Positions 1 to 37,208 of a stretch of 37,208 bases of DNA are shown in pieces. A model generated the notes under the pieces. That model did not search any database, had not been told where the DNA came from, and saw nothing but the letters and a program-made list of their open reading frames with translations. How positions within the stretch are numbered: the stretch's first letter is position 1; every line of letters begins with the position of its first letter. Origin of the DNA: Opitutales bacterium (GTDB taxonomy: Bacteria; Verrucomicrobiota; Verrucomicrobiia; Opitutales; JAJFLR01); NCBI GenBank assembly GCA_021772565.1, contig JAJFLR010000032.1, forward strand, positions 1 to 37,208. Direction: 5' to 3'. Both the position numbers and the translations under genes were made by a program.

Positions 1-107
1 GCTTTCACTGTGATAAAATTTTTGCCTTTGTCGGTTAGTCGCTCAAATTTCCTGTAACGTTCGTTTCCTCTAAATCGTTTGACTCTGATAATTGCTATGG
101 TGCTCAT
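1..107 (-). CDS. small basic protein, copy 1 (partial, runs off the left edge)
   Basis: Reading the minus strand from ATG at 107-105 gives an open frame to the window edge, beginning MSTIAIIRVKRFRGNERYRK. The second copy at 623-759 shows that the intact protein would be only about 45 residues, ending ...CETVIKQ. It is rich in Arg and Lys, with no membrane segment or signal peptide. I do not recognise the family. An attC-like element (118-235) lies directly upstream, as for copy 2, so gene and element were duplicated together. That makes this frame more credible than its length alone would. The 3' end is outside the window. Confidence 0.45.
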   Translation of the reverse strand, partial: MSTIAIIRVKRFRGNERYRKFERLTDKGKNFITVK

Positions 108-117
108 TTCTCTGTCT

Positions 118-235
118 GACTAACTCAAGAGACCGAACGTCCTGAATGAGCTACCACTTCAGTATCGTTCAATTTTAAGTTGATGTTCATGTCCTATTTA
201 TCGTTCAAATTTTCTGCGATGTAATGTGGTTAGTC
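118..235 (-). repeat. attC-like element 1
   Basis: The element begins GACTAAC (118-124) and ends with its exact reverse complement GTTAGTC (229-235), 118 bp overall. Inside are a second mirrored pair, GAACG/CGTTC, and a small hairpin CTGAA...TTCAG. A length near 120 bp, outer 7-mers with AAC/GTT cores and a gene start just beyond one end are the layout of an integron attC site. The cores do not match the RYYYAAC/GTTRRRY consensus at every position and no integrase is visible, so the integron reading is inference. Confidence 0.35.
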
Positions 236-456
236 TCCAGTCTTTTGTTCGGTAGGTCTGTGATCTTCATTCCTGCATAGACTTTTGGATATTTTTATAT
301 TCGATTGTTCTTCTCTCTACAAATTTCACATCTTGATTCTTCAAATTTGATTTTAGTTTTCTCTTCGTCTTGTTGGTTTTTCACTTTGATTATCACTGAT
401 ACTTTTTCTTACTTTGATGTTCGTTTTCTTTAAAGCTCAACATTTCAATAATATTT

Positions 457-550
457 TCTCTCGCCCGCTTCGCTCAAGACGCCAAGATCGCCAAGATTTT
501 ATTTTGGCTTTTGTTTTCAATCTCTGCGCTCTCTGCGGCTCTGCGTGATA
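457..550. repeat. dispersed intergenic element (CGCAGAG / TTGGCG type)
   Basis: On the minus strand this reads ACGCAGAGCCGCAGAGAG..., then CTTGGCGATCTTGGCGTC and a GCGAAGCGGGCGAGAG end. I recognise this wording from non-coding DNA of many unrelated environmental bacteria. It is more GC-rich than its surroundings and has no extended reading frame. The stretch 251-622 around it holds no gene I can support. Confidence 0.5.
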
Positions 551-622
551 ATTTCTTTCTCTTTGATGTTCATTTCTTTTGAATCTTCAATTTTCAAATA
601 TGACATCTTGATTATTCCCATT

Positions 623-759
623 TTACTGTTTGATGACCGTTTCGCAATTCTTTGCTTTCACTGTGATAAAATTTTTGTCTTTGTCGGTTAGTCGCTCAAA
701 TTTCCTGTAACGTTCGCTTCCTCTAAATCGTTTGACTCTGTAATTGCCATGGTGCTCAT
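623..759 (-). pseudogene. small basic protein, copy 2 (frameshifted)
   Basis: This is the duplicate of the gene at the left edge, with ATG at 759-757 and TAA at 625-623. Against copy 1 it lacks one base near 740 (ATTACAGAG instead of ATTATCAGAG), which shifts the frame after about six codons. Ignoring the shift, the rest still reads RVKRFRGSERYRKFERL to CETVIKQ and a stop, nearly identical to copy 1. The damage is therefore recent, or it is a sequencing error. Function unknown. Confidence 0.45.
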
Positions 760-903
760 TTCTCTGTCTGACTAACTCAAGAGACCGAACGTCCGGACTT
801 AGCTACCACTTCCAGATCGCTCAATTTAAATTTAATGTTAATTTCCTATTTATCGTTCAAATTTCCGGCGGTGTAATGTGGTTAGCTCCAGTCGCTTTGT
901 TCG
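654..903 (-). repeat. direct repeat, copy 2
   Basis: Second copy of the unit at 1-250, in the same orientation. Divergence is greatest in the centre of the attC-like element and at the right end, where GTTAGTC has become GTTAGCT. Confidence 0.85.
770..887 (-). repeat. attC-like element 2
   Basis: Homologue of the element at 118-235: GACTAAC at 770-776 and GTTAGCT at 881-887, again 118 bp. On the minus strand GTTAGTC falls 11 bases before the ATG of the broken small gene. The bases outside the right core (GGTTAGCTCCAGTCG) recur in similar form at 1396-1410 (GGTTAGCTTCAGTCG), which ties this element to the next gene junction. Confidence 0.35.
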
Positions 904-1021
904 ACCGATTCTACTGTGTCGTTAGTATTTCTGTCAACTTCTGTTTCTAAATTTTTACAATCTTTTAATTTAATCTTTACCGTTAGTTATACAATCAGGT
1001 GTCTGACCCTCTTTTATTTTT

Positions 1022-1366
1022 TTATCTTTGATATACTTCAACCGTGTTACCAATATCAACACTTCCACTTACATCAACCGTGTTACCAATATCAACACTT
1101 CCACTTACATCAACCGTGTTACCAATATCAACAGTTCCATATACTTCAACCGTGTTACCAATATCAACAGTTCCATATACTTCAACAGGATTATCGACAT
1201 CGACTGTGCCATATACATCGACTGTGTCATTAATCCGAGCTCGCACATATCCACCATTATTTGTGACTCTAGCTTCTCCAGAATAGAGTAAATAGCAAAT
1301 AATACTTAAAAGTGTAATTGTAGTGAATTTCCAGATTACGTTAAGAATATATTCTAGCTTTTTCAT
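1022..1366 (-). CDS. membrane-anchored 12-residue-repeat protein
   Basis: The product is a 114-residue hypothetical protein. Residues about 9-28 form one hydrophobic segment (IWKFTTITLLSIICYLLYS), a signal anchor. The rest is nearly all a tandem repeat of the type GTVDIGNTVEVY, about five full copies. Alternating Val and polar residues with regular Gly and Asn suggest a small beta-solenoid or fibre outside the cytoplasm; that is inference. The start is supported by AAGGAG nine bases before ATG (minus strand TAAAAGGAGTGAAGTATCATG). The gene follows the 1404-1730 gene by 37 bp and lies in the cassette-like array. No family recognised. Confidence 0.6.
   Translation of the reverse strand: MKKLEYILNVIWKFTTITLLSIICYLLYSGEARVTNNGGYVRARINDTVDVYGTVDVDNPVEVYGTVDIGNTVEVYGTVDIGNTVDVSGSVDIGNTVDVSGSVDIGNTVEVYQR
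1034..1237. repeat. 36-bp tandem repeat within the coding sequence
   Basis: Five full units (1034-1069, 1070-1105, 1106-1141, 1142-1177, 1178-1213) and a partial one, each starting TAC(T/A)TC and encoding 12 residues. The first two differ at a single base, while the 1178 unit is clearly diverged. Expansion has therefore been recent and from one end. Copy number is likely to vary between strains. Confidence 0.9.
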
Positions 1367-1384
1367 GATACTTCACTCCTTTTA

Positions 1385-1423
1385 TTCTAACGTTTGGTTA
1401 GCTTCAGTCGGCTTGATCGGCCC
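1385..1423 (-). other. cassette-like gene junction
   Basis: On the minus strand the stop of the 1404-1730 gene is followed by AGCTAACCAAACGTTAGAAT and then the ribosome site of the next gene. CTAAC and GTTAG cores are present as at the two attC-like elements, but only three or four bases lie between them. It is either a collapsed site or a chance resemblance. Confidence 0.3.
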
Positions 1424-1730
1424 TTTGGCTTCTTAGAGCATCCCACAAGAATGATTGAGCCTGAATTAAAAGCTCCGTCTCCGAATGCCCGCTACACGAT
1501 GGAAAGTTGGTCCAAGGCTCCCAGCCATTAGATCGATCTTCGTAAACGCGCACATCATAGGAGTCAGCATCGACATCAAGCCGTTTGATGGTCTCAATTC
1601 GGATTATCCGCGAAGCCACAACGACTTCATAATTACCCACAACCTGATACGATTCAGTGAACATATCAGGATATTCCTCCCGGAAATACCCAAGTGCTTT
1701 TTGCGGTGATTTAACGTCTTCTCTATTCAT
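1404..1730 (-). CDS. hypothetical protein, 108 residues
   Basis: An uninterrupted frame starting MNREDVKSPQKALGYFREEY and ending ...RADQAD. It is acidic and soluble-looking, with no signal peptide or membrane segment. Trp and Phe residues (GWEPWTNFP) and a mixed pattern of strands and helices suggest a small globular domain. I do not recognise the family. It is the first gene of the minus-strand cluster, and the stretch upstream of it holds symmetrical TGGAAA sites that could regulate it. Its size and lack of recognisable relatives are typical of integron cassette products. Confidence 0.55.
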   Translation of the reverse strand: MNREDVKSPQKALGYFREEYPDMFTESYQVVGNYEVVVASRIIRIETIKRLDVDADSYDVRVYEDRSNGWEPWTNFPSCSGHSETELLIQAQSFLWDALRSQRADQAD

Positions 1731-1782
1731 GATACCATATTTTTGTTAGTTTTGTCTTATTCTTGTCGAACAGTAGTAATAG

Positions 1783-1938
1783 ATGGAAAACTTTCCATGC
1801 CATCGCTACTTATATATGGACTTTTTTTCCATACTAATATAGTAAAAGCAAGTAAAAAGTGGAAAATAAATTATAAATAATAAGTTGACTGTTATTTTCC
1901 ACCCCATTTGATATTAGGCTACCAAATATGGAAAATAA
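1783..1938. promoter_or_regulatory. cluster of symmetrical TGGAAA / TTTCCA sites
   Basis: ATGGAAA-AC-TTTCCAT (1783-1798) is a perfect inverted repeat. GTGGAAAATAA (1859-1869) is mirrored exactly by TTATTTTCCAC (1892-1902), and TGGAAAATAA occurs again at 1929-1938. The sites lie upstream of the minus-strand gene starting at 1730, in gene-free DNA. This is the pattern of a multi-site operator. The binding protein is unknown. Confidence 0.4.
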
Positions 1939-2081
1939 GCGCATATTTCAATTGAATTCGAAATAAAGATTGATGGCTCAAGCAAAGGAGACTTTGCACT
2001 ACCATTATGCTTTTCGAACTGTGTAAGCTTATTGTCACCAGGTATTACGAGTTATAGTAAATTATAATAAATCTTTTCCTT

Positions 2082-2125
2082 GGTTTGCTACTCCATGGGC
2101 AAGCCAAGTAGCATCAACGCAAACC
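2082..2125. repeat. imperfect inverted repeat
   Basis: GGTTTGC (2082-2088) pairs with GCAAACC (2119-2125), and an inner TGCTACT pairs with AGTAGCA. The result is a hairpin with one bulged side. It lies in the gene-free stretch 1731-2501, which otherwise holds only the neighbouring elements listed here. Confidence 0.35.
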
Positions 2126-2155
2126 AACACTTCGCGCATCGAGGCTAAATAAGTC

Positions 2156-2250
2156 ATGGATCGCCACGTCGCGCTGCTCCTCGCGATGACAAAGTAAAAA
2201 ACCTATTTGTCATTGCGAACTCTGCAAATGCAGAGTGTGGCAATCTATCT
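2156..2250. repeat. dispersed palindrome (GATNGCCACG...CATTGCGA type)
   Basis: The left arm (ATGGATCGCCACGTCGCG...GCGATGACAAA) is mirrored by the right arm (TTTGTCATTGCGAACTC...GTGTGGCAATCTAT) around a short AT centre. I recognise the arms, CGCAATGACAAA and TGGCAATC, as a palindromic element common between genes of many bacteria. It has no coding capacity and would fold into a long hairpin. Confidence 0.6.
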
Positions 2251-2501
2251 GACTTACGTTTATTGATTGCATACACTGATTTAATTTCGGTACCGAGTTG
2301 AAAACAACATCTACCAATTTATTATGGCAGATTCTATAGGTACCAGGCAAGCCTCGGAGAATGGACTAATAACAATTAAAAAATCCCAAAGAATTTAAAT
2401 AATAGAGCTTGATTTTTAGTGTAAATTTTCTAGTCTATTCTGAATATTCGCGTATTATTTATTTATTTTACTAAATTTTACGTATAATTTCATAATAGAA
2501 A

Positions 2502-3716
2502 ATGGAGATCAAACGTCGATATCATTATATTGAGCAGTTTTTGGAGTCAAAACAATCGATTCTTGTACTGGGTCCAAGAGGAACCGGTAAAACATATTTT
2601 CTAACCAGATTATTAAAGAAATTTCCGAATTCACGTCGTATAGATCTTTTGAGTCAACAGGAGTTTCTTCGCTATCTAAATAGACCCTCACATCTGTATG
2701 ATGAAATAATGTATGCAATAGAAAATACTGAAACTGCAGTCTATATTATGATAGATGAAATACAATTACTGCCACAGCTACTGCATGAAGTACATCGTTG
2801 TCTGCATGACTTTGAGAAAAAAGTAATTTTTATCCTTACGGGTTCATCGGCAAGAAAACTTAAACGTCAAGATGCAAATCTGTTAGCAGGTAGAGCGATT
2901 CGTTTTGATTTCTACAGTTTAACATTTAATGAAATTGATATAAAGACTAATTTTGCTATGGTAATGAAATGGGGAAGTCTTCCTACAGTTTTTGTAGAAA
3001 AACAAGAACAAATCATAATAGAATATCTTAAAACTTATGTTGGCACTTATTTGCAGGAAGAAGTTCAGAGGGAATCCGAAATTCGAAAACTTGATGGATT
3101 CAGTCGGTTTCTTGAATGTGCAGCATCTGACAATGGGACTGCAGTTAATTATTCAAAAATCGGTCGAGCAGCAAATGTAAATTCGGATACTGTAAAAGAG
3201 TATTTCCAGATTCTGGTCGACACTTTAATCGTAACAAAAATTTCTGCATGGACTTATTCAATGCGCCAGCAGTTACAAAAAGCACCTAAATATTATTTCT
3301 TCGACAATGGCATTCTAAATGCACTAACCGGAGATTTACCGAGTGAGCTAAAACCATCGACCTATCGTTATGGAAAGCTCTTTGAAAATCTTGTTGTCAA
3401 TGAACTAATACGGCAAAATTCCCTGAAAAGGTATGACTTGAATTTATTCCACTATCGAACATTACGTGGGCAGGAAATTGATATTATAGTCCAGAAAAAT
3501 CCAAACTCCAAACCCGTTGCAATAGAAATAAAATCTGGTGAATCGCCTACAATTAAAAAACAATCGGGCATACGAAACTTTCAAACCATCGTACCGGGTG
3601 CAAAATGTATTGTTATCTGCCAAACTCCAATTGCATATGTCGATGGAAACATTGATGTCCTTCCCTTTCAGGAAGGTATTGAGAAAGCATTACAGATTGC
3701 ATCACAATCAGATTAG
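2502..3716 (+). CDS. AAA_14 / DUF4143 ATP-binding protein
   Basis: This 404-residue protein belongs to the widespread AAA-type ATPases in which an N-terminal P-loop domain (AAA_14) is joined to DUF4143. Walker A is GPRGTGKT at residues 24-31 and Walker B is in AVYIMIDEIQLLP at about 80-92. A sensor-like ILTGSSARKL motif follows, typical of the family. The C-terminal part has KLFENLVVNEL, GQEIDIIVQ and AIEIKSGE, which together resemble a PD-(D/E)XK nuclease-like core. The physiological role of the family is not established; members are often found in mobile or accessory DNA. Length is normal and the frame intact. It stands alone, with about 140 bp before accD. Confidence 0.85.
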   Translation: MEIKRRYHYIEQFLESKQSILVLGPRGTGKTYFLTRLLKKFPNSRRIDLLSQQEFLRYLNRPSHLYDEIMYAIENTETAVYIMIDEIQLLPQLLHEVHRCLHDFEKKVIFILTGSSARKLKRQDANLLAGRAIRFDFYSLTFNEIDIKTNFAMVMKWGSLPTVFVEKQEQIIIEYLKTYVGTYLQEEVQRESEIRKLDGFSRFLECAASDNGTAVNYSKIGRAANVNSDTVKEYFQILVDTLIVTKISAWTYSMRQQLQKAPKYYFFDNGILNALTGDLPSELKPSTYRYGKLFENLVVNELIRQNSLKRYDLNLFHYRTLRGQEIDIIVQKNPNSKPVAIEIKSGESPTIKKQSGIRNFQTIVPGAKCIVICQTPIAYVDGNIDVLPFQEGIEKALQIASQSD

Positions 3717-3855
3717 TGCTTGAAAATCATGCATCGATAATTAGAGATTGTTTTGTATTGAAGTATAAAATAGCTATTGAGCAACTACCATAAATTTCAT
3801 ATCTTAATATTTATTACATCTGTAGACATAGTCAAAAATCTAAATAAATTTAATC

Positions 3856-4716
3856 ATGGCATTTTTTAACAAACCAAAATATTCAACCGTAACGATCAAG
3901 AAAAAGGATATTCCGAAAGATCTTTTTACCCGCTGCCCAATTTCCGGCGACCTTGTTTACAACAAGGAACTTGAAAGTAATTTCATGGTTGTGCCCAAAA
4001 GTAATTACCATTTTCCACTGAGTGCACCTCGCAGAATTGAATTACTATCCGACAAAGATTCGTTTAAAGAACTGGATAAAGATGTCACTTCAGGAGATCC
4101 TCTTAATTTTAAGGGTATAGTTTCATACAAAGAAAAATTAATTGGTGATAAGAAAAAAACTAATTTAAATGAAGCCGTTATAACTGGAGTTTGTAAAATG
4201 GGGGAGATTGCAGTTTCGCTGGCAGTAATGGATTTTCGTTTTAGAGGCGGCAGTATGGGATCAGCTGTGGGTGAAAAAATTACCCGCGCCATAGAACATG
4301 CTACGGCAAATCAGATGCCAGTGATAATTGTTACAGCAACAGGAGGTGCGCGCATGGAAGAAGGAATTTTGAGCCTTATGCAAATGGCAAAAACAAGTGC
4401 CGCATTGTCTCGGTTACACGATGCAGGTCAGCTTTTTATTTCAGTATTAACAAATCCTACAACCGGTGGTGTTACTGCTAGCTTTGCAACTTTAGGTGAT
4501 ATTATTTTAGCTGAACCGGCGGCACTGATAGGATTGGCCGGTCCTAGAGTAATTAAGGAAACTATTAAGGAAGAACTGCCTAAAGGTTTTCAAACGGCTG
4601 AATTTTTATTGGAAAGAGGATTGCTCGATCAAATTGTTCATCGTAACAAAATGCGTGAAAGAATCATCACATTTCTGCATGCTTTTCATTTGGCTAAACA
4701 ACCAATTACTGGCTGA
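3856..4716 (+). CDS. accD: acetyl-CoA carboxylase carboxyltransferase subunit beta
   Basis: AccD pairs with AccA to transfer the carboxyl group from biotin to acetyl-CoA, the first step of fatty acid synthesis. The carboxyltransferase core is well conserved: [48 protein letters not shown] and [12 protein letters not shown]. Length (286 residues) is close to that of the E. coli protein. The N-terminal zinc ribbon is not conserved: where E. coli has Cys 27, 30, 46 and 49, this protein has C27, S30, V46 and S49 with unchanged spacing. The rest of the ribbon fold (YNKELESN) is kept, so the metal site was lost by substitution and not by truncation. folC follows in the same direction after 46 bp. 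The biotin cofactor would come from the cluster at 25785-31463. Confidence 0.95.
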
Positions 4717-4762
4717 GTAATCATAATCTATTATTTTACATTAGTAATAATTTAATAACCCC

Positions 4763-6067
4763 ATGCCTAAATTGGAAACATATGAAGATGCAAAAGCATA
4801 CTTGTATGGATTGAAACATCACGGAGCTAAATATGGCATAGACCGGATGCAGTTGCTGGCCGAAGCTATGAACCATCCGGAAAGAAATTATCCGATTATC
4901 CATGTCGCAGGAACTAACGGCAAGGGTTCAGTCTGCGCAATACTCGAAAATATTTACAGAAATAATAATTATAAAACCGGACTGTATACTTCACCGCATT
5001 TAGTCTATCAAGGTGAACGCGTTCAGGTTAATAGAAAAATTTTAGACCAAGAATCAGTTTTAAAATATATTCGTGAAATAAAAGCTGATGCAGATCGTTT
5101 GGCAGAAATTGATCCGGATGATCATCCTTCATTTTTCGAGTTTATGACTGCAATGGCATTTTTGCATTTTAATAGATCAAATGTTGATATCGGAATTATT
5201 GAAACCGGTTTGGGTGGCAGACTTGATGCGACAAATATTGTTAAACCAGAAATTTCCATAATCACATCAATTAGCCTCGATCATTGTGAACAGCTCGGTG
5301 ACACCATAGAAAAAATTGCTACTGAAAAAGCCGGAATTATAAAAAAGAATTGTCCTATTGTCATTGGCCGCCTTCCTAAAAAAGCGGAAAATATAATTAG
5401 AAAAGCAGCTAAACAAAAAGGTGCAAAAGTTTATTCTATCCGGGAAAGATTTGGTGAAAATTTAGAAAATTGTCCTGAGATAAATTTAGAAGGATCTTAC
5501 CAAAATTGGAATGCCGCAACTGCGGTACTAGCCACTGAAGTTTTGCAACATAAATTACCGGTTAAGAAAAATAAATTAAATGATTCTTTAAATACTGTGC
5601 AATGGCCGTGTAGGTGGGATCGGTTTCAAGTTGGCAATAAAAATTTAATTCTCGATGTCAGCCACAATATTGAAGGGGCTGAAATGTTGGATGAAAATTT
5701 AACTCACCTTGTTGAAGAAACTGGAAAAAAACCAATAATTTTAGCCTGTGCGTTAGGTGAGTATAAAGCGAAAGCACTGATGCCTATTATTGCCAAACAT
5801 GCAAAAGAAATTTATTTACTCACACCCTCTCAACCTAGAGCTTATCCTTTCAATAAACTTTTAGATTTTATACCAAAAGAATTTATTGGAAAAGTTCATA
5901 ATTCAACCGTAAAAAAAATCTTTCCCAATATTGGCGAATGTTCAATCGGTAGTCCTGATGAAACAGTTGTCGCCACTGGTTCAATTTATTTAGCAGGAGA
6001 AATCTGCGAAGCTCTTTATCACAAGACACCTGTAGCTGAACAAATTTTACAGGATACTTTGATTTAA
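4763..6067 (+). CDS. folC: folylpolyglutamate synthase / dihydrofolate synthase
   Basis: FolC is a Mur-ligase family enzyme that uses ATP to add glutamate to dihydropteroate or folate. The P-loop is HVAGTNGKGSVCAIL near residue 50, followed by TSPHL and the folate-binding FFEFMTAMAF region. GIIETGLGGRLDATN and ISLDHCEQLGDTIEKIATEKAGI are signature blocks of the family, and DVSHNIEGAEML marks the start of the C-terminal domain. The 434 residues are normal for the family. It follows accD in the same direction, an arrangement also seen in other bacteria, and is probably co-transcribed. Confidence 0.95.
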   Translation: MPKLETYEDAKAYLYGLKHHGAKYGIDRMQLLAEAMNHPERNYPIIHVAGTNGKGSVCAILENIYRNNNYKTGLYTSPHLVYQGERVQVNRKILDQESVLKYIREIKADADRLAEIDPDDHPSFFEFMTAMAFLHFNRSNVDIGIIETGLGGRLDATNIVKPEISIITSISLDHCEQLGDTIEKIATEKAGIIKKNCPIVIGRLPKKAENIIRKAAKQKGAKVYSIRERFGENLENCPEINLEGSYQNWNAATAVLATEVLQHKLPVKKNKLNDSLNTVQWPCRWDRFQVGNKNLILDVSHNIEGAEMLDENLTHLVEETGKKPIILACALGEYKAKALMPIIAKHAKEIYLLTPSQPRAYPFNKLLDFIPKEFIGKVHNSTVKKIFPNIGECSIGSPDETVVATGSIYLAGEICEALYHKTPVAEQILQDTLI

Positions 6068-6142
6068 TACAAATTATGACCAGGATGTCACAATTCTAAA
6101 TAGTTGATTGAAACAATAAAAAGAACGAACTACATTGGTCAC

Positions 6143-6388
6143 ATGATTACAACATTAAGAGATACTAAAACACGTCTGAGTAAATATGTAAAACTTGTGG
6201 AGAATGGTGAAGATGTAATCATAACAGTACGTGGTAAACCAAAAGCCAGGCTAACTGCAATAACTCAATCAACCACCAAAGACAGAAATACTTGGGCAAA
6301 GAAGCTTACGAAGCTACAAAATGGATTTAAACAAAAATATGATTCCAGTGCTCAAATTGTTTCTAAATTTAGAGAAGATAGATTCTGA
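6143..6388 (+). CDS. antitoxin of the Phd/YefM (prevent-host-death) family
   Basis: The protein binds and neutralises the PIN-domain toxin encoded next to it, and probably represses their common promoter. The N-terminal half has the Phd/YefM fold signature: ITTLRDTKTRLSKYVKLVE, NGEDVIITVRGKPKARL. The C-terminal half, basic and polar, would wrap the toxin. I chose ATG at 6143 because homologues begin at this point. A TTG at 6104 would add 13 residues (MIETIKRTNYIGH), and neither start has a clear ribosome site. The stop shares one base with the toxin start (TGATG), so translation is coupled. Confidence 0.8.
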   Translation: MITTLRDTKTRLSKYVKLVENGEDVIITVRGKPKARLTAITQSTTKDRNTWAKKLTKLQNGFKQKYDSSAQIVSKFREDRF

Positions 6389-6840
6389 TGGATAAATGGT
6401 ACTGGGACACTTCAGCTTTTCTCAAACTATACTGTCCAGAAAGTGATTCTGCAAAGTATATTGAATTAGCAACGCAATCTGAAGGGCTATTACTTAGTTC
6501 ACAAATTTTAGAAATTGAATTCTATTATGCGTTACAACAAAAACAAGTTCGGGGTGAAATAACACCAAACGAAGCAAATACATCATTTGGGCAGTTTTCC
6601 AAAGACATACAAAATAAATATTTTGAGCTTATTCCATTCAGTCAAACTGTAACTAAAAATGCATGCACCCTTTGGGAATTGTGTAGTCAAAAACCAAAAC
6701 CAACATTGCGATCGCTTGATGGACTGCATCTGGCAACTGCAACTATGATGCAATGTAAATTCCTGGTAACAGCTGTTACACGAATGCAGAAAATTGCAGT
6801 GAGAGCTGGAATGATTATACCTGAAATATGTTATAGTTGA
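6388..6840 (+). CDS. PIN-domain ribonuclease toxin (VapC-like)
   Basis: PIN-domain toxins are Mg-dependent RNases that cut tRNA or other RNAs when freed from their antitoxin. The acidic residues expected of the active site are present: D7 in WYWDTSAFLKLY, E44 in ILEIEFYYAL and the Asp of RSLDGLHLATA near residue 112. The 150-residue length is usual. It overlaps the antitoxin by one base. The pair sits between folC and a convergent gene and looks like a later insertion, as such modules often are. Confidence 0.85.
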   Translation: MDKWYWDTSAFLKLYCPESDSAKYIELATQSEGLLLSSQILEIEFYYALQQKQVRGEITPNEANTSFGQFSKDIQNKYFELIPFSQTVTKNACTLWELCSQKPKPTLRSLDGLHLATATMMQCKFLVTAVTRMQKIAVRAGMIIPEICYS

Positions 6841-6860
6841 AACCGAATCTTCAATTGTAA

Positions 6861-8228
6861 CTAGGTCAATGAGTTTGAGCCTATCGCTTTTTCCAGCAAT
6901 GGCAGCATTACACCTCTTCTAAACAGTGTGATTTGACCGGTACTTGAGGAAACAACAATGGCAATACAGTTGGCCGCATTTGTGATTGCTGCTGCTGCTG
7001 CGTGACGGGATCCCAGACCACTTGGCATTTCAACATGAAACTCTGCCGGCGCATGAATTAAACTTCCTGCAGATTCCAACACACCGTTACCTCTAATTAT
7101 GAAGGCTCCATCAATTGACGAAAATTCTTTGATCGTCTCATCCATAAAAGGATTTAAAACATTTCTGTCTTCTTCTTTATATCCGTAGAATGGGTTCAAC
7201 ACTAATGGCTTCACCATTTTATTAACTTTCTCGGTGTCACCTATCACGAACAGTGTTCCAACGGGTTTACCTTCACGGCCTTCCAGCGCTAATTGTGACG
7301 CAATAGCCATCATCCGTTCCATCACTTCGCCTAAAACAGATGTTGGAAGTAAATCAGATTCTCTGGTAATAACCGTTTGAAACTCACGTTCGATATCTAC
7401 AACAACGAGTGTATCGATTAAGTTGCTGGAGGGAAAACCGCCAACACAACAGAGCCGATCATTAAATTTGAAAACTCCTCGCGTAATACCAATTAATACT
7501 GCACTGCGCAACTGAGAAAGTCGTTGTTTAGAAAATGAGCGCACTTCAATATTTGCAACAATATGTTTTTGGTCAGCTGAATGTTGATAAGCTGAACGAG
7601 TGACCAGCACCGTTCGGAATTTAGGAAATGAATCAGTAATTTCCATTCCACCGGCAAAAGTATCACCAAAAATCAGGAGTGCAGAACACCGCGCTGATCT
7701 GGCAACTTTTTCTGATTCTTTTAAAAATAATCGATTAAATTTGTCTTGAGCTCTTTCAGGCTTTGATAGTGATCCTCCCAGACATTGAAAAATTTTCTCC
7801 TTAAAAATAGAAATGTCAGGTGATGAAACGATATCATCAATTATCTCTTTATTGCTGAAAATTCTGGCTATGGAAGCGAGAAAATTAAGATAATTTTTAG
7901 TTTTTTTAGATGCGAGCAGAAGCAATAATATACGAACTTTTTCATAATCCGCATTTCCTTCATCACGCAATCCACTAACGACTCTTCCTATTGTAAAGAT
8001 ATAAGGTCTGTCCATTTTTATTCTAAGATGCGGCATCGCCACGCCATTAGAAAGATATGAGGACATTGTCTTTTCGCGATCAAGTAACTGTTTGAGTAAT
8101 TTTGATCTACTAATATTTTCCCCAATATTACTCGTTGCCACTACTAATAATTCATCCAATGCGGAATTCAAATCACCGCTTTGAATATCAATGATACGTG
8201 ATTTTGCTAAATATCGATCCAGTCGCAT
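6861..8228 (-). CDS. EIIA-like / PK-C-like / diadenylate cyclase fusion
   Basis: Three domains can be read. Residues 1-150 resemble a PTS EIIA type-2 domain; H67 in GVAMPHLRI sits where the phosphorylated His is expected. Residues about 170-290 (CSALLIFGDTFAGG...TVLVTRSAYQ) resemble the pyruvate kinase C-terminal fold found in archaeal DacZ. Residues 315-450 are a DAC domain: EGREGKPVGTLFVIGD, then DGAFIIRG at 373-380 and GSRHAAAAAIT at 406-416, where canonical enzymes have DGA and RHR. It should make c-di-AMP from two ATP, possibly under control of the phosphorylation state of the first domain. RHA in place of RHR is a deviation that could lower activity. No membrane segment, so cytoplasmic. 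Convergent with the PIN toxin gene, 20 bp apart. The regulatory link is inference. Confidence 0.8.
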   Translation of the reverse strand: MRLDRYLAKSRIIDIQSGDLNSALDELLVVATSNIGENISRSKLLKQLLDREKTMSSYLSNGVAMPHLRIKMDRPYIFTIGRVVSGLRDEGNADYEKVRILLLLLASKKTKNYLNFLASIARIFSNKEIIDDIVSSPDISIFKEKIFQCLGGSLSKPERAQDKFNRLFLKESEKVARSARCSALLIFGDTFAGGMEITDSFPKFRTVLVTRSAYQHSADQKHIVANIEVRSFSKQRLSQLRSAVLIGITRGVFKFNDRLCCVGGFPSSNLIDTLVVVDIEREFQTVITRESDLLPTSVLGEVMERMMAIASQLALEGREGKPVGTLFVIGDTEKVNKMVKPLVLNPFYGYKEEDRNVLNPFMDETIKEFSSIDGAFIIRGNGVLESAGSLIHAPAEFHVEMPSGLGSRHAAAAAITNAANCIAIVVSSSTGQITLFRRGVMLPLLEKAIGSNSLT

Positions 8229-8452
8229 TTTCTATTTGAAATTAGAGAATTTAAATTTGGAAACGAGAATGAAATACGCTAGTTACCAATTTGAAATGAG
8301 TCGTTGTGAAAGGCTTATTGGTCATTTTATTTAATTATTACTCAAAGTTGATAAATAAGAGGCTTCAATTAAATTATTTTTTACTTTTTAGATTTAAGAC
8401 AATGCTCTAGCAAGAGCCATTAGGCCAATAGTTAATTTCAATTTTCAAATTT

Positions 8453-8827
8453 TCACTTCTCCCATTCGAGAGCACCCTTTTTATATTCATAGAGAAGACC
8501 AATAACAAGAACACCTAAAAAGAATAATATTGGGGTGAGTATAGGTATGTTGGCAGCCAGAAATTCTCGATAAACAACAACCCAAGGAATAAGAAATACT
8601 ATCTCAACATCAAAAATTATAAATAACATTGCGACTATATAAAATTTTACCGAGAAACGTGGATGCACTTTACCTTCAGCTTCCACACCGCATTCGTATG
8701 CAGAATCTTTAAATTTGTTGGTTTTAGCCCTTTGTCCAAAAATTTGTGAAACTACTATAATTGCCACTGGAATTGTAATAGCTAAAATAATTTGAATCAG
8801 TACAGGTAAATAACTTTCCAGGCTCAT
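8453..8827 (-). CDS. nuoA: NADH-quinone oxidoreductase subunit A
   Basis: NuoA is a small membrane subunit of respiratory complex I, at the junction between the peripheral arm and the proton-pumping arm. The protein has 124 residues and three membrane helices (about 8-30, 63-85 and 92-112). The conserved loop is here: KFKDSAYECGVEAEGKVHPRF, including the YECG Cys, then FSVKFYIVAMLFIIFDVEIVFLIPW. Normally nuoB follows at once. Here the next gene on this strand is the cyclase fusion, 224 bp away, so nuoA is separated from the rest of complex I. The gap 8229-8452 holds no feature I can name. Confidence 0.95.
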   Translation of the reverse strand: MSLESYLPVLIQIILAITIPVAIIVVSQIFGQRAKTNKFKDSAYECGVEAEGKVHPRFSVKFYIVAMLFIIFDVEIVFLIPWVVVYREFLAANIPILTPILFFLGVLVIGLLYEYKKGALEWEK

Positions 8828-8855
8828 TTATCAATAGTGTTGCTAATAAAATTTT

Positions 8856-9920
8856 TCATTTTTTTCCGAAAGTATCGTGTGGTAACTTGATCCACTCTAT
8901 ATTTTTTTTAGAACTTGTTCCAACATCAAGTTTTACAGCATATTTTAGATAGAGTGGAATTTTTTTAAATTTCTCAAATCCTTCTTTTGCACGTCTTTTG
9001 TTTATGTATTTAAGGACTAATCGATCTAGAAGCACAGGATTAGTGCTCATCCATAAAAATGGTTCTGAATGTGTGTAAAGGGAATTAAAATTTGGTCCTC
9101 CAATAAATTGATAAATTTCAAGTGGCATGATCGTAAGTGCCCATGTGGAAAGAAGTTCGGGAATTGCAGATATTTCAGCAATTGCTTTGGGTGCGACAGA
9201 TACGCTGTTCAGAAAACGATCGTTGTTGCCAATATTCATCAGCGTTGCATTTACCAAAGCTCCTCGAACACCAATAGTTTGATCTACAGTCACCATTGGA
9301 AGATTAATCCAAAAATCCACTTCAGCAATAAGCGGGTATGGTAGATAACTTTTACGCCCAGCATCAGGTGACAGTGAATTATCGAAAACAGAATCTTCCT
9401 GATCAAGAATACTTATATAATTTGCTGGTAACGGATCCTCATAATACCAGATAGAATCAAAATATTTATTACTTTCCAGAATCTTGACAGGAACTCCATT
9501 AAATAAATTACCTTCTGATCTTCTACTCAAAGGTGGGATAAATCCACACTCTCTCAATTTTAATTCACTATGATCCAGAATAAAGATATCAGATTTTTCA
9601 TATCCACGATCCATTAATGAATTGATAACTGCTTTTACTAATGGCTTGGGTGTTGCTATGCCAGTGCCACTGTTAGTGTATATCTTAAGGCCTACTTTCT
9701 TTTTGTCACCCGGTCTTAAGGAATAACCTGTTGTTGATTCAAAATTTCTAAATAAAGCTTTTACACTCCGAGAATATTCTTTCTGAGAAAATTTACGTAG
9801 CTTGTATTGCCAGACTATTTTTGAGTTCTTTTTGCGTTCCTCTTCACTATCCCAAAAATCTGCATTAAGAGAAAATGTGCCTCCAAGCAGGATGAATAAT
9901 ATTAACAATTTATGCTTCAC
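8856..9920 (-). CDS. exported DUF362 domain protein
   Basis: A 354-residue protein with an N-terminal signal peptide (MKHKLLILFILLGGTFSLNA). The DUF362 core is visible from about residue 75: KKVGLKIYTNSGTGIATPKP, then VKAVINSLMDRGYEKSDIFI and LDHSELKLRECGF. This matches the usual pattern of a Rossmann-like strand, an (A/S)T(P/H) step and a 'G(Y/A)...V.I.D' step. The family's function is not well defined; some relatives carry ferredoxin domains, absent here. It ends 28 bp before nuoA on the same strand and is divergent from the large TPR gene, so 9921-10059 should carry both promoters. Confidence 0.75.
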   Translation of the reverse strand: MKHKLLILFILLGGTFSLNADFWDSEEERKKNSKIVWQYKLRKFSQKEYSRSVKALFRNFESTTGYSLRPGDKKKVGLKIYTNSGTGIATPKPLVKAVINSLMDRGYEKSDIFILDHSELKLRECGFIPPLSRRSEGNLFNGVPVKILESNKYFDSIWYYEDPLPANYISILDQEDSVFDNSLSPDAGRKSYLPYPLIAEVDFWINLPMVTVDQTIGVRGALVNATLMNIGNNDRFLNSVSVAPKAIAEISAIPELLSTWALTIMPLEIYQFIGGPNFNSLYTHSEPFLWMSTNPVLLDRLVLKYINKRRAKEGFEKFKKIPLYLKYAVKLDVGTSSKKNIEWIKLPHDTFGKK

Positions 9921-10059
9921 TTCTGAATTTGTGTATTAATGTCAAAATATATATAGATATTGCCTTAAACTTAATCAGTTTCCTAGTGTATATATTGTTA
10001 ATAAATCTTAGTTAACAAATTACGATCATTATGTGATTTTATAGACAAAATTTTCAAGA

Positions 10060-13000
10060 ATGTTTCACAAAAAATATAATTTAATTAGTCCAATATTAGC
10101 ATTTATTTGCATAATATTATTCAGTTGTAGTAAACCAATTCCAACTGTCGATGATATACTGAAGAGTGCAGAAGAAAAAATTCATCGTGGACAAAATGAT
10201 GAAGCAATTAAAATTTTAAAAGAATTACATCATAATCATCCCAATCATCAAGAAACAATCAGAAATCTTGCATATGCATATTCTCAAAATAATGAATATC
10301 AATTGGCTGGTAGTTTTTATAGAAAATTATCCGAACTAAATCCTGAAGCAAATATATACCGACTCTACTCTGCTCAATTTTATACTGCTAGCAGTGACTT
10401 TGAAAATGCCATAGAAGTTTATAAACTCTATCTTGAAATTGTACCAAATGATGCCGCCACGTGGAAAACTCTTGGACAATTATATCAGGAGCTAAATAAA
10501 AACAGTGAAGCTGAAAAAGCATACCAAAACAGTTACAAGCATAAGCAAAGTGAAGACATAGCAATTCGTATTGGAAAAATTAATCTTCATCAGTTGAAAA
10601 ATTTTACTGAAGCTGAAAAATGGTTTCAAATTGGACTGGAAGGAGATAATCAAACAAACTCTGAATCCTATCTGGGAATGCTTGAGTTATCATTTATAAG
10701 AAAAGATTATGATATTGCAGAAAAAATTATTACTAAACTGGATGCTGCACATCCACATGTATTGGATGTCTCACACCTGGCATCCAAACGCGACGAACTT
10801 CGTAAACTGAAAAAAAATGGGAGTTATTATAATCAAAAAATACTGCAGGCTAAAAAAATTATTTCAAAGAAAAATAAAATTGTAAATGGTGAAACGGATC
10901 TCGAAGTAACCAAGTTAGCAAATAAGTCAAAACAATTACAGAAAGATAAAACTAAACCTGTTTATCAAGATGCTAAGAAGGAAATTTCAAGATCAAAAAT
11001 TAAAAAAATCAGAGAATACGGAAAGACAAAAATCGCCAAAAACTTGTCATCAAATAAATCAATTAAAAAATCTCAGAAAAGAGAAAAATTCTCAAAGAAA
11101 ACCGAGCAGACTGTTTATGATAAAAAAATAAAAACTAGTTCTAAAAGTAAAAGACCAAAAGTTGCAAAAATTGTATCCAAGAATAAAGACATTGATAATG
11201 AGAGTAATCAAACAGAAGACCGATACGCCAATTACTTGAACGACTATTCAAGTGATTACATAACTGAAAATGAAATAGTTAAAGATCCGCCAAACAATAA
11301 GAATCGCGATGCTAGAGTAAAGCGCGAAAAGAAAGCGACAACCAATAAACAGAGGATTCTTAATAAAAAATCTAATTCTAAAGTAGCTACAAAAGATATT
11401 GAGCAAAAAAAATCTATTAGTTCTATTCAGAAAAAGAAATTATTAATTGCTAAAAAATCCTCAGTAAAAAAATCAAATAGAAAGTCAAAAAATATTAAAA
11501 GTGAATATGACGTTTTAGATGAAAAAATATTAGCATCATCTGATAATTCACAAACTAATAATAATAAGACTCCTACTAGTGCTTTAGACATAGCTACATC
11601 AACATTAAATAGTAACAGTAATCTAAAAAATGGTGCATTGGATCAGTCAACGATTGAAGAGAACAGTTTAAGTGAGGAAAAAAGTTATGATAGTTATGTG
11701 AGTAATTATTTAGCTGAGTTCATGAAAAGCAGTAAGCAACCTGTAGAAACTACATCTAAAAATACTGAAACCCGTGTTTTCAAAAGTGAAGTAAAGCCGA
11801 TGGAAGCAGTCAAGGTGATAGCAAACAATAACGTAGTTGAATACAAAAATAAAAGTTTACCAAAAAACGAATATTTCGAAAAAGAAATTACTTTATCTAC
11901 TGATTTATCAGAAACAAAAAAATCTGATTCGAGAAAATCACCAGTTATTAGTAAACGTGTAGATCTGGCTTCAGATAAATTTGATTTTGAAGATAGAAAT
12001 AAAAGTATCGATTTACAAGTAGAAGAAAATTCGAAGAATAAAGCGTTAGTAACTAAAAGCAATACCAATTTGCCAAAAGATACTATTGCCAAAAATCTAA
12101 CTACTGGCAAAGTTGATACAACTTCAGCAAGTCGAAAAGTTCATCCAGCTAGCAAACCAGAAAAATTTGAGAAAGATTTGAAGCCAGTTAAAATATTAAC
12201 TCAGAAAACTAAAGATAAAGCTGATATAATTATTGAAGAGTCAGTAACAGTTGCGAGAAATAACACGGATAAAATTTTAAATGAAACGAAAGGACTAACA
12301 AATAAAAACAAATCTGCAGTAAAAGATATAGAGTTACCTAAAGGCGTTGTAGTTCAAAAAGAAACTAAATCTGATAAAATAAAAATTAGTCAGAATATTT
12401 CTAAAACTTCTGATAAGCCCATAATAGTTGCCTCAAATGAAATTAAGACAAAACATAAAACTGTAAAAAAGGCGAAGAAACCAAAATCATTTGTTTCAGC
12501 GAATAAATCAAAAAAGAAAAAGATTGATAATATAGAAATCGCTAAAAAAAGATCCCCCTCAAAGCGAGTAAAAAAACCTGATACTGATAAACAAAAAAAA
12601 GTTGCTAAAGATATTGATGAACAAGCAATAGCTTTAAATGATAAAGAATCAAAGAGCAAATATAAGACCTTAAATGAAACGATATTAGAGCAGGCTGATA
12701 AACCCTTATCGTTAAGAGATCGTATTAAACTTAATGTTAAAAGAAAAATTTATGCTGAAACTCAGACAGAAGAATGGAGCAATAAAACATCTAAAACAGT
12801 TGAAAAAGATAATGATGCAGTTAAAACTGAAAAAGAATATGATCAGTTCGCTGATATTGAGATAGCTTCAAATTCATACAAAAAGAGCAAGTCTGCAAGA
12901 AGTACCAATAACAAAGAAAAAGTCTCATCCAAGAAACAAAAAAAACGGAAGGATACTTCATCAAAAGAACTTATCGCAAAAACTCCTAAACCTAAGAAAT

Positions 13001-13989
13001 CGATTCGAAAAAATAGATCAAAAAAAGATTCCAAGCCTAAAACAAAAATTGCAAAATCTGATTCTTCCAAGAAAAACAATACACAAATCCGCAATGACAA
13101 TAAGATTCATACTGCTAGTAATAAAGTTAAAAATACTAAAAATAATGATGAATATGTAGCTAAAGTTGATTATAGAAAAAATCAGACCAGAGAAGTACGG
13201 AATAGTAGTAGAAAAAATTACGGTCAGTCGACACGCATTGAACCTAAAAGTACAACTACTAAAACAGCAAAGATATCAAAACCTAGAAAAAAATTAGTTC
13301 CTGAAGTTGTCGAAATTGAGCAAGACGTTAGAACTGGCAGCAATAATGAATTTCGTAGATCAAATGACGTTGCGGCTATCAGACCAAAGCCCAGAAAAAG
13401 ATTATCTCTTGCTGATACTAATAATAAACCAAGACCAAGAAAACGGTTAACATTAAACAGAAGTAACAATTCGAATAAGGATGATTCAAATGGGAGTCAG
13501 TCTGTTTCGTATAATTCATTACTAGGTCAAGCCGAATCTTTAATAAGCGCAGGTAAATATTTGGAATCAATAAATATACTCCACAAGATTTTAGAAAAAG
13601 ATGACAATAGAGCGGAGCCCTGGATATTACTTTCACTTTCATATCTCAAGGCAGAGCAGCCAGATTATGCAATTAAAGCATCGTATGAAGCAGTAAAACG
13701 ATGGCCGGAAATAGCAATTTATGCTGTCAATTATTTAAAGGTAATTGAGAGGACATCATCAAAGGATAAATTATATCAGGAGATACTTAAGATTAAGGGA
13801 AATTTTTCAAATTCACCGGAAATAGAATTATATCAGGGACACACTTATGCTAATGTATTTAAGCAACCTGTAATCGCCAAAAAACATTATGAGGAATTTA
13901 TTAAACTGGCACCTAATCATCCACATTCTAAAACTATTAGAGCAAAGATAAGACGTCTGAATAGTGAAATCATGGTTAATGAGAGTTAG
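10060..13989 (+). CDS. giant TPR lipoprotein with long lysine-rich disordered centre
   Basis: A 1309-residue protein with a lipoprotein signal: hydrophobic segment then LFSC, C23 being the lipidation site. Residues about 30-240 are tetratricopeptide repeats (for instance DEAIKILKELHHNHPNHQET, ENAIEVYKLYLEIVPNDAAT). Residues about 250-1150 are low-complexity, dominated by Lys, Ser, Asn, Thr and Asp, strongly basic and presumably disordered. Within it are two similar Tyr-rich blocks (DRYANYLNDYSSDYITEN and KSYDSYVSNYLAEFMKS) and related KPRKRLSLADT / RPRKRLTLNRS blocks. TPRs return from about 1165 to the end. The frame stays open for 3.9 kb, so it is a real gene. It is probably a periplasmic or outer-membrane scaffold whose basic arm could bind peptidoglycan, polysaccharide or nucleic acid; function unknown. 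Confidence 0.85.
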   Translation: MFHKKYNLISPILAFICIILFSCSKPIPTVDDILKSAEEKIHRGQNDEAIKILKELHHNHPNHQETIRNLAYAYSQNNEYQLAGSFYRKLSELNPEANIYRLYSAQFYTASSDFENAIEVYKLYLEIVPNDAATWKTLGQLYQELNKNSEAEKAYQNSYKHKQSEDIAIRIGKINLHQLKNFTEAEKWFQIGLEGDNQTNSESYLGMLELSFIRKDYDIAEKIITKLDAAHPHVLDVSHLASKRDELRKLKKNGSYYNQKILQAKKIISKKNKIVNGETDLEVTKLANKSKQLQKDKTKPVYQDAKKEISRSKIKKIREYGKTKIAKNLSSNKSIKKSQKREKFSKKTEQTVYDKKIKTSSKSKRPKVAKIVSKNKDIDNESNQTEDRYANYLNDYSSDYITENEIVKDPPNNKNRDARVKREKKATTNKQRILNKKSNSKVATKDIEQKKSISSIQKKKLLIAKKSSVKKSNRKSKNIKSEYDVLDEKILASSDNSQTNNNKTPTSALDIATSTLNSNSNLKNGALDQSTIEENSLSEEKSYDSYVSNYLAEFMKSSKQPVETTSKNTETRVFKSEVKPMEAVKVIANNNVVEYKNKSLPKNEYFEKEITLSTDLSETKKSDSRKSPVISKRVDLASDKFDFEDRNKSIDLQVEENSKNKALVTKSNTNLPKDTIAKNLTTGKVDTTSASRKVHPASKPEKFEKDLKPVKILTQKTKDKADIIIEESVTVARNNTDKILNETKGLTNKNKSAVKDIELPKGVVVQKETKSDKIKISQNISKTSDKPIIVASNEIKTKHKTVKKAKKPKSFVSANKSKKKKIDNIEIAKKRSPSKRVKKPDTDKQKKVAKDIDEQAIALNDKESKSKYKTLNETILEQADKPLSLRDRIKLNVKRKIYAETQTEEWSNKTSKTVEKDNDAVKTEKEYDQFADIEIASNSYKKSKSARSTNNKEKVSSKKQKKRKDTSSKELIAKTPKPKKSIRKNRSKKDSKPKTKIAKSDSSKKNNTQIRNDNKIHTASNKVKNTKNNDEYVAKVDYRKNQTREVRNSSRKNYGQSTRIEPKSTTTKTAKISKPRKKLVPEVVEIEQDVRTGSNNEFRRSNDVAAIRPKPRKRLSLADTNNKPRPRKRLTLNRSNNSNKDDSNGSQSVSYNSLLGQAESLISAGKYLESINILHKILEKDDNRAEPWILLSLSYLKAEQPDYAIKASYEAVKRWPEIAIYAVNYLKVIERTSSKDKLYQEILKIKGNFSNSPEIELYQGHTYANVFKQPVIAKKHYEEFIKLAPNHPHSKTIRAKIRRLNSEIMVNES

Positions 13990-14079
13990 CAGGCTTTGCC
14001 TTGATCTAGCCAAGTGGTCATAAAAAGGTTCGAGAAGCTCAATGATATAATTGGGGAAACCGAATAAACAAAAAAAATT

Positions 14080-14742
14080 TTATGGTTCCCAAAGCGGTTT
14101 ATGATTTTTGCGATTAATTAAACCAACTGGTTTGCCAAAAATCTCAGAATAAATAAAAGCATTACGAGCAGATTGTGGATTTTTAAATGCCCTGGTAATT
14201 GTATAAATCGAATTGCCACGATAATCCTGCTTACTACTTTTTTTCTGAGCTATTGATTGTTTTAATTTGTTACTTTTTCTTAACAATCCATCCCTAATTT
14301 TTTCTTTAGCAATTTGTTTCTGCCTCGTTATGACGAGTGATTCAATATCAATATTATCTTCGACATGATTTTCAGGTTCTACGAACTCAGAGGAAATCTC
14401 AGGTCTCAAAGCACTACCAGAATACTGATTTTGTTCTACTTGCTGAGGAGATTGAAAAATTGACGGTTGCTTATAATTTTGCTGCTGATAATCAGTATGA
14501 AGTGGTGATGGCTCATTTGTCTGAGGTTGTGGTGCTTGTGGATACGCGGTTGGAGGCTGCTGCTGACGTTGTTGGATCCTTCGTTTTATCTCCTCCTTAA
14601 TTTGCCTGGCCCTCTCCTCAGGTGTTAAACTATCACTGCTACTTTCTTCAACCTCTTCCTGTCGTGAAAAGACTTTCTGAAATATCATATATGCAATGAA
14701 TGCAATTACCGGAAGTATTTCCTGCCAATCAATCATTACCAC
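14080..14742 (-). CDS. membrane-anchored Pro/Gln-rich protein next to floA
   Basis: A 220-residue protein with one N-terminal membrane helix (DWQEILPVIAFIAYMIFQKV). After it come a charged helix (PEERARQIKEEIKRRIQQRQ), a Pro/Gln-rich linker (about 60-115) and a conserved-looking C-terminus ending RNAFIYSEIFGKPVGLINRK. The last block, an (R/Q)xAFIYSEIFGxPxGL pattern, resembles the tail of short membrane proteins I associate with Planctomycetes and Verrucomicrobia; no function is known to me. It starts 12 bp after floA ends, so the two are probably one transcript and may work together at the membrane. Confidence 0.65.
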   Translation of the reverse strand: MVMIDWQEILPVIAFIAYMIFQKVFSRQEEVEESSSDSLTPEERARQIKEEIKRRIQQRQQQPPTAYPQAPQPQTNEPSPLHTDYQQQNYKQPSIFQSPQQVEQNQYSGSALRPEISSEFVEPENHVEDNIDIESLVITRQKQIAKEKIRDGLLRKSNKLKQSIAQKKSSKQDYRGNSIYTITRAFKNPQSARNAFIYSEIFGKPVGLINRKNHKPLWEP

Positions 14743-14754
14743 ACTAAATTAAAA

Positions 14755-15774
14755 TTACTCTTCGATCTCCGGTTTAGCTATAGTCTCACGCATTTCAGTA
14801 TCAGACTTAATATTCTGGATTCGATAGTAATCCATCACACCCAGATTTCCGGACCTTAAAGCTTCAGCTAGGGCAAGTGGTACTTCTGCTTGTGCTTCTA
14901 CTACTTTAGCTTGCATTTCTTGTACCTTTGCCTGCATCTCCTGTTCTAAAGCTACAGCTGCCGCACGTCTAATTTCTGCTTGTGCCTGTGCCATATTTTT
15001 ATTGGCCTCAGCTTGAGATTCTTGTAATTTAGCTCCTACATTTTCACCGACATCAACATCAGCTATATCAATTGAGACAATTTCATAGGCAGTGCCAACA
15101 TCCAATCCACGTTTTAAAACCGTTTGTGAAATCGAATCAGGATTTTCCAGGACCCACTTGTAAGAATCTGCAGAACCAATTGTCGTAACAATACCTTCAC
15201 CCACTCTTGCCATAATGGTTTCTTCCTGAGCACTACCAACATAACGACTAAGATTACTTCTGACAGTTACGCGGGCTTTTACTTTTACCTGAATACCATC
15301 TTTAGCGACACCATCAATAGTTGTGCGCCCACCCTTTGCGTCCGGACAATCGATAACTTTAGGATTGATCGATGTTCGTACAGCTTCAATAATTGATTTA
15401 TCAGTCCCTTTTGTTGCCAAGTCTATCGCACAACTACGATCCCATATTAAAGGGATACCGGCTTTCATAGCGTTAATCATACCTTGAGTTGTTTGAATAA
15501 CATCGCCGCCTGCAAGATAGTGAGTTTCAAATTCTTCTATACCTAAATCCAATCCTGCTTTAACTGACGTTATGCGAGCATCAACTAATAATTGATAGGG
15601 AACTCCCCTTAATCTCATAGCTAACAAAGTAGCAAACCCTACTGGTGCCATAGCCAATCGAGCCTTTAGCCAAACGCTGAAAAATGAAACAAAAACATAG
15701 CCAAATACAATTACGCATATAAAAAATATTATAGCAATTCCCTGAAATAGATTAAAACCGAATAGTATATTCAT
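14755..15774 (-). CDS. floA: flotillin-like protein FloA
   Basis: FloA (YqfA, UPF0365 family) organises membrane microdomains and affects membrane fluidity and the assembly of membrane complexes. The protein has 339 residues with one N-terminal hydrophobic hairpin or helix (about 8-33) and no signal cleavage. Family blocks follow: [66 protein letters not shown]-type strands and [18 protein letters not shown]. Residues about 255-320 form the Ala/Glu-rich coiled coil ([20 protein letters not shown]). First gene of a pair with 14080-14742. The 89-bp direct repeat lies 137 bp upstream of its start. Confidence 0.93.
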
Positions 15775-15910
15775 AGTAAAATTTTATTAATTCAATACGT
15801 TAAATGATGAGATTATTTACAAATGGTTCTTAATAAATTACAAATGATGGACTATTATAGTGCATTGTCAAGAATAGCTAAAACTTCATTTCGCCCGTCA
15901 TAAAAAAAAT

Positions 15911-15999
15911 TTGATATTCGTAAATTTTCTAAGTTTAGATCTAATAAATTGTTGGTTTCTAAAAAAAAATTCAGAGCTTTTGTGCAACAATGTTAAAAA
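15911..15999 (+). repeat. 89-bp direct repeat, left copy
   Basis: Identical to 18049-18137 at 80 of 89 positions without gaps. The first 30 bases (TTGATATTCGTAAATTTTCT...) match exactly. The two copies bracket the PEP-CTERM gene and all the palindromic elements between floA and the M16 peptidase. They could be the ends of an inserted unit, or a duplicated stretch of original intergenic DNA. No gene lies in 15775-16254; apart from this repeat I see only the terminator at 16122-16158. Confidence 0.9.
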
Positions 16000-16121
16000 A
16001 TTAGAAACTACCTACTACAAAGATGTAGTAAAAAATCTTAACCATGAATATTAAAATAAGCCACAGCCTTGGCGACGGCTGATCTTCGCAAAATAAAAAT
16101 CAGAAACTTCAGCAAAACAAA

Positions 16122-16158
16122 AAACCCCTGCATTTCAATTACCGGGGTTTAATTTTTA
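16122..16158 (-). terminator. intrinsic terminator of the PEP-CTERM gene
   Basis: On the minus strand AAACCCC (16150-16144) pairs with GGGGTTT (16128-16122) across a 15-base loop and is followed by TTTGTTTTG. A weaker T-run on the other side (AATTTTTAAG) could let it act in both directions. Confidence 0.75.
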
Positions 16159-16254
16159 AGTTAAAATATTATTATCTGGAATCTGTCGTCATTGCATTCC
16201 TCGGCTCTGTCTCGCCGTAGCTGAAAACGTAGGCGGATAGCCAATTTCTTCCTC

Positions 16255-16962
16255 TTAATTCTTTGGCCGGGTTTTATTTCCAGGACGACGGCGGTAGTAG
16301 GCGAGACCGAGTGCGCCGAGGCCGAGAGCGGCGGCGTATTCTGATGGTTCGGGGACAGCTGTGACGGTGATTGAAGTTATTGCCGAATCGTCCTGAAACA
16401 TACCGCCTGTATAGGTTAATGTTTTGGTTGCGGCAACCCAGGTTATGTTGATAAAGAAGAATTCGTTATCACCATTTTTGAATCCCATTGCACCGGAGGC
16501 GTGATCGACATCCCACGGAGAATTTACAGTCCCTAAACGAGAGATGTAGCCAAACTCACCAACAGTCCCGGCGCCATTGACCTCATCACCGACATTATAG
16601 AACCGAGGAACCGCGTTAACGCCAGATCCGTCGTGTAACACATAGGCCCCATTTTCACCTTGGATGAACAATCGGGGGTTGGTGTCACCAGCGAGTCTGA
16701 TGCGATCGTTGCCATCGGCGGAATCTGTTAGGAAGAAGTTGATGTTGTCACCCAGGGTGCCACCGCCTCCCGCGACGGACGTTTTATCAATAATGGCGCT
16801 TACGTCAAGAACCTGTACGCTAGCCGAGCTAATTACCGTTTGTCCCAAGACCCCCGACAACACTGCCAGCCCCTGTGATCCCAGCGTATATTTCTGCAAT
16901 CTCTTCATTATCGGTTTCCGTTGATTTGATACTTTGGACTTTTTTTTCATTTGTATATTCAT
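16255..16962 (-). CDS. exported PEP-CTERM protein
   Basis: A short secreted protein of about 235 residues. It ends in a PEP-CTERM sorting tail: VPEPS, a hydrophobic helix rich in Ala, Gly and Leu, then YYRRRPG. Such tails are recognised by an exosortase (EpsH type), which releases or anchors the protein at the cell surface; the exosortase is not in this window. The N-terminus has a basic stretch (MKKKSKVSNQRKPIMKRLQK) and a hydrophobic signal (GLAVLSGVLGQTVISSASV). The central beta-rich part resembles no domain I can name. I chose ATG at 16962 because TAAGGAAAATT precedes it; a longer frame to 17043 lacks such a site. Base composition is GC-richer than that of neighbouring genes, in keeping with its location inside the direct-repeat-flanked block. 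Confidence 0.8.
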   Translation of the reverse strand: MNIQMKKKSKVSNQRKPIMKRLQKYTLGSQGLAVLSGVLGQTVISSASVQVLDVSAIIDKTSVAGGGGTLGDNINFFLTDSADGNDRIRLAGDTNPRLFIQGENGAYVLHDGSGVNAVPRFYNVGDEVNGAGTVGEFGYISRLGTVNSPWDVDHASGAMGFKNGDNEFFFINITWVAATKTLTYTGGMFQDDSAITSITVTAVPEPSEYAAALGLGALGLAYYRRRPGNKTRPKN

Positions 16963-17062
16963 AATTTTCCTTACTTTATTTATCGTTATTAAATATCTTC
17001 TGACGTTGTGCCAAAAGACCTGAAATTTTGTTAAACCCTCCATTCAAACAGCTCAGCCATCG

Positions 17063-17262
17063 CTACATTGCGATGGGTAATCGGATCTCAAAGATTTGTT
17101 CAGTAAAACGCTGTAGGGTTGTTTTGGATGGCCCGGCAATGTATTGCTCATTAAACTGATAACCAATGCATCAACCCCTCGGGAGAGTTTGCCGATAAAT
17201 GTTTTGCCGGGATGTTTTTCCAACTGCAACTCGTTCAACACCTCGTTGGCAATGCGGATTAA
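17063..17262 (-). pseudogene. reverse transcriptase fragment, frameshifted
   Basis: On the minus strand the frame IANEVLNELQLEKHPGKTFI plus GKLSRGVD matches the region of group II intron-like and related reverse transcriptases just before their FLGY motif. Right after GVD a G appears to be missing (TTGGTTAT where TTGGGTTAT is expected). Shifting the frame restores GYQFNEQYIAGPSKTTLQR and FTEQI, then a stop at 17065-17063. Catalytic motifs upstream (YADD) are absent; the left boundary is the palindromic element at 17263. So this is a dead remnant of a retroelement. Confidence 0.6.
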
Positions 17263-17355
17263 GGTAGGGATGCGTGTCCCTACGCATCCGTTTGTTGGAC
17301 GCGAAAATGGCTTCGATGTTGAATTCGCGGACGACTGGGGACAGTCGTCCCTACC
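17263..17355. repeat. compound palindrome (GGTAGGGA...TCCCTACC)
   Basis: Outer arms GGTAGGGA (17263-17270) and TCCCTACC (17348-17355) enclose two hairpins: GGATGCGT/ACGCATCC (17268-17289) and GGACGACTG/CAGTCGTCC (17329-17350). The whole can fold into a three-way cruciform. I recognise the wording (GTAGGGA...CAGTCGTCCCTACC) as a dispersed element of Verrucomicrobia-like genomes. It interrupts the reverse transcriptase remnant. Confidence 0.75.
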
Positions 17356-17443
17356 AATACCAATTAACGTTTTTAAGCGGTAATGCCAGTCAAACAGAAA
17401 GTTTGACAATAACGGATTGGCTGTGAGGGCTGGTGACATTAAA

Positions 17444-17512
17444 TTGCCCGATTGCCCGATTGCCCGATTGCCAGTTTGCCCGATTGATTGTTTGATTGCT
17501 TGATTGTTTGCC
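17444..17512. repeat. 8-bp tandem repeat (GCCCGATT) and variants
   Basis: Three perfect head-to-tail GCCCGATT units, then decaying variants (GCCAGTTT, GCCCGATT, GATTGTTT, GATTGCTT). Reading frames through it (QAIKQS..., GNRAIGQSG) are artefacts of the repeat. No gene is supported in 17513-17760. Confidence 0.8.
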
Positions 17513-17760
17513 AAGTCACCAAGCTAAGCTGCATTAGAGAAATATCTGATAATGCTGCTAAAGTAACAATACATAGATTAGGCACAATGTGAAAATTAAG
17601 TAAATAAAGGATTAATGTCAAATAAAGTTAATAAAATAATTGAAATAATTTTTTCAACCACTTTTCTACACTAGCAAGGAACTTGATCCAACACCTCAAC
17701 ACGCTTTGCTACTTCCTATTGAAGTGACATCTATAGCATCTGGAACCGTGATAAAAAAAA

Positions 17761-17905
17761 GCGGTGCTAAAAGCAGACATTCGGCTGAGCGTTCGACTGA
17801 GCTCACGCCGAAGTCTCAGTCGTAGCACCGCACTCCAGAGAAGCTACGCTTCGTGGAAAGTCTTTGAGGCGTCAGCCTCTTTGGAGTGCGGCGTTTCAGC
17901 GCCGC
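17761..17905. repeat. compound palindromic element (GCGGTGC / TGGAGTGCGGCG type)
   Basis: Four nested hairpins: GCGGTGCTA (17761-17769) with TAGCACCGC (17823-17831); CGCACTCCA (17829-17837) with TGGAGTGCG (17882-17890); GAGGC/GCCTC; and GCGGCG/CGCCGC at the right end. It is GC-rich in AT-rich surroundings and has no frame. I recognise GGAGTGCGGCG...AGCGCCGC as a repeat seen across Verrucomicrobia-like genomes. Confidence 0.75.
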
Positions 17906-18048
17906 TCTATGATCGAACTTAAATAGAGTCAGAGCATTCCATAGATAATTGTTTGCCACAATAGATTTTCGCATAGAATATTTAGTCATCAGACAGTACT
18001 TTTTACGAGATGCTAAACGACTTTATTTTATATCGTCTTAAATAATAA

Positions 18049-18137
18049 TTGATATTCGTAAATTTTCTAAGTTTAGATTTAATAAATTGTTGATTTCTTA
18101 AAGAAATATCAGTGCTTTTCTGCAACATTGTTAAAAA
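18049..18137 (+). repeat. 89-bp direct repeat, right copy
   Basis: Second copy of the repeat at 15911-15999, in the same orientation. It ends 47 bp before the M16 peptidase start, so it may supply that gene's promoter. Confidence 0.9.
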
Positions 18138-18184
18138 TTCTAACACTTACTAAAAGTAATTTTTAAGCATTCATTAATTTAATT

Positions 18185-21034
18185 ATGAGATTATCATCTA
18201 GAATCACGGTTTATTTTATTTTTCTCTATGCCTTCACTTGTCATATAACACCTGCTTTTGCTAAAGTGGATCCAATATGGCCGCATGTTAATAGCGATCT
18301 AGCACCTGAATCATCCATTAGTTGGGGAAAACTTGAAAATGGTATGCGATATGTACTCATGCCTAATAAAGAACCGCCCAATCGAATAAGTATTAGGTTA
18401 ATTGTTCAAGCCGGCTCTCTGATGGAAAACGATGACCAACGTGGACTGGCTCATTTTATTGAACATATGGCATTTAATGGGACAAAAAATTTTCCGGCAG
18501 GAGAAATGGTTGAATATTTTCAAAGACTCGGAATGGGATTTGGCGCAGACACAAATGCTTATACGAGTTTTAATGAAACCGTTTACATGCTGGAATTACC
18601 CAATAACGACGTAAAGATAATTTCTGAGGGGTTGAGATTACTACGTGATTTTTCTGATGGTATTTTATTTGATGAAAAAGAGATCGAGGATGAACGCGGA
18701 GTAGTTATCAGTGAAAAAAAAGCAAGAGATTCTGTGGAATTCCGCACATATCAATCTGAGTTATCATTTATATTTCCCAATTCGATATTACCCAAACGCC
18801 TACCCATAGGAATTGAGGATGTTATCAAAAATGCAGATAGAAAATTGTTTTTGGATTACTATAAAAAATGGTATACCGCAGACAGGCTTATTCTTATAGT
18901 AACGGGAGACTTTGAAATTCGAAAATGCATTTCAAGCATTGAACAAAATTTTTCTTCATTTGAAAAAAGTAGTAAAATAGAAACTGATCCCAATATGGGT
19001 TTCGTTGAGAGTTCAGGCTTGATAACAAAATTTCATCTGGAGAGAGAAGCTTCTTCAACTAAAGTTTCAATTCAAACGATAAAACCAATATCCAGAAAAA
19101 CTGAGACCAGAGATGATCGCATTAAAGAGTTATACAGCAGCGTTGCGACACGGATTATCAACAGGAGACTAGAAAAACTCTCCAAAAAAGAAAATTCGGT
19201 ATTTAATAACGGCTACATTTATACAAGTGATTTTTTGCATTTTGCAAATATTGGGGCCATAGAACTAACGTGCACGCACGATCAGTGGGCTGCTGCTCTT
19301 AAAGTGGCTGAAAATGAACTTAGGCGTGTTATTCAATACGGATTTAGAGAAGATGAATTAACAGAGATTAAAGCTGTAATGTTAAATGAGTTTAACCAGC
19401 AGACAAAAACTTCAGCAACAAGAAAATCTCGTTATTTAGCTCAATCTATCGTCAGTCACATTAGAGAAAATAAAGTAATAATGTCTCCTGCTCAAATTCA
19501 AGCTTTAGCCAAGAATTCACTCGCAAAATTGACACCGAAAATATGTCACAAATTATTCAATGAAATTTGGTCATCCGAAAATACAGCTATTTTTATTACC
19601 AGTAACAAAGAAATTAATAATCCGGACAGTACGATAAAAAATATTTATAATGAAAGCACTCAACAAATCTTATCACCATTAGTTGATGAACAATTAAAAG
19701 CATTTGCTTATTATCAGATTGGAGATGTGGGTGAAATTATTAAAAAAGAATATTTTGAGGATTTAGCTATCACTCGAGTTATATTTTCCAATAACGTTGT
19801 TTTAAATTTAAAACCGACAGAATATGAGGCAAACACAATTAAAGTCGCTGCACAGTTTGGATATGGAAAATTAACGCTACCTAAAAACAAACCGGGAATG
19901 CCAGCACTTGCATCACTTTCGTTGATAAGTGGTGGATTAATTGAGCACAGCTACGATGAAATTAAACGTATTTTTTCCGGCAAAACTGTATCAATCAATT
20001 TCGAAGTAAAGGATGATGCATTAATTTTTTCAGGTTCAACTAACCAAGCTGACATTGACGATCAACTTCATCTTATTTGTGCCTATTTAAACGCACCCGG
20101 TTATCGAAATGAATCCTTACAAATAGCTCAAAAGCAGTATGAAATTTTTAACAAAAAACTAGAGCATACCGCAAGAGGTGTTTTAAAAAATAAAGTAACT
20201 AAATATTTATCAGACAATGATTATCGTTTTGGATATCCAACTTCTCTAGAATTCGATAAATTAAATTTATATGACGTTAAAGACTGGTTAGACGAACAAC
20301 TCAAATCTTCATACCTTGAAGTTAGTATTGTCGGTGACTTTTCAACTGATGAAATTATTGAAAAAGCAAGATCAACATTGGGGGCACTTTCCCAGCGACA
20401 GGATAAAAAACAAATATTCCAGAATAAAAGAACTCTGAAATTTCCAAATTCTGATACTGAGAAAATTTTTGTTTATCAGACAGAAATTTCCAAAGGAATA
20501 GCTGCTGTATACTGGCCCACTACTGATTTAAAAAATATTCATCACTCAAGACGATTAAATATATTATCAGAAGTTATCAGCGATCGACTTCGACTAAAAA
20601 TTAGGGAAGAAATTGGAAATGCATACAGTCCCTATTCCGCAAACAATCCTAGCAGTACTTATTCCGACTATGGCTATTTGTATTGCATCAGTATAGTTGA
20701 TCCTTCTGCAATAATTTCTGTTATAAATATCATAAGAAACATTGCTAATGACATTGTAGAAAATGGAATAACTGAGGATGAATTAGACAGATCATTAAGT
20801 CCATTTATGACGAGCCTCAATGAACAAGTCCGCAATAATTACTATTGGTTATACACTGTACTACTTCAATCAAACGAAAATCCGGACAGACTGCATTGGG
20901 CACGGGATATGCTTGACGACTACAGTAGTATTACAGTTAAAGATATTAATAATGTTGCAACGAAATATCTGAAGCCAGCAAACAGTTTGGAAATTCAAAT
21001 CATTCCAGTAGAAGATTGGGATGATTTAAAGTAG
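18185..21034 (+). CDS. exported M16 family zinc metallopeptidase
   Basis: A pitrilysin-type peptidase of 949 residues with a signal peptide (residues 1-26, ending TPAFA), so periplasmic. The inverted zinc motif HxxEH is HFIEH at 90-94 in GLAHFIEHMAFNGT. The third ligand is probably E170 in EDERGVVISEKKA. The neighbouring FGADTNAYTSFNETVY block is characteristic. The second half (about 520-949) is the inactive M16_C partner, including the NAYSPY segment that binds the substrate. The length fits the two-module bacterial type related to E. coli PqqL. It degrades or processes peptides; its substrate is not predictable. It ends 2 bp from the convergent histidine kinase gene. Confidence 0.93.
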   Translation: MRLSSRITVYFIFLYAFTCHITPAFAKVDPIWPHVNSDLAPESSISWGKLENGMRYVLMPNKEPPNRISIRLIVQAGSLMENDDQRGLAHFIEHMAFNGTKNFPAGEMVEYFQRLGMGFGADTNAYTSFNETVYMLELPNNDVKIISEGLRLLRDFSDGILFDEKEIEDERGVVISEKKARDSVEFRTYQSELSFIFPNSILPKRLPIGIEDVIKNADRKLFLDYYKKWYTADRLILIVTGDFEIRKCISSIEQNFSSFEKSSKIETDPNMGFVESSGLITKFHLEREASSTKVSIQTIKPISRKTETRDDRIKELYSSVATRIINRRLEKLSKKENSVFNNGYIYTSDFLHFANIGAIELTCTHDQWAAALKVAENELRRVIQYGFREDELTEIKAVMLNEFNQQTKTSATRKSRYLAQSIVSHIRENKVIMSPAQIQALAKNSLAKLTPKICHKLFNEIWSSENTAIFITSNKEINNPDSTIKNIYNESTQQILSPLVDEQLKAFAYYQIGDVGEIIKKEYFEDLAITRVIFSNNVVLNLKPTEYEANTIKVAAQFGYGKLTLPKNKPGMPALASLSLISGGLIEHSYDEIKRIFSGKTVSINFEVKDDALIFSGSTNQADIDDQLHLICAYLNAPGYRNESLQIAQKQYEIFNKKLEHTARGVLKNKVTKYLSDNDYRFGYPTSLEFDKLNLYDVKDWLDEQLKSSYLEVSIVGDFSTDEIIEKARSTLGALSQRQDKKQIFQNKRTLKFPNSDTEKIFVYQTEISKGIAAVYWPTTDLKNIHHSRRLNILSEVISDRLRLKIREEIGNAYSPYSANNPSSTYSDYGYLYCISIVDPSAIISVINIIRNIANDIVENGITEDELDRSLSPFMTSLNEQVRNNYYWLYTVLLQSNENPDRLHWARDMLDDYSSITVKDINNVATKYLKPANSLEIQIIPVEDWDDLK

Positions 21035-21036
21035 TA

Positions 21037-23394
21037 TTAACTCAACCATTTTGTTAGCATAGTATTCAGCTTTTCCAAATCGGTTGGCTTCACTAAGTAA
21101 TCATCCATTCCAGCTTCCAGACATTTCTTTTTGTCTTCGGGATATGCCAACGCTGTTAGTGCAATAATAGGAACATTTATAGTGCTATTCTCATTCATTT
21201 TTCGAATACGTTTTGTTGCCTCAAACCCGTTTAACTGAGGCATCTGACAATCCATAAATATTAAATCATGCTTACCGACCTCATATGATTGTATAGCAAC
21301 AACTCCATTTTCAGCCATATCAACATTACAACCAAATTTACTTAATAATGAATTGATCACTTCCTGATTTGTAAGATCATCATCTACAAGTAAAATATTT
21401 TTACCAATAAGATCTATATGTCCAGTGCAACTAGTCTGAGATACTTGATGAATATTTTCAATTCCCATTAGTTTTGCCAAGCATCTTATTAAAGAAAAAT
21501 GTCCAACGGGTTTACTTAAATATGAGTTATAGTTTATATCAGCTAATTGCTGATTTGACATATACAGTCCAAACGGTAAGAGTAAGACTCTTTTTACATA
21601 CGCAATATTAGGATCATTAGCAAGTTCTCTAGAAAACATTTTATAATCAATATCCGGTATCGAATCATTTACTAAAATTATATCAAAAGGTTGATTATTA
21701 ATATTAGCGTTGTGCAAACAAGTTAATGCTTCTTTGCTATTACAAACAGCTTCACTATCAATACCCTCTATTTCCAAATTTTTAGAAATAATTGCACCAA
21801 TTTTTTTATTATCAAAAAGAATTAAAACTTTAATTTTTCTAAATTTTTCGGATAGTTGAGTTTTATCAAATTCTCCTACTGTGTATTCTATATTGAACCA
21901 AAAGGTACTTCCAACATTGAGTTCGGAATTCACTCCGATATCTCCATTAAATAACTTAACTAATCGTCTACATATCGATAATCCCAATCCAGTCCCACCA
22001 AAACGTCTGGTCATTGAACTATCTGCTTGAGTAAATGTCTCGAATATTAATTCCTGGTCGCTTTCAGCTACGCCGATACCACTATCTGTTATTTCGAAAC
22101 GTAGCTTTGTTGAGCCCTCATTCAAAACAGTTACTATGACCTGCCCTTTTTGGGTAAATTTTACAGCATTTCCAATAAGATTATGCAATATCTGCCGAAG
22201 TCGAGTAGGATCAGTTTGAATTATATATTCAACACCCGGCGTAATAAAGTAAGCAATCTCGACACCTTTTTTATAAGCTTTTTCACTGTGTAATTCGCAA
22301 ATTTCTTCCAGGAACAGTCGTATATCAAATTCAATATTTTCAAGTATTACTTGACCTGAATCTAATTTTGAAAAATTTAGAATATTATTAATAAGTTCAA
22401 TTAGCTGATCTCCTGATCTTATTGCAATTTTAACAAAATGAGTTTGTTCCTCATCAAGTGAAGTTGAAGCTAATAAGCTTAGCATACCGGTTACTCCATT
22501 CATTGGTGTTCTAATTTCATGACTCATGTTGGCCAAAAACTCACTCTTAATTCTATCCGCTCTTTCAGCTGCTTCTTTTTCAGCTCTAATACTATTTTTC
22601 TCGGCTAAATCACCCCCCATCCTGTGAAATGCCTGCATTAATGATCCAATTTCGTCCTGACGATTAGTTTCAATTTTTAAATCAAAATTTCCCTTACCAA
22701 TCTCTTTAGAATATCCAACCAGTTTCTGAATAGGTGCAGTCAAATAACGAGTAAATAATATAGACAATATAACTGCAAATATAAGTGTCACCATTGTAAT
22801 TATTACAACCGTTATTATATTTTTATAATAAGTATCCATTGTTGTCTTATTTACAAGATCACGCATCTGAGTAACATTTTTATTTTTACTATTCAAAGAC
22901 ATAACAAGATGTATACCCCCAAGACACAGGTCCTGAATCCAGATAGATTGCCATAAATGCAGAGACTTACTATCCTCCTCTTTTAAAATAATTTGCTTAT
23001 TTTCAGGAATGAACAACATCGCAGGAATAGTAAGCAACGGCTTATCAAAATTTGATAAAGCGCGCTCCCCATCGTGAATAATTTTTCCCGCAGCATTAAA
23101 TACTGATACGCTATCAACATTTGGCTGTTGTAAAATAACGTTTAGAAGCTCATAAATTAAATCAACATCAAGATGATAGAGTGGATTAATTAAATTTTTC
23201 GACAGTGGTTTTATAATTGAATTAGCCTCAGTCTGAATCTGGTTCATTTCCCTTTCAACTGCCATATCAATACTCGATTTACTAAGTTGTTGAAATGTGT
23301 TGTGGAAATTATAAAGTAAAACGCTACTTAACACCAATACAATAGAACATAATATTGAGGTAATTAAAATTAAATAACGTTTACTTAATAACAT
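21037..23394 (-). CDS. hybrid sensor histidine kinase with two receiver domains
   Basis: A membrane sensor kinase of 785 residues. TM1 is about 7-28 and TM2 about 192-215, enclosing a periplasmic sensor region. HAMP is about 215-270 (LTAPIQKLVGYSKEIGKGNF). The HisKA box is SEFLANMSHEIRTPMNG with H292. The ATPase domain has GNAVKFTQKG, DSGIGV and FGGTGLGLSICRRLVKLF. The first receiver (about 515-640) is degenerate: the usual phospho-Asp position reads DIILVND and the acidic pocket is weakened. The last receiver (about 665-785) is intact, with LLVDDD, D715 in LIFMDCQMP and KPTD. It ends the operon porin, binding protein, kinase, 7 bp after the binding-protein gene. No output domain or separate regulator lies nearby. 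Confidence 0.93.
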   Translation of the reverse strand: MLLSKRYLILITSILCSIVLVLSSVLLYNFHNTFQQLSKSSIDMAVEREMNQIQTEANSIIKPLSKNLINPLYHLDVDLIYELLNVILQQPNVDSVSVFNAAGKIIHDGERALSNFDKPLLTIPAMLFIPENKQIILKEEDSKSLHLWQSIWIQDLCLGGIHLVMSLNSKNKNVTQMRDLVNKTTMDTYYKNIITVVIITMVTLIFAVILSILFTRYLTAPIQKLVGYSKEIGKGNFDLKIETNRQDEIGSLMQAFHRMGGDLAEKNSIRAEKEAAERADRIKSEFLANMSHEIRTPMNGVTGMLSLLASTSLDEEQTHFVKIAIRSGDQLIELINNILNFSKLDSGQVILENIEFDIRLFLEEICELHSEKAYKKGVEIAYFITPGVEYIIQTDPTRLRQILHNLIGNAVKFTQKGQVIVTVLNEGSTKLRFEITDSGIGVAESDQELIFETFTQADSSMTRRFGGTGLGLSICRRLVKLFNGDIGVNSELNVGSTFWFNIEYTVGEFDKTQLSEKFRKIKVLILFDNKKIGAIISKNLEIEGIDSEAVCNSKEALTCLHNANINNQPFDIILVNDSIPDIDYKMFSRELANDPNIAYVKRVLLLPFGLYMSNQQLADINYNSYLSKPVGHFSLIRCLAKLMGIENIHQVSQTSCTGHIDLIGKNILLVDDDLTNQEVINSLLSKFGCNVDMAENGVVAIQSYEVGKHDLIFMDCQMPQLNGFEATKRIRKMNENSTINVPIIALTALAYPEDKKKCLEAGMDDYLVKPTDLEKLNTMLTKWLS

Positions 23395-23401
23395 GAATTA
23401 C

Positions 23402-24325
23402 TTACAGCGAATTTAAATTTTCATGAACTTTATTGAGCACAATCCTGGCACGATTGAGCTCATTATTTATATCTTCATTAATTTCATCAAATTTTTTTGT
23501 TTTCTGATAAGCAAATAACACATTTCTCGCAGAAGGATCATTTTCGATATTGAGTAAAATTGATTTCAGTCGTTTTTTTATAGGATCAGGTAAATCATTT
23601 CTGACTACTTCGATTGACCTGGGCAATGTATCAGACTTATGAAATATATTTAATTTTTTTCTAAAAACTACAGGAGTATGATCAACTTTTTTCCAATCTT
23701 CGTTATTATAAGCACCCGCATCAACAAGTCCCTTAAATACCCATGTCGCAATATTGATTTCACTATTGGCAAATATATAACCCACATTGTTTCCTGAAGG
23801 TTTTTTTTCCACCGAATGCAAAAACTCCAATGTCAGCCCGGCATTTATCATCTCCATTAATGGAACATAGAATGCGGTACTCGAACCAGGATCTTCCAAT
23901 ACTATTTTACGACCCTTCAAATCAGTTAACTGATTTATATCATTTCCCTTTTTAGAAATAAAAATTGTGTAATAATTAGGTGAATGTTTTTTCCATTTTC
24001 GAACTAATAATTCGGCGTTAGTAGTCTGTTGATATATTAATGCTGAAAATATTGACTCCGTAATCCAGTCAATCTTACCCTCCTGCAAATACTGAATCAT
24101 CTGATTATTATCTCTAGCCATTAATACCTTACCTTTCTTAATTCCCAAATCTTTCATATGTGAAACTGCATAATTCAGCATTGGCTTTAAGTAACTGTAA
24201 TGTTTTTGGGGATTATTACTAACCTTTCCAATAACCAATATACTATCTCTATTATTAGCAAAAATAGATACCTGAAAAAATATTAATATGTTGAATACTA
24301 ATAAATAATTACGAAACAAATACAT
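23402..24325 (-). CDS. PhnD-like periplasmic binding protein
   Basis: A 307-residue protein with a signal peptide (residues 1-23, ending IFA) and the phosphonate-binding-like fold (PhnD, PF12974). Visible family blocks are LKPMLNYAVSHMKDLGIKKG, WITESIFSALIYQQTTNAEL, LVRKWKKHSPNYYTIFISKK, LTDLKGRKIVLEDPGSSTAF and GLVDAGAYNNEDW. DPGSSTAF corresponds to the (D/P)-S-T-S loop that grips the anion. No ABC permease or ATPase is encoded here. Since the gene is between a porin and a sensor kinase, the protein probably delivers the ligand to the kinase's periplasmic domain; that is inference. Confidence 0.85.
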   Translation of the reverse strand: MYLFRNYLLVFNILIFFQVSIFANNRDSILVIGKVSNNPQKHYSYLKPMLNYAVSHMKDLGIKKGKVLMARDNNQMIQYLQEGKIDWITESIFSALIYQQTTNAELLVRKWKKHSPNYYTIFISKKGNDINQLTDLKGRKIVLEDPGSSTAFYVPLMEMINAGLTLEFLHSVEKKPSGNNVGYIFANSEINIATWVFKGLVDAGAYNNEDWKKVDHTPVVFRKKLNIFHKSDTLPRSIEVVRNDLPDPIKKRLKSILLNIENDPSARNVLFAYQKTKKFDEINEDINNELNRARIVLNKVHENLNSL

Positions 24326-24337
24326 TAAATATTTAGT

Positions 24338-25690
24338 TTAAAAATCTAGCTGAAAACGCATTTGCCAAATGTTAGGATCGTCATCGCCAATCACCCCTCC
24401 ATCTTCATCAGCATTAATATCATTATCAACACGCACATAATTTCCCATTATTTTAATATTAGGTTTTATATACCAGTTTAAGCCAAATGTGTATTGATCA
24501 GTTTCACCACCGGTTACAGATCCATTAGTCAGATCCACCATACTATAGCGCAATGCCAATTCAATAGCACCGAATTCGTTTAGCGGTTTAACTCGATCAA
24601 ATTTTCCACTTTTGGATTTATATGCTCTGGATTCACCGGTAATAAACCAACTACCGTACATGTAGTATCCAAAAAAATCTAAATCATCCGCACCCCCAAT
24701 TTTTCTTTCTAAATGCGTATTGATATACTCCGTTTGAAATGAAAACGGTCCTAAAACCGCAGCAAATTCTAAACCATAACTATACTGTTTTTCTACATCT
24801 TTAATTTTTCCGGTATCTAAATATCTGGTATCAGTCACGTGCGATTCCGGTCTCGATCGAAACCTGACTTCACTGTTATCTTCCTGATCAAAATAATTCA
24901 AACTGGCTCCAAAATGTAATACCTTAGTATCTTCACTCACAGGTGTAAAAGTAGTTCTTCCACTCAATCCCCAACTTTCATCACCCTCTTTAGACACATC
25001 ATTATCAAATGATTCTCCAAAGAAACCTGCAGCAAAAGTCCAATTTTCTTGATAGCTTTCATATAATATACCCACACGCCGACCTATAGCAAATACGTTT
25101 GGCAAAGCATTTTCCATAAAAGTTGTGTGCTTACTACTAGTCAATTCCTCCAAACTAAATGGAGCTTTATTCTGCCCTATTTTAATTCGTTTATTAGTAA
25201 ATCCATCATAAGATAAAAAAACCTCTTTAGCATCAGCACTACCTCCACCAAATTCAACATCAAGTTGATATGACCAGACTTCGTACATCTTACCATTAAA
25301 CTCAATACGTGCACGACGAAATTCTGTGCCATCACCAATAGGCTGTTTGTCGTCACTATAATAAGCAGTGTCTATCATCATTCGACCGCCAACAGAAAAA
25401 TTTGCAGAACCATCATAAGTAGAAATTTTCAAACCATTATCTATTTTGATTAACAGCTCTTTTTCATCATTTTTTTTCGTGTTAATTTGAGCAGGTATGC
25501 CTAAATTATTTTTATCATTATTATCAACCGCATCAACAATTTTCTCAAACTGTTCACTTGATATAGTTTCATTCTCTTTAAGAACTTCCAGAAGTGGCTT
25601 TAAGTCACTGTTCGCCTGTACTAATGATGGAATTAATATTAAAAAGATAAGTTTATTTATTTTTTTTAAGCATTGAATTATCATAGTCAT
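24338..25690 (-). CDS. OprO/OprP-type porin
   Basis: A 450-residue outer membrane protein with a signal peptide (to about residue 26, SLVQA). A helical or linker stretch (LKPLLEVLKENETISSEQFEK) is followed by a beta-barrel from about residue 85: FSVGGRMMIDTAYYSDD, EFRRARIEFNGKMYEVWSYQ, KIGQNKAPFSLEELTSSKHT. These blocks are the phosphate-selective porin (Porin_O_P) signature. It ends with a C-terminal Phe (MRFQLDF), as usual for outer membrane barrels. First gene of the operon: 12 bp before the binding protein gene. It should admit anions such as phosphate, pyrophosphate or phosphonates; the exact substrate is unknown. Confidence 0.9.
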   Translation of the reverse strand: MTMIIQCLKKINKLIFLILIPSLVQANSDLKPLLEVLKENETISSEQFEKIVDAVDNNDKNNLGIPAQINTKKNDEKELLIKIDNGLKISTYDGSANFSVGGRMMIDTAYYSDDKQPIGDGTEFRRARIEFNGKMYEVWSYQLDVEFGGGSADAKEVFLSYDGFTNKRIKIGQNKAPFSLEELTSSKHTTFMENALPNVFAIGRRVGILYESYQENWTFAAGFFGESFDNDVSKEGDESWGLSGRTTFTPVSEDTKVLHFGASLNYFDQEDNSEVRFRSRPESHVTDTRYLDTGKIKDVEKQYSYGLEFAAVLGPFSFQTEYINTHLERKIGGADDLDFFGYYMYGSWFITGESRAYKSKSGKFDRVKPLNEFGAIELALRYSMVDLTNGSVTGGETDQYTFGLNWYIKPNIKIMGNYVRVDNDINADEDGGVIGDDDPNIWQMRFQLDF

Positions 25691-25784
25691 TACATGGTTA
25701 TTAACTAGATTAGTGTATATAATTTAAAGATTTTTAAATGTTTGTCAAACAGGAACAAATAGAAATTAGCTTTTAATTTTATAA

Positions 25785-26495
25785 TTATTTCTTACAACAT
25801 TCAACCTTTAATCCGATCCAATTTAATGAAGTTGCATTTTGATCAATACTGACTGACTCATAATTTTTAATTATCTGTCGCAAACGAACTGGATTGATTG
25901 TATTCTTTTTTACAGCACCCATTCCATGCAACGATCTAAATAAATCTAAAATAGAATGATAATTGGTTTGAACTTGTTTAACCTTATGTCGAATTACCTT
26001 AAAACCAGCCTGTCTAAACATTATCAACCACTCATTTTCGTCATAATATTTTATGGCAGAAATATCAGCACCAATTGATTTTAATAGATCTAATGTTCCA
26101 TCAATAAAAAATACAGTTAGCAGATTACCATTGGCAGATAGACACTCATACCAATTTTTTAATACACAGATTGGATCATCTGCCCACTGAAGCAAACATG
26201 ATGAATAAATATGATCAACGTTTGAACATATGGGTGACCATCCATCCATAACTTTCCACTCTAATGTTGGGTATTTGGCTTTTCCATATTTAACCATTTC
26301 GTTAGAAATATCTGTAACCTTTAATTCAGGATGAACATGACGCAAATAGTCTGTAAATATACCTGTTCCGGCACCTAATTCAATTGCGTTACTATTCAAA
26401 GTATATTTTGGAAGCCACTCCGCTGTCCAGGAGGCTAACTCTTTTTGCACCACAGCATATTTTTCATATGTTTCTACTTTTCGATCAAAATTCAT
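25785..26495 (-). CDS. bioC: malonyl-ACP O-methyltransferase
   Basis: BioC methylates malonyl-ACP with SAM so that the fatty acid system can build the pimeloyl chain of biotin. The protein has 236 residues from ATG at 26495. The start MNFDRKVETYEKYAVVQKEL is the usual BioC beginning (F(D/N)RAAxxYxxxAxxQ). The SAM site is AIELGAGTGIFTDYLR, with VTDISNEMV and YSSCLLQWADDP downstream. A longer frame to 26546 overlaps the previous gene and is not needed. One base separates the start from the stop of the esterase gene, so translation is coupled. Last gene of the biotin operon. Confidence 0.92.
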   Translation of the reverse strand: MNFDRKVETYEKYAVVQKELASWTAEWLPKYTLNSNAIELGAGTGIFTDYLRHVHPELKVTDISNEMVKYGKAKYPTLEWKVMDGWSPICSNVDHIYSSCLLQWADDPICVLKNWYECLSANGNLLTVFFIDGTLDLLKSIGADISAIKYYDENEWLIMFRQAGFKVIRHKVKQVQTNYHSILDLFRSLHGMGAVKKNTINPVRLRQIIKNYESVSIDQNATSLNWIGLKVECCKK

Positions 26496-26496
26496 G

Positions 26497-27093
26497 TTAC
26501 AATTCAATATGTGATAAAAGCGTTTTATAATTATGACTAGCACCAATTATATTTTTAATATTATTTATTTTTCTCAGAAAAAATTTGCTATCGATTAACG
26601 CATCATTCTCACCAATTATAAACTTACAATTTTCAGCCTCCATCAGATCGACCCCTTTAGCCAAAATTACATTTAGCCCCCATATCAGATCTTCAATTTT
26701 GTAGGGAATAGAGTTATTCTGATTGTCATCCAAACCAGCCCGACTATAAAAATCGTTAATTGCTGCTAATGGTTCTCTTTTAATCCACTTCAATAAATAT
26801 TTAATTTGAGTAATGGAAATTTTTCCCCCTAATTGAGCTTCAATTTTTAAATCAAAAAATGGAGCCAATAAATATATTGGTTTATCGATGAATTGATAAA
26901 TTTTTTCCTTAATTATTAGATGAGATCCGAGAGAATAACCGATTAATACATCAAACTCATTTTTAGATACAATACTTGCCCAGTCTCTCGCCGGAACTAC
27001 ATAACGATGATCCATAAATGGCCAATTTTTCTCTACAGAATTCATAAATTCATTGGCATAAATTGCCCAACCGCCTAACCATAAAACTTTCAT
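26497..27093 (-). CDS. probable pimeloyl-ACP methyl ester esterase (BioG/BioH-like)
   Basis: A small alpha/beta hydrolase of 198 residues. The nucleophile elbow is GYSLGSH with S54; likely triad partners are D164 (GENDALID) and H187 (GASHNYKTLLSH). N-terminal MKVLWLGGWAI resembles the start of both BioH and BioG. It lies between bioF and bioC with 2-bp and 1-bp spacings. The one step not otherwise covered in this cluster is removal of the methyl ester from pimeloyl-ACP, done by BioH, BioG, BioK, BioJ or BioV in other bacteria. Sequence resemblance to any of these is weak beyond the motifs, so the role is inferred from context. It could be a new member of the series. Confidence 0.7.
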   Translation of the reverse strand: MKVLWLGGWAIYANEFMNSVEKNWPFMDHRYVVPARDWASIVSKNEFDVLIGYSLGSHLIIKEKIYQFIDKPIYLLAPFFDLKIEAQLGGKISITQIKYLLKWIKREPLAAINDFYSRAGLDDNQNNSIPYKIEDLIWGLNVILAKGVDLMEAENCKFIIGENDALIDSKFFLRKINNIKNIIGASHNYKTLLSHIEL

Positions 27094-27095
27094 AA

Positions 27096-28253
27096 CTATT
27101 TGTCAGCTACTCCAATTACATGTAGAATATAATTAAAATCCTTATCATTCAATTCACTGTTCAGTGAGATTCTGATTCTACTACTGTTATTGGGAACAGT
27201 TGGCGGTCGCACAAAACCGACACGTATTCCTTTTAATTCCAATTTCTCTTTTAGTTTTGCAGCTGCCTGAATATTTTGTAAAATTATCGGTACAATCGAT
27301 GAATCACTAGCAATTATATTCCATCCATTTATTGATAAATTATTTCTAAAGACTTTTGAGCACTGTTGCCATTTCAGACGAAGCTCTTCCTTAGTATTTT
27401 TAATTATTGAAATTGCTGCTGCTGCTGCTGCAACTGATACAGGTGCTAAATATGTTGAATAAATAAACTCCGATGAAAAATTAATTAAATATTCTCTTAT
27501 ACTTTTCTGATGAAACAACGTATAAGCTCCCATCGACCCCAATGCTTTGCCCATAGTACCGACAAGCAGGTCAACCTGACTAACGACATCAGTTTGCTCA
27601 ACTAAACCGCTACCAGTTTTTCCATACCAACCCAACGCATGTGCCTCATCAACAATCCAAAAGAATTTGTATTTTTCTTTTAGAGCAGCAATAGATTCTA
27701 GGTCTGGATAGTCTCCGTCCATGCTAAAAACTGATTCGGTAACAACAAATATATTTTTGCCGTTATTTTTTTTCAAAAGATTTTCTAAATGATCGATATC
27801 ACAGTGACGATATCGACTGAAATGTGCTTTACTGCCCAATATTCCTTTGATCATACTATTATGGATCAAACGGTCTACTAACACGATATCATCTTTTTGT
27901 GGCAACCCTTGCAATATAGCCTGATTAGCCGTAAAACCAGAATTCCATATTAACCCATAATCAAAACCGTGCCACTGACATATCGACCGCTCTACTTGTT
28001 GATGAAGTTCAGTATAACCTGATATCAGCGGAGAGGATGAAGAGGATGCTCCCCATTTTTGCATTGCTTCAATTGAAGCTTTAATCACCTGTGGATTACG
28101 TGCCAATCGCAGATAATCATTATTTGATAGATCAATAACCTGATCGTCATTTTCTCTGGAAATTAATTTTCTCTGCAGATCATTTACGTGTCTTTCCTCC
28201 AACGCATCATCATAACGCTGACACCATTCTGGGTATTTGTTTTTATCTGCCAT
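27096..28253 (-). CDS. bioF: 8-amino-7-oxononanoate synthase
   Basis: BioF condenses pimeloyl-ACP with alanine, using PLP, in the cytoplasm. Blocks seen: YLRLARNPQVIKA near the start, WGASSSSSPLISGYTELHQQ, IVLVDRLIHNSMIKGI, VTESVFSMDGDYPDL, IVDEAHALGWYGKTGSGLVE. The PLP lysine is in VDLLVGTMGKALGSMGAYT. I take ATG at 28253 (MADKNKYPEWCQRY), one base after the bioD stop (TAGTATG). A longer frame to 28301 overlaps bioD. About 385 residues, normal for the family. Confidence 0.95.
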   Translation of the reverse strand: MADKNKYPEWCQRYDDALEERHVNDLQRKLISRENDDQVIDLSNNDYLRLARNPQVIKASIEAMQKWGASSSSSPLISGYTELHQQVERSICQWHGFDYGLIWNSGFTANQAILQGLPQKDDIVLVDRLIHNSMIKGILGSKAHFSRYRHCDIDHLENLLKKNNGKNIFVVTESVFSMDGDYPDLESIAALKEKYKFFWIVDEAHALGWYGKTGSGLVEQTDVVSQVDLLVGTMGKALGSMGAYTLFHQKSIREYLINFSSEFIYSTYLAPVSVAAAAAAISIIKNTKEELRLKWQQCSKVFRNNLSINGWNIIASDSSIVPIILQNIQAAAKLKEKLELKGIRVGFVRPPTVPNNSSRIRISLNSELNDKDFNYILHVIGVADK

Positions 28254-28254
28254 A

Positions 28255-28893
28255 CTATTTTTTCCACGGAAATTTTTCATACTCCAAATCCCATTGATCA
28301 TAACGTTGAACTGCAGCGACTGGAATTTCTAATTGATGAATGGCTTCTAAATTTGACTGATGTACTGCATCCTGTTGTCTGCTACATTCATTTAACCAAA
28401 AACAGGATTTAAATGAATAACGTTTCAAATAATTTTCTATCAGTCGAGATTGATTAACTGCACCTAACCTGTCTTCCAAAACTATTAAAGCATAGTCGAC
28501 ATTTAAAGCTTCAGCAAAATCCGCCCAATCGAAATTATTTGAATCGACTGGTACCGCTATCCCTCCAGCGCCCTCGATCAATCGCCATTCTGCATCCGGA
28601 AGTTCTTTTACTTTATCCACCAGACTATTCATTGTCCATTGACAATTCTGTATTGCCGCCAGCGGAGCCAACGGTTCTGGCAATGATAATATTGTCTCTG
28701 CTCTAACGTTTTGTTTTCCGGCAATTTTTTTGGCAACCGCTAAATCACCTTCACACAAATCAGGCTTACCACATTCTATCGGTTTAACTAATTGAATCGA
28801 TTTATCATCGCATTTCAATAATCTTAACAATGTCGCCAACACATGTGTTTTACCGACACCGGTATCGTTAGCTGAAATAAAAATTGTCTTCAT
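28255..28893 (-). CDS. bioD: dethiobiotin synthetase
   Basis: BioD uses ATP and CO2 to close the ureido ring of dethiobiotin. The protein has 212 residues and starts MKTIFISANDTGVGKT, the BioD P-loop. VKPIECGKPD and IEGAGGIAVPVDSNNFDWAD are the substrate-binding and Walker-B-like blocks, and VLEDRLGAVNQSRL also fits. It follows bioB by 18 bp and is translationally coupled to bioF. Confidence 0.95.
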   Translation of the reverse strand: MKTIFISANDTGVGKTHVLATLLRLLKCDDKSIQLVKPIECGKPDLCEGDLAVAKKIAGKQNVRAETILSLPEPLAPLAAIQNCQWTMNSLVDKVKELPDAEWRLIEGAGGIAVPVDSNNFDWADFAEALNVDYALIVLEDRLGAVNQSRLIENYLKRYSFKSCFWLNECSRQQDAVHQSNLEAIHQLEIPVAAVQRYDQWDLEYEKFPWKK

Positions 28894-28911
28894 TTAGAAG
28901 AATAAAAAAAT

Positions 28912-29889
28912 TTAAACTGCACAAGATTGAGCATGAATTGCCCTTGCTTCATTTGGGTCAAGCGCGTGTAGTTTCAATTTCTCCAGCAACTCATAATCTT
29001 TGCTCTGCTTTGGATTTTCGGTAGTTAGCAACTTATCACCGAGAAAAATACTGTTGGCACCGGCTAAATAACAAAGCGATTGCATTTCATCATTCATCTC
29101 AGTTCGACCGGCAGACAACCTTACCATCGACTTTGGCATTATAATTCGAGCAACTGCAATTATTCTGACAAATTCAAAAGAATCAATAAACTCGCGACCC
29201 TCCATCGGTGTACCGTCAACAGCTATGAGTGCATTAATCGGAACTGAATCAGGCTGCGGATCCAGGCTGGCTAATTCATGCAGCAGCTTTAAACGATCAT
29301 CTATCGATTCACCCATTCCCAAAATACCTCCACTGCAAACTTCCATACCCGCCTTTCTAACGTTACTTAAAGTTTCTAAACGATCATCATAAGTTCGCGT
29401 TGTAATTATTTTGCTGTAAAATTCACGTGATGAATCTAAATTGTGATTGTATACGGTGCACCCCGCATCTTTTAATTTCACAGCCTGTTCCTCGGTCAAC
29501 ATTCCCATGGTGCAGCAAACCTCCATGCCAAGATTATCAACTGCCTGCACTGACTCTAAAACAGAATCAAATTGACGAGTTGACGATAAACTTCGCCAGG
29601 CCGCTCCCATGCAAAAACGTGATGCCCCATTAGCCTTAGCCTCTCTAGCAGATTTAACAATCGAGCATTTATCCATTAATTGCTCTGCCTCAACAAATGT
29701 ATTATATCGAGCTGATTGCGGACAGTAAGCACAATCTTCTGAACAAGCACCCGTCTTCACTGATTGTAATGTGCAAAGTTGCACCCCTGCAGGATCCTGA
29801 TTTTTCTGATGCACCTCCTGCGCACGATAAATTAATGTCGTAAACGGTAGATCATATAATTCTTTTATTTCTTCTAATGTAATTTTCAT
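28912..29889 (-). CDS. bioB: biotin synthase
   Basis: A radical SAM enzyme that inserts sulfur into dethiobiotin. The SAM cluster motif CxxxCxxC is in TGACSEDCAYCPQSARYNT, and NHNLDSSREFYSKI, SGGILGMGES, LSAGRTEMND and ANSIFLGDKLLTT are BioB signatures. About 325 residues. I take ATG at 29889 (MKITLEEIKELYD). An upstream ATG at 29934 would start translation inside the inverted repeat and looks accidental. The gene is downstream of bioA across the 29919-30062 inverted repeat. Confidence 0.96.
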   Translation of the reverse strand: MKITLEEIKELYDLPFTTLIYRAQEVHQKNQDPAGVQLCTLQSVKTGACSEDCAYCPQSARYNTFVEAEQLMDKCSIVKSAREAKANGASRFCMGAAWRSLSSTRQFDSVLESVQAVDNLGMEVCCTMGMLTEEQAVKLKDAGCTVYNHNLDSSREFYSKIITTRTYDDRLETLSNVRKAGMEVCSGGILGMGESIDDRLKLLHELASLDPQPDSVPINALIAVDGTPMEGREFIDSFEFVRIIAVARIIMPKSMVRLSAGRTEMNDEMQSLCYLAGANSIFLGDKLLTTENPKQSKDYELLEKLKLHALDPNEARAIHAQSCAV

Positions 29890-29918
29890 AATTTTTATTT
29901 TTGTTGTTATATTTTTTT

Positions 29919-30062
29919 GCCACAGATGAAACACAGATTAAACACAGATTTTTTTTTAATATTTTTTTATTATTTCTATTACCAAATTTCTGATTCTCTA
30001 AATCTAATATTTACTTTAATTCCATTTTATTATCTGTGTTCAATCTGTGTTTCATCTGTGGC
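29919..30062. repeat. large inverted repeat between bioA and bioB
   Basis: GCCACAGATGAAACACAGAT... (29919-29948) is mirrored at 29 of 30 positions by ...CAATCTGTGTTTCATCTGTGGC (30033-30062), with an 84-base AT-rich centre. In RNA it would form a long stem-loop in the bioA-bioB leader, about 30 bases from each gene. I recognise the (CC)ACAGATT-(N)ACACAGATT wording as an intergenic element in many phyla. It may be a mobile miniature element, or may process or attenuate the operon mRNA. Confidence 0.85.
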
Positions 30063-30092
30063 AAATATTTTTCATCAATCAGTGGCCAATAT

Positions 30093-31463
30093 TTATTTCA
30101 AAACTCCATCTATCGCTTTCACACAATTTGAAAAAAGATATTTCATTTCTTCTTCGTTAATAATTAAAGGTGGTACTATCAATAAGGTATCACATAACGG
30201 TCGCATAAGCAGACCCTGTTTTCGGGCTTCAATACAGACTTTTAATCCTATACGATCGCTGACAGGAAAATTTTCGTTTTTATTCTTGTCTGGACATAAA
30301 TCTATGGCAGCCGCCAAACCTCGTTGTCTGATCTCTCTTACATTTGGATGCTTTCCTGAAAATTTTTCAAGTAAAGATCCAAATTGATAAATAGTCTCAG
30401 ATAGATGTCCATGATCAATTAAATGCTCCAATTTCTCGATATTTTTTAAGGCGACAGCACAAGCTAACGGATTTCCGGTAAATGTATGACCGTGAAAAAA
30501 AGCGCGAAAACTTTCAAACGTTCCTAAGAATTTCTGATAAATTTTTTCTGACGTCAAAGTCGCCGCCATCGGAATATATCCAGCCGTTAATCCCTTAGCT
30601 AAGCAGAGAAAATCGGGTTCAACATTTTCTTCATTGCAGACAAAAAAATTACCGGTGCGCCCAAATCCGACAAACACTTCGTCTAAAATCAGATGCACGT
30701 TATGCACATTGCATAAGTCAGCTACTTTTTTCAAGAAACCTTTTGGTTGTAATTTCATGCCGGCTGCACCTTGTATCCATGGTTCCATTATTAGGCAGGC
30801 AATATTAGCAGATTCTTTTTTTAACAAAGTTTCTAACGCCTTCAAACTCTCAGAAGAATTTTCATTAATTACTTTTCCATTAACCTCTATGCAATTAGGA
30901 GCTTGAAATGAAAATGAGGGGAAACACCAATTATTAAATCTGCCGTGAAAGGTTTCATTTTTGCTCACAGACATTGCCCCAAATGTATCTCCATGGTAGC
31001 CACCCTCCATACTGACAGCATATTTTTTTTCAGGCTGCCCAACTAATTGCCAATATTGAAATGATAATTTCAATGCAATCTCGACCGCGTTAGAACCATT
31101 GTCAGAGAAAAATACTCGATTCAAATTACTCGGAGCCAAAGGAATTAATCGATGAGCCAATTCTGAACCGGCAGTATGGCTCAATCCCAAATATGTAGAA
31201 TGAGCAACTTTATCCAACTGATTTTTTATAGCCTCATTAATATCTTTGTCATTGTGCCCATGAACATTTGTCCAAATCGAGGCATTGGTATCCAAATACC
31301 GATTTCCATCAATATCCCACAACCAGCAACCCTCCCCTCTATCTACTTGAATTTGAGGACATTGCAGATATTCTTCCATTTGTGTAAATGGATGCCATGA
31401 ATGATCATGATCCCACTTATTGAAGTCAGTATCTGTCACTAATGTCTCTTCGAAAATTACCAT
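30093..31463 (-). CDS. bioA: adenosylmethionine-8-amino-7-oxononanoate aminotransferase
   Basis: BioA is a class III PLP aminotransferase that uses SAM as amino donor to make 7,8-diaminononanoate. The 456-residue protein begins with DHDHSWHPFTQMEEY, the classic BioA start. Further blocks: SIWTNVHGHNDKDIN, VFFSDNGSNAVEIALKLSFQ, MEGGYHGDTFGAMSV, LILDEVFVGFGRTGNFF, FLCLAKGLTAGYIPMAATLT (PLP Lys), FHGHTFTGNPLACAVAL. First gene of the biotin cluster. The operator-like palindrome at 31510-31541 lies 47 bp before its start. It is divergent from the gene at 31626. Confidence 0.96.
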   Translation of the reverse strand: MVIFEETLVTDTDFNKWDHDHSWHPFTQMEEYLQCPQIQVDRGEGCWLWDIDGNRYLDTNASIWTNVHGHNDKDINEAIKNQLDKVAHSTYLGLSHTAGSELAHRLIPLAPSNLNRVFFSDNGSNAVEIALKLSFQYWQLVGQPEKKYAVSMEGGYHGDTFGAMSVSKNETFHGRFNNWCFPSFSFQAPNCIEVNGKVINENSSESLKALETLLKKESANIACLIMEPWIQGAAGMKLQPKGFLKKVADLCNVHNVHLILDEVFVGFGRTGNFFVCNEENVEPDFLCLAKGLTAGYIPMAATLTSEKIYQKFLGTFESFRAFFHGHTFTGNPLACAVALKNIEKLEHLIDHGHLSETIYQFGSLLEKFSGKHPNVREIRQRGLAAAIDLCPDKNKNENFPVSDRIGLKVCIEARKQGLLMRPLCDTLLIVPPLIINEEEMKYLFSNCVKAIDGVLK

Positions 31464-31509
31464 AAGCTACAGACTAGCGAAATTTATCATTAGCTGTTTT
31501 TCAAGCTAA

Positions 31510-31541
31510 TTGTTAACCAAATATCATCAATCACTTAACAA
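31510..31541 (-). promoter_or_regulatory. BirA-type biotin operator
   Basis: TTGTTAACC (31510-31518), 14 bases, then ACTTAACAA (31533-31541). This matches the TTGT(T/A)AACC-N14/15-GGTT(A/T)ACAA pattern described for BirA sites, the second arm having two mismatches. Location upstream of bioA is as expected for biotin repression. birA itself is not in the window. Confidence 0.65.
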
Positions 31542-31625
31542 ATAGAAAATATGCGCAATAAATATACCACTTAAACAATCATAACTTAGCATGAATCAAC
31601 CTTAACCAAATATCTCTTACAAGTT

Positions 31626-32195
31626 ATGAAAATCAGATTAATAAAAAAAATTTTAGTGAGTATCATAATATTATTCGCGGCCACTACCTCAGTTGTTTTC
31701 GCTAATACTGGCAATCCAGTCTTTGAGTCTCATTTGATAAAAAAAGCAAAGATCTCTGCGATGACTCAAAAAAGAATGGAAAAGATTATCCGAAAACATG
31801 TGGGTGATACCGAAGGATCGAAGGGACATATTACTTTTATCTATAAAAATATACCGTTAATGTGTGTGTCTGACGTCGCCCATAATCGCATGCGAATTAT
31901 TGCTCCGATAGATAAATCTTCGAATGTCTCCTTCCCACAAATTCAGTTAATGATGGAATCAAATTTTCATGCGGCACTCGACGCACGTTATGCTACAAGC
32001 AATGGCATTCTCTATGCAGCATTTATTCATCCGTTATCTTCACTTACTGAAGAACAAATTATTTCAGCACTCGATCAAGTCGCTACATTAGCCTTAACAT
32101 TTGGTACTACTTATACAAGTGGCGGTTTAATTTTTAACGGCGGTCAAAATCAAGCCGAGCCATACCCGGCAAAATCAAAGGAAATTGATTTGTAA
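31626..32195 (+). CDS. exported small protein, YbjN/type III chaperone-like fold
   Basis: A 189-residue protein with a signal peptide (MKIRLIKKILVSIIILFAAT...VVFA, cleavage near residue 26). The mature part reads ITFIYKNIPLMCVSDVAHNR, MRIIAPIDK, LMMESNFHAALDARYATSNG, ILYAAFIHPLSSLTEEQIIS and ALDQVATLALTFGTTYTSGG. This order (two strands, an N-box helix, a strand, then LSxEQ and a final helix) resembles the YbjN/T3SC-like fold, by pattern only. It could bind a partner in the periplasm. Single gene, divergent from bioA, ended by the terminator at 32289-32313. Confidence 0.7.
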   Translation: MKIRLIKKILVSIIILFAATTSVVFANTGNPVFESHLIKKAKISAMTQKRMEKIIRKHVGDTEGSKGHITFIYKNIPLMCVSDVAHNRMRIIAPIDKSSNVSFPQIQLMMESNFHAALDARYATSNGILYAAFIHPLSSLTEEQIISALDQVATLALTFGTTYTSGGLIFNGGQNQAEPYPAKSKEIDL

Positions 32196-32288
32196 GAGCT
32201 ATTCGTTACTTATATGAAAATAATCTAGTATAATTTTAAGGGGGAATTGTGATTGCTGATAATTAAGGCATAATAACAAACTGCCTGT

Positions 32289-32313
32289 AAAAAATTGGCG
32301 ACGCCAATTTTTT
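32289..32313. terminator. bidirectional terminator
   Basis: AAAAAATTGGC (32289-32299), loop GAC, GCCAATTTTTT (32303-32313): a perfect 11-bp stem with a T-run in both directions. It separates two convergent genes (ending 32195 and 32329), as expected. Confidence 0.9.
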
Positions 32314-32328
32314 GAAATTTCGATTTAT

Positions 32329-34005
32329 CTATAAATCACTTTCTAAAACTCGATAGAATTTAGTATCACTGTTATTAATTAAATCATAAACAGATAATGT
32401 GCTGCCATCCCCCTGAATGTTCTGTTGGATTTTTATCCAATTATCATCTTTTAGGTCATTCCTAAACTCAACAGAGTATTTCTTGTTTACTGAAGAATCC
32501 CACGAGATATTAACTGCGTTATTAATTTGTGAGGAAATTTCAAAATCAACCGAATCCATGTCTTCCAAGAGATAAATTACACCAGAATCACCAACAATTA
32601 CAAAGCGATTGTTGCCATAAGCTATACTTGGACTAAACGTATCTTCTCCAGCTATATTTTTATCACCCCAGGTATTACCTCCATCAACACTGATTCTAAC
32701 AGCCCCACCAGACCCAACAATAATCAGATAATTATTTCCTGATGCCAGACCCGAAAAAATACTGCTACTGCTAACGATGTTAGAAATTTCATCCCATATT
32801 TCCCCATTAGTGGAACGATATACAACACTGCCAAATGTTGGAGAGGACTTACATCCTACTGTAAATAAATTTCCCCCATGCGTAATGATATTATCAACAT
32901 AACAATTATTCTCCAAGCGTGGAAACCAATTGCGAGCATCAAGCGAAGCTTGTACATCTCCATTTTCACCACTGTAATAAAATATCCCATCTATTTTCAC
33001 TAAATTATATGAACCTGTATTCTCTCTTATGATATTCCAGTTTGTTAAATCAGTCGATGTTGCAATATACTCAAATGCAGCTAGGATATATTCACCGTTA
33101 TTATAGAGTATATCGTAAAGATTATCTTCACTACTATTTATATCTGTTGTGATGGGAGACCAGTTGACTGCATCTGTTGAGGTAATGATTATATTCTTAC
33201 CCAAAGCAATATACCGGCCTTTTTCAAATGCAATTCCATTGAGATCATTTGAGGTCTGGCTTGATTGTAAACTCCATATTTTACCATCAGGTGATGTGAT
33301 TATGGCACCTCCGTTACCAACGGCAATAAAAAGATTATTAAAATAGCGAACTTCCTGAATATTTTGTGTTGCAGGAGAGGTTTGCTTTTGCCAATTGGAA
33401 ATTTCCGGTATTGCTGTGACCGTAAGTGACTCTAGGTTAAATAATGGATCATTTTCATTATCTGTAGGTAAATTATGTGAAAGTGTATAAGATTCGCCTG
33501 CTTTAATAAACGGAATTGTTCCAGTGTCAAAATTAATGGAGATTTCTGTCTGTGTACTTCCTGATGGAATAACATTATTACCTGATACTCCATTGGATCC
33601 ACTGAGAGTAAAAAAACGTCCAGTTGGGACATCTTCTCTTTGCCCTATTTCATATGAGGTTATTTGAACATTTTGATTAAAAGTTATATCAACGCTAATT
33701 ACGTCAGAGGTGCCTGCTTCAGTTGATGAAGAGAACAGAATACCAGAATTTTCAACTTCCCCTACTGACCCTCCATTTGTTATTACTGCATTAGTAAAGG
33801 TCACTGTTATGCCGCCAACAGTTACACTGTCTCCATTATTTAGACCATTTGATAATGATGAAACAGTTGAATCAAATGTAATAATTTCTCCATTTACTTC
33901 TGTCGTTAGTGAGCTTATCATTGTCAAGGTGGTGATAAGGGTGCACACTATTGTAATTGTTTGTGTGATTAGTTTAGGCAATTGTTTAAAGAAAGATATT
34001 TTCAT
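32329..34005 (-). CDS. secreted Asp-box repeat protein
   Basis: A 558-residue secreted protein with a signal peptide (to about residue 39, EVNG). Residues 40-200 form a beta-sandwich-like region with conserved FDSTVSSLSNGLNNGDSVTV and VSGNNVIPSG. From about 205 the protein has repeated Asp-box motifs (SPDGKIWSL, STDAVNWSP, STDLTNWNI, STNGEIWDE, SVDGGNTWGD) with AVGNGGAIITS-like strands, giving a sialidase-type beta-propeller. The last 65 residues (VNISWDSSVNKKYSVEFRND plus LKDDNW and FYRVLE) match the small C-terminal domain frequent in Verrucomicrobia exported proteins. No active-site residues of a known hydrolase are evident, so function is unknown; a surface or carbohydrate-binding role is possible. 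Confidence 0.8.
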   Translation of the reverse strand: MKISFFKQLPKLITQTITIVCTLITTLTMISSLTTEVNGEIITFDSTVSSLSNGLNNGDSVTVGGITVTFTNAVITNGGSVGEVENSGILFSSSTEAGTSDVISVDITFNQNVQITSYEIGQREDVPTGRFFTLSGSNGVSGNNVIPSGSTQTEISINFDTGTIPFIKAGESYTLSHNLPTDNENDPLFNLESLTVTAIPEISNWQKQTSPATQNIQEVRYFNNLFIAVGNGGAIITSPDGKIWSLQSSQTSNDLNGIAFEKGRYIALGKNIIITSTDAVNWSPITTDINSSEDNLYDILYNNGEYILAAFEYIATSTDLTNWNIIRENTGSYNLVKIDGIFYYSGENGDVQASLDARNWFPRLENNCYVDNIITHGGNLFTVGCKSSPTFGSVVYRSTNGEIWDEISNIVSSSSIFSGLASGNNYLIIVGSGGAVRISVDGGNTWGDKNIAGEDTFSPSIAYGNNRFVIVGDSGVIYLLEDMDSVDFEISSQINNAVNISWDSSVNKKYSVEFRNDLKDDNWIKIQQNIQGDGSTLSVYDLINNSDTKFYRVLESDL

Positions 34006-34191
34006 TTTAAATTATTTTTGTGTTATTGTTTTATTGAAAAAAATTTGCAACTATATCATTTCAAGTAGAAGTGAAAATTTTCGATATTGTTGGATTATTA
34101 AAATTTGAGTTTTTTAAAAGTCAAAATAAAACACACATGACGTCTTCCAATTTATTTTACCTGACTTCCATTTCTCCCATCCAACAGCAAA

Positions 34192-34884
34192 TTAACGTAG
34201 CCGGAATTCGTAATAAATTTGTTTTTTCCGAAACCAACTAATAAAGATCCCCGCCGCAAGCAGCGGGGTATTAGAAGAGTTCAAGTTCACATATGATACG
34301 CCGCAAGCGGCGGGGAATACAACCCCAAGCGATTTAATAATGTCAAAATCTTCCTGGAATTTGATGACTCTGTAACTGCGTTCCACATATTCCCTTTGAG
34401 CCGGGTGCAGAAAGACAGTCCACTTTTCCCATGGATATTCGAGAGCACGTTCAAGTTCTTCGACATTACTCATGACACGGAATCGGCGTTGGGCATCAGG
34501 ATGTTCGAACGGTTCTTCAACAGCACTAACCGGCTCAATTAACTGCGGAGTGTTACCCGTTGCCAATTCCAAAAGTGCTTCTGCAGCTTCACTGGGCAGG
34601 TGGACAACCAATTCCATTAAGCTATCCTCATTTGCCAGACGCACATCGTTTAACCATTCAGCAGGCACACCATAACGAAGCAAATCATCATTTGATATGT
34701 GCTCAAACAATTGCGGTTTGAGAGATACGGCCTGTTCAACCTCAACGTATTTTGGAATCGTAATTTCTTTTACCAACTCTCGAACTTCAACCAGTTGAGC
34801 CGCCCCAGTTTTTGGATGCGTTTCCAGCTTACGTTGCTCTGCCCAATTATAAGCTTTATAATCATTCTGCCATGTGAGTGCCAT
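34192..34884 (-). pseudogene. fragment of a UvrD/Rep-type helicase with lost core
   Basis: Residues about 7-170 (NDYKAYNWAEQRKLETHPKT, DLLRYGVPAEWLNDVRLANE, LPSEAAEALLELATGN, HPDAQRRFRVMSNVEELERA, WEKWTVFLHPAQREYVERS) match the non-catalytic region before the P-loop of a family of UvrD-like helicases. In intact proteins this leads straight into a GxAGTGKT P-loop. Here it turns into unrelated sequence (YRVIKFQEDFDIIKSLG) and then the REP-like doublet. The N-terminal RelE-like part is missing too. So it is cut at both ends: a remnant of a defence or repair helicase. The open frame alone is no proof of function. Confidence 0.7.
34245..34330. repeat. REP-like hairpin doublet
   Basis: Two related GC-rich hairpins: CCCCGC-CGCAAGCA-GCGGGG (34249-34268) and GCCGC-AA-GCGGC (34300-34311), with GGGG/CCCC flanks. 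They share the CGCCGCAAGC(A/G)GCGGGG core. Paired, spaced hairpins of this kind are typical of REP/BIME elements spread by RAYT transposases, but no such gene is in the window. The helicase remnant runs directly through it. Confidence 0.65.
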
Positions 34885-34982
34885 AGCTTATTATTGGATA
34901 GCATCTCAGCAATTTCCTCAGCACGTGCTTGTTTTTCTTTTAAATAAACCTTTTTCTCTGGATTGGTCTTGTGATATTTCCA
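34861..34982 (-). pseudogene. possible out-of-frame peptide remnant
   Basis: In the frame overlapping the helicase fragment start, the minus strand reads WKYHKTNPEKKVYLKEKQAR, AEEIAEMLSNNKLWHSHGRM. It resembles the C-terminal part of serine-dehydrogenase-type (SDH_sah) proteases by impression only (helix, then WHSHGR). It has no start and overlaps the next frame, so it would mark the join of two decayed genes. Confidence 0.25.
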
Positions 34983-35001
34983 GTCTTTAAATTTATATTT
35001 T

Positions 35002-35031
35002 AAACATTTCGTTGCTATTCACAAAATGTTT
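35002..35031. repeat. inverted repeat upstream of the 78-residue gene
   Basis: AAACATTT (35002-35009) and AAATGTTT (35024-35031) form an 8-bp stem around a 14-base loop, 36 bp before the ATG at 35067. It may be an operator; it has no T-run suited to a terminator. Confidence 0.35.
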
Positions 35032-35066
35032 GTCATTGATGGCTTCACTTTTCATTTATCCCAGTA

Positions 35067-35303
35067 ATGACATCTGAACATCTTAAACCAAATATTATCA
35101 TTCGTGGAGCACTCTTTCCTGAAGCCATTCAGGTCATAGAAATAAAACCAACTGGAGGATTAGTTAAATTGATTGGAACAGGTGTTGATTCCAATCAGAC
35201 CTATCAACATATTCTGGACGAAAATCAGATTGCCCAACTGGAGATGAATCCAGAGATAAAGGAAGACCATGCAACATACAGAGAGGAGATGGCAGATGGC
35301 TAA
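35067..35303 (+). CDS. stand-alone N-terminal module of a helicase family
   Basis: A 78-residue protein: MTSEHLKPNIIIRGALFPEA, VQVIEIKPTGGLVKLIGTGV-like strand, ILDENQIAQLE. These blocks are the N-terminus of a large SNF2/DEAD-type helicase family, which in complete proteins is followed by a P-loop helicase core of several hundred residues. Here it stops within a short unrelated tail (EDHATYREEMADG) and overlaps the next gene by 8 bases. It is either an internally deleted helicase gene or a genuine detached small subunit; the tight overlap with the DUF4062 gene favours translation. No ribosome site is obvious before ATG. Confidence 0.6.
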   Translation: MTSEHLKPNIIIRGALFPEAIQVIEIKPTGGLVKLIGTGVDSNQTYQHILDENQIAQLEMNPEIKEDHATYREEMADG

Positions 35304-36840
35304 GTTAAGAGTTTTTGTCAGTTCTGTTCAAAATGAGTTGAGTAAGGAGCGAGCTGCCATTTTGCAGGTGATTACCGTTGACCTGTTTCTGAATAGTTGC
35401 TGTGAGGCGATTCTCTATGACAAAACGCCAACCACTGGCAAGCCCAGTAAAATGGCCTATTTGGAATTACTAAAGTCATGCAAAATCTATCTATTGATAA
35501 TAGATGTCGAATACGGTCGTCTTGATGGAAACCTTTCGGCCACACATACTGAATATAGACAGGCGCAAAACATGGGACTCCCTACAGCAGTCTTTATTCG
35601 GGGATTAGACAGTGCCAAAGACAAAAATCGTGAGGCAAGAACAGAGGAGTTCATTAACGAAATTATCGCAGATGATCACAGGTATAGCCGTTTCCATGAC
35701 CGCGAAGATTTGAAGCCCGCCGTTCGGAAAGCGCTCCATTCCATCTTGAAAAATCAATACAACCTAATGGCAACGCAAGCGGAAGAATGCGAAACCGAAC
35801 ACCAAATTGAAACAGCCTCACGATTTGAGACCAATCTCATGGATGAGGTTACATGTAAAGCTCTTGACAAAGAATCCTTATCGAAATTGGTCGAAATTGT
35901 GATCGAAAAACCCGGATTGCGGATTTTTGACGATGCCCCTGAACATGCACTAATGACGCGCGGTTTGGCAATTTCACATCGTGGGAAGACAGCAACTGTC
36001 AACCAAGCTGCATTTATATTATTTCATCCTCATCCAGCAAATCGTTTTCCTCAATGTGAAATCCTTGCCGACGCCTATGAAGAACCCAAAATATCCAGCA
36101 AACCTAAGGGTCAGGAAACGATAAACGCTTCACTGATGAAAGCCGTTGAGCAGACACTCGTGTTCATCGATAAGCATACTTTTCACCCCCGCCGCGTTGT
36201 CGGCCTTAACAATCTTCGTCTCAACGAATATCCTAACAAGGCACTCCGAGAAATTTTCATCAACGCTTTAGCACACCGAAACTACGAGGATGCTACACGA
36301 AAAGTCATGCTTCGGATATTTAGTGACAGAATTGAGATCGCAAGTCCAGGATACCCACTGAAGCCTCTGACGCTGGCAAAACTGCAAAAGGGTAATTATC
36401 GTCCGTGCTCACGCAATCCGCTCATCACGCAGACTCTTGCACTGTTGGGCCAAATGGAGCAAAGAGGCACCGGCTTTGCCCGAATGCGTGAGGCTATGCT
36501 CGACCATGGTCTTGAACCGCCAACGCTCTCACAGAGTGACGGCTATTTCGTTGTCACATTGCACGGACCAAATGGTGATTATGAACGTCTGCGGGTTCCG
36601 ATAGAGGCTCAGGGATTTATTACTCCAGCGGTCGAAGCAGAGCTCAATGAACGTCAGAAGAAAATTATGCTTGAGGCTCAAAAATCAGGTTCTGTAACCA
36701 GTGGGTGGTGCAAAAAAGCTTTTGAAGTGGCTTATAACACGACCTATCGAGACCTTTCCGACCTTGTTAAACGCAACCTTCTCGTTCAGGTGGGTAAAGG
36801 TCGTGCCACACGTTATGAACTTATTCCAGGAGTGCGATAA
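35296..36840 (+). CDS. DUF4062 / COG2865-type ATPase and HTH protein
   Basis: A 514-residue protein from ATG at 35296 (MAKLRVFVSSVQNELSKER), supported by AGAGGAG eight bases before it; a start at 35269 adds nine residues without benefit. Residues 3-100 are DUF4062, a TIR/nucleoside-deoxyribosyltransferase-like domain (RVFVSSVQNEL, LLKSCKIYLLIIDVEYGRLD). Residues about 195-430 match the COG2865 type: ATVNQAAFILFHPHPANRFP, then NKALREIFINALAHRNYED and MLRIFSDRIEIASPGYPL, GTGFARM, of a GHKL-like ATPase. A C-terminal winged helix (YRDLSDLVKRNLLVQVGKG) follows. Proteins with this architecture occur in defence-associated regions, but a mechanism is not established. Overlap with the 78-residue gene indicates co-expression. 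Confidence 0.8.
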   Translation: MAKLRVFVSSVQNELSKERAAILQVITVDLFLNSCCEAILYDKTPTTGKPSKMAYLELLKSCKIYLLIIDVEYGRLDGNLSATHTEYRQAQNMGLPTAVFIRGLDSAKDKNREARTEEFINEIIADDHRYSRFHDREDLKPAVRKALHSILKNQYNLMATQAEECETEHQIETASRFETNLMDEVTCKALDKESLSKLVEIVIEKPGLRIFDDAPEHALMTRGLAISHRGKTATVNQAAFILFHPHPANRFPQCEILADAYEEPKISSKPKGQETINASLMKAVEQTLVFIDKHTFHPRRVVGLNNLRLNEYPNKALREIFINALAHRNYEDATRKVMLRIFSDRIEIASPGYPLKPLTLAKLQKGNYRPCSRNPLITQTLALLGQMEQRGTGFARMREAMLDHGLEPPTLSQSDGYFVVTLHGPNGDYERLRVPIEAQGFITPAVEAELNERQKKIMLEAQKSGSVTSGWCKKAFEVAYNTTYRDLSDLVKRNLLVQVGKGRATRYELIPGVR

Positions 36841-36842
36841 CT

Positions 36843-36973
36843 TCCATGATTCTAAAGTATATTTTGTTGAGTTGCCTGCAATCAATCGTATCGCTGAGGA
36901 TGTGGAATCTATCGATAATCTATCGACGATTCCGGAAAATCTATCGACATACTCCCAAACGCTCCTGAATTGA
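36843..36973 (+). pseudogene. possible duplicate C-terminal remnant
   Basis: After the stop of the ATPase gene one frame continues with ELPAINRIAEDVESIDNLST and IPENLSTYSQTLLN, then a stop. SIDNLST...PENLST is wording I associate with linker regions of related COG2865 proteins. It has no start of its own. No gene is supported from 36974 to 37208. Confidence 0.25.
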
Positions 36974-37208
36974 TCGATAATCAAATGACTTCCCAGCTTA
37001 GGATTGCAGCGAAATCCCCCGGCGAGAAAGCTGGAATCGTCAGGTATCGACAATTCTTTTTCTTTTAAGCACACATTCCTTAGTATTTTTATTCGTTTTT
37101 TCTTATTTATTATAACCGTAATCATGGCGGAGTTGTAAAGATAGACTCATCAAGTTGAAGTGCATGTAGGTATTGCTGCTGGTAAACTAGAAGTTTTCTG
37201 GTAATTTG

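Follow-up and report, generated by a model that had tools for sequence, protein, structure and literature searches.

An EIIA–DacZ_P–DAC fusion protein, a predicted diadenylate cyclase with a candidate PTS input, in one order of Verrucomicrobia

The locus

The window (the whole stretch of DNA analysed here, 37,208 nucleotides) belongs to the 3.57 Mb draft genome, 95% complete, of a bacterium of the order Opitutales. On its minus strand lies an open reading frame of 455 codons (6861..8228), translated without internal stop, whose product is an EIIA–DacZ_P–DAC fusion protein and a predicted diadenylate cyclase. The gene upstream is of the nuoA type (Oxidored_q4; 8453..8827, minus) and is a conserved neighbour: in 15 of the 17 loci compared (window among them), an ORF of this type precedes the cyclase gene on its strand.

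Other features of the window were recorded in passing. A Phd/YefM antitoxin and PIN-domain pair (6104-6840, plus) lies downstream of the cyclase gene and is convergent to it. On the plus strand, 10060-13989 encodes a 1309-aa protein that, by eye, has TPR-like ends flanking a very long middle rich in Lys and Ser; an ORF of the same cluster is found near the cyclase in 8 of the 17 loci, the window included. At 21037-24325 (minus), the translations, likewise read by eye, suggested a hybrid histidine kinase-like gene next to one for a PhnD-like binding protein. No Rfam RNA was found in the window at the gathering threshold. A phage or plasmid origin was considered and rejected, as there was no phage match and the plasmid matches were two haloarchaeal DacZ proteins.

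Domain architecture

Three domains are recognised by Pfam in the protein, each with a score at least twice its cut-off. The first, PTS_EIIA_2 (PF00359; residues 40-138; 7815..8111, minus), scores 54.3 bits against a cut-off of 27; the second, DacZ_P (PF21755; residues 164-285; 7374..7739, minus), a probable sensor domain of PK_C-like character, scores 69.0 against 27.4; and the third, the DAC catalytic domain (PF02457; residues 314-440; 6909..7289, minus), scores 73.9 against 27. The sequence-only reading that preceded this work had placed an EIIA domain, a PK-C-like middle and a DAC domain in one polypeptide, and this observation is confirmed: the fusion protein is real. The families that it had named stood for the two ends (PF00359 and PF02457) and failed for the middle, where PF02887 (PK_C) is absent from the matches up to E 10 and PF21755 is found instead.

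The best NCBIfam model is DacZ, with 111.2 bits, against 18-36 bits for the CdaM, CdaA, CdaS and DisA models; the earlier view that the protein resembles DacZ rather than CdaA or DisA is thus upheld, although its score lies below the DacZ model's own cut-off (equivalog NF041371, 430). Scores also stay below the curated cut-offs of CdaA (34.6 against 188.8 bits) and DisA (17.7 against 201), and the PtsN model gives 40.1 bits against 138.7.

In phmmer searches, diadenylate cyclase structures were matched by the DAC part and PtsN structures by the EIIA part. An alignment of the window protein with 23 relatives (A2, 24 rows), used as a search profile against solved structures, retrieved a diadenylate cyclase at E 9.5e-12 and PtsN (EIIA-Ntr) at E 3.6e-17, the latter being the best solved-structure relative in this profile search. 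According to Pfam, EIIA_2 and DAC are present in 24/24 rows of this alignment, DacZ_P in 22/24 and PK_C in 1/24 (E 0.0042). An AlphaFold2 model built from an alignment of 3 rows had a mean pLDDT of 31.4 and was set aside.

Distribution in the order and the phylum

Among 52 genomes of the same order, the window's own included, 47 contain a match to the protein (E <= 0.001), and chance is therefore excluded. In a larger sample of the order, 289 of 372 genomes have a match at this threshold, a few of which (e.g., G213 and G306) are weak enough to be possibly other EIIA domains. A DAC domain was found in 47 of the 52 genomes, and two of them only in G031.

In a draw of the phylum, 341 of 387 genomes match, and the matches listed outside the order mostly consist of the EIIA part alone. 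The full EIIA-DacZ-DAC arrangement occurs in at least six genomes outside the order (G374, G642, G693, G580, G403, and G503), with 30-33% identity, and EIIA-less forms occur as well. Two named relatives, MAGs from Opitutaceae and from Verrucomicrobia, are 51% identical to the window protein. Within one order of Verrucomicrobia, the fusion gene is both old and widely distributed.

Several genomes depart from this pattern. Four members of genus g19 (G018, G067, G115, and G127), 97-99% complete, lack any match to the cyclase; in G018, a search for the DAC family also found none. Two DacZ-like proteins of about 300 aa, L168 (G089) and L125 (G047), are without EIIA, have DGG for DGA and are probably paralogues; L125 is the sole DAC found in G047. 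The second DAC of G031 (L033, C1:4472499-4475849) has, by eye, the look of CdaA, with 402 aa and an RHA motif, and it adjoins a DHH-type protein that resembles, again by eye, a c-di-AMP phosphodiesterase or a nanoRNase.

The EIIA domain and its candidate phosphohistidine

The sequence-only reading had proposed His67 (codon 8028..8030, minus) as a candidate phosphohistidine, and the alignment with PtsN is in agreement: H67 stands in the motif GVAMPH and is aligned with the histidine of GVAIPH in PtsN, which we take to be the PtsN phosphosite. The general form of this motif, GVAxPH, is common to both proteins. Over the 109 rows of the order alignment, position 67 is His in 75, Tyr in 16, a gap in 9, Cys in 4, Asn in 2, Ser in 2, and Leu in 1.

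EIIA domains of the PtsN type have a second active-site histidine. At this site the window protein differs from PtsN, which also has no cyclase fused to it: the residue is Tyr113, as in 86 of the 109 order rows (11 others have gaps). Outside the order, His is found at position 113 in two of the six full fusions (G374 and G642). We infer that Tyr113 may stop onward transfer of the phosphate to an EIIB.

PTS context

Partners of the PTS are frequent in the order. Enzyme I was found in 41 of the 52 genomes (own included), HPr in 44, PF00359 in 43, and PTS_EIIC (PF02378) in 5. In 28 of these genomes, among them that of the window, PF00359 matches nothing but the fusion (counting G010 and G051, in which it is split over two contigs); Enzyme I was found in 23 of the 28, HPr also in 21, and PTS_EIIC (PF02378) in none. 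Considering all genomes with Enzyme I, PF02378 was not found in 36 of 41. These counts cover PF02378 for permeases and PF00359 for EIIA, with mannose-, glucose- and other-type families outside them.

Of ptsI and ptsH, which the sequence-only reading had suggested looking for, the first is present in the window's genome and encodes a full Enzyme I with no additional Pfam domain (596 aa; TIGR01417 score 597 bits against 341.7); the second, HPr, was not found in this draft genome and may lie in a gap of the draft. In the genomes of the f27-g45 group, such as G060 and G159, HPr was found and no Enzyme I was found.

We consider that the protein is probably an active DacZ-type c-di-AMP synthase, equipped with a PtsN-like EIIA input that would be phosphorylated by the PTS. 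Control of c-di-AMP by the PTS appears more plausible through this co-occurrence and through the patterns of loss in the order.

Losses of His67 and of Enzyme I

From five families of the order, a set of 45 reduced genomes (0.6-1.1 Mb) was drawn. Of these, 41 gave a match to the protein, 14 to HPr, and 3 to Enzyme I. One of the three with Enzyme I, G157, keeps H67; the other two, G058 and G119, are without a cyclase match and retain both Enzyme I and HPr, which is the reverse of the usual loss. In the other reduced genomes, the DG and RH residues of the DAC part stay and the EIIA part is altered in many. It is gone in f25 and in four of the six readable f26 rows, and eroded in most of f28 and part of f7-g51; in f27-g45, Tyr replaces H67. 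His67 is kept in f7-g7, f27-g28, G025, G152, and four f7-g51 rows. Searched by tblastn with the EIIA part, the fetched sequence flanking the shortened genes yielded no match below E 1.5.

The state of position 67 was compared with Enzyme I in 78 genomes. Where Enzyme I was found, His is present in 32 and another residue in 4; where it was not found (absence being read from drafts, in which contigs may be missing), the numbers are 15 with His, 19 with another residue, and 8 in which the EIIA domain is absent. With kinship ignored, the association gives a Fisher value of 1.8e-6. Left out of the tests were G047 (taken as an EIIA-less paralogue), G175 (truncated), G051 (split on two contigs), G054 (no Enzyme I data), and L031 and L032, the two named contigs. 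Two contig pieces, with their letters not joined, supplied the EIIA state and the tree row of G010 and likewise of G157.

Kinship was then considered with a quick, midpoint-rooted tree of the DacZ_P-DAC part, on which losses only were mapped. By this mapping, Enzyme I was lost 6 times and H67 8 times; in 6 of the 8 cases H67 disappeared on a branch without Enzyme I, and such branches make up 37% of the exposed length (p 0.032, one-sided, one test among several). Five of those six lie in one clade (f7, f25, f27, and f28; 34 rows) that corresponds to a single Enzyme I loss, and they are therefore repeats within one history. A test of independent pairs, with 4 pairs on supported branches, 1.3 in the same direction and 0.1 in the opposite one, was not significant and is powerless. 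The ratio of EIIA to DAC divergence is 2.7-4.7 within five groups without Enzyme I (f27-g45, f27-g28, f7-g7, f7-g51, and f28), and in the other groups it is 1.6-2.7 in 10 of 12, with 3.7 in f4 and 4.5 in f16. Little weight is given to this measure, because the five groups are not independent. In addition, reduced genomes shed regulatory parts anyway, which counts against reading the losses as a sign of a PTS input.

There are also exceptions to the association. G037, in which Enzyme I was found, has Ser67 in a degenerate EIIA domain, and the three f4 genomes (G003, G029, and G045) keep an EIIA domain with Tyr67 despite having Enzyme I and HPr. Tyr113 at the second histidine site and the HPr that was not found in the window's draft genome also weigh against a PTS input, as do 15 genomes in which His67 is kept and Enzyme I was not found. 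The f4 case lends some credit to a different reading, in which the synthase is active and its EIIA domain is now a phosphate-free binding or structural module, H67 being mostly an inherited residue. This would also suit the 11 f27-g45 genomes with Tyr67, whose EIIA domains retain 78% identity among themselves, and the 15 genomes that keep His without a found Enzyme I; moreover, in the 36 rows with Enzyme I, Tyr113 is invariant and H67 stands at only 89%. However, H67 is kept in 32 of these 36 genomes, and six of its eight losses fall where Enzyme I was not found. We therefore regard a phosphate-free module as rather unlikely, and prefer an EIIA input phosphorylated by the PTS.

It is also conceivable that the EIIA domain is phosphorylated and the output runs in reverse or elsewhere, with c-di-AMP or the DAC part controlling the EIIA domain, which would itself be a PTS regulator (of K+ transport, for instance). 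As the sole EIIA_2 found in 28 of the 52 genomes, the domain might need to fill the usual roles of PtsN. Against this, the EIIA part is missing in 8 of the 78 genomes while DacZ_P-DAC stays, and N-terminal input with C-terminal catalysis is the usual domain layout; we judge such a reversal improbable.

Catalytic residues of the DAC part

Of the 109 rows in the order alignment, 2 are EIIA-only fragments and 107 hold the DAC domain. The DGA motif of the window protein (D373-G374-A375; 7104..7112, minus) has its Asp and Gly in 107/107 of these rows, and position 375 is Ala in 100, Gly in 4, Cys in 2, and Ser in 1. At the RHR site, the sequence-only reading had noted RHA, and this is correct: the window protein has R408-H409-A410 (6999..7007, minus) within the stretch G406-S407-R408-H409-A410. 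Residues D373, G374, G406, R408, H409, and S427 are invariant in 107/107 rows, those from genomes of 0.6-1.1 Mb included. The third residue of the RHR site is Ala in 86 rows, Thr in 9, Ser in 6, Met in 4, Val in 1, and Gly in 1, and never Arg. Position 429, which corresponds to the second Glu of VSEE in CdaA, is Ser in 105 rows and Thr in 2, and the window protein reads VSSS.

The two annotated haloarchaeal DacZ proteins have RHH and VLSES, so that both departures from CdaA are common to them, and the CdaA-type protein of G031 has RHA too. The third Arg of RHR and the VSEE motif, both absent here, are thus, as far as these comparisons indicate, not diagnostic for DacZ types. By the same comparison, the serine in place of Glu124 of CdaA is a real difference, and one shared with the two haloarchaeal proteins. 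Two reviews, in the parts available, call DGA and RHR important for catalysis (PMC7288161; PMC5575661). The passage of the first that names the active-site residues of CdaA gives Thr102, Arg103, His104, and Glu124, and the third Arg is absent from this list (PMC7288161). The DacZ of H. volcanii, whose sequence is outside the haloarchaeal pair compared here, is described in the accessible text as active with Mn2+ (PMC6741144).

The doubt about activity that the sequence-only reading had attached to RHA is thereby largely removed, since the third residue varies, with His at this site in two DacZ proteins of haloarchaea; RHA would seem no strong reason to doubt the predicted activity. That the DAC domain is dead or makes another product, as the lack of the third Arg in all 107 order rows, the Ser or Thr at position 429, the weight given to RHR by the reviews and the listing of Glu124 might suggest, is very improbable given the haloarchaeal proteins with the same two departures, the other motif residues that are invariant even in reduced genomes, and the RHA of G031; a dead enzyme due to RHA is mostly rejected on the variable third residue, the haloarchaeal DacZ and the CdaA residue list.

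Relation to known systems

Corrigan and Gruendling are said to have defined, in 2013, a class DacD by its EIIA-type domain, and Galperin reportedly reviewed the architectures of DAC proteins in 2023. In the portion available of a 2019 article, class names such as DacD are cited to Corrigan and Gruendling (2013), and the list of DacD members comprises proteins of Lacunisphaera, Puniceicoccaceae, Coraliomargarita, Opitutae, and Verrucomicrobia (PMC6741144). These taxa agree with the relatives of the window protein (the Opitutaceae MAG and the Verrucomicrobia MAG), a likeness at the level of taxa, and the window protein may belong to this class. With a DacD class drawn from Opitutae taxa and a middle domain already named in Pfam, the architecture is probably not new. 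What is added here is the PTS context and the pattern of loss, neither of which was found in the open-licence literature, in the text available and among the matches listed. Titles and abstracts of that literature, among the matches listed, contain no bench-tested EIIA-DAC enzyme, and no experiment on a DacD protein was found in its accessible parts.

Among other cyclases, the archaeal DacZ/CdaZ proteins are closest: like the window protein, they have a PK_C-like domain followed by DAC, and departures of the RHx and VSES type are common to both. The trait of the DacZ superfamily, a DacZ-type sensor domain before DAC, is found in the window protein (DacZ_P, 69.0 bits). Unlike it, the haloarchaeal DacZ protein that was checked has DACZ_N and no EIIA domain.

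A PTS EIIA protein that sets a nucleotide second messenger, as proposed here, has precedents. According to the available text, phosphorylated EIIA-Ntr stimulates the accumulation of (p)ppGpp through SpoT in Caulobacter (PMC4848567), and EIIA-Glc regulates c-di-GMP in Vibrio cholerae (PMC6877527). In these two bacteria, however, the target of the EIIA is a separate protein and the messengers are others, whereas the window protein is one chain. In Brucella, PTS proteins without a permease form a working relay, thought to be regulatory only (PMC2937029, abstract). The Brucella EIIAs are PTS proteins of their own, and the abstract makes no mention of a link to a cyclase (PMC2937029).

A possible relay from the PTS to c-di-AMP

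If the EIIA domain is indeed the PTS-phosphorylated input of an active synthase, the following mechanism can be proposed. The C-terminal DAC domain, acting as a dimer or a higher oligomer as expected from its family, would join two ATP into c-di-AMP. Phosphate would pass from PEP through Enzyme I and HPr to H67, and the phosphorylated and free forms of the EIIA domain would contact DacZ_P-DAC differently, turning synthesis up or down. Without PTS permeases, the level of phosphate would mostly reflect the supply of PEP, and the energy state of the cell may thus set c-di-AMP directly. By analogy with other bacteria, the state of central carbon metabolism would be tied through c-di-AMP to K+ and osmotic balance.

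A broader proposal, which we put forward tentatively, is that much of the order has a dedicated relay, in which Enzyme I, HPr and an EIIA domain fused to the cell's only DAC would pass the supply of PEP directly to c-di-AMP. The PTS would then no longer be mainly a sugar transporter; in lineages that lose Enzyme I, this phosphate switch would be free to decay and the enzyme would become unlinked from the PTS.

For many DAC enzymes, to our knowledge, the signals received by the N-terminal domains are unknown. The input domain here is of a well-understood biochemical kind and is thus concretely testable, and the reduced genomes offer natural variants for comparison, with Tyr67 or with the EIIA domain deleted. 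If the proposal is true, a single protein would couple carbon state to c-di-AMP.

Follow-up and report, generated by a model that had tools for sequence, protein, structure and literature searches.

Two overlapping genes near the end of a 37,208-nucleotide contig of an Opitutales bacterium (this whole stretch of DNA is called the window) are not a new two-gene system. We find, with a probability of about 0.8, that the first gene (ORF1) is what a large in-frame deletion inside hmaA left behind, and that the second (ORF2) is an intact accessory effector gene beside this scar. HmaA belongs, as its helicase, to the Hma system (PMC8565338). This system, centred on the DUF499 ATPase HmaC, was later renamed type-1 BREX-related (BR), and its HmaA was described as carrying an N-terminal Tudor domain (PMC12839542). 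This removes the false lead of a two-gene system and puts a history of defence-island decay in its place. It also shows that TIR-like effectors embedded in restriction operons come with a conserved DNA element that was undescribed in the literature searched. The features are listed in Table 1.

Table 1. Position and basis of the features described in the text (positions in the window unless another locus is named).
Feature	Position	Strand	Basis or remark
UvrD-type helicase gene relic, truncated at both ends	34192..34884	-	adjoins ORF1
ORF1	35067-35303	+	78 aa; real open frame
ORF1 residues 1-64, Tudor/SH3-like N-terminal module of HmaA (type-1 BR) SNF2 helicase	35067..35258	+	sequence identity
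ORF1 tail (KEDHATYREEMADG, stop), probable last hmaA codons	35259..35303	+	continues the frame of the N-terminal module
Shine-Dalgarno-like AGAGGAG for ORF2, within ORF1	35282..35288	+	sequence; 7 nt 5' of start
ORF2, intact DUF4062 (TIR-like) - GHKL ATPase - winged-helix (wHTH) protein	35296..36840	+	514 aa; Pfam, 24-member alignment, AlphaFold
DUF4062 TIR-like domain (residues 5-90)	35308..35565	+	Pfam E 5.5e-14
GHKL-type HATPase_c_4 domain	36298..36561	+	Pfam E 3.4e-22; closest solved structure 3lmm
C-terminal winged helix, recognition helix AYNTTYRDL	36649..36822	+	alignment and model
Direct-repeat (iteron-like) array, AATCTATCGA x3	36906..36947	+	starts 36906, 36917, 36938; spacing 11, 21 bp
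Second hmaA deletion relic (locus L142)	L142 4778-5097 (G474:C365)	-	same genome has longer hmaA (L140)

The probable helicase gene remnant

An earlier, sequence-only reading had likened the small protein to the N-terminus of large helicases. Our searches bear this out: residues 1-64 are 41-57% identical to the N-termini of full-length SNF2 helicases of 918-1173 aa. The E-values range from 1e-11 to 1e-20, far above chance, and values down to 1e-20 rule out a fortuitous resemblance. These full-length relatives match the PADLOC profile of HmaA with E-values of 1e-188 to 1e-200. ORF1 itself had no match in Pfam, PADLOC or NCBIfam, and a PDB search with its sequence gave no useful match. Its predicted model is a small five-stranded beta barrel (residues 11-61) with a low-confidence tail, and the best fold matches, with weak E-values, were eIF5A N-domains and the Tudor domains of UvrD/PcrA. 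We rejected an origin of ORF1 in a phage system (no phage match) or in a plasmid system (the plasmid matches are full cyanobacterial HmaA). Scans of viral contigs gave nothing useful.

The N-terminal homology of ORF1 reaches about NPEI (one HmaA, in L141, has SPEIEPFDG). The tail of about 14 residues beyond it resembles HmaA C-termini, e.g., VTLKESPGTYKTGATE in L139 and VELKKDRTPYRA in L140. The combined shuffle p for five relatives (L138-L141 and L008) is 0.003, which is suggestive of an origin from the HmaA C-terminus. A helicase segment at about residues 401-415 matches the tail as well or better in some more distant HmaAs. Derivation from this interior segment is possible but less parsimonious, and we prefer the C-terminal origin because it lets a single deletion account for all features, the kept stop-start overlap with ORF2 among them. 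Such a deletion would have joined the first ~64 hmaA codons, encoding the Tudor-like barrel, to what are probably the last ~14, so that the stop codon of hmaA still overlaps ORF2. ORF2 would thereby probably have outlived its helicase and be translated via the leftover hmaA start. In the second relic (Table 1), the end of the module, ...LASLETSPETEPFD, is followed at once by DEQQLIAELEDLVVSYDP, which in the helicase lies near residue 430, and the module itself contains a frame break. This is independent evidence that hmaA genes undergo internal deletions directly behind this module.

The full HmaA (Tudor, SNF2 and C-terminal NOV_C/REase) is not in the window, where the Tudor module and the short tail are left. 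We found no match to HmaB (the DUF1156 methyltransferase) at E<=0.001 in this 95%-complete genome, and no other HmaA-like or SNF2 sequence above about 36% identity. Since about 78 hmaA codons survive and hmaB was not found, the Hma system is gone from this genome. The UvrD relic adjoining ORF1 corresponds to residues 84-248 (67% identity, 165 aa aligned) of a UvrD helicase of 694 aa that is intact in L045 (14326-16410) and shares an island with the ORF2 relative of its own genome. The region is a decaying defence island. A short ORF1 created by the assembly, by collapse of reads from an intact hmaA, is improbable. The genome is a draft of 124 contigs and this contig stops 368 bp past ORF2, but the searches for HmaA-like sequences and HmaB rule out that the missing middle lies on another contig, and the relic state of the neighbouring UvrD gene fits real decay. 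Elsewhere in the window, a 1309-aa TPR protein (10060-13989, + strand) has a long middle that is an extremely Lys/Ser/Thr-rich low-complexity stretch.

The sequence-only reading had proposed that the two genes, if conserved, form an undescribed defence system in which the short product serves as sensor or adaptor. We searched for ORF1 in overlapping samples of 388 genomes of the phylum, 286 of the class and 177 of the order. All but two of the matches lay inside open frames of 918-1173 aa, i.e., in helicases. One of the two was a chance match (L005; 42% across 38 aa of an unrelated protein), and the other was the isolated deletion relic of Table 1. None of about 33 close relatives of ORF2 inspected had an ORF1-like ORF upstream; where the upstream genes could be seen, they encoded full methyltransferases, specificity subunits or helicases. 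In everything sampled, therefore, ORF1 homologues belong to full helicases, save for one relic, and the pair occurs in this genome only. This leaves both the conserved two-gene system and the sensor or adaptor role unsupported. The fallback of that reading, a larger helicase deleted at this place, draws support from the intact hmaA-ORF2-hmaB loci described below and from the second internally deleted hmaA. We thus give very little credence to ORF1 as a functional stand-alone Tudor-like adaptor and defence partner of ORF2, even if the modelled barrel is complete, the frame open and the overlap with ORF2 kept in frame, since its relatives are full helicases, the ORF2 relatives checked follow full-size genes, and no recognisable ribosome-binding site precedes it.

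The ORF2 protein and its genomic settings

The domain order proposed for ORF2 from its sequence, DUF4062, GHKL ATPase and winged helix, was confirmed by Pfam for the first two domains and by structure prediction for the third. The AlphaFold model has a mean pLDDT of 84.9, and its winged helix gave fold matches to winged helices of the MarR/AdcR/AspA type. The gene looks intact because none of the 24 aligned members departs from the core residues of the GHKL N-box (E, N, A, H and R in REIFINALAHRNY). We place its start at ATG 35296 and not at ATG 35269, because the family start M-x-K-L-R-V/I-F-V-S-S is conserved at the former. The overlap with ORF1 is consequently 8 nt (ATGGCTAA). Translational coupling, as previously suggested, is compatible with this overlap. 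Genes of this family usually overlap the stop codon of the upstream gene, and the overlaps with hsdM, hsdS, mod or hmaA span 4-8 nt.

Intact counterparts of the locus exist. In L139, from the same class as the window genome, an HmaA of 1153 aa (PADLOC E 3e-200) with an ORF1-like N-terminus overlaps by 4 nt a DUF4062-HATPase_c_4 gene, and the start of HmaB lies further downstream. Relatives closer to ORF2 (38-42% identity) follow HmaA in L053, L055 and L062, with a short ORF in between in L062, and a DUF1156/HmaB gene comes next in L055 and L062. The position between hmaA and hmaB is thus held by the relatives in L055, L062 and L139. The window, in which hmaA is a relic and the contig end cuts off the downstream side of ORF2, fits the same order of hmaA then ORF2, with most of hmaA presumably lost in frame. 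We also rejected, as a homologue of ORF2, an adjacent ATP-binding gene in Picosynechococcus, which encodes an OLD-like AAA/Toprim protein. In L008 the gap between hmaA and hmaB holds a PRTase-CE gene, and the HmaB methyltransferase (10844-14653) has an N-terminal NADAR domain.

Other relatives of ORF2 are coupled to hsdM (L041, L060, L092), to hsdS (L044) or to a Mod-type methylase gene (L043, L069). Further ones follow a ResIII protein (L045) or a DpdE/DrmD-like SNF2 helicase, with an MmeI-type methylase next (L046). Because its relatives sit among hsd, mod and hma genes, we assign ORF2 to a family of accessory genes that lie within restriction-type operons. The window genome encodes another HATPase_c_4 protein (G000:C92; L010, 625-2094), without the winged helix of the ORF2 type, between type I R-like and S-like genes.

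DUF4062 is a TIR-like NADase family, of which the Klebsiella Swarozyc protein KpSwz is activated by the phage portal and causes abortive infection (PMC13174449; PDB 10wc). Residues 2-188 of ORF2 match the solved KpSwz in a profile comparison (E 5.6e-11), i.e., the DUF4062/stalk region is homologous. The match ends at residue 188, beyond which ORF2 has the GHKL domain and winged helix in place of the portal-binding auxiliary domain; unlike KpSwz, it also has a repeat array after its gene. The catalytic E97 of KpSwz aligns with H84 of ORF2, a position that is His in 22 and Glu in 2 of 24 members, whereas E86, two residues further on, is invariant in all 24. NADase activity of ORF2 is thus plausible as a prediction, but this displaced acid means that it is not assured.

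The C-terminal half of ORF2 resembles that of the Schlafen (AlbA_2)-GHKL-wHTH proteins, which are backup effectors of BREX/BR operons (PMC12839542), and its relatives share their location inside restriction-type operons. The difference is that ORF2 has DUF4062 where these have the Schlafen AlbA_2 RNase domain. Judged by its domains, the putative embedded effector is the DUF4062 version of the known GHKL-wHTH effectors. The Hma/type-1 BR system is related to this locus twice, by the Tudor module of its helicase that ORF1 represents and by the ORF2 relatives between hmaA and hmaB. The family also resembles the embedded defence genes of the Payne et al. 2024 preprint, as cited in PMC11411939 and PMC12629846, and TgvAB in type I RM, in that both are self-contained defence cargoes set among the genes of a different system. 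In the parts of the embedded-gene literature covered by our search, which excluded that preprint, DUF4062-GHKL-wHTH cargo with its own DNA array is not named. ORF2 is a candidate defence gene of the cell-suicide type, and its kind is widely spread. The earlier assignment to defence stands for ORF2 as an embedded stand-alone effector and falls for the pair as a two-gene system.

The repeat array downstream of ORF2

The array that follows ORF2 has a doublet found nowhere else in the window genome, even with up to 3 mismatches allowed. We defined an array as an 8-mer occurring three times (<=1 mismatch, spaced 8-24 bp) within a 130-bp stretch around the stop codon. By this definition 52 of 100 ORF2 homologues have one, including 29 of the 32 close ones (arrays lie 3' of the stop in L041-L047, L049-L067, L092 and others). 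Random stretches of the same loci gave 1.9% (58/3000); stretches downstream of other ORFs gave 11/337, and those upstream of the ORF2-family gene 1/99. The spacings cluster at (11,21), (11,9), (10,22) and (20,12) bp, which corresponds to roughly one and two turns of the helix. In every member examined, the gene-proximal repeats lay on the coding strand. The array often begins inside the stop codon and otherwise just after it. It lies between the ORF2 relatives and the following gene, in a gap of roughly 60-230 bp within operons that otherwise consist of overlapping genes.

The repeat unit varies together with the recognition helix. Helices of the form YNT[AT]Y[RL]DL pair with AATC[TC]ATCGA, [RK]DTA[HF]RD with AATC[AG]TCCGA, [DE]QA[VI]RK with ATCCGCAAC, and R[PS]xxxxDF with AATCGTxAAG. 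Across 27 members, unit similarity correlates with winged-helix similarity (r=0.60), also when corrected for the TIR and GHKL domains (partial Mantel r=0.51-0.53; p=0.0005, the lowest value that 2000 permutations can give). The correlation of the unit with the TIR domain, corrected for the winged helix, is r=0.09 (p=0.15). The array follows the protein and not the neighbour, because a given unit is found next to more than one restriction type, and a given type next to more than one unit. One unit, for example, accompanies type I (L044), type III-like (L045) and Hma (L059) operons, which rules out that the neighbouring methyltransferase sets the array. The covariation strongly suggests that the winged helix of ORF2 binds the array right after its own gene. 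ORF2 is best read, on these sequence comparisons, as a putative DNA-binding TIR-like effector in restriction-type operons that specifies its own binding sites. As the repeat covaries with the recognition helix, binding partners should be predictable and swappable, and the silencing of embedded suicide effectors becomes directly testable.

The mechanism we propose would start with the winged helix bound to the array just 3' of the gene. The bound protein would be held inactive, or would control its own operon, until triggered by phage attack or by failure of the neighbouring restriction system. An ATP-dependent rearrangement of the GHKL domain might then release or cluster the TIR-like domains, which would consume NAD+ and stop the infected cell. 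A wider version of this is tentative: DUF4062-GHKL-wHTH and some Schlafen-GHKL-wHTH proteins would be DNA-tethered suicide effectors, in which the protein's own winged helix alone reads a cis iteron array (three repeats of ~10 bp, spaced by one and by two turns of the helix). Occupancy of the array would keep the effector off or assemble it, the cassette of gene and array would move between unrelated restriction systems, and the array would sense the local state of the DNA during infection. The array might instead be a transcriptional operator only, with ORF2 mainly regulating the next restriction gene and DUF4062 serving regulation rather than killing, which is possible but doubtful. Its position in the gap before the next gene and the His at the catalytic Glu position of KpSwz in the ORF2 branch speak for it. 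On the other hand, the array also follows genes without a restriction gene seen beside them (e.g., L042, L058, L065), and the occurrence of one repeat beside type I, type III-like and Hma operons means that it travels with the gene and not with a downstream target.

The array is not common to every HATPase_c_4 protein: 4 of 19 sampled pass the repeat criterion, and among these 19 only L159, with the same kind of winged helix, has a clear array of the ORF2 type. GHKL proteins with other C-termini had no such array. The main text of PMC12839542 does not mention iterons or direct repeats, and the array was not found described in the literature searched, a search that left aside Payne 2024 and the bacterial-Schlafen preprints. 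Similar arrays do follow some AlbA_2/GHKL-type genes (L144, L149, L159). In L149, a plasmid of Streptococcus respiraculi, the Schlafen-GHKL gene is followed, after position 2493, by a long head-to-tail TTTATTGTAG array of 15 or so copies in 160 bp.
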